Part shown: in pieces, positions 1-64,000 of the stretch | How the letters are laid out: each line of letters begins with the position of its first letter | Numbering within the stretch: the stretch's first letter is position 1 | From: Pomacea canaliculata | Lineage: Eukaryota; Mollusca; Gastropoda; Architaenioglossa; Ampullariidae | Direction of reading: 5' to 3' | Assembly: GCF_003073045.1 (NCBI RefSeq) | Contig: NC_037590.1 | Coordinates: forward strand, 22,656,449 to 22,720,448 | Length of the DNA: 64,000 nt | The notes under the pieces: model-generated | The model's database searches: none | Seen by the model: only the letters and a program-made list of their open reading frames with translations | What the model was told of the DNA's origin: nothing | Position numbers and translations under genes: made by a program

Positions 1-227
1 CTGAGTCACTCGCCAAGCTCCGGAAATGTCTCGATAATTGCTTAAGACTGAAACTGCTTAACTGCAGTTCGCATGTGCCGTAAAGCACGACCCTTCCTCG
101 TGCCAACAAGCCAACAACTTAAACGTTGGCTCAACGTGCGCAGGGAAAAAGGGATTCGAGGAATTTAAGGTTGTGGAAACGAACCTCACCGTCCGCGACA
201 GAGAGAAAGGATTCAAGACGCCTTAAC
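1..227. other. Intergenic, nothing recognised
   Basis: Mixed-composition DNA left of the minisatellite. No convincing exon, RNA gene or repeat boundary is visible. Confidence 0.5.
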
Positions 228-556
228 AGGACTGAAGACATGCTGCAAGGACAAAGGATGTACTAACATGACTCGAGACACATAAAAAGGACAAAGGACA
301 TAGTAACAGGACTGAAGACGTGCTACAAGGACAAAGGGCGTACTAACATGACTCAAGACAGATAAAAAGGACAAAGGACATACTAACAGGACTGAAGACG
401 TGCTACAAAGGCGTACTAACATGACTCGAGACACATAAAAGGACAAAAGATATACTGACAGGACTGAAGACGTGCTACAAAGGACAAAAGGCGCACTAAC
501 ATGACTCAAGACACATAAAAAGGACAAAGGACATGCTAACAGGACTGAAGACGTGG
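228..556. repeat. Minisatellite, about 80-bp unit, about 4 copies
   Basis: The phrase AGGACTGAAGAC recurs at 228, 308, 388, 460 and 541, giving spacings of 80, 80, 72 and 81 bp. Within each unit the pieces ACTAACATGACTC and AAAAAGGACAAAGG recur, so the unit itself looks built from shorter related blocks. The third full unit is shorter by about 8 bp. A decayed edge (GTGCTAACAGGACTC) appears near 650. The open frames across it are by-products of the repeat, not genes. Confidence 0.9.
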
Positions 557-2880
557 AAAAAGACTAAATTTAGCACGAAAATGATTGAACAAGTACTAAC
601 AAAAATGAAGGCGGCAAGGAAAAAAAAAACAAACAAACAAACTCAAGATGTGCTAACAGGACTCACCATGTTAGTGTCGTGTCCTCCTGCCTCGCTCTTC
701 CCGCGTGCGGCGTGCAGCCGATAGAATTCGCTTCCTGCTGCTGGCGGTTGATGTTTCGAAGAGAGACGCTCACGTCAGCACTAGTGCAGCGCCGGAGGAC
801 GGGCGCAGCGGCACGCAACAGGCTGCATTCTCCTTCAGACCACATGGTTCACACCTGTAACACACACACACCAACAAATCAGGAGAATGATTTCATAATC
901 AACAGGCAGGGTGATGTCAAAGCGCCTCTCTGCTTCTACTCTCTCATCCCTTGCCACAGACTCTCACGGCTCGCCTCAACCCTTAGCGATGTAAACAACA
1001 TCATGTTTGTGTTACGCCATCCTGCAGCCAGTGATATTAGCCAGCGGAGACCAAGCATCATTAACCTTTGCGACACGATAGCCGAAGTTTGGTTGCTGTT
1101 AAAATGGTCCGATTGGCAGGGACTGGTGGACTTCTGCCTGCACTGAATTCTTGACAGATGCGACATGGTGACTGCCTTCCGGCCTCCGTGTCTCACCTCT
1201 TCCCCTTCTCTCTCTCTGTTTCGACCTCTCTCTTTCTTCTCCTCCCCTTTTCTCATAAACTTTTTCAAAACAATGTTCAAAAATAACTCTATTAAAGACT
1301 CGTGAGAAGTGTGTTTATCCCATCTACATATCCACCACGTACAAAAACGAGCACAAAAAAAGGCAAAATACTGCCAAGTGTTGCTGCCGTCAGACATGCA
1401 GCTGCCGAGCCACCCTTCTGGACTCCCTTCAGCTACCTGCCTTGAGTCGTTTTCAGCTTCTGTGATTCTCGTCCCTCCCTTCAGAAGCAGCCGATGCGCT
1501 TGTACTTACATGAAAGCAAATAAATAAATCTGCGGGCACACACTGAAAACTGCTCAGTCTCATCCAATGGGTTATGTATTTATACCGACATCCATCACGC
1601 CCCAGTTCTCCACCCCCAGCACCCCATTTCGTCAGCTGGGTGTCCTTTCATAGCAGATATACACTTGTTGCGTCATACCAGGCAACCAACATATATTTTC
1701 GCATTCGTTCGCCACTGAAGGAGGTCAGCTTCAGTATCAGCGCCGAGCATGTGGGAGCTTGGACGAGGAGAAAATGTGTATGGTCGTTGTTTTTCCCAGC
1801 CCCCCATTCTCCCCAAACCCCGGGGGCCTGGAATGCCACGCATCTGCCCTTCCCGCGGTGTTGCCTTGTTTGCTGTGAGCTGTCTTGGGTTCGTCCCTCG
1901 ACAAACACCGCAGGCCCTTCACTGCCCATGTGGTATCAACCGCATGGCTTTGTTTTACAGATGTCCAGACAACGGCAGACGTAACTCGAGATACGAGTAG
2001 GCAAACATTGTGTAAAGCACGAGAATTGTCGTGGAGTCCAAAGACGCTGCAGACCTAGTCTTGAACTTCTAAAACAGGGTTAGCCAACACGGTGCCATGA
2101 TGGGGTTGGGGGAAGGATGTTTGTACAAAATATAGCAAGTTAAAATGCTTAAAATGTGTTTATACAAAACAGTCACGAAACATTTACAAACATTTACAAA
2201 GATATCAAAGATATCAAATGTGCGCACAATTTCTCTTTTAAAGTGTCGCACACTTTTCTAGAGGAAGCCACTACACAACGATTACATGCTCCTCAAATAT
2301 TTTCAAGAATCATATTTGATATGAATAAAACTAGAACAATTTACCATATTATGATACTCACTCACCTAAAATTTACTATGAAAAAGTAGAAAGTAAAAAG
2401 AAGAAAAGTCAGACAACAGACAGATAACGGCCATCTGCATGGAAACAATGGCATTGCCTTTTACAACAGGTCCCCGAAATTCTACAGAACCATCTGGAAC
2501 TGGTGCCACATCTGCGCATACGTGTGTAAGATATGTAATAGAGAGAAAGAAACAAGGAAGAGATTGCCTTCCATTGATAAAATGTTAATTTCAATATCTA
2601 CTTATCTACTTATTATCTAAACTATGAACCAGCAACACTTTGCAATGATATGATGCCGCAATAATTCCCATCTACAATGCGATCATGCACACTAAGGTCA
2701 GGGACCGTCAGGTCATGGTCACTGCAAGCTTATATAATTTATTTCATGCTTAATTAAGTACCATTTTAATTAATAACTAATTTACTTTTGCCTGGCGCCT
2801 AATGTTCTAGTCAAAAACATCTCTGACTCGAAATTAATCAAAAAAAAACAAAAGCCAGGCAACAATATTGTCAACGGTTT

Positions 2881-2905
2881 CCTCCTCCTCCTCCTCCTCC
2901 TCCTC
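2881..2905. repeat. (CCT)n microsatellite
   Basis: Uninterrupted CCT triplets followed by a C run and CCACC. Confidence 0.95.
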
Positions 2906-5170
2906 CCCCCCACCACTCGCCCCTCGACCGTTCTGATGTTTAACACGCTCGAGGCCTGATGGCGTCTGCAGTAATTGACACCATTACCTGCTAATTAGTC
3001 AGGCAGATAAGCAACCCACAACAGCCACGTGGATGTCGTATTTGGCGCCGCTTTACCTAGTGACTGATCTCGGCTATTCTCATTAGTCTCGTCGTCGATG
3101 ACGAAATTAGTGTCAGCTGCCGTCACACGACTCTGGGGACCAACAAGAAGAAATAATCGTGACCTTTTCTATAAATAACTGCGGGAGCACGCTATCAAAC
3201 AAGTCGCACGCACGAATAACAGACTTCTGCATGAATACAACTCAATAACGGTGAAGGTGGGTTCGCTCAAGGGGTCAACCGTCTTTACTATCTCTCTAAA
3301 TTAACTTTTTGTCGTCCGCAGCGCCTTTCTTTTTTTTGTTTTTTGTTTTTAATTGTAGTTGCCACAGACCATTGAACCACGTTGCCAAGACGCCATGGCA
3401 ATCACTATCAGTATTTTTGTAGTTAAAAAAAAAAAAAACTCATAATACGTACCCCTCCCCAAGAAGACAGTTGATCCTCTGGAATTCGTGTGCTAAAGAG
3501 ATCGAGATAGGTAATCATCTATGCGGCAGTGGGATAAAGAACCGCACAGTATGGCCGACCTGTCCATGGATGCTGGCTTCATCAAGCCACTTTCCAGACC
3601 TCAAAACACCGATCACATGGCCGCCTTCGTGTTGACGCCGTGTGACGGGCGGTACGTAGCCATTGTGACTGGCAGCAACAGGGGTTGAGGTATTGTTGGG
3701 GGGATAGCGCATGACGAGAGGCCCCTCCGTCCTGACATTTAACCCTGACCTTCAGGCGCCACTAGTGATGCTGAGCCTGAGAATAAACACTCCTCCATCC
3801 TCGCCAGTCGATCCGCTTGAGCCCCGGGCTCTCGAAAATACACCCACTGCTGGAAGCGGGAACTCCGAGAATCGCTACTTTAAATTATTTAAATTATTAG
3901 TTGGGGTGGAAGCTGATTTCAGAAAAACTAGATCGATCTGGCCTAAAGGTATGATAAACTACTTCTTCAAATGTACGACAAACAATACTGCATCAATGTT
4001 TCGGCCATACTGCATCATGATCACCATAATATTCTTTATCAGAAGAAGCACATTTGGGATAAGTAGTTAAAAATAAAATCTTGCTGCTGCTGTAATAATA
4101 ATAATCGTCATTATCATCGCTGATGGTGATGCACCTGCATGTCGGGAAATGTTCTTGGAAGTCGGCCAAAAGGTAACGGCGGTGGGTGACTGACTCCCAA
4201 CATGTCCAGACCAACGTCAGGGAAACTCCTGAGACCGAGTATCTCAGGAACTCCGAGACAGACAGCGCATCTCTGCATTTTCCAACGGCCGTGGGCGCTT
4301 GTCCTTACTGTTGTCACCTGTCGATGCATTTAATGTTTAGAAACTTGGCTACTTGCTTCTTACTCTTGCTTATAAGGCAAGTGGTGGGTGGTAGTGGTGG
4401 TGTGTCTGTTGGAGGGTAATCTCGCAGCTGGGAGTCCGATGTCGCCATCTTCGTCCTCACTGCTACACCAGTCACCTGCTGAAACTTTTTTTTCTCTGTG
4501 AAAAGTGTCAGCCTTAAACACAACGGCATTAGTTGTGTGCTCGCCGACAACACTGCCGCTAATGGTTCTGACCTTTGGATCACAATCATCCCTCTGTAAA
4601 TCTGTTAATTTTTTTGTCGTGTGTGTGTGGGGGGTTTTCTGTTGTTTTAGGCACTGTTGCTGTAAATGGTGATGAAGCCTATGCGAGTTTAGGTAGTTTG
4701 GCCTTAACAATGCAAGCTCTGCGATAAACACTATAAAGTGATTTTTTTTGTACAGTACTTAAATTTAAATTATTATCCTGTATGTGTGCGACGCTTCTGA
4801 CTGATTTTATTACTGATTCCAATTCCAACGATTTGTTCATCATTTGCTGCAAACTTTTCGCAACAAATCCTTTTGCCAACAACTAGCACCATCACATGGT
4901 TCAATCTCTGGCTGGCATTTTGTAAATCGTGGATCGTCAGGAGCGATCGAGTAATCCACACCTGGAGATTTCGGGACTGTAATGACTCTTGCGAACCTTG
5001 CACTATTAGGTCCTCGTTATCTTATTAGTACAGAAAAAAATATTCCCGAAGTAAACATAATACACCCGAAACAAGTCTCCACCCATCGTTGAAGCCACTA
5101 TCATCACCCACCATGCTGTGAAGGCAGATAACACCCACATGGGGAGGCGCGTGCTCCTGTAAACGCCGAG

Positions 5171-5208
5171 CTCTCTCTCTCTCACACACACACGCACGCA
5201 CGCGCGCG
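5171..5208. repeat. Compound (CT)n(CA)n(CG)n microsatellite
   Basis: CT dinucleotides pass into CA, then CGCA, then CG repeats. The alternating purine-pyrimidine right half could adopt Z-DNA. Confidence 0.9.
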
Positions 5209-6265
5209 ATTAAAAGTTGCAGAAAGTTGTCGAGAAGGTGCATCATCATCTATATCCATTAGTTCCAGTTCTCCTAAACTATCAGACATGCGGAGAAAAA
5301 AAGCGAGAGAGATGTCAGTCTTAAGAGGTTAGGCACCGGTTATCACTGCTTGCCATCTGCACGTGTGTATCCGTGTGTGAGTTGTGAATGAGCTATACAC
5401 ACAGCTCCATCCTCACACTCACAGATGTGTACTTGTTTCCAAGTGAATGTACATGAGCCATGGATGAGCTATTTCCGCTTTGGTGGTAGGGAAGGACCGA
5501 GAACTAAATCATTGCTGTAAGTAACGGCCAGTAACACATACACACAAAGGACCACTATATAGTTGCTGCGAGCATCTAGCGAGGATGGAGCGACAGTTCG
5601 CCGCCCGCTTCCTCATCAGGTCACGATGGCATCCCGATCCCTGGGTCACGAGGTCGGCACAACACACACAAGCTAACACTTATGGAGGGTCACGTCCTTA
5701 CCTGCCGTACGTCGTTCTCATCGTTAGTCAGATGCACTCCATCATCGAACACTGGCACCTCGTGCGGTAAAGGCAACCGCGGCCATGTCAAGCTTGTATC
5801 GCAGACTTGTAACTCATTGCAGGAGTCAGGACTCGTGAGGAGAGATTTCGGTTAACGCGTTAAAAATAGAAAGTTCATTTTAAAAAATATATATACAGCT
5901 ATAGCGATGCTACAAGCGATGCAAAGCTATATATCTACGAATCTTCCACTTTACAGATACACCGCATGCCAGCCTACCCCCCTGATCTTGCTGTTTTTTT
6001 TTGGCTCCACAGATATCTCACAGACAAACTCTTATTCCATCTTCATCTTTTCTTGCGCGTGCCATTAACTGCTTGAGGGGTCATATGACCTGATTCTTGC
6101 GGTGCCAGGTTTTCGCGATGTGCCTTAACTGCAAAACCAAGGTACGATTGGAAGGAGATAGAAGATGGCTTAAAAAAATGGGAAAGCTGCTAGAAAGTCT
6201 TGCTTCTTTATTTTCATGAAATGTCAAGCTGACCTGCTGAACGAATTGAAATGATCGCGGAGTGG

Positions 6266-7238
6266 TACAAGTGCTCACTTGAGGAACATCAACACATGCA
6301 GGGCGTGTTCGCGTGCATTGTTGAAAGTCTCGATGCACTGACATAGATAAAACTATAAACACACACATATTTATATTTGTAAATTTGGGGAACGGAGATT
6401 GAATCGTGTTCCTAACAATGGCGAGCTTGATTACAAACATGACCTGGAGACTGTTGGTGCCAGAACCTGGGGCTGCTATGTTGTCTTCTCAACACTTTAG
6501 CATGCAAGATGGAAATCCTCAATGTAGCCAATTCATGATTAATTCGAAGTCACACTGAAAGACTTATAATGAATTTTAAAAAAGCATAATAATGGAGAAA
6601 GAGAGAATTAGACGAAAGGTTCACAACTTGTAGAACTACTGTCACTAAGAGAAACACGCTTTTGTGTGCCCCGTATTACAGGAGTCCAACTTATTTAAAT
6701 GCTTACAATACTATTATTCAAACAGTACTGATGATAAATACGGCAGCGGTGCCATACTAACAGGGAGGCTGTTGGCACCATGGTCATCCTCTGGACCAGC
6801 TCATGACAGAAGGGAGGCAACTGCTGCGTTTCCATCGACCTGCAAGCACCAAGGCCCAGAGCGGTGAAAGAACATGCTAGCGAATAGCGATTGTTAGACA
6901 GGTTTGGACAAGGCCTAATTCCAGCTCACATTTGGCTGAATTCACTCGAAACATGTAGAATAGATTGGCAGACGTAAAACTAATGTTTATGATGTAAGAA
7001 CTTCCCCTTTGAAGCTCTTGACGGTTGTAGTCTCGTTATCTCGCCAACCCGCTTCTCGCCTCACTTCGCAGCAGAACTATTTCTTCAGTTACTTTTAGTT
7101 ATGAATCATCCGCTCGTTTTGTCATTGCCCATGCCTCTCATCCAACATGTGTTTGTGTCTTCTTTATACGTATACGTGGCAACTAAGGCCGCGAGAACAC
7201 GCCTACATGTTTTGATGTTCCTCGAGTGAGCACTTGTA
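6266..7238. repeat. Widely spaced inverted repeat, 48/49-bp arms
   Basis: Arm 1 is 6266-6313 and starts TACAAGTGCTCACTTGAGG. Arm 2 is 7190-7238 and its reverse complement starts TACAAGTGCTCACTCGAGG. The arms match at about nine positions in ten and then stop abruptly. The 876 bp between them has no recognisable coding content. They could be termini of a non-autonomous DNA element or two opposite copies of a short dispersed repeat. No target-site duplication was evident. Confidence 0.7.
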
Positions 7239-9224
7239 TGTCATAGCTCCAGTTACCTGTCTTCTCCACTTTGTGGTGTATTGTCTCTAGTCTTCAAAAC
7301 AGTTGATTTTGAAGGGAATTATTTGTCCTGCAGTACTGGCTGGCATAGTTTGTCTAGTCTCTACCCTCAATCCATGACCCTATGATGAACCAACACTCCA
7401 ATCTGCCTAACTCTAAGGGTGATTGAAGCACTCTAGCCCCCTGACCACAACAAGATAGTGATTCATCAAAGGGATACATATATATGTGCATAGGCAAAAA
7501 AAACAAAACCCTATTACACCCTTACACCTCTACTCAACCAACCAACTGAACCAAAGCACCTCTCATACAAACATACATTGATTAAAACTGCAAAAGTGTG
7601 GGACTGGTATGCAAATTGGAAAAGTTAGGTTTTATAGGTGTTTTGAAGAAGCAATCTGCAGAATCACAATGTCAGAGAAAGTTTTTTCCAGACTATATGG
7701 CCAGAAAGAGAAAGCAAGCTGTCCCTGAGTTTTATTTCTGCCATGAATTATGTCTGAGAATCAGATAAGGAGCAGAGATACCTGGAACACTGGCAATATA
7801 CAAAGAAGTGGTCTGGTTAATGACATAGAGACACATGGTCAGTAATCTATTAGCGAATGCAAATTTACAAGTAAAAAGATCACAAGGACCCTCCAGGGTA
7901 CAACAAATATGGCTGCTCAGTTCTGCACTCTAGAGTTTCTTGACATGATCTGGAATGACAATGAGAAGCTCCTGTGTAGAGATATACAAATATCACTGAA
8001 TGCATGAATAGATTTCTAATAAGAATTCATACTATTAATGCCATCTTAAAATCAGTGACATGTAGTTCACTCAAGGACAAACTTGCAATTCACATCTTGC
8101 CATTCATTCGACGATATTATGCCATATCATACAAAGGCATTTAATATTTATTTCCAAAATTCCTGGTGACTGAGAGTGACAAGAAATAAGCATTTACATA
8201 AAATACAGAAATAATTTGAGCAGATAATGTGGGACATAAACACAAGTACAGCAGGGCACAAGCTTCAGAATGCAATCCAGCATTCCGAGGCACCATTGTA
8301 TATGTAGCACGCAAAACAATTATTAACAGCCTGCACAAAATGGAACCTTTCTGCATGACCATCATCCAATATAGTTTCCCCTGTGAACAGCTGCAAATCT
8401 TTGTCTTTTACGTGGAAGAATTCTGACTCATTCACTTCAAGGTGATGCTCTTGAGCTACCTGTGCTCGTAGATCTCACAAAACATGACCAGGAAAAGGGA
8501 AGATAAGAAGCACCATTAGTAGATCACATGTTATAAGCAGTGTGGCTATGACCAAAGAATGAGACAGGTGCCAGTGTCACTGATATCTGCTTACCTATGA
8601 ATGAAGACAGAGCAAGAAGCAGCTTCAAGTAACATATGCCCATCGATGTGGAGATGACCAAAATAGATGAGTAAACCATTTCCATTCCTTATCAAAGAAA
8701 TACATAACAAGGAATAGAAAACACATGGCTGCTCAAATGATTAACCTATGAAAACTGCACAGATTATTACAATGTTAAAGCAATAGACAAATCAAAGTTG
8801 TATATGCCAATACAATATGCAAGAGCAGGAAAAATTTGTGTCTCAAACTATAAACCCTAACCTAAAAGGAATTACTGGCAGATTTTCAAGTAACATGGAC
8901 AAAATATTTGCAAGAGTTGTTGCTTTAGTATTAGTTTTGTTTACCTATGGATTATGCCTCATGTATCTAGCTTCTCAAGTTGCCCAATCCCTCAAAATTT
9001 ATCTAAGTTATCCCTTCAAAGGGGTTAGAGAAGTGTAACAGATGTTTCTGCTGCATTTCTAAAGATGCCTTCTTTACTAGCCTGTGACTCCAGACTTTAT
9101 CAAAATACCAAGCACAGCTAACTTCTGGAAATTAAAAACAAATCAAGAGTAACCCACTTGATGCTACATTTTGTTTAATGCATTTGATTTATCTTCTGAA
9201 TGTGACTGAAAAGTACAACACAGT
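7239..9224. other. Intergenic, no gene recognised
   Basis: A/T-rich DNA with short open frames only. Parts have the look of old repeat sequence, but no family could be named. Confidence 0.45.
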
Positions 9225-10885
9225 TATGTATGGTATTGGTGAGAATGGTATCTGAGACCAAAGGAGAGCCTTGAAGAGAAAACGGAAAAGCAAACCCAAA
9301 GCAGATTCGAAATACAAAGAAGTGAATTGTGCCATCCAGAAAGGGATGAAGGCAGCTAGGGAGCGAGATTGAGAGCCAGTGCAGGACCATAGAGGGAATG
9401 GCATGGGTGACAGTTAAGTGGCCTACCAACTACTAAGGACTCTCACCGAGACAGGTTAACACAAGATCTCCATCATTAACGACAGCAATGATCACCTTTT
9501 CAGAGAAAGCACTTCTGCTCTCAACTAAGGGACTGAATATTGCAAAGACCTGTACCTGTACAACTTTCAGCTGAAGACAGATGCTAACATCCTTCAAAAT
9601 AACCAACGAACCCGAAGACCTACCAGTCCTATGGGAAGAGGTCAAAAGAACGATACGTAATCTGAAGGGAGGAAAGTTGACTAGTGCTGACTGGCTGAGT
9701 TGCTCAAACATAGTAGGGAAGAAACTACAAAGGCCCTAACTGCTCTGTACCAAAAAGTCTAGATGCAGTCACTAGTCATACCCTTTCCATAAAAAGAAAC
9801 AGCAAACAGTGCCAGAACCACAAGCCTTATTAGCCACCTAAACAAAGTCATGCTGAAAATAATAAAAAACCGCATCAGCACCACCACTGAGGAACTGCTA
9901 GCAGAAGAGTAAGCTGGCTTTCGACAGGCAGCAGCACAGCTGAAAGAGAAGCCTCTCAACATCAGTGGGACTTCTATCACAACTTTATAGACTTTAAAAA
10001 TGCTTTCAACAGTCTCGGCAGTACTGCTGAATAACCAGATAGGAATTTACTTTCAAACAGGAGGCATGTATGTGCTGTTCAATATTATCTTGGAAACATC
10101 ATGCGTGAAACCCTCCATGGCCACCAAACTCCATTTCCATTGGTGGAAGGCCAATTTGCAGCCTATGCTTTGCAGACAACATAGATCTGTTAACAGGCTC
10201 TAACAGATAACTGCAAAATTATTACCAGTAAACCAACAGTTCAAACGAATATGTAATGGAAACCAGTACTGATAAAAGCAAAGTCACGGTCATTGGCAAT
10301 GGCTAAGCAGAGATCTACGTGAACAGTGAAGGCTTAAGGAGCTTTAAGTACTTGGGAACCACCCTCCATGACAGTTGTCTACAGCAGGGTTGCAACAGGA
10401 ACAGCGACAATGGCCAGGGTGTGACGCAGCCATATCAGGTTCCTACAATCTGTTTGAGTCCCTTATAGTACATGCTTTATGAATGTGAAACATGGACACC
10501 GTTTCCTGATACAGAGAGAAGAATCTAGGTATTGGAGAGCAAGTGCCTCAGGAGGCTGCTAAGGATGTCATATGAAAAATATGAAACAATAACTTTAGCA
10601 TGGCTGCCACACTCGTAGGACACCAGGAACCTCAACTTGCAACAGTCAAACCACAGAAGCTGATCTGGTTTGACCATGTGACATGAAACAACACCCTGTC
10701 GATGACTGTCCTTCAAGATACTGTGAAAAGTGGTTGGCGCCAAAGTGGCCTGAAGAAAAGCTGGTTTATGAATGTCAAAGACTAGATTGGTCATCCTCTG
10801 CAGGACCTGCTCACTATCGCCCAAAACAGCCATGAGTGGTGGGCCCTGCCAGCTGCCATGTCTATCCACCCGCTCCCCTAATTAC
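9225..10885 (+). mobile_element. Decayed LINE (non-LTR retrotransposon), ORF2 relic
   Basis: Fragments of a LINE reverse transcriptase appear in order on the plus strand, in shifting frames: RTIRNLKGGK near 9650, a decayed EEQAGF-like stretch near 9905, FIDFKNAFNS near 9980, the catalytic-box equivalent CFADNIDLL near 10170 (FADD type, with N for the second D), FKYLGTTL near 10345, YECETW near 10475, KCLRRLLRMSYE near 10535 and the 3' end IGHPLQDLLTIAQN near 10785. Many stops and frameshifts show it is long dead. The layout is that of an endonuclease plus RT type LINE with a cysteine-poor C-terminal tail; the clade is not assigned. It probably starts earlier than 9225, because the endonuclease part was not found. 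Confidence 0.85.
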
Positions 10886-11282
10886 AGGTACCAGTCAAGG
10901 AACTGATTGTCGGTAGTACTGGCTTTCCGAAATGTATAGCTGGATACCAAAATATCATTTCTCTTTATACAATCATCAAAATACACAGACAAATTTCCAC
11001 TTGCTTTTTTTCTTCCTTCACCACGTTCCCACCCATTAATAAGCCAACTACACTTTAAAATATCCTCCACATTCACCAAAATCTACTTACATCTTTGGAT
11101 GAGACACTCATTTGAAAACACTGCAACAAATCAAATAACTGAATTGCTACTCTTAAACCTGATTGCTAGTCTGATGTAACAAAGTGGGAAGACATAGGCT
11201 CATACCAACTGTGATCACAGCAATATTTTTTGCCACACTGAAGATTTCAGGAGGCACCTTTTGTCATTCACTGATGCGCAGC
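10886..11282. other. Spacer between two LINE relics
   Basis: A/T-rich, nothing recognised. It could be 3' UTR of the first LINE plus 5' part of the second. Confidence 0.4.
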
Positions 11283-11735
11283 CAGCCCTTTCTTGCTGCA
11301 TGGTTGTGAGACCTGGAATCTACTCTCTTACTGTAAAAAAATCCAGGTATCCTTAAGAAAACTACTGTTAACTGCTATATTAAACGCAAGACCAAAATAC
11401 AGACTGCAGATGCCATCCTCACTGGAACATCAGAAACTCCTTCTTGCAACAATGAAATGGTCTTGTTCAATCATGTCACTCAGCACAACACTCTAAGACT
11501 TTTGGGCACATTGAAGGGTCATTGACAGTGAAGTGGACAAAGGAAAAACTGGATGTTGAATCTGAGGAAGCAGACTGAACATTCCATGCAGGACTTGCTC
11601 ACCACTTGCTAAAGACCAACCAAAGTCAGGTACCTTTCACATTTAGCCAGGTACCTCTGATCACCAGAACCAGCAGGCTGGCTGAAAAGGTGATCAGCTA
11701 GCACTAGTTAAATGAATGTTGATGATGAGGAACCA
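11283..11735 (+). mobile_element. Second LINE relic, 3' end of the same general family
   Basis: Translations give LLHGCETWNLL near 11290 and a decayed version of the C-terminal block, with a tail SMQDLLTT-like segment near 11590 and the closing residues near 11690. The order matches the 3' part of the relic ending at 10885, and the orientation is the same. It is 5'-truncated, the usual fate of a LINE copy. The two ends lie about 850 bp apart. Confidence 0.65.
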
Positions 11736-14700
11736 TCACTTAATTTCATGGACTTTGTTCATGTACGGAAGGAATACACTCAAATAGTTTTCCCCTTGAA
11801 TAAACCCAACACTTGCCACTGAAAAATTACATTTAAATAAGGGCTGGGAAGGTAGGATGGAATCAGTGGACATTAAGCATTAACGCATCTTTCCTAAATA
11901 ACATTTCCAAAATGAACGAGTCGTGTCTCTCTTTCACTTTCTCAAAGCTTGCTGATGACTAGGAATGAAGAAGAGGGGACCAAAGAGAGTAAAACAGAAA
12001 GGAAACATTCTCCTGGTTTAAATAACTGAAGATTATTCGCGTTATTGTAAAGTTGATTACAAATGCTACTCTCTTCATATATGACCTGCATAGACTGTCT
12101 CAGTACTAAAAATATGAAGTACAGATTATGTGTTAGCAGATGTTAGCATTTAAAACAACAGATACATAAGAGAGAGAATAAAGCAACTAGTGCATTACCA
12201 AGGTCTAACTTTTAACAGGATTATGTAGCTTCTCCTCTATTTTTAAGTTACAACATCAGAAGTATATTACCAACACCAGTGTAGGATAACACATACAAAG
12301 TCTTCTCAGAGAATTCTCACTAAAACTAAAAACGTGACTATTTTCTACCTGCCCTACCACCTGGTTCACTTCACAGTACTGACCTTGAGGGTTTTCACAT
12401 TTAGCAATAATCCCTTTGGACAATAAATGCAACAATATAATAATTTTGCATACAGTATTTCATAAATAAGTGATGTTATGTAACCTTGCTTCACTTATTT
12501 GCATCCTTTCAACTAAGTTTTAACTCTTTACAGTTCAGATTTTGGCTCAGCAGCCAAAAAAAACAATGACTTTTTTTTTTCTCAGACTTTGTGTTCAAGT
12601 GAGCTATAAAGATTTACAATAGATTGGTATGTATGCTAATGACTAATTGGTGTGTTAATGAAAAATGATAGGTATATTAGCTAACTAGTACATGATACAT
12701 TTATCTTAGTTTATCAAATCTCCTACAAGTTCAACCAGTCTACATGAAAAATATCTTTAAAATATGACTTTGAAACAAGTCAGCCTCATATAGAACTGTT
12801 TGAAATTACTATTTATATCACATATGGAATATTACTTAGTATTTCCATACCTACTCCATCCACAGCTTACCTCTCCTCCACAAAAGTAGCCCAAAACATG
12901 CGAAATTTGACAAGACATTCTGAAACTCTTGATAAAATCTCTCCTAGAATGTTTATAAGACTGCCCTAAAAAAAAAAAATAATTCTACCTAAGCAGCCAT
13001 AAACTTACGGAAAACAAATTGCAAAATCTATGATGGGGAAATAAAAATGGAACGATAACTGACACCACTCATGCTGTGTACAGTATTGCACTAAGAGATG
13101 GCGTGGATATTAAATGAAAAATATAGTGTCAAAATGTACAGTATTATCAAACAGCATAGCTTCTGCATGTAAATCCACAAAGAGATCTTGACATTTCTTT
13201 TAAAACAGTGACAAATGACCATTAAAAGACATTAAATGTAGCTGCTTTCCATTACGATCAAACAATGTATTACTTTATCATATTTGTGATTCATTCTAAA
13301 CAATCAGAACATATACAATTTTACTCAACAGTTACAGCATTAAACATTCCTGTACATCCATGCATACATGCACATATGCTGACAGTCTTGCTCACAGCTA
13401 TCTCTATAAAAAAGGAGACAATGCATAACAACAATTGCTTAAAAAGTGCTTTATGAAGTACGATCAACTGGTCACTAATTAACAATTCAGAAATTCATCA
13501 TTATCTGGCTTACTAATTTCTCAACACATTTAGGCATAAGTCACAACTTCATCATTTTCCAACATACACTTATCTGCCACCAATTTCTGCATTTAACTGT
13601 GCATACTTTATTGTTCATCGACACTGGGCTGACCATCCTGACAGACAAGCAATCAAAAAGCACTCCACTCCCAAGGAACACTGGCACAAATATGGACTGC
13701 TTTATATGAAAAGACTTGGACTCTCTACAGCTCAAGGTTCTTCTCAGCCACCATGTAAATTTCATATACATCAACTGTAAATAGTTAAAGACAACTGCTT
13801 TATCTAAAGCATTATGCTCATCATTGCTAACAAATTGTTAACATATAAAATCCATCAATTAATTTCTATCTTTGACAATACACAAACACACACACACATG
13901 CAAATTCTTTCATGCATTAACAAAGTACCATTCACAGGTAACACTACTTTCTGTGATAAAAGTAGACAATTTCATTTTTACTACATCCCAACCCCTTTTG
14001 CGGCACGCACATGCCCAATGCAAAGATATAGCCTATCGGTGTAAGCCTCACTGACTACTCCTTTAAAAAAAATCTCCAGAAGCATCCTCAAGCAACAGCA
14101 TGTTATGACAAAATCCTTCAGAAGAAGCAATTTTAAGGTCACAACATCACCAAGCATCATTTAAATCCCTATAACCATTAACAGCAACTCTTCTCAAAAC
14201 GTTCCTACTTGAAAGGTTTTGACACAAAAGTTATCTTTTCCATCAGAAGATCAACCATGACACATACTTATGTTGGCTATTTTATTAATATGCAGAATAT
14301 CATGTGCACAAATTCCTACAGCCACCATTATTTAAAATGGTGTTTCTGGAAGTCATAATTTAATTAAGAGTGTTTCTGAGATTAACTGATCACCAGTTCT
14401 ATGGCACCAAACTTAACTGTGGGCAGAAATAAGTATCTTATACAATATACATATGAGTAAACAGCATGTGTACATACATAAAATACATATGCATTCATTT
14501 GATAATAAACTTTAGCGATATTTTTCAAACTTGTCTTTAGTATGTACCACGAACAGTATGTACTTTTAATAATAAAAGGCCATAATAAAAGACCTGATTG
14601 CATAACTTTCATTTTAGGCAGATTTCTTATGACCCCTTAGTATTAAATGGTGATCCTAGGAAATGAGTCCATTTAAGGTCTTGAAACTGCAGTTAAAGGC

Positions 14701-17700
14701 TACACAGTCTAGCTCCAAAATCAAACATGCTGACCACCAAGCTATAAGAGCCTCGCTATGAATGTTTGATACAGGCACCATTCAAGTATTTATTGTATAT
14801 GCATGAATTACAAACGTGTTGTATGCATACACAGCTGCTTGTATAATCATGCTGCAAAGGGTGTCCTGTGAACTCTTGTCTCACTTCCTTCATTTTTCTA
14901 CCCTATTACTATCTGTGGTTTTATTGTTTATCAAATTCAGGTTTTCATATGCTTCTTTTACACACACTTAATAGCAAAGTACTCATCCTTAAAGCCCAGT
15001 GTCGTAGTATACCCTCAGCAATCAGACAGCTAACAACACCACCATGTACGGCATTTAAAAAAAAAACAAGAAAACTCAAACTCACTATGTTAGTACATCA
15101 GTTCATTTTCCTGTTTTCTCTGTCACATCCTTCTCAAACCATCACAGGTTTTGCTCTCATTCCTGAGCTGTACTGAAGGAACTCACTGCATTAATTATGG
15201 AGGTATTATGGGGTAAAAGGGGGACTGGAAATAAGGAGGGCTACGAACAACAAAAAATCTCTTTAACACAGTCCATGTTTACGAAAGATGTTTCTTTAAG
15301 GACTTATGTCAAAAGAGGGTATCTGGTGACAATAAGAATCAAGCCTTGATTTTACAAAGTTTTAATAAGAACTCCAGCTCTCTTCAAATACTAACAAATT
15401 AAAGCCACTCAAATACTATATTGTTTTGCAAGGTCACTTTAAGTATCCTACCATCTCAAACATTTTTTTTTACATCTTTTAAATAGGTTTAAATAACCAC
15501 TTACTTTCTGACGGAAAAGTATGCAATAAAGGCAGCAGTGTTAACTGGCAGCAATGAATGACCCATAAAGAAATTTATAAGCTCAATTTCCACTGCACTG
15601 TTTTTAATCCAAGATCAATTTGCTCTTAGACACACTATGATTTCTGTAGGACACAAGACACCTTAAAAAGTAAAGGACTACACAGCAAACAAGAACTGCT
15701 GCTGGTCAAATGCAATGTGTACAATTTTTGACATTCTGTTGTAAGCTCTTGTCGTCTGGTGCAGTCTGGATTTAATGGAAGACCAATGTTATCAGCGCAT
15801 ACCAGTTCAGCATAAATAAAACACACTTATAAGAACTATTGAACATTTCTGTCATTTCAGTTATATATATTCCATCAAAACCATTGATAGATTCCTTCCC
15901 CCCACCACCCCAAAAGAGGAGTCAGCTTATAGTTAAATACCATAACAAAAATCTTTCTAAAACATTTTCAAGTACTTAAAAGAGATACATTACATACCAG
16001 GAATGGCATTTCTTTCATATTTTCATTGCACAGAACCCAATTCCTTTCAGAATTTATAGAATTCCATTAAGGTTTATACCAGCATCAATTTAGGCTGCAT
16101 ATTGACAATATTAAACAAAGGCTATTACAGAAATAAAATGAACTGTACTTACAAAGTTTTTTAATGGCTTGGTCTAATTATAGTTATAGGTAGCAGTTTC
16201 AGCAAAATAAAAACTATTTAAAACTGATTTTAGCAAAACATTGGTCATTTTCAATTTAATATAAGGACATAACAAAAGGAATTTGATTTAGATCTAAATA
16301 TAAATCGATGCTTATGTGCAAACCTTATTTAAGTTGCTTTTACTATGTACTGTGTAAATAAATACACAGCGATTTTTTTTAATTCACTGGAAAGAATATC
16401 AATAGCCACAATATAAATTCAGAAAAAGCAGCTGAGATTTATGACATTTTCTTTTTACAAAGATCTTACCATCTAGTAATACTTCCGAAAGAGATGCAAC
16501 ATCCATATCTAAATTTCTTCAGAAAAGAAATCTAGATTGAAGGGAGATTATCATATACAAAAGAGGGAAGGAGGAGAGAGATAAGTCAATCTTCACACTT
16601 TTTTCTTCAACTCACTAGTGTATCACCTCTTTTCCCTCACTGCCTGGATATAGCAGTTAAGTTATTTGCAAAGTTTATTGTGTTGGTAGTGACACCAATG
16701 GAAATAATTAACAATGTCCCTATGCATATTATGAATATAATACATTTCAAAGACCGCTCTCTTGCTCCCACTCAGTGAAGAGCAGATATACCCATATACA
16801 CAGTAAATATAGCAAATGGCATTTGTCAATATATACAGGCAAAGTTAAAAATCACAACTGTCCATCATTGCCCAGAATGGATCTGTTTTTTTATGCCTTA
16901 TTTTATCATCCTGCCAACATCATCTGGTCTGTAACAACATAAAGTGCCTGCTCCATCACTTTCTTCATATGGCATAGCACGGCAGAACGCGTGTCAGACT
17001 CCTTGCTGCCTTCATGCAGAATCTGCCAGAAACACACAAAGGACAATCAGCAGGCCCCAGTGGGAGCAGGAACCTTTGTCACCTGTGCTGCACGCTGAAT
17101 GCATTCCTGGCCACTGCTTATTTGCTGTTGATGTACCTTGAGCCTCTACTTCACAGTGATTTGTCTCAAGTTTCAGCCACCATGACATATGCTGCTTTTG
17201 CATGCCACATAATCTGAAGTGGCTGAAGAACTTCTGTGAAACCTACTTTCTTGGATTCTTTTCTTGGATGTAATGACTTGTACAACAGTCATCTTAATAA
17301 CACCACGAACTGGAAGTCTGAACAAAAAAAAGTGGCATTTTTTCCTACAGATGCCTTGTCACAGCACTTTTTCTTTTATAAAAAACATGGCTTGATTTAA
17401 AACCTATCACGCTATTCAGTCCTGACTCACCATTAACGATAAATGATATCTGATCCTGCTTAAGATCTTAGCTACTGAAGCCGATCACTTGAAGAAGAGG
17501 GATAAAACAGACTTGAAGATGACTTACTGTCCCCTCTGCATGCTCTTATCATCTAAATTTGAAATATCCTTCTCAGTGACTAACCTGCAAACTGAAGCTG
17601 ATCCTTTGTCTCCTTTCCTTAAAGATAAAAAATCTTCTTGACAAAACATCTTAAACAGATGTTGCCTGAAAAGGAAAGCTCCTTTGCAGCACCATCACAA

Positions 17701-17843
17701 GACCAACCTTGCAAAGAAATCTTACTACAAGCTCTTACTCCTTTGAATGCTTTACCATGTTAATGAAAAGTGACAAGTGCCCAGCACAAGAAAAACAGCA
17801 GAACCTGTTTCATGCTACCAGTTTTCTCTGGCAAATAGTTTCC
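11736..17843. other. A/T-rich region, probably LIN54 3' UTR at its right part
   Basis: No exon or RNA gene was recognised. It lies directly downstream of the LIN54 stop codon (LIN54 is on the minus strand). Minus-strand AATAAA hexamers occur at, for example, 16674-16679 and 14281-14286, so the LIN54 transcript may end in here, but which signal is used cannot be told. Confidence 0.4.
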
Positions 17844-18835
17844 TCATGTCTGGTCACCTCTTGTCTTGTTAGCAGACTCGATGATTTGCATGAGGCAACG
17901 CCCAAATTCTTCTATGACCATGCGCTCCTGAACTACAGGGGGCATCTTGAGGCGCTCAGCTTCTTCTGCCTGTGCAAGCAGACAAGCAGATGTTGCTTCT
18001 GCCACATCAGCTGTGATTAGCGTGAAAGGCAACCTGTTGGAAAATAATGCATCATTTGTACTCAGATCAGACATTTTGGCTTTGTAAAACAGTTTTGCAA
18101 TAAATGGCACAGATTTGGCAATAATCGATTTTAGTAAGCTGACCTATGTGAAGCCAGTAGTTGTGCAGACAAGGTGTGTGCATGAAATACAAGAGAGTAA
18201 GCCTATAAGCCCGTATGCATACTTATAAATAAAATCCATATTATTACCTCTCCCCACTAGCAGATGATACGGGCGGTTTGGAAGGAATGCCAGAGATCTG
18301 GGAAGACAGTTTACTTTTGGCAGCCGTTTGCTGCTGAACTCGCACTTCAGCTGCATCTGCCAGGTGCATTAGGGTTTTACGTTCAGAGCTTTCTTCAAAA
18401 TTCTTGCATCCAATACATTTGCAAAAACTGGAGCACATGATCTTTGCCTGAAATGGAACATGCAAATAAAGACACACAAATGCATAATGTAAACTACAGA
18501 GACTGCTAACATGCAGATTCATATTAAAAAGTCACAGTACTTTTTTTTAACAAAACAACGTACAAGTGAAGAATTGTTTCTTGAATGTTCCTACTTCCAT
18601 TTCACATAACTGCATCAGGACTAAGTGGATGGGTGTAGGGAGAAAAAGAAGATGATATGACAGAACTAGGCTGATGAATCTGTGCTGTCTATCCATATGT
18701 TTAAACTCACAATTAGCTGTTAAAGTTCAACTACCAAAAAAATGCATAAGAACATCACAGTGCCCTTCCCCCCTAAAATTTACAAATTACCCCTTACTGT
18801 CTTCTGGAACACAAAAATTCAAGGTTTAATCAAAC

Positions 18836-18867
<32 letters not shown>

Positions 18868-21800
18868 TCAAATCATATTACATAGTATAATCTATTCATA
18901 TGCACTTTGATGATAAAGAGATTATTAACATCAATTCTTGACAATTTTTATCTGATCATTATTTTTTTTTGCCTGAACTTAGGACATCGTAACCACTTCC
19001 ATTATTAAAGTAACATTTTTAAAAAAAGTCATTTTTTCTACTATTAAATCAATTTTTTTATCTTTTATAGTCCTAGTGAACTTTTTAAAAAAAGAGATAC
19101 ATTTTGGGACATAGACCATCTCATATGGATTATTATTTCTCACTCTTTACAGCTCACCTCATAGCACTCGCAGTAATTTTTTAAACATCCAGACCTCTTA
19201 CAGTTGCATCCTTTGTTATGACGTCTATTTCCATCATTGTCCTTTCCTTTACCTGTAAAACAGAGACACAGAACTTGCGTTTCTAAATGTTCTTTAAATT
19301 TATATCTTTGCCTGCAACACAAAGAAACAATACTTGTAGTTGTACTTCAAGATTATATCTTGCATGCCCTTTTGCCCAAATCTTTGCTACTTGGTAGATC
19401 ATGAAGAGTTTATTTCATGTTCTTGTAAAATTAACTAAAAAAAAAAAAAAACAAAAACAAAAAAAAAAATCAAGTGAACTAAGAAGTGGTAAGGGTAAAA
19501 AGTACAAAAATATTCCACAAAACACAAAATTAAAAACATACTATTTTCAACTTCGAATAATCCATATTCACATCAATTCAAGTATTCAAGTATAACAGAA
19601 TTATACAATGTGCTTACTAGAATGATTCCTTTTCTTTAATTATTCTGTAAAGCTGCATGAAAATGTCAAATCTATTGTAGCTTTAAGGAGAATTGTGTCT
19701 GTGATATACAATGAAAGCACTTTAGAATGTTCTTTCTAAATTAGTGTGAATTGTGTTTATATCAATAAAGATTATATCTAATTTTGTGAAAAGAATGAAT
19801 AGGCTGAGTAGTTTTGTTTTTCATCCTGAAGAACTATTTGCATAACTCTTAACACAAAAAGAAACAGTAATACACATTAGTCTGCCTATATATTCTGATT
19901 TGAGAGAAGGCTACATCTCTGTAAAATATTATAAGAGACCATTTCTATTCAGATTCCAGCTTATAATATCAGATACTAGAACTATTATTTTTAATCCTCT
20001 AGCAGCATTTGTCTACAAAGTATTAGACTGGAGAGACAAGTTCCCAAAATAGCATATTTCTCTGCATACTCTCTTTGTACTTGTATTTTCTGTAAATTTA
20101 TCCCGTTACTTTATATATCTTCCATAACTGTAAAAAAGCAGTGTGACTTTTGTTAAAATGTAAATACTTTTGTGTTGATGACAATCCTGTTGCATGCTAT
20201 ATAATTAATGTGTATATACCTTTGATCATTTTGTTATGCTTCCCCTTGAAACAGGCCAATGGCCTATTCAATAAAGTGATTCTGATTTTGGTTCTTAACA
20301 TAAACCATAGCATACAGACCTATTTTGGGGTGGAATGCTGTAGGATTGCGGTCAAGGCAGGATTTAATGGCTCGTGATCTCTCTTCTTCATGGTCCAAGT
20401 TGTTGGCACAGTTTGTGCAGTTACAGTTATGACAGAATTCTCCATTTGCAAAGCAGTCACAATATCTAAAAACAAAGATAACTGTTTTCAATACAATGTT
20501 TATAATATGTGAACACTTACGTACTATGGACTTCTATCGTAAACTCAAATGTGAAGACAATACACTGATACTCACAACTTTAAACACTGTGACTTGGTAC
20601 AGTTACAAGGTTTACGTGGTCTGGCCCCTGTTGCTTCCAACATAGTACTAAAGGTAAAGGAAGAGGGAAAAAAAATTATCAAACCTTCAATCCATTAAAA
20701 AAATTTTGAATTTTCTCATTGCAAATGACAAGATATAAATTAAGTGTAACCAATAAAGGTTCACCCAGTCTTGAAATAACTTTCTTAGCATATCTGTGGA
20801 ATAACATCATCAAATTGCTACACTTCAACAAGCATAAATATCCCCTTTCTACGACTCTATTACTGAATATAAAGCTGTGCCAGGCAGACAGTTTGATATG
20901 CAAAGTTTGGAAGTTCTGAGATCTGGCATGCTAAGAAGACACATAAGAAATACAGGAGAAAGACTGAAGAATGCATACCCATTAACACTGTTTCTCTGGA
21001 TAGTGTAGTTGGTTATAGCTGGGTCATTGCTTGCAATAGGCACATATTCAGACTTCTGATGCTGTGCATTCTGCTGTTGCTGTTGTTGTTGTTGCTGCTG
21101 CTGCTGCTGCGGCTGTGGTTGTGGTTGCTGTACAGTGGCTGGTTGTGAGACCTGTTGCTTATTCAGTTGCTGCTGAAACTGATATTTGTAGCATTATAAA
21201 TGGCCAATTTATACTCTCAGTCATGCAGAAATTCTCTCTCCCCTCACACACAGCCATGCAGAGATTCTTTCTCACACGCGTGCGTATGTATACACACACA
21301 CACACAGATATCTCCTATTGTAGCCAGATGCCATGATTACAGAATTATAAAACATAATCTTTTCACGATTTTCATTCTCTTCAGATATCTTGAATTCATG
21401 TGTTATAAAGACCGTAATATGCTGGATCACTACAAAATAATAAACCTTGCAATTTTCAATTTATGCGGACCATTTAAAAAGAAATATACTCTGCAAAATG
21501 ATAATGCTGCAGTTCAAAATACAACAGCTAGATACCAAATTGCAAACAACCCTCTGTGACATACATATGTTGCTCACTTACCTGTGTCACATACTGTGCA
21601 GGTACAAGGGCAAAACCTTGCAGCCCTGGAATTGTTGTGGATGGGGTGAGGAGAGTGGTGCCTGGGGGCAGCTGTGTCAAGTTGGATGTTCCTGCTGCAT
21701 GCAGGTTGGGGCGGATGGGTGTGAGTGAGGTTGGAGTGGGTGTAGTGGTAGCAATGGTGGTCACTGCTTGCATAGACATGGGAGCTGCAGGAAGGATGAT

Positions 21801-24800
21801 GCGCTGCATCGTCTGACTCCCCACCACAGTTCCTGCCTTAGCAGACTGCTGCAAAGAAGCACGTCAAGTATTTGTTAATGAAACAGCCACATATATCACC
21901 TTTTTCCACTTCTCCACCCTTTCTCTCTCACACACACACATACACACGTCAATGCATGCGCACATGCACATATATACACACAACACATGGTATTCTTACC
22001 AACTGCAAATTCTGTGAGACTGGTAGTGTGATTTTAACTTGATTGGAAGGCTGTGAAGATGTAGCAGGTGCTATCTGTCTGGTTGCTGGTATCAACTTTG
22101 CAATTGTATTAAGAGGTTTAGTGACTGAAATAGAAATTTTAAAACAAACAGTTCATTCAATTTTTTACACTAATATTAAGCTGCATGCATATAACAGGAA
22201 CACTCTTCCTCTTTCTACAGCATTACTCTTCCCCAGCATTCCCCAATTATAAAAGCTCAACTTGAAAGTTTCTCTTCTATAAACGAGTTTCAAACACTGA
22301 TAAGCTCTTCTTATCAGTATCCACACAAGGTAGTGCAGAAAACAGCAATGCAAGTAATTTTATAAACAAAATGTACAAAATAACTGTGCAAAAACAAAAT
22401 GTTGCAGCTATTTAATATTAATGACAATTTGTACAACTTAAATTTGGCAAGTAAATCATTTTTTTTGTTAAATCTTTGAAGGCAAGTTCTATGCTATGAT
22501 CAAGAAATATACCTGATGTGTGGGTAGAAGGTGATACGAGACGAACATAGTGAAATTTGCTGCCTGGCACCTGTATCTGTTGCATGGAGCTGCCTGCTGC
22601 AGACACAGGTAGCTGCAGTGTGATGGGACCCTGTGCAGCAGGAGCAATCTGTGCCTGTGTTTTAACGTGACCTTGCTTCTGCACACAGTAAAATGTAAAA
22701 TACATTACAAAATATAGCAAACTAGGTGGCTGACTGCTTACAAATAGCTCTGTTGAATGCAATCTTCTCGTTTAAGCTAACAGCACAGTCAGCTCTGCAA
22801 GAAATGTTTCTTATAAACTTTTAGGGGCTACTCTACCTACAGTTGTTAAATATTTGACCCCAAAATCTTCTGACTAAAAGATTTCTGACTGGAAACAGTA
22901 TTGTATAAATCTTTTAATTTTGGTTTTGGCAATTTCATTCGTTATTCTGGAAGAAAAAATAAAACACATGGCCAAGAGTTGCAGCTGATTGTATCTTCTG
23001 CTATGATCAAATGCTGTGGGAATTAATCTGAATGATTCAAGATCTAAAGTTTTTATTTTCACCAGGTGATTTTAAAGGTAGTAAAATCTGTCATCAGATT
23101 ATGGTCTTACTAATGATTATTCTTTACATGATTACGTAAACTAAATGCACATTCCACCTATCTGAATTATAAAAAGATGATCGCCTCATCTAAACAGACC
23201 TTCCTTCATCTGCTACTTCAATTGCTTCACGGTTTTCATTAATCTTAGTAATTCATCCAGAATTGGGGGGGGGGGGGGGAATTCCTTACAAGCAAAAGGA
23301 TAAATGTTGATCTAATTATAATGGATTTCTGGCCCACGAATGCTTTTATTTACTCTGATTTTCAGAAATAGTGTCTTACTCTCTGTGTAAGATTGCTGAT
23401 GTATTCCACTCAGCCAATGACCTATTCTGTCTCATGCCCTCTGGAGTAAGGCACAGACAACGTCCAGGCTAGAACTTCATGGCTGAGGAACAGTTACTTG
23501 CTAAAGCAGTAGCCTATATGAACTCCACTGAAGCTTGTGCTAGGACTAATACTTGAACATGTCTCTTCGTAGTCTGAGGGAATCATGTATGGTGCTAATA
23601 AGCATCCATATGTGCCTGTTTGCATGTGTTTTGATATCTATGGTGAATCTGAAATGTGTGGGTTGTGTATTGTGTATGTGAAAGAAAAACAGGGGGACAG
23701 AGAGAGAGTGAGAAAAAAAGAAATAGTGTGTGTGTGTTTGCATATATGGAAAGAATAATTTTTTATGGGTGTACAAATAATAATGCAAGTAGTGGTGTCT
23801 ACAAGTGTGAGCGGGATTGGTACAGTCGGACCTTGATAAGTCGACCTTCCCTAAGTCAAAAACCTCCCTATATCGAATTAATTGTTAGTTCCCGGCCAAA
23901 TACCTGCGCCTATTATGCCATTTTCCCTAACTTGAAAACTCCATAAGTCGATTTTTTTTTCCGGTCCCTTTGAGTTCGACTTATCGAGGTCCAACTGTAT
24001 TTGTTGAGTAAGTGACAGCCACCATCATCTAGTGTAATATCTCTTGGCAAATAAACTCAGGGCTTCTGCTAAGGCTAAATTCTTTGGGGTCCCAGAGACC
24101 CCTTCTTCAGATTTTTAAGGGATCCCTGTTCTTCACCCAAATTTGAAGGGGACCCCATTGACGAAAATTGAAGGGGTCCTCCGAACTTTTAATGCGTACT
24201 GTACGCAATTTTTCGCGTAAGCAAAAGCCCTGAAACTAATTTTTCTTCTGTTGTTACACTTGAAGATTTATAAGGGAACTAAGTCTCCAGGTAAAAGTTA
24301 TTGATTAGTATCAATATATTGATTAGTATCAATGTATTATAGCAGATAAAGATGCTCTCTTAAAATGCACTACAATTAATTTTAAACGTGATTTTTACTT
24401 AAAGTCACAATAGAGCACAAACAGTCCAAATAAGAATATTATTTTTATAAATACGTGACTTGTGCAAAAGGACATTAATGAAGCACAACCATCTAATAAG
24501 TGCTGGTAAACAGAAATAATGAATGGGGCTCTGGACATTCAGACCCAATACCACATCATGCCCAAGTACTGATACCCATTTGATGTTATCCAAACACCTG
24601 CCCGCATATGCATTTGATACAAACATACAAAAAACAGAATAATTGACAACAATGGCTTAAAATGATAAAATAACAAAAAACCCCTAAAGATACAATTCTT
24701 CCATTTGGACCCATGCATACATCTGCAGAGGAAGCTACAAAAAAATGGTGACAGCAGAGTCTGTTGCATTAAGACCTGAGCTGGTATTCAAGTCTTTATG

Positions 24801-27800
24801 TATAACCAACCTACTACAACTTACAGGCTGATCAAAATGTCAAACTTCTGCTCTGTATTACTGAAACAAGCTCCCAGGTTACAGGCTCAGCGCAAATACC
24901 AGCCCAGACTTCCCATATAATGTAGGTCACTATTTAATGGAATCATGTTCTTAAACACACAAAAAAATCCACCATCACAAGTACAATTTCTATTTCTATA
25001 GAAAATAAAGTCAAAGATAGGATTAAAATTTACATATACAATCAATGTGCACCAAGAGGGATGGGAAAAGCCTTAAATGAAGTTTTTTTGTTAAAAACAA
25101 CACAAAGTTTTTTTGTTAAAAACAACACAATCCTACAAAGAAATTGCATTTCTGCCTGGTGCAATTAACCTCAATAGGCCTCAGTGTGCAGGCAAGCACA
25201 TGTAATATTATTCAAGACCACAGTGCCAGTGAATCAACCAGTCAACAAAACAGTAATCATTTTTTTAAGAAATGTCAAGCAATTTTCTTTTTCCCCAAGT
25301 GTCTTTAAAGTGCTTTAAAGTTTGGACTGTTTGTGCTCTACTGTGACTTTAAGTCCCATGAAAATGGAATAAAAATTAAAATACTGGAAGCATTTTCAAA
25401 TCACCAAAAAAAAAAACTAACACTTACATTTGGTGCTTGCTTGATGATAACTTTAGAGGGTGACATGGTGATAGTGGCTGGTTTAGAGGTGGAAGGTGTG
25501 CTAGAGGCATTGCTGCTGGCAAGGTCACTTAAACTAGTTCTTGGCACCACAGTAATACCAGAGGTTCCAGTAGACACACCAAGTCTTTGCTGTGGAGATT
25601 TTGCAATCGACACTGGAATCATTGTAATTTTTGTGGGGGTCTTTGCTGGTGTAATGGCCATTTTGTTCACAGGGATATTCACTTTTGTAGGTGAGCCAGG
25701 CAGTGTAGCTATCACAGCTTTGCCTGGTGACACAATTCCCTGAGACGAAATGGTGACAGTTTTGGTGGGTGTCTGACTGCCTGTAGTCTGGCTGATGATG
25801 CTGACAGTGCCTGCTGATGACACCATGCTGTTGGGCAGCTGTGTCACCTGAATGGGCACAGCATGTGGTTGACTAGAGGATGGATTCCTAGTGATGATCA
25901 CTTTGGTAATTAAATTAGGATTACTGGAACCACCAGACAGGTGACGCTTCAGCACAGACTTGTCTCCACTCACCATGGCAGGAGATCCTGCCTGCATGTG
26001 GGAGGAGGACGTTGTCACAATGTGTGGAGATGCATCAATGGTGATAGTCTTCACATTACTCCCATGAGTCTCCACCACTCTGCTCACAGATGAATGTAAA
26101 AGAACCTCGTTCACAGAAACAGGCGAGGAGTTTTCAAGATGTTGCACCAAGGTCTTGCTAGATGCAGATTTATTCACATCTGCTTCAGCAGAGTTGTCGA
26201 TTTCTGGGATGCTATTAGTCATGGAAGCAGAATCATTCACAGAACCAATGGCAGCAACAGTGCCTTTGGATGAATCTTGCAATACGATGGTGTTCATTGG
26301 CAGAAAATCCACATTTTCTTCCTTTATGCCTGAAAATAAAATAGATTTTGTGTTTAGTGAAAACTGGCAACCTTACAGATGCTTTGTTTTGGTTTCTTTA
26401 TCCTAGCCAGATAAAAAAACTTAAATGACTGATTGCAAAATTAGATCACAAAACTGAAAAGGAAATTCAAACAAATTTTTATTTGCTAGTAACAAAGTGT
26501 TTAACAGACCTAACATACTGACATAAATGAAATGAAAATGAAAATATGAAAAATCAATGCTCTCAACAGTTTCAACTTTGTTTTCTCAACAAAATTATCA
26601 TTATGATCATCTCTTTTTCACACACACACAATCAAATATAGTAATCTAGAAATAATCTATGCAAGTTAATGAACAATATAACATTGCAAAAATAAGACAA
26701 ATGCTCCCTAGAAGATATTAACGCTTTTTAACATACTCAACCGGGAAAAGCTATGAAAAAATATTGTTGGAAGATTCTTTGACTACTCCACAACTTACTA
26801 ATATTCATATGGGCAGCTGGTTGAGTATGTACACATATTTTCTATTAACCCCTTATGAGTTACCAAAATATGTTTGTTTTGCTCTGTTTCAACATTAATA
26901 TTAATTCTTTTAATTATGCATGTTATCATACATTATATGCACTTGCTAATATATACATGGGTGGGTGCACATACATGTATACACATTACATTAAAAATAA
27001 AATACCTCGCGTTTTTTCTTGATGATAAAGAGTATGACAATGCAAGTTTTAAAGGGAACAAATTTTATTTTGGGGCCACCTGTCAATGTTCCATGTAACT
27101 AATATTCTGAACCACAATTGGGCAGACCTTCATATTTATTAATATAACTTTACAAAGCCCAGGTCTTATTTTAACCAATGTAAAAAAAAAAACCCTAAAA
27201 CATCCAGATTATCCAGGTCATTAAAGTCAATTTATTTATGGGCACAACTCCACATCCCATTCCCTATTGAATAGCTCAGCTCCACTCCTCTGATGAATGG
27301 AACTGTACCCAATACCTGTTAAAGCACCTACTTACTAAAGCCCACTTTCCTACCACACAAATCACATTATAACTGTTCTTAATCAACAATCATGAAACAA
27401 ATTAAAAAATACTGAATACTTCCCAACAACAAAGTATGTCCCTGTATTTATTTCCATAGTCCTGCCCAGCATTTCTACTGCAGTATAGGCTGAATGCATC
27501 CTCCACTGATGGCCGCTTATCAAATTTGAGTATTACAATTTTCATCTACATTACCTTTCCACTTTAAATTACGGAAGTTGACACATTTATCATCCTGTTA
27601 TTTGCATTTAAAAAGGATAAACTGACAAAAGTGGAATTTGCTATGGTACAAAAAAAATGAAGCAGACAATATGAAGGCAATTAATTCGTGAAGCATAAAG
27701 AATTTGTTATTTATTGTATATGGGGCACATGATATGATCTGCAAATACAAGTAGTCTTGCTGATTGTTATGGAGCGTGGGCTCAAACAAGCCTTTCAATA

Positions 27801-28464
27801 CCTACTTCGACTTTCTAAAACATATTCAAATAACACACTTTGCAATCGGCAAAATTAACAAAATAGAATTGCATGATTATCTTATTATCTCCTACTTCCT
27901 CCATAATCAAGCCCATTTTCGAAATAATGCGACCCATATAAAACCACGAGGTTTTTTTTTATGTTTGACTTGAACATGAAACATTTTAATAAATCGTACA
28001 CTATCCTGAGAGCAGCTCGCATTTGCGACAGACAATCATTATCAACACAGCCACGTAAACATAGGTTGAAAGACGCGCCATTTGCACGACAAAAATTCAG
28101 GGAAATTTGAACGCTACATTAGGTTTTGTGCGTGGAGAAAAAGGCGTATTTTCGTTAAGATACATTAAAGCGGTCATTAAGAAACTCTGACCCATCGATC
28201 TAATATGTTACAACTTTTCAGCGAGTGAACTAATCGAGTAATTTACATATTTCAGTAACCCAACAAACTCGATTATCTCCTTCGCTGTGCCATATTTACC
28301 ATAAATGGGGCGCTGACGGACGTCCAAGGGCGTGTGGTTTATTTGTAGCACCACTGCATCCAGAATGAAAGTATCTGGAAAGGGCTTGATAATGCTAATA
28401 AGAAATTTTAATTTCCTCTCCTTGAAACCCTCATCCAAGACGTACCAATTCTCTCAGCAGGCAT
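17844..28464 (-). CDS. LIN54: LIN54, CXC-domain subunit of the MuvB/DREAM complex
   Basis: LIN54 is the sequence-specific DNA-binding subunit of the MuvB core; it reads the CHR element in cell-cycle promoters. Exons in transcript order: 28464-28446, 26329-25428, 22678-22513, 22124-22000, 21848-21582, 21178-20979, 20647-20576, 20465-20320, 19252-19158, 18447-18248, 18033-17844. They sum to 2382 nt, 793 aa plus stop; human is 749. Exon 2 is Ser/Thr/Pro-rich. Exon 3 holds [16 protein letters not shown], identical to human. Exon 6 has a 13-Gln run. CXC1 (about 570-610) and CXC2 (about 645-690) are intact, with CHR-contact tyrosines Y585 and Y659 74 residues apart, as in human (536, 610). The helical C-terminal part (about 731-793) is present. 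All introns are GT-AG. Exon 1 (MPAERI, 19 nt coding) is inferred from frame and position; an in-frame ATG in exon 2 near 26297 is the alternative start. Confidence 0.95.
18841..18867. repeat. Poly-A run
   Basis: About 27 A on the plus strand within the LIN54 intron between exons 9 and 10. No element attached to it was recognised. Confidence 0.9.
20241..20278 (+). mobile_element. 3' tail of a retroposon, copy 1
   Basis: CCCCTTGAAACAGGCCAATG, then GCCTATTCAATAAAG. A diverged copy of the same tail lies at 62511-62545. The core GGCCNATGGCC is self-complementary and AATAAA follows. It sits antisense in LIN54 intron 8, about 40 bp from exon 8. Whether it is a SINE or a LINE 3' end cannot be told. 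Confidence 0.55.
21071..21109 (-). repeat. CAG/CAA repeat encoding 13 Gln in LIN54
   Basis: Thirteen glutamine codons in LIN54 exon 6, mixed CAG and CAA, followed by further Gln/Pro-rich sequence. The interruptions by CAA would limit slippage. Confidence 0.95.
23265..23279. repeat. Poly-G run
   Basis: Fifteen G in a row in LIN54 intron 2. Length may be unreliable in an assembly. Confidence 0.9.
23821..23999. mobile_element. Pogo/Tigger-like MITE, 179 bp
   Basis: Starts TACAGTCGGACCTTGATAAG and ends with the reverse complement of TACAGTTGGACCTCGATAAG. The terminal inverted repeats match over about 25 bp with few changes and are flanked by the TA typical of Tc1/mariner/pogo integration. There is no coding capacity. 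It lies in LIN54 intron 2. Confidence 0.85.
24058..24232. mobile_element. Small TIR element, hAT-like MITE, 175 bp
   Basis: Left end CAGGGCTTCTGCTAA; right end is the reverse complement of CAGGGCTTTTGCTTA. CAGGG termini are common in hAT elements. AAACT occurs on both sides, but a clean 8-bp duplication was not seen. Internally there are three GGGGTCC-type motifs. It lies 58 bp right of the pogo-like MITE. Confidence 0.7.
24250..24620 (+). repeat. Unclassified interspersed repeat, copy A
   Basis: Matches 62787-63610 in the same orientation: TTGAAGATTTATAAGGGAAC against TTGAAGATTTGTAGGGGAAC at the left, and CCCAATACCACATCAT at 24544 against 63580 at the right, with recognisable similarity in between. 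Family not named. It overlaps the left arm of the inverted repeat at 24399. Confidence 0.6.
24399..25352. repeat. Inverted repeat with TTAA ends, MITE-like, 954 bp
   Basis: The left arm (24399-24430) begins TTAAAGTCACAATAGAGCAC and the right arm (25321-25352) is its reverse complement with one difference over about 32 bp. TTAA at both outer edges fits piggyBac-type integration. However, repeat copy A continues leftward across the left TTAA and also matches inside it, which argues against a simple insertion. The interior holds a perfect 25-bp tandem duplication (25080-25104, 25105-25129). No transposase is seen. Confidence 0.55.
26330..28445 (-). other. LIN54 intron 1
   Basis: A/T-rich, with donor GTACGT at 28445 and acceptor AG at 26331-26330 (minus strand), if exon 1 is right. 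It contains a stop-free stretch on the minus strand at about 28208-28456 discussed in the findings. Otherwise nothing was recognised. Confidence 0.6.
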
Positions 28465-28717
28465 TTTGTAATTGTTCAAAATCACGCGCCCACCATTACC
28501 ATCCCATAATAGTTGACCATTTTTTTTTTTCTCCACAACGACGCAGGATCGGTGTAAAGGAATTTATAAATCTTAATTAAATAAAGAATAGTACATATTC
28601 TTCTTAATAAAGCTTTTATATTTAAAAGAATATCAATATCATAGTGACAGGTTTTTTTTTTTTAGGTTCGGCAGTTCACCTACGGAAGATTTTGTGCAGT
28701 GCTTCCTAGAGTCAAAG
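28465..28717. promoter_or_regulatory. Bidirectional promoter of LIN54 and COPS4
   Basis: The 253 bp between the proposed LIN54 ATG (minus) and the COPS4 ATG (plus). No TATA box is obvious. The LIN54-proximal end holds a CDE/CHR-like composite (28475-28491). A T run lies at 28520-28531. The transcription start sites are not known, so part of this is 5' UTR. Confidence 0.7.
28475..28491 (-). promoter_or_regulatory. CDE-4 nt-CHR-like site facing LIN54
   Basis: On the minus strand the sequence is GGGCGCG-TGAT-TTTGAA. TTTGAA is the canonical CHR bound by LIN54. A GC-rich CDE half-site (bound through E2F/DP in DREAM) is normally placed exactly four bases upstream, as in CDK1 and CDC25C promoters. 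Composition, spacing and orientation all fit. Its edge is 10 nt from the proposed ATG, so either the leader is very short or the true start is in exon 2. Confidence 0.5.
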
Positions 28718-35775
<7,058 letters not shown>

Positions 35776-35955
35776 TCCCTTCAGAAAGGAAGAGCAAATG
35801 AGTTTCATGCAACTGTTGCTGTTCGTTTTTAATATGGTTGCACACTCTTGGATCAGATCCAGTTCATTCATTAATCCGTTTGTTTGCGTGAGTGAGCAAG
35901 AGGAATAGAGGGTGAAAGCATGAATGTGTATGTATTGACTGATGTATAACTGATT

Positions 35956-35961
35956 AATAAA
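35956..35961 (+). terminator. COPS4 polyadenylation signal
   Basis: AATAAA 181 bp after the COPS4 stop codon, followed by GT/T-rich sequence (CTCACTGTTTTTGTGTTTC). A short 3' UTR is likely. Confidence 0.6.
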
Positions 35962-35975
35962 GCTCACTGTTTTTG

Positions 35976-38294
35976 TGTTTCATGGTCTATGAACTGACAT
36001 TTTTTTTCCCTGAAGTTTGTGTTTAATGCCGTGCCAGCAACTATGGTCCATGAAAGATTTTGAACATAGTAGCAAATACACAAAAGATAATATCAGTTTA
36101 AATTTATCGTTGCTTTGTTTGCACTGTGAAAAGTGTTATGCTACAAACACACATTGTGTGATTCAGGCAACTTGCTAACCTCAGTGTATGAAGTTTTATT
36201 ACAGAGCTTAAAAGAAGTGTCGCTTCTGGGTATTGAAATGCTGTTAATTTAAACTGATTGCTCTCAGAAGAAAACAGCTCTGGGAAAAATTGCTGCAATT
36301 TCTAAGCATGGCTGCAACAATGGTACAATTCATTTTATAGTAGAACAAAAAAGTAGCTCTAGTTATTTTTTGTAGCATCACATTGTAAGCATGCATATAA
36401 GGGTTTTTTCTGGCCATTTCCAAAAATTAAATGATGATGAGTTCAACATGTGTTAAATATCAGGGAGACTATTCTCACTTGATTATATATGTGCATTAAA
36501 TGGCATGAATTGAAGGATAGTGTTGTGTGATGTTTGGGAAAGGGCAGAGAAAAAATTCATCATGCCTGGGAAGGACAAGAATAACAGTATATACTGAGAA
36601 GAACATTACTGTGAAAGAAAATGTGAATTATGCCTATTATCTAAACATTGGGTTGATAGTCTCATACCATATTATCTGCTGATTATAAACAGCTCATATC
36701 TGCAGATGTATAAGATTTCACTTTCATTTATTTATAATAAAGCAGCATGTCAGTATGTGTAATTGACATCTTGTGCAAATCCATACCTTGTCAGTATAGT
36801 AAATAAGCACTAAGATAACTCTACAAAGACTGAAAAATGAAACGTGCAAAAGACAACAGAGGAAGTGATTATGACAATCTATGGTCAAAACCTCAACAAG
36901 GAAGAAGCCATATCAAATTCAGGGGTACCGTGTTGTTACTGTAGCAGGGTAGATGCGGTTGATTTTCAATCTTTCCACAAGAACAAAACGCAACACGTAC
37001 ATTTCGTGGGTTCTGAATCGTTTTACTCCAACGCCAGTCGATAGTGCTGGCTATGGAGAAACTTTACACCACACACTCGCGCTCTCGGTGAAATGTGCTC
37101 CCATCTCTGCGCGGTCTCCTCACCCGACCGTTACGCTCCACTTCCCTCCAAACACACCCGCGCACCTTCGTCCTGTCGCTATTCGACCCCCTTCCGCTCT
37201 CCTTCTGTCATAAACTTGAGAAATGAAATAGTAGATCAAAAGCCGACAGTAACATCGCAGCTGGAAAAATATAAAGCTTGGGCAACATTGGATATCCTGG
37301 GCATTGGCACGTATACAGCGTATACAGACTCAACTGACTTTGCTTACTGATCGAGACTGGCAGAACAATTTTTTTTTTTAAAGTTACCCCAACTTATGGA
37401 TCACAACAGCTTTATTTCATGAATGTTTACGATGAAATATTTAATGGACGCCATGCAATACTGTACACACAGAAACCCTGGCTTTACTCATTCTAGCCCT
37501 CTCTTCCCCCCTCCCCACCCCAAGCCAGTTTTTCTTTTGTATACCTCGATGTCGACGCATCCTTGAACAAATATATTTGGTCGGCACCCTGGTGGGTCTC
37601 CAAGATCCTCAGCTCATCGGATCACCACCAAGCAGCAAAGCTGGTTTGCCTCGGTTTTAGTGCGAGAACTTTTTTTCCCCACCTTACATTGGGTCGGAGG
37701 AATTTTAGCCAATCAGAGTGCACAAAAAGGTAAGTTAAAAAAAAAATACAGCGGCCTTCACCTTTCGTGGTCACGGGGTCACGATCCATAAATAAAACTC
37801 GCGTCGCGGTTACAGAGAGCCTCTTTAGGCAGCGAGGAGGGCAGCAGGCTGTTAACTCTTCCTCTATAGGGATAGATTTCTTCTTAATATTTAACGTTGT
37901 GTAGCATTTTGTCAACAGCAGATAACATCTCGTCATGATACAGTAAGCTTTACTTTTCTTCTAGTCCTTTGTGCACGTGTTAATTTGGCCAGATCCGCCA
38001 CTGCAGTACCGTTAATGATACTTTTCCATAGGTATATCACGTCCATGGGTATATTAATGAATTATATACTGTTAGCCTAATACAATCATCGCATTGACAA
38101 CAGTGTATACGACTTAGGTAGCATAAAGTAGGGGTAAATGTACTGCGCATCAAATGCATAATAACTCAATATATAAATAAGCCCTAAGTATAAGATAAAG
38201 CACAAACTTTGCTCCTCTTGGACATTTGCTGGAAGGCTATTTTAAACTACAGTCTTTATTAATAAAGATAGAATAAAATCATGAAGCAGCGTAC
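35976..38294. other. COPS4-ADK intergenic region
   Basis: About 2.3 kb. 36,000-36,900 is A/T-rich; 36,940-37,220 and 37,550-37,870 are richer in CpG and may hold the ADK promoter and a non-coding first exon. A perfect donor (AAG/GTAAGT) lies at 37729/37730, but no in-frame ATG precedes it. No protein gene recognised. Confidence 0.5.
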
Positions 38295-43855
<5,561 letters not shown>

Positions 43856-44024
43856 TGACATTTAGATTTTATGTTGTTAAACTAATGGGGCGGAGTGTAT
43901 ATGTTTACAGAAAGGTAAGAGAAAGTTTAGAGAGGTGTTATGTGTGTGACAGCCTTTAATGAAGAGATTATAGCTGTCAGAATGCTTTCCATCTCTTTTT
44001 AGTTCCTTTTCTTTTTTTCTTTTT

Positions 44025-44110
44025 TTTTTTAAAGTGGATGTTCTATTCTTAGTTGCTGGCTCAACATAACGCACCAATTTCCTCTTTCTCCTGATACTAC
44101 GCATTGATGC
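44025..44110 (+). mobile_element. SINE family 2, copy 2 (3' part)
   Basis: Carries the AGTTGCTGGCTCAACATAAC and CACCAATTTCC blocks of the family after a T-rich run; the B-box part is missing. Confidence 0.6.
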
Positions 44111-44324
44111 CATGCATTTCTTTCAGTTAATGATTTATTTCTTCATTAACCTTACAAGACAACCTGATGCAAACCTAAAAATCGGGTTGTCTGGTAAGTA
44201 GTGAAGAAAAATAATAGAAAAATTGTATTTCTACCCTATCATGCAGATAACTTGCATATCTTATCGAAATGAAATTGGACTGATATCAAGCAGAAATTTG
44301 TCTTTTCTATTTACAAATTATGGG

Positions 44325-44415
44325 TCACCTAGAATGGGTTTCAGCCGATCGACATTGGTGGCGGACTCTGGTTGAGGCCTTATATGCAACCTGATGCAGG
44401 AAGAGGAATAGATAG
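44325..44415 (+). mobile_element. LINE ORF2 3' terminus, fragment
   Basis: Translation gives ADRHWWRTLVEALYAT followed by a stop and CRKRN, the form of a LINE C-terminal end just before the 3' UTR. Only about 90 bp are recognisable. Confidence 0.5.
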
Positions 44416-46689
44416 ATTTACAAATTATAACTGATTTCTATTTTTTGGTGCCATAGTTATGAAGTAAGTTGAAGTTAATGTCCTGGTGCAACATATGGAA
44501 CTAAAAGGGCAAGTGTCATTTCTGAAGAAAGTGGTGTCGAGACCCTGCACACATGAAACCATATGTCTAGAGGCAGCTAGTGGCCTAGTGTTATTTTTAT
44601 GCATCTGGTGCACATTGGTGCTATAAATTATGCATGGCAGTGATTGGTTAAGTTTCTCAGTGCTAACTGGAGTGGGCCTGCTACAGGAGTGTTGCAAAAA
44701 TGTTAACCCTGTGAGGAGTATGTAAGAGCAGAGCTGAGATGGGACAACAGACGTGCTGGAGATCTGATCAGTGACAAGATGGAACAAGTGAGAGCTGAAA
44801 CTTGCTGTAGAGGGATGCAGCCTTTGCAGGTGATTAAGCCAGCTCAGTGAAGGATAATATATCTGCTTGCTCTTTTCCTTCATCTGGTTGAGTGTCTGAG
44901 AAAAAGTTTCCTTACACCATATCTCTACCACCATGGACGTGTATAGGTGGACTGCTGTCTGTCTTCCGAGACCAACACTTAGCCTCTTGCAAAGTTCTTT
45001 GCTGTTAGTCTCAGCAAGCCTAAACAATGAATGTAACCAGAAGCTTTGTATACACAAGCCTTGTTCTAGTAGTTAACTGGAAAAATTTGTCTGCAATCAG
45101 TCCAGTAATACAAGTTCATGCTACCACTTAGCCAAGTGAATACGGAAACACATAGTTATAAAATGGTCGCAAAGATGCCCTAAGGTAAAGAAACATGAAA
45201 TGATGTTCACAGACTGTGGACATTGCATTGGAACTACGAAAACAAGATGCTTTTCCCCAATTCCTTGAGTTCCCCACTTTGCCCTGGGGCAATTACTGAC
45301 TCTTGCTTTAGAACTACAGTTCTGGATATGTGTTCCTAATTATCATATGGGAATTACCTTGGTAATTGGTGCTTACAAGAAATGATGTTATGAGTTGATG
45401 GAAGTGTGGTTCTTTTACATGTAACCAGTTGTATTTCTGTTGGGGAGGTGATTGAAAAAAATATTGAAAGGAGCAATTTTGCAGTGATATTATTTCATTC
45501 TTGATCAGTTGTTGAGAAGCATGATTAACATATTAAAATATAATGCAAAAAGGCACTGACAAACATACGCATCAGCAAAATGATAACATTATGGCAAAAT
45601 TAAACTAAGTGTATGGATGAGAACGAGTGGCCAGAATACGTAGCTTGATTATAACAAATATTTAAATCTGGGCAAAGATTTCACCATTTTTATTTTTTCA
45701 AGTTTGGTGCGGTGCAGTGTAGCGACTAGCTGTAAATACACCAATTGTCTGGCTCGTCAGAGTGCATCCAAAAAGCTTCAGCCAATTGCCAAAAGCTTCA
45801 ACACCTGCCTGGTGTCGCCATTGCGGATACCGTTATGTTGTCTCCCTTTTCCCAAGCATTCTCGACCTCCTAAATTTCCCCACACCAAACTTTTTACCTT
45901 GCACAGATCTTGATGCTTTAAGTTTAATAGTTTGTTGGATCAAAGAGGAAGGCATTCTGCGTAAGGAATCGAACTAGAAATTACTACATCCACTGTTATC
46001 TTTAGCTGTAACGCAATCAAAAGCTTTAGCACATGTATTTAAATGCTGTCCATTCATAGACCAAGTCCACGTGACTTCCCATTTTGCTAGATTTGCACGC
46101 ATACCGATGCACTCGGTTTTCGTCCACAACCTCTATCTTTGGTGTAGCTTGGAATAAGTTAATCCCAAACATTTTATCCTTGTCCAGGTGTGAACAGTGG
46201 TAAAACAGAAGTCTCTCTCACCACCACCACCACACTTCACTTTCTTCCCTATCGAGGTAGAGATATTAAAAAGGTAAAGAGGTAAGCCTGGTAAGGGGAA
46301 ACTGGAAGATGGTGACTGCTCTCTCTCTCACCTAAGTGCTGACTGCATCGCATCATCCAGTGAAAACTATCCGTTGAAACAGCAGCCGTGCAAGTGGGTC
46401 ATTGATAAGTTCCGTGAGATTAAGAATATAGCCTTAATGTCTTTTATAATGCATGGCGCTCTTGACAACTTGGTTGTTGATTAGTTTGTCTAGACCGCTT
46501 CCAGAGTGGGGCTAACCTTACGGATATAAGACCTCTTAGTAAAGATGTATCAGGAGGTGGTGTTGTAGTTCTCTGTAATCGATTCACAAAATTCCACTTA
46601 ATATAGTCTTCGCAATTTATATTTTAGAATCTGGTAATGAATCATGCTGCTGTTAAGTGACAACTACATGCTTAAGGGCAGTGGAATGT

Positions 46690-46810
46690 GATGTTTTACT
46701 TCGAGCCAGCAACTAAGGCTACATTACAGCAAGGCAACCAATCCTGTAAACAGATACCACATGCAGACAGCGTACCAAAGACAAGAGCTGGACCAGGACC
46801 GCCAGCCCTC
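46690..46810 (-). mobile_element. SINE family 2, copy 3, inverted
   Basis: Its reverse complement contains CATGTGGTATCTGTTTACAG, GATTGG and TAGTTGCTGGCTCGAAGTA in family order. Confidence 0.6.
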
Positions 46811-47819
46811 ACTGTATTAAGGCGGGGAGAGGGAATGAAAGGCATACAGGATGGACTATACATGAACACAGCTTGTTCAATGTAACACTGAAAACATCTC
46901 CTTTACTCTATCCTTGCACTCAAATTCAACCTATGCTATAGAATCCAAAGAGCAAAACGATCAACAACTGCAGCAGTTACAAAAGGGTATTTCGTGGCAT
47001 TACATCCACCTAATGAAAAAAAAAAAAGTGTGGAGAGAGACCTAATGATGGCAATAAATACAAATAACTGAACTGAACCAATCATGTGCACTTGATCCAC
47101 TATATTTCGCACCAATCCTATGTCCCTCCAACTTGATTTCCCTGACCTCCATCTGGTATCTTGACTGACATTTCTGCAATTGAAACGTCACTTGTATACC
47201 AGTAAGGGATGTTTCATGGCAGTGCATGGCCTTAAAAGAATAGGATGATTAATGGACCTTTTCTTAATTGATGCGTGAAAGATTTATAAAGAAATTTATC
47301 GCGGTAAGAATTAACCCGCATTACGTACAGTCCCTTAAGTTGTCAACATGGCTGAAGCACAAACAGCACATCTCTGTAGAATGTAGATGGATGAAGTTTA
47401 CCGTCTGTCTCACTTGACAGCGTCCCTCACACACATGAAAGTGGACTCGCCGTAAGTTACAATAATGAAAGTTAATCATATTAAAGACGTGAACAAAAAT
47501 CCAGACCACTGAACATATCTCGAGTACAATAAACAACGTGAAACCACGGACGTGTAATACAAGTTCGTGATGAAACGTCAAACAACACGGGTACGCGTCG
47601 TCTGCTCCCTTTTGTCGTCGATATTCGAGAGTTTGAACAAAGATACCCTCTTTGGTTTGAGATCCAAGATGTGTACGAGTTCGTGCAAGGTCATCATCTA
47701 CGAGTAGAGTAAGATCCAACGACAGCAACGCGTAACCACTAAAATAACGAGCACTTCAATAAAATGTACAGTACCGAGTCAAGAGAAGTTCTGAATTCCT
47801 GTAAAGATGCAAAAGTAAT

Positions 47820-48330
47820 CGTCGTTTTAAACGTAAATATTTTAGCTTTTAAAAAAGTTATAAATTGAAGCTTTTTAATTTGTTTCTGTTGTATCTTGAA
47901 TGCACCTATAAACTAAGTACCAAAAGCAAATAACTAATTAATACTTAGAATAAACAGCTGGATTAAAACAGTTAACATAAAAAAGATTTACTATAACAAA
48001 GAAATAATACACTAAAAGTAATAAAATGAAATATCAAACTAAAATACAGTAACATATATATATATGGAAAAACACAAAACCTTTAATTTTCACTTAGTCT
48101 TACTTAATCAAAAGTAATAAAACAATTTTATTTTAATATGGATTAAAAGAAAAATTGTTAAAACATTTTATAATGAAATAAGTGACTGTAGCAAATAAGT
48201 TTTTAAAAAAAATTAAAAAATAATAGTGAAGAAGAAAATTATATGCGGTTACTATAGCCTCTAATCTCAGAGTAATGTTTTTCACTCTTTGATGAGGTTT
48301 TGCTTAAAAGATTGATGTTCTAAGAAAACA
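47820..48330. other. A/T-rich desert
   Basis: About 500 bp of very A/T-rich, partly repetitive A- and T-tract DNA with no coding sign, bordered on both sides by CpG-containing DNA (47300-47760 and 48400-48510). Confidence 0.6.
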
Positions 48331-49431
48331 TATAATGATATTTAATAATGATGAGTGCTTATTGGAATCTCTAATGCGGCAGGAAAATGATTATTCTACG
48401 TACGCTTCCTGGCAACGACTTGTATCGACGTGGCGGCGAGTATAGCATGCAGTTCCATGAGCTACCCGTTCCCGTGCTTGTATCCCCTCGCGCTAGCACT
48501 GAATCTTTATTCATTACAGACGTTCTGGCATTTATAAGTTCTAAAATGTTTCTTGAGTAAATCTATCAGAAAAATAGGTATTTCTGCAAAGGTATGGTTA
48601 ACGCCTATTGAAATCTATGCTTATCGATCGACTTGCTTTTTATTTGTTCAAGCGGTTAAAAACTGGGGCGCGTAGGGTCGAGGGAGAACGTACACACTTC
48701 TTCACGTGATAAAGGCCCGTTTTTTTCCCTCCGTTTTGTATACGTTTTACGTAATAACAGTTAAGAAGTAAAGTGCTTACTTTCAAGGAATAGTACTTTA
48801 GTGCCATAAAAAAAAATTCAGTCGTTGATCTATATATGGATTGTAGGCTTTGTAGCACATGATTTTATACTCATTTGTACTGCTCTTTTGTTGCTCGAGT
48901 CATTTAGTGATTCTAGTAGAAACATCTTTCCTGATCAAGGATTAAATACGGTTGATATTCAGACAGACAGTATCAGTACAAATAAGTTTATATGGTCGAC
49001 CGTTTGCGAACGTATACGTACTACAATTAAAACGTATACATATATCGTGTGTATCGACGTAAGACTCTATGTAAGGTGTCTTTTTATTACTTTTATGTGA
49101 TTAAACCGGAAAGTTTGTATACACCTCCCACAGGTGCTAGCAATCCAGTAATACAATTTCGTCAGACCGCTAGTTTTCTTCAGGTAAGCGTTATGACCTT
49201 CATTTGCATAACCTTTGATACATATACACAGCTTGAAGCGAAACATTTTTAGTCGAAGAAAAATATAGATACATATGCTTTAGCTGGTAGATAATCATTT
49301 CTTTTATCATAAATTGAAACTATTATAACGAGGCGATCAGCTAGCTACAAAAAGTTCTGTACAAAAATAGGAAGAACAAACTGTCAGAGATGCAGTAAAG
49401 TATACAAGTTATTTACCCGGATTTTACGTGA

Positions 49432-49504
49432 GCCCGGTTAGCTCAGTCGGTAGAGCATCAGACTTTTAATCTGAGGGTCGTGGGTTCAAGTCCCACATTG
49501 GGCG
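49432..49504 (+). tRNA. tRNA-Lys(UUU), copy 1
   Basis: 73 nt without CCA. Acceptor stem GCCCGGT pairs with ATTGGGC (one G-U pair from the T, one more G-U), D arm with GCTCAGTCGGTAGAGC, anticodon stem TCAGA/TCTGA around loop CTTTTAA with anticodon TTT, and T arm GTGGG-TTCAAGT-CCCAC fully paired. The discriminator base is G. A T8 run 10 nt downstream is a Pol III terminator. No intron. Confidence 0.97.
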
Positions 49505-50769
49505 GAAGTACTTTTTTTTCCCACCCCATCAGATCTTTTGAGGAAAAAGTGCTTGTTTTTCAAAACAATTGATGTGCTTGAGTGCCTCACGATTAAATCA
49601 GACCTGAAATAAATGGAGCTTTCAAGTCAAACACTTAAATCCCTACAACCGGAAATTCAACAGTTATATATACTTGCAGTTTCTTGCGCAATTAATTTAT
49701 GCACTTTGTAAGGGAGAAAGTAACGTTATACAATTCTCATTTCCCAAGGATAAGGCAAGATGATAACTTGCCACAAAAATCGGAACAATTGCTTCCGATA
49801 TATAAGCTGCGCACCATTACTTCGATCGATGTCTTCGTTGGGGTGGTGGGTATCTTTTCAGATGGCACCACGTTTCATCGAGTTCTCTTTTACGTACACG
49901 TACAGAGTGATGGGTATCTAATGCAAATCACTACGGCAAATAATACGAAATACCTAACTGAAGGGAGTAGAAAGAGACTGATTATGATTTTTTAATGATT
50001 TTTTTTTATCTTTGATTGCCCGATAATGCACGATTTGTCAAAAACAGGTGATTTAATTGCATGGAAGGCTAGATACGATAAACACTGACATCTAAAATGT
50101 GTTACATAACTGACAACCTTCATTACTGTGCACCCATTGCCAGTTTTCTTCTCCCCCTCCCTTTTCATTGCCACGACAGCCACATATAGGACGAAACGCG
50201 CAACGCTCGATCTGCTCGGGGAGAGCACTCCAAAATTTGCACGCATGTAACCTCGACTTCTTCGTCCTGCCTCATCTTGGAGACCATCTCATTAGTTATT
50301 GATGTTTACATTCAGTCCCGACAATCCACGAGTTTGTTTCACTGACGACCTCTGGCTACCAGATTTAATTTCTTTTTGTGACCTTAATTAGTCTGTGTGT
50401 GTGTGTTAAATGTCATACGTGATGTAGTGCAACTGCAGCGGTTTGCTAGAATCCTTCGGATGTTAATTTGCCCTTGAAAGTGCTACTGACAGAAATTTGC
50501 CAATAAACGTTTCGGTCAGAAAAATGTGTGTCTGTGTGTGTGAGAGAGACGGCGACAGACACAGACAGTAGGATCGAGGGAGTTAAAAAAAGGAAAGCGG
50601 AAAAGTCATGATGTGACTTCTCTCATCACATTACCTTTGCGTATGTTTGCAATATTTAGCTTTTAATAACTTACTGGTTTCACAATGCATTTACATGTAT
50701 TTCATTCAGACGATTCATAGTCCATAAGCCCTAAGCAGTACAATTTTAGTTAATGGATCAAAAATGTGA
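49505..50769. other. Spacer between the tRNA-Lys genes
   Basis: Nothing recognised apart from GT and GAGA microsatellite stretches near 50395 and 50525-50560. Confidence 0.5.
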
Positions 50770-50842
50770 GCCCGGTTAGCTCAGTCGGTAGAGCATCAGA
50801 CTTTTAATCTGAGGGTCGCGGGTTCAAGTCCCACATCGGGCG
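50770..50842 (+). tRNA. tRNA-Lys(UUU), copy 2
   Basis: 73 nt, same anticodon and D arm as copy 1, differing at two positions. The acceptor stem is better paired (ATCGGGC), but the T stem is GCGGG against CCCAC, so one C-A mismatch. TTTTT follows 5 nt downstream. Probably functional, though the mismatch makes this less sure than for copy 1. Both genes are preceded by GTGA. Confidence 0.93.
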
Positions 50843-53800
50843 ATATCATTTTTCTTGAATGTTTGTTTATATAATTATGTCTGGATATGTACTTCATTGG
50901 CTTCTAAAAATTCATTAAAAATATGTATTATGGTACGGGAAGAAAAAATTTTCAAATGTTTCAATGTACTGAAAGCTGCCTACCAGAGGTCCTTTGTGCC
51001 AGCAGACATCACCATCCTAAATAAAGGCACAAGGACTCACGAGGAATCAAACACAGTCTGTTGAGAAGGGGGTGCTTCAGCCATCACCTTGTTGAATGTT
51101 TCGAACAAATAATAATGTATCTTTACTCCTAACTGTGTTAGATGTCTGTATGAGTATGTATGCCTTCCCTTGTGAGCAAAAGAAAAATTTCTGTCTTGGG
51201 TCTCCTCGACAGACAATAGTCTGATTTGATTTGATTATCAGGTGTTTGAAGAAAAATGTTGTCTTTTCATCAAACACAAGCACCGTTGTCTTGTCTTGAA
51301 ACGGTTGTTCGATTTTAAAGTTATGGTCGAAACATATTCGATTTTCCAGATAGTGGTTGTACATTTCTGACCAAGCATAAGAAGTAGTAGACGTTACGCG
51401 GACTAGACACATGCGACGTTAATTGCGATGCTCCCCGTGACTCCACAAAAAAACATGTTTACTGATTTGTTTTAATTACCCCATTCGCTTTTGCTTGCGG
51501 CCTATTCCCGTTTTCTAGGACAAACAGACCTGACAGACCAGCATCTTCAGGAGCACTTTAAAAGAAATCACTCTCCTTGAACCTTTGGTTCTGCCAAAGC
51601 AATTACTTCAAGAAAGGGTCGTTCTGAAAAAGGTTCAAGAAAGACGAAAAATGCGAACAGCACACCTTTTTCAGTTTCTTCTGACGTCGTCCATTGTTCC
51701 TTTATCTGGTTCTGGCTGCAGCGAGGCGCTTGCCCAGAAAGTCTACTGCGGCTTATCGCTACAGTGTCAGTGGCGTACACTTTTATTGCCTGGGAAGTCG
51801 GCCTGCATGTTGCCAAGCCTATTCCCATGCCAGACGCATCAAGGGGGGCCATTAGCACAGTCCGAAAACTCTCTCGGCGTTGTTGCCGCACGACACAGAT
51901 AATCATCATCATCAGCAGCAGCAGCCTGCAAGCCTTGCGTTGCGCAGTATTGCTCTGTGGCACCGTCGCACGTGCATCGCGTAGCAATGATGAGTTCATC
52001 TTCTGCCCTCCCTCCCCCTCCGGTTCGGCGCACCGTCGTAAGCAGGTCTTGCATATTCATGGTAGGGCAGAAGAGGCTAAATTGAAGCCTCTCACAGTTC
52101 GTTTCCCATCGCGATGCCATGACATGCTCCGATGAGAACAGTAAAGCGGCTGACCCACTAGGAAGTATCGCCTAAATTGACTCCCTCCCTCCCGATCCCC
52201 TCATGCAAAGCTTCATTTGCCATGGAGACCAGACGCATCAGCAAAGGCTGAGAGGAGCAAACAATGAAGAATCGTTCAATTTAAACCATAAATTGGAATT
52301 GTTTGAATTCTCCACTCCACAAATGGAGAGGAAGGTTGGCTCTCTTTATTGAACGTCGACATGTGGAAAGCATCTCTTCTAGTCCTTTCACTCCTGTCAT
52401 GGGGGGAAAAAAAGGAGAGACTATTGATCAAATGGCTTAGCGTTTTTATTGTATTGAACGCATTTTCATCAGACAATCTGGAAGCTCCCATACGCTGTAC
52501 TCACCGCCCTGAAATCGCCAGCAGCCTCGGTCTGGTCGCTGCTACGGTCGCAGGACGAGATTTGCTAAAGCTGTTACTCGTATCATTATCGCAGGCGGCA
52601 CTTATTTCCACGATAAATACGGGTAGTCTGGAAAAGCCTTTTCGAAGTTTGACCTCTCTCAAGGCGTCGCATTACACAAACTCCCCACGCCGCCCCCGCC
52701 GCCCCCGCCCCCCACTTCCCGCACCCGCTCTTTTATTTATTCCGCCGCCGCCCCACCAGTGAGCTTTTAGCACGAGTGGTATAGCGGGCCCAGCGCGGGC
52801 GTAACAAGCAAGTTCTGTCATGCGCTCCACGAGGCTAATACAGCGGTCGATAAATCTCCAGAAAAAAAAATGATACATAAAAAATGTCGACTGCAGACCT
52901 TCGGTGAGCGGCGGCTGCGCGCATGCTGTGCCTATGAATAATACAAATGTTGTCCTTTCGCCTGTGACACGTTGCGACTTGAGAAAACAGATTTGTGTAA
53001 CGTGTTTGGTGGGGAAGCAGGTCGGTAGCCCAACGAGAATTCGAAAGCAACCATTTTGCGTTATGGAACAGAAAATGAAAGGTAAAGAAAATATAAAAGA
53101 AAGACTGCTTTCTTTGTCGCAAACTCTCTAGCTGCCCTTAATTTTCAGTAACTGATTGTCTAGAACTGTTGAGCCTACCTTTTTGCGCGCTGCGTAATGA
53201 ACTCGGCTATTAACGCGAGATTTCACGTGCTCTGCCGAGATCGTGGTGATGCATCCTCTCGGATTCTGCAGCATAGCTCCCCTCCATACTCTCCCCAGAC
53301 GACCCTTAACCATAATCTTATTCAGGGGCTGGTTTTGTTATCATTGCGGATGTTGAAGGCCAAAGATGCCGCCAAGCCAGATTCTATCCAGGAAAGATCT
53401 TTTTAAGCATTCAAGAGTACGTTGGTCTGTTCGTTGGTCTATTCTTGCTGTCCTTCTCTCTCGCTCACCTCCAACCGACCCTTGCTAGGATGTTGTAGAT
53501 TCCTGTTGAAGTGTAACTGCGACATATTTAGCAATATATATATCATCAAAGCTGCGTGAAATGAGCTCAGTGGCAGCTAGCCAAGCGTAAACATTTACAG
53601 ACAGCATTCTGTAACTGCGTTTGAATAGCGCTGTGTGTGAGTGCGCGCGTGCTGAGTAAGAAATGTGACAACAATCCTATCAAACCACCTTTTTTTCTAT
53701 GGCGAAGCTGGTCTCTAGTATTGACTTTGTTTTTCGCCGCAACCGTGAAAGCTATTTCTGTTTCTCATTTGCCAGACAAGGCGGATTGTGGGCGGGGGAA

Positions 53801-56800
53801 GGGGACTGTATCTGAATGTCGATAAAACCCAGAGGCTACTCGCGAAGAATATTCCTTTAATAAAGTTAGCGCGCGTGTGGTGTATTCACACAAAGTAAAC
53901 ATTTCCGTGCTTGTTGATGAACCAGAGGACCAATCAACTATAATTTAACGCTGGCAATTACAAATAGAAACACGCGGTTTTTCACTTTATAAAAGGAAGA
54001 AATTAACGTCTTCATAAAAATCAAACAAACAAAACAACAACAACAAGCAGTTTTTATCATATCACCTGATTTTTGCCCCATTTCCAAGTATAACTTGCTC
54101 ACGAGAACACTGCGACCCCTGTAGCTGAAAGCAGTACTGTCAGATATCATCACTTATGTGGTCAGGACGTAGGCTGCGTAGTAGGCAAGCCTACACGATA
54201 CACCACACCTAATGTTGCATGAAGTAGGAAGCGACAGTCCATCTCAAGAAGAAACCATTTCATTTTGTGGGCAGACTTGACGCTGCTTGGTGGGCAGAAA
54301 GAGAACTCGGTACTCCAAAGATTCTCTGTGGAGGGACAGAATAAGGTAAGCCTACTGAAGCCCGACAGTATCCTTAGAGAAGATGCAGGAATGCGAGGAA
54401 CGAAAACTTGCCCCTTATTCAGTCGTCCCTGAACCACTTAGCGAGCCCTCTAGGCTGGTCAAGCATTAGAGCTAACGTTTAATCCCGCGACAGCAGCAGG
54501 AAGTAAGGCATAAGTGTCTGATGACAGGAGCGTAGTGTAACCACGGACCTTCACTGAAGCATGAGAGGTTATTGGAAAATTAGGTTGGTGGAAGAAAAAG
54601 TAGCTAAAATTTATAACAATCATTTACACTTTAGCTGCACTGTTCTTTCAAGAACATCTTAAATTTCCTATTTGGAGGTTTTTTTTTTACAATTATGTAA
54701 TAACAAAAATGCAACACAGTTTGCCAGGTTAACGGAACTCATAACGCAAGAGGTAAAACCAACAAAAAAGCAACAAAAACCAGAATGTTTTTGAGACTGT
54801 TGAAATGCTAATAATAACATGTAAAGCGGAATTGTTGAGGGTCAAGAGATTAAAGGAGACTGCCAGTAAGGGTTCATCGAGTGAAGGGTGAGAAATAAAG
54901 GTCTTCTGCGCGTTCAGTACTGCAGATAACAGTATTTATTTCTTCGGCTGGTCCAGGTATTATATTCTAGCACAAAGACTTACCTAAATAAAATAAATGC
55001 TATAAACTAACGCCCAAATTTCCCAACACAGCAACCTATAACGGCGAATCGTCAATAATTCGAGATTACCACAACGTCTTGCTTTTTTTCCGGTTCTTTA
55101 TTAGAGATGACGACGATTTAGGTAAAGGTGGGGAGGAGAGAGTTGGTAGCGGGCGTGGGGGAGGGAGTGGGGAATAAAAGACTAGAGGCGACAAACAGAA
55201 GAACTGAAGAAAGGTCGCCAAGCCTTGGGACTTGCAGCACCCAACTTCGCCCAGAGGAGTGGATCTCTTGTGTTGTTATGGCCAATGCATCCTCGGCTGT
55301 TCTTTAATTCCCCGATTTTCGGGTCATGCCTCCACGCCCACCATCCCTACTCCCTTCCTCCACTACAGCGCTCGCGACTGGCCGCCGCCGCTAGGGAGAT
55401 CGATACTACGAGGGAGGGTAAAGATGGGGGTCAGATCATCAGAGAAACCGTTAGCCTCCCACCAAGTTACGCTGACAGGCTTACAGGGCTGGGGATGGTG
55501 GGTGGTAACTGGTAGGTGAACGATGCCGCCTCTCCCACCTCAGAGCTAGCTCTCTCTTACAGAACCTGACAGCCAGCACGTGGATGTGTCGGTGTTTCAA
55601 GATACAAATTTCAGTCGGTCACGTGACCCACTGTCAATCCTCGTTTACTTAGAACGAAGAGTATCAACTACAAGAAGACACAATCGCTGACCAAAGAGAC
55701 AGTTAATGGATACAAGGGAAAAAAATCGCTGCTAAAGTCTTGGCGCCGTTCCGACGGGGCTCTTGACAACACCACTATTTTTAAAGTCATCCTGACAACA
55801 ATTTTAGATGACTTTCATTCTCCCCGCCATGCACGTCGGGGACCTAACCCTAGTTCATCTTAATTTGTGCCTTTGACCCTTATGCGTAATGTCGTTTTGA
55901 GTTGTACGTGGGACATACGAACATCACCTCTCATTTTATACATATTTGTTGGTAAAAACAGCTTGGGAACGACACATAGATAACTCAGGGATTCTGGCCA
56001 CTTCATCCCAGAATATTTACTAGAAGCCTGGGTTAGCAGTCTTGGTTTGACGTCAAACAGTAACCCTCCCTTCCCAACAAGCTCTGCTCGCGGAGTACAT
56101 GAGGACAATGTGACACCTCTTAATACAAGCTCCGAGGTTACGACCCGCTGTTAGAGGAGATAAATATGGTGTTTGGACTTGACTCCCAGCGTTTCTCGTT
56201 CTGCGGGGTTTATTTAAAATCGATGCTGCTGGTGGAAATAGAGTACCTCGTGTTATTTTTGCATTTTCTATACAAGTCTGAGTTTAGTTTCGTACGCCTT
56301 TGCGTCTCATTTTCGTATATGAATGCACATTTCGGAGGGTGAGCTAGCCTTGGGGCATTGGAGCTCGCGAACCCAACCCACGAAGAGGAGGAGAAGGGGG
56401 AAAGGTGGCGGGTAAAAATGCCGGTGGTCGCTGCGGCTTACGACGGTCGTTTAGCGACTCGTGGCCTCAGTAGTTCATCAATAGCCGTGGGTGGCGGGAT
56501 GAGTGGACGCCTGATTACAAGCCTGATGGGCCGACGCGAGCCAGCCTGGTCACGTGGCCTGATGCTCTTCCGACTTCGATTAGGCGATGAGGAGAAGCGT
56601 GGCAGGTTTCCGTCGCTCACTCCTGCAATGTTTCGTTCTGTATATGTGTATAAGCGGTTCACCCTCTCATCGTGTCATGTTTGCTCTCTCGCTGAACTCG
56701 CGGGGAGCAACCAGCAGGAAAGACTCGAAGAGGAAATGGCTTTTTCACCTCCCACAACGACTACTGAATGGAAGCATCAAGAGCAGCTTAATGACAACAG

Positions 56801-59609
56801 TAATGTTTTTCAATCCTAGTGTGCAAGTATTTCACCCTGAAAAGTCCCTTAGGGGCGTGCGGCAGCCAGCGTTAGAAGGTTCAGATCTCATCTCCTGGCA
56901 CTCCTGCTTCTCTCTCTAGATATCGCACCTATTCACAGGGCTGGAGGTCGAGGTTCTCGACATTGGTTGCTCCCATTTCCCACACCCACCCCAGCACCGT
57001 CTCTCCCTCTAGTGCAAAATCGCTTGTAGTTGGAAGTATTTGTCAACCAAATTAAACCAACTAATCAAGGTCACAGCTGATTGACACAGTGGGACACTAA
57101 TTGATGGTAGCTCTTTCCTCATCAACAGATTCAGTTGATCTATCTCAAAAGTATACTGTCTCCTTAGCCCACAAAAAAAAGATAGCAAGTATATATTTAT
57201 ATAGCTCTCTCTCTCTTTATACCTGACCATCTATACGACCTCTTTATCTAAAAATCTAAAAACATATGTTTGCTCGCTCTCCATTGAAAAATACATCACG
57301 GTTCCACCTGAGCTTTTTGCGGAAATTAGAGCAGAACGAACTGATACGCTTAAATGAATCTTATAAACATATGACTGTTCAAGAGATTTTTATCTTGATT
57401 TATTCAAAGCTCGTCTGAACTTGCACACACAGATACAACCGATTTATAATTCACTTGAGTATACAACCGCTAAGGATAGGTGGTGGTTGTGATGCAGGGC
57501 GGGGAGGAATATACATATACATAAAGAAGGTAGCGGTGTGTGTAGGGGGTGGGTACGTGGGAGAGCTCTCCGTTGTGATCACAACTCCCCCTTAACAATT
57601 ACATCTCCGTAAGGTTAAAATGTGAGATTTTATCAACTACCATATGTTTCGGTTAGAAGCAATCAGAGCTAGGCTATATGTTGGAGACAAATACGGTTCG
57701 ATAAGTCTAATAAAGAGCAGACTCAGGAACTATAGTGCGACTGTCTGCAACACGAATCTAATTAGATTTCTTCGGAACTGGATCAAATGTGCGCAGACGC
57801 AGATTATCTCTTCGCTACAATCTAGCAGCATCTACATCCAAATTAGATTAAATCTTTATAGCATAGTCTAACCATATGTAGTTCTTTAATCCGGTCTTGT
57901 ACGCCGTCCCGCGTGAGACCTACATTACAACGGAAGCAGCAAGCACGCTAGCTGCCTCTCAAAAGGCCAGCAGTTAGCGAGAGACGTGAAGCCGGCGATT
58001 GTCAGAATAAATAAGCTGTTGAACTGGCTTCCGACAAAATGAGCGTTCCAGGAGGCAAAAACGCGCATGTGAGTCAGTCATACTCGTAATCAAGTAACAA
58101 GTATATATAGCATGTCAGCGAGCTTTAGTTGTTGTGTTAAATCGTGTTGAAACTGGTTTGCCAACGTCAACGTGATACCGTTTTTCTTTTTTTTTTTTTT
58201 TTTCTCCAAACAAGGATTCCTTGATCGAGTATTTTTCATGCTACTTACTCCTTTTCACACACACCGCTCTAACTAAAGTGAGGACTCACTGAGGAGAAGT
58301 GAGAAATGGATCGCTTATCATCATGAGCCAATCAAATCACAGCTTCCTCCCGGCTCGGACAAATTGTTTCACCGAGAGCAGAGTGAGGAGAAAATGGGTC
58401 AGTACGTAAGGTGCTGCGGCTAAATCTAAAAAGATAATTTATCATTGCAATTTTCTTAGTATTAAGCTTTATCTTCAAAAAAGCAAACGACATAAATTGT
58501 TTAATCATCGATTCGTATTCGTATTTCCCCGTATTTCTTGTAGATTTCGGGGTTTTCTTGCTGCCATGTATGTAAATTCTCCTAACGAAGGGATTCTCCG
58601 AATGTGTTGTGGTCGGCAGCCATATTTGAAAAAGACGGCTTCATCTTGCTCGACAACTGCCATACTTGAATTTCATCTAATTTTCCTGATTGACTGGAAA
58701 ACTGTTGTGGCATCATACTTTTGTGAATTGTAGATAAACATTAACTGATTAAGTATTTTTTATTGTTCGATTTTCATCTTGGGTGAGTATACTTTAAAAT
58801 GTGCATTATGTATTGCATTCCGCGGGTTAATTTTCGGCCTCTTCGTTGTAAACAATCCCACCTTGAGATTAAAAAACTGCGTTTCTAGATATATAACTGC
58901 TTTATTTGCCAAGTTCTGGCGACAGACAAAGACATAAGTGTATGCCGATTTATCAACACTTGTGTTAATATGTCCGGAATCGAGAGATTCTGAAAAAAAA
59001 ATTGTTAGAGTAAGGTAAAATATCCGCCATCTTGATACACAGACTGCTGCTGCAGTGCTTACCGTTTTGTCATTTTCCTCAGGTTTTCATTGTTATACAG
59101 CAGTAAAATAACATATACATATTATTAATGCATGAAAAAGATATTTAGAAGATAGTTTTCTTCAAGTCAAATTGATATATATTTTTTGTTACCGTCTCAT
59201 TGTCCTGAGTCTTGTTGAAATGTTTCTTTGTTCACCGGCAACAACCGTGGATTTTTTTTAAAGTTCACTTTATTTGGGAATAAGTTTGAATGTATTAATT
59301 TATAATTTAAAAATTGAAGAATTAAATTTTTAATGCTTTACATTTAAAAAAAATCTTTTCAGATGTGGTCTCCCTGCTGTTTTCATTTTCACAAGGAGTG
59401 GAAATGTCAACCATTCAGAGCGAGGACGACGACAGCGATGCACCTTGTTTTCACTGGTTAAAAGCAGACGGATGACATTCAGTCTATTTTTTCTAGCAAT
59501 GCGAACAACCCGCCTAAACGTGTGTATAACTTTCTTTGTGGAAATTTCTTTCTTACTTCGTCAACAGACTATATATTTTTGTGACTGTTAAGCTCCGGCA
59601 GAAGCCATA
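50843..59609. other. ADK-KAT6 intergenic region, right part
   Basis: About 8.8 kb, with GC-rich patches (51,560-52,760; 55,080-55,560; 56,340-56,900) and A/T-rich stretches. Open frames in the GC-rich patches (such as 56358-56819 plus, 51585-51902 plus) show no domain or conserved motif. Regulatory DNA for KAT6 is likely here but cannot be pinpointed. The last 200 bp probably include the KAT6 5' leader. Confidence 0.45.
56878..56950 (+). mobile_element. SINE family 2, copy 4 (B-box part)
   Basis: GGTTCAGATCTCATCTC is identical to the start of the copy at 39397, followed by a decayed body and CACAGGGCTGG. The 3' block is missing. Confidence 0.6.
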
Positions 59610-59666
59610 ATGGCGCGCGACAGAGTTGCGTATTGCTACTTGTTGAGAGACAGACTGTCAACGTAG
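59610..59666 (+). promoter_or_regulatory. Upstream ORF in the KAT6 leader
   Basis: ATAATGG context (A at -3, G at +4) starts an 18-codon frame (MARDRVAYCY...) that ends in TAG 32 nt before the KAT6 ATG. If the transcript includes it, it would be expected to dampen KAT6 translation. Whether it lies in the transcript is not known. Confidence 0.45.
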
Positions 59667-59698
59667 ACGAAAGGCGCGGGTCATTCAAAATTGCCAGC

Positions 59699-60307
59699 AT
59701 GGTGAAGGAGAACGAAACAAATCACGTCCAGGCAAATGCCACATATACAGCATGGCTGTTACAGGCTATAGCCAAAATCAAACAGCAGAAACAGCGTCCC
59801 AACGAAGAGCGGATATGCAATGCTATACAGGCCAACCACAAAGTGACCCGAGACGCTATTTTGGAGCAGCTTTCCCTTGCGGTAAAGGATGGAAGCATTT
59901 TAGCAGTGCAGAACAAAGGTATTACTTCATACAAAGATCCCAGCTCCCTTTGCCAGTTACAGACGCGCAGTTTGGAAGTCACACCTCAAACTGATCTCAC
60001 CAAGGTGGTTATTCGATCTGTACGTGAACTTGGGGAAAAGGGTGGATCAACTATTCGTAGCATTGAGAAGTACATCAAGAGCAGCTACCGTATCACCTTT
60101 TTGGATGGTGCTAATCTCAACCACTTGTTGAAGGTACAGATTAAGAGAATTGTGAAAAATGGACATTTGAAACAAGAAGGTGCCCATCTGAAGCTGGGAA
60201 CTTCAAGTACTTCTGACACAAGCAATGGTGTTTCAGCCTCAAAATCTGTTAAAGTTAACGAGGACATAGACCTCAATGACATCATACTGCCATTTGAAAG
60301 ACATAGG
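59699..60307 (+). CDS. KAT6: KAT6 (MOZ/MORF-type) histone acetyltransferase, first coding exon
   Basis: KAT6A/B are MYST-family acetyltransferases of histone H3 working in a complex with BRPF proteins. This exon gives 203 residues in phase 0. Residues 16-81 match the N-terminal SAMD1-like winged helix of human KAT6A (YTEWILEAIKKVKKQKQRP in human, YTAWLLQAIAKIKQQKQRP here; also EERICNA and VKDG-IL). Residues about 98-167 are the H15-like winged helix (GGST-RSIE). The start ATG has G at +4 and gives MVKEN, matching human MVKLAN. Donor GTGAGT at 60308. PHD fingers and the MYST domain must lie beyond 64000. Which vertebrate paralogue it corresponds to cannot be said; invertebrates usually have one. 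It follows ADK on the same strand. Confidence 0.93.
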
Positions 60308-60948
60308 GTGAGTTTTATTTTCATTATTATGAAAGAAAAGACTTTCATTGTGGTTAGCTGTATGTGGCTTGTTTCACATTTTGTAATTTTCATTTGTTTT
60401 TATAGTATTACATTTCAGTTTAAGTTTTAGAGTATGAAAAAGTAGCCTATAGTTTTTAACTTTAAATCATTAATTTCTTCTTCAATAGTTTTTAAAAAAA
60501 ATAAATAATCAAGGGCTGTCACAGTATTGCATAGTTTTGTTTGCATGCATGAAAAAAACCTTTTGATGTTTAAAGAAAAAAGAACAATATATGGAAATCT
60601 AAAACAGTCTGTTAAAAAGTACAAAGCAAACTTTTTTCTTGGGAGTTAATACTGTAAAATTCTAGCTGCTTGAAGCTCAAATCATGCCTAACAGTATAAA
60701 ACTGACATTATCTGCAGTCCTGTAGACTGTAAAATGACATCTTATACATTATTTCCATCTAGCCATTTGCTTTTGTAACATTTCTAGTGCTGCATTTCTG
60801 ATTTGAAAAAACTTTTTTCCACAAAAAAGTTTAGCAGTCATATGGTATGTAGACAGAGATGATTAATATCAGAGGCAAGAGACCATTTGTAAACTCATTT
60901 TAGTTAGCATCACAGCAGTTGGCATTGCCTTACAGAGAACAGTGAAGA

Positions 60949-61090
60949 GCATTGATTTAGTGCTTCTCACCAATGAAAGCCATGTGGGCTGTACTCCCCA
61001 TTTCATAATAATGACATTGACCATGTGACTACAATTGAGCCTGAATAGCATCAAGGCTGATCAATACTGCTTTGATGGGGACTGAAATTC
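60949..61090 (+). mobile_element. Possible LINE endonuclease fragment
   Basis: Translation reads SIDLVLLTNESHVGCTPHF and, one frame over, NNDIDHVTTIE. This resembles the end of an APE-type endonuclease domain (LDLVLTN... then SDHD). Short and frame-broken. Confidence 0.35.
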
Positions 61091-62510
61091 TTGCCTGGTG
61101 GCTATAGGCTTGTAAACTGATTGAAAAGGCCTGCAGTGTTTATGCTGTTACTGATACTTAAAAAAAAATAAATTGGAAGAATCTAATACATATTGAAATG
61201 TGAATTGAACAGTATGTGCAATACTGCATGAACCAAAATCTGATTCATCTAAATGTTTAAAATTATTCTCCAGATTAAAAGGAGCAGGGGTGACTAAACA
61301 GCTTTGGCTTGGAGAATATTTAAAGGCTAACCTGTCTTGAACATAAAATTAAAGCTTAGCATATTTAGAAAATCAGAATATAGTGAAATCCTTGGTTAGT
61401 CACACAAATGTGCTGTAATTTTAAAATTATTATTACCTTTTGACCTGATTGAAGACAGCAGCCAACGTGAAAGCTTTGAGCACAAGTTATTCTTCCTTTT
61501 GGGGATGGGATCTTTAACCTCTGTTTTAAAACCTGGTTAATAGAGGTGTTCATGCAGATTTGGGGAAATAGTATAAATTGGCACTAGATATAGCCTTTAT
61601 AAAAATTTAGAGACATTATTTGTGGCTGTCATACATTTGCTATTTTACAATAATTATTTGTAGATTAATTTCCTTTCTTTTTTTGTACATTTTAACAACA
61701 AATGAAAATCCAACATCTGCTTAGATTTGTGAGACTGTAATGTATAGTGTAGTTGGAGGATCACAGCTCTTGTAGACCACAAATAATGCAGCTGTCTTAT
61801 TCATGAAGTCATTCTTCCAAACAAGGGCAAGTTTTTCATCTCTGTAGTTATAAAGCAGCCTCTTTGCTCTGCGGATATTGCTATCCTTTGGACCTTAGTT
61901 ATAAAGAAGATTCTCTAATTAACAAAGTAATGTCGCCATAGTCTTTACAGTGTGTCTTAACTCTAAAAATTTCCTTGATTTTGCATACACACTCTCTACA
62001 TATTTATTGTTTTGGATATGTTTGGCAGACTTGATCAATCTTTAAATTATCTTTCTCAGTGAGTGAACATTTACATAGCATAGCTTACCAGATTGGGGGT
62101 GGAGGCTGCTGCAAGTCGCCTGACTAGATTTAGATTAGGTACGGAGTTAACTGTGCTATGGATCGTTGCTATTCTGTCATGATAGTGAAAAGTCAGAACT
62201 GCATTTTATTTTTATTTGCTTGGATCTGCTAGTATTTGAGAGAAACGCGCACCCATTAAGTTTCATATATGGTTATTAAGTGTTAGCTATGCAGTTAAAA
62301 TAGTACAAATGCTCAAGTCCTGACCAGCCTATTGCTTAAGGCATTTCAGATTTGTATGGCTGCTTCTTGAATGGGAGTATTGCCAACTGGATCAAAAGAT
62401 CAATTTGTAAATGTAACTGTTAGCTGTTAGTACATGTATTTACTTGTTGTGATCATTTGCTGTTCATGATGCAAGAGCTTTTTATAGGCTTGTTCATGTT
62501 TAAGCTCATC

Positions 62511-62545
62511 CCTTGAAATTGGCCGATGGCCTAATCAATAAAACT
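62511..62545 (+). mobile_element. 3' tail of a retroposon, copy 2
   Basis: CCTTGAAATTGGCCGATGG, then CCTAATCAATAAAAC, the second copy of the tail at 20241-20278. Confidence 0.55.
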
Positions 62546-62786
62546 TGTTCATTCTTTCTCAGTCTAATTAATAGAACATCCCTATTAAGATGTGCTCAAA
62601 TCCGTCAAAATTGTAGCTAAATGGGTTCCTTCTTAATAGGGAAATTGACCAGTTTGCTTTCATTCCAGAAACCATGACTTTAAATATCTATAAACTTAAG
62701 TTAATTTATTTAAGTGTTAGAACAACACTCCTAAAACATATAGTGGTTTTCTTTGTTGTTTTCACTTGGTCATGCTTATTTCACCA

Positions 62787-63610
62787 TTGTTGCACATGAT
62801 TGAAGATTTGTAGGGGAACTAAATCTCTATGTAAGAGCAATTGATCAGTACACATGTACAGTGTTCCCTCGCTACTTCGCGGTTCATCTATCGCGGATTC
62901 ACTACTTCGCGGTTTTTTTTTTGAGTGAAGTATCGATCGATATTTTCGTGCTGGGAATTATCGTTCTACAGAATACCATAGATACTTCAACAGGAAAAAG
63001 ACGAAAAATGAAGCTGTATTAGTATTTCTATTAAAATACCATGATTATTTTGTAGATAGAAAGAAAGAAATAATTGTGTATGAGAAATCCATTGCTATGC
63101 GTAAGCGACGAGCCATGATTGTTATCTCCCATCTCGCAGCCAGTTCGCATCACTTTTTTGGGTTTCTCTGAGTAAAGTTATAATTTTTTTAAACTAATTT
63201 GTTATTGTACTGTATTAATACCATGATTAATATATTACTTTACACTCACATGATATTGTTTTACATGTATATATTATTATTGCATATATGTCCCTACTTC
63301 GCGGAAATTCGTTTATCGCGGCTGATCATAGCACCTATCCCCCGCGATAAACGAGGGAACACTGTACATGGTAAACAAGGATTCTTTCTTAAAATGAACT
63401 GTATGTATTTTTTAAAATGATTTCTGCAAAAAGTTGCAATAGAAGATAAGCATCTGGTCACAAAAATCTTATTTTATAAACATATGACATTGAATCCAGA
63501 AAGTCATTAATGAAACTCTATCAGCTGATATGCACTGGTAAGGAAAGAGACAGTGACAAATGGGGCAAGTCATTTCAACCCAATACCACATCATCCATTA
63601 CCAAGTCATG
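62787..63610 (+). repeat. Interspersed repeat, copy B, split by a MITE
   Basis: Two blocks, 62787-62856 and 63367-63610, together follow copy A at 24250-24620. The 510 bp between them are the MITE at 62857-63366. Shared marks: GATTTGTAGGGGAACTAA at the left, TTCTTAAAATG right after the MITE, and CCCAATACCACATCAT near 63580. Confidence 0.65.
62857..63366. mobile_element. Pogo/Tigger-like MITE, 510 bp
   Basis: Left end TACAGTGTTCCCTCGCTACT; right end is the reverse complement of TACAGTGTTCCCTCGTTTAT. Inverted ends with CGCGG and CTTCGCGG motifs repeat inside both arms. TA flanks both ends. No transposase is encoded. It interrupts repeat copy B. Confidence 0.88.
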
Positions 63611-64000
63611 GTGACCTCCACTCTGAGTTCAGTTGATCCTGTCATGACCATATCATATAATGTAAAATCACATTGTCATAACGCTGAAAGGCGAATTGAC
63701 CCAGACCTAGGCTGAATGAATGCCAAAGCAATGACACTTGTTTGATATCGACTAGATTTCTACATACACATTTAGCATAAAAACCTCTAAACTGAAGAAT
63801 AAATTATGACAGAAGCCATTTTTTAAAAAGCGATTGAAGAGAATATTGTGTTCATGTGTCATTGTAAGATTTGTTCTCAATTATTTTTCCAAGCAGCATT
63901 TTTGTTTAGAAAGATGGAAAAAATGAATGGTCTGTTGATAGTATTTGACATTAATAGCTACTTGTGCCATCAATGGACAATTCGTCTTTTAGGCCTGAGT

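Follow-up and report, generated by a model that had tools for sequence, protein, structure and literature searches.

Two genes, COPS4 on the plus strand and LIN54 on the minus strand, are divergent neighbours at positions 17844-30205 of the window, by which we mean the whole 64-kb stretch of snail DNA that was analysed (Table 1). Both names had been proposed in the first-pass annotation and are correct. Two of the LIN54 CXC exons match human LIN54 in PDB entry 5fd3 (E 3e-23 for the first and 9e-15 for the second exon of the table entry), the third scoring under the family cut-off of Pfam TCR, and a later COPS4 exon matches COP9 signalosome subunit 4. Two CXC domains are present in snail LIN54, which keeps the motifs YCDC and NYCEC; these are presumably the seat of the two DNA-contacting tyrosines. 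Two tyrosines of LIN54 contact the CHR, according to PMC4974476. The most upstream coding exon found on the LIN54 strand has no Pfam match; its strand, position and open frame suggest that it belongs to LIN54. Probably no further coding exon lies upstream. The first coding exon of COPS4, likewise placed by position, was assigned in part from the human N-terminus. In vertebrates the two genes are arranged head-to-head. Both also appear in the same short listed regions of human chromosome 4, chicken chromosome 4 and mouse chromosome 5, and the closeness of COPS4 and LIN54 is therefore an old gene neighbourhood.

Between the two genes lies a zone of normal CpG content. In 200-base bins the CpG observed/expected ratio is 0.87-1.5 across 27.8-29.2 kb and 0-0.44 in the flanking bins (27-30 kb), and the zone is the sole piece of its kind between 7.25 and 36.8 kb. 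Such DNA makes up 19 pieces and 21,050 of the 64,000 bases of the window, so CpG content alone is no proof of a promoter; nevertheless, the zone is probably the shared divergent promoter of COPS4 and LIN54. No plus-strand splice donor above 3.2 bits was found in 27.5-28.72 kb, which suggests that COPS4 transcription starts slightly before its ATG. Among the papers found that mention two of LIN54, COPS4 and a bidirectional promoter, none joins all three.

Table 1. Features of the COPS4/LIN54 locus, in window coordinates.
Feature	Position	Strand	Basis
LIN54 CXC (tesmin) DNA-binding exons (20267-20533, 19143-19346, 18244-18531)	18244..20533	-	Pfam TCR
Coding exon lying farthest upstream among those located on the LIN54 strand; first in-frame ATG 26297, acceptor before 26330	25405..26330	-	strand, position, open frame; low-end boundary approximate
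CpG-normal zone, probable shared COPS4/LIN54 promoter	27700..29200	.	zone finder
TTTGAA, candidate site for LIN54/MuvB; perfect match to the CHR hexamer	28475..28480	-	sequence match
TGAT spacer	28481..28484	-	read from sequence
GGGCGCG, CDE-like GC block, not the TTTSSCGS E2F consensus	28485..28491	-	sequence
Top donor-like junction on the LIN54 strand in 26.4-28.7 kb; exon would end at base 28494, score 7.3 bits	28493..28494	-	prediction
COPS4 first coding exon; ATG 28718, donor after 28800	28718..28800	+	by position; no family match of its own
Later COPS4 exon, COP9 signalosome subunit 4	30056-30205	+	E 1e-14

LIN54, a subunit of MuvB, binds the CHR (TTTGAA or TTCGAA), and DREAM promoters often carry a GC-rich CDE four bases upstream of it, as in CDK1 and CDC25C. 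Within the zone, the minus strand from 28491 to 28475 reads GGGCGCG-TGAT-TTTGAA, precisely the block, four bases and hexamer first described, and this is the sole exact match to the 17-base pattern in the 64-kb window. It lies 227 bases from the ATG of COPS4 and 2178 bases from the first ATG found on the LIN54 strand. The site had been said to lie in a promoter, at the point where LIN54 starts. It does fall in CpG-normal DNA that separates two divergent genes, and LIN54 is indeed the minus-strand gene, but the first ATG found for it is distant; only a LIN54 exon beyond those located could start near the site.

The resemblance to known CDE/CHR tandems of class I DREAM promoters (CDK1, CDC25C, TTK, MKI67) consists of the TTTGAA, the GC-rich block just upstream and the location between gene starts. 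The snail block differs in that GCGCG directly precedes the four-base spacer, one base off the GCGG-N4 register of CDK1 and CDC25C, and in being known here from sequence. The proposal that a CDE stands exactly four bases upstream thus holds if the block is read as GGGCGCG, with its last G counted into the CDE, but fails for the strict form SGCGS-N4-TTYGAA, which has no match in the 64-kb window; the site matches only when spacers of 3-5 bases are allowed. One strict SGCGS-N4-TTYRAA occurs in the CpG zones of the window, outside the LIN54 zone. The hexamer is one of four TTTGAA in 27700-29200, where the E2F consensus TTTSSCGS is absent from both strands. The same zone contains 14 CHR-variant hexamers by the ten-variant list of PMC4705690.

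The frequency of such a tandem by chance was estimated from 2000 dinucleotide shuffles of the 1.4 kb at 27801-29200. TTTGAA alone arose in 92% of them, which bears out the earlier remark that the hexamer by itself is common. At least one CDE-like 4- or 5-mer placed 3-5 bases before TTYGAA arose in 4.6% of shuffles, and at least one GCG placed 3-6 bases before TTYGAA in 11%; the strict form arose in 0.5%, against none in the real sequence. The real count is 2 for each of the first two patterns, and the probabilities of at least 2 (0.009 and 0.0055) refer to overlapping readings of one site. For GCG or CGC 3-6 bases before TTYRAA the real count is 4, with a probability of 0.0135 for at least 4 and 0.42 for at least 1. 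The exact pattern occurred in 0 of 2000 shuffles, but it had been picked after being seen. When two mismatches are allowed, the whole window has 2 matches where a mean of 0.65 is expected; 15 shuffles in 100 give as many.

Genome-wide counts were made in 440,159,624 bases on 24 contigs. The 17-base pattern is found in 4 places and its reversed control in 3. Of the other three exact copies, one is apparently in a reverse-transcriptase repeat, as judged from open frames, and two are in places where no gene was recognised by eye; the 15-mer GCGCGTGATTTTGAA recurs on contig C6, in CpG-normal DNA where inspection by eye likewise showed no gene. Within the window itself, a minus-strand open frame with DUF6451 (32706-33278) looks, by eye, like the reverse-transcriptase-like repeat that holds one exact 17-base copy.

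The four-base spacing was also compared with its neighbours. GCGCG-N4-TTTGAA occurs at 99 places, against 431 for N5-8 (about 108 per spacing), with backwards controls of 80 and 326; there is no enrichment over the four neighbouring spacings in the 440 Mb. GCGG-N4-TTTGAA occurs at 616, against 1820 for N0-3 (455 per spacing) and 2038 for N5-8 (510 per spacing). Because the spacing also affects the backwards controls (518 for N4, 1630 for N0-3 at 408 per spacing, and 2372 for N5-8 at 593 per spacing), this excess is only suggestive as a hint that the CDE/CHR spacing is used in molluscs. GGCGG-N0-12-TTTGAA shows no general excess genome-wide (1706 versus 2017 backwards). Among 13 GCGG-N4 places read, drawn from 100 matches listed of the 616, 3 have a CpG ratio of at least 0.88 over 400 bases. 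The contention that spacing, CDE and promoter position together make the site notable beyond chance is therefore not upheld, given the 4.6% and 11% rates, the departure from the strict register and the lack of genomic enrichment of GCGCG-N4-TTTGAA.

For comparison, seven 10-kb stretches were taken at CKS genes (2 of 2 matches), SMC_N genes (4 of 11, near the profile start and followed upstream) and NDC80 (1 of 1); NUF2, sought as a further comparison gene, was not found in the genome. The SMC-type loci were taken as a class and not told apart, although one presumably represents SMC4, to judge from a motif, and CpG zones stood in for mapped start sites. The human genes CKS1B, CKS2, SMC2, SMC4 and NDC80 are in the DREAM-CHR target table of PMC4705690. 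In the 23.8 kb of CpG-normal DNA of the seven loci, GCG-N3-6-TTYGAA occurs twice, both times at the NDC80 locus and at about the shuffle rate. E2F 8-mers (TTTSSCGS) number 11 in the same 23.8 kb, one of them, at the CKS locus L020, probably within a CKS coding exon, compared with a single one across the window's 21.05 kb of such zones and none in the LIN54/COPS4 zone. The density of TTTGAA in CpG-normal zones is 1.85 per kb at the seven loci versus 0.86 in the window (1.5 kb of LIN54/COPS4 zone contain the 4 noted above), and the loci are richer overall: their full 70 kb contain 122, the window's 64 kb contain 74. At two loci, L022 and L024, the CpG zones cover more than half of the stretch; L022 has one strict-register tandem with TTTAAA, GGCGC-N4-TTTAAA. 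Neither an E2F site nor a tandem was found in 3 kb around one internal exon of LIN52. Thus, the tandem GCG-N3-6-TTYGAA is no marker of the CKS, SMC and NDC80 loci, whereas E2F sites may be.

We consider that the CDE/CHR resemblance at 28475-28491 is probably incidental, with a probability of roughly 0.6. The stretch would then belong to an ordinary promoter of CpG-normal DNA from which COPS4 and LIN54 diverge. TTTGAA hexamers are common in this AT-rich DNA and the CpG-normal zone supplies GCG blocks; with both ingredients at hand, a GCG block near TTTGAA is not very rare. MuvB/DREAM may still bind the COPS4/LIN54 promoter in the snail, by analogy with the binding published for worm, fly and human. 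The sequence itself, however, offers no link between such binding and GGGCGCG-TGAT-TTTGAA, and binding is probably absent at that string itself.

Several observations go against an incidental origin. With 4 copies in 440 Mb, the exact string is rare, and the divergent pair on either side of it includes the gene for the reader of the hexamer. The lower shuffle P values point the same way, although 0.009 and 0.0055 count one site twice and 0.0135 belongs to a looser pattern, as does the genome-wide excess of GCGG-N4-TTTGAA, which could mean that the snail uses a CDE/CHR code. The comparison loci are also rough, with SMC types unsettled, wide CpG zones at two of them and one E2F match that is probably coding. 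Finally, the CDE itself is loosely defined: it has no sharp consensus (PMC4705690), the closest allowed approach of CDE and CHR in a structural model is 3-4 base pairs (PMC4974476), and the CDE of human MKI67 overlaps TTAGCGCC (PMC8629999); from the last point, a GCGC-type block may be acceptable as a CDE.

One rival reading is a functional MuvB site, at which LIN54, within DREAM in resting cells and Myb-MuvB in cycling cells, would bind TTTGAA while E2F/DP would touch the GC block, and through which the complex would tune the output of LIN54, and perhaps of COPS4, via the shared promoter. We regard this as unlikely. In its favour, a perfect CHR is found inside a CpG-normal zone between divergent genes, and the protein that would read it retains YCDC and NYCEC. 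Furthermore, human LIN54, LIN9 and MYBL2 are among the 210 DREAM-CHR candidates of PMC4705690, being bound by DREAM and having a CHR that placental mammals conserve; COPS4 is absent from that candidate table. On the other hand, the chance rates, the off-register CDE, the lack of enrichment of GCGCG-N4-TTTGAA and the absence of the E2F consensus from the zone argue against a functional site. So does the finding, in PMC3093354, that depletion of LIN-54 caused little expression change of the subunit genes in fly and worm.

Self-regulation by DREAM had been suggested from the site. As a concept it is sound and already known: PMC3093354 describes worm, fly and human DREAM bound at promoters of the genes that encode its subunits. 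GGGCGCG-TGAT-TTTGAA, as a string, is not clearly above chance. Two published systems come closest. The E2F-LIN54 hybrid Motif 1 of worm and fly likewise places an E2F-like half ahead of a CHR-like one in LIN-54-bound promoters, and in worm the targets of the complex include the genes for its own subunits, a parallel to the self-control proposed for the snail; however, the snail zone has no E2F consensus, and Motif 1 was compared by its description rather than by its letters (PMC3093354). The p53-p21-DREAM-CHR entry for human LIN54 concerns the same gene, with a CHR near the start and self-regulation implied, but it is backed by ChIP, expression and mammalian conservation, whereas the snail site is known as a string of letters (Table 1 of PMC4705690). 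For molluscs, a search combining the DREAM complex and LIN54 yielded a single paper, on Myb.

A broader proposal is that snail MuvB, acting on a CDE/CHR-type site, feeds back on LIN54 and couples COPS4 to the cell cycle, the pair having been kept since the bilaterian ancestor by shared control. This is improbable in our view. A real site would, for its part, add molluscs to the animals with DREAM self-regulation and hint at a reason for the lasting proximity of LIN54 and COPS4; at present there is a single candidate string, whose chance rate is a few percent.

It is also rather doubtful that the GC bases are placed for splicing or leader function, in a transcribed LIN54 5′ leader or intron start, instead of for DREAM: a donor-like junction after 28494 (ATG/GTGGGC) would put GTGGGCGCG at the very start of intron 1, it has the highest donor score of its region, an acceptor before 26330 fits an upstream exon and GGGCGCG also terminates a 12-codon open frame, but the donor is mediocre (those at plausible exon ends of COPS4 and LIN54 score 4.3 to 12.7 bits) and 27555 scores nearly as much (7.1 bits), so that a first exon cannot be chosen between them.

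Finally, we note some features outside the site. Elsewhere in the window, there are two plus-strand tRNA-Lys(TTT) genes (49432-49504 and 50770-50842) and a plus-strand open frame at 59585-60430 with SAMD1-type winged helix and linker-histone domains, a layout that we take to be the N-terminal layout of the KAT6A/B acetyltransferases. At the NDC80 locus, the minus strand at 3948-3971 of that 10-kb stretch carries GCGCCAAA, the E2F consensus in reversed orientation, followed after ten bases by TTTGAA, in CpG-normal DNA; the exon with the NDC80 domain lies some 3.3 kb downstream. This composite E2F-CHR arrangement resembles a DREAM site more closely than the LIN54 string does.
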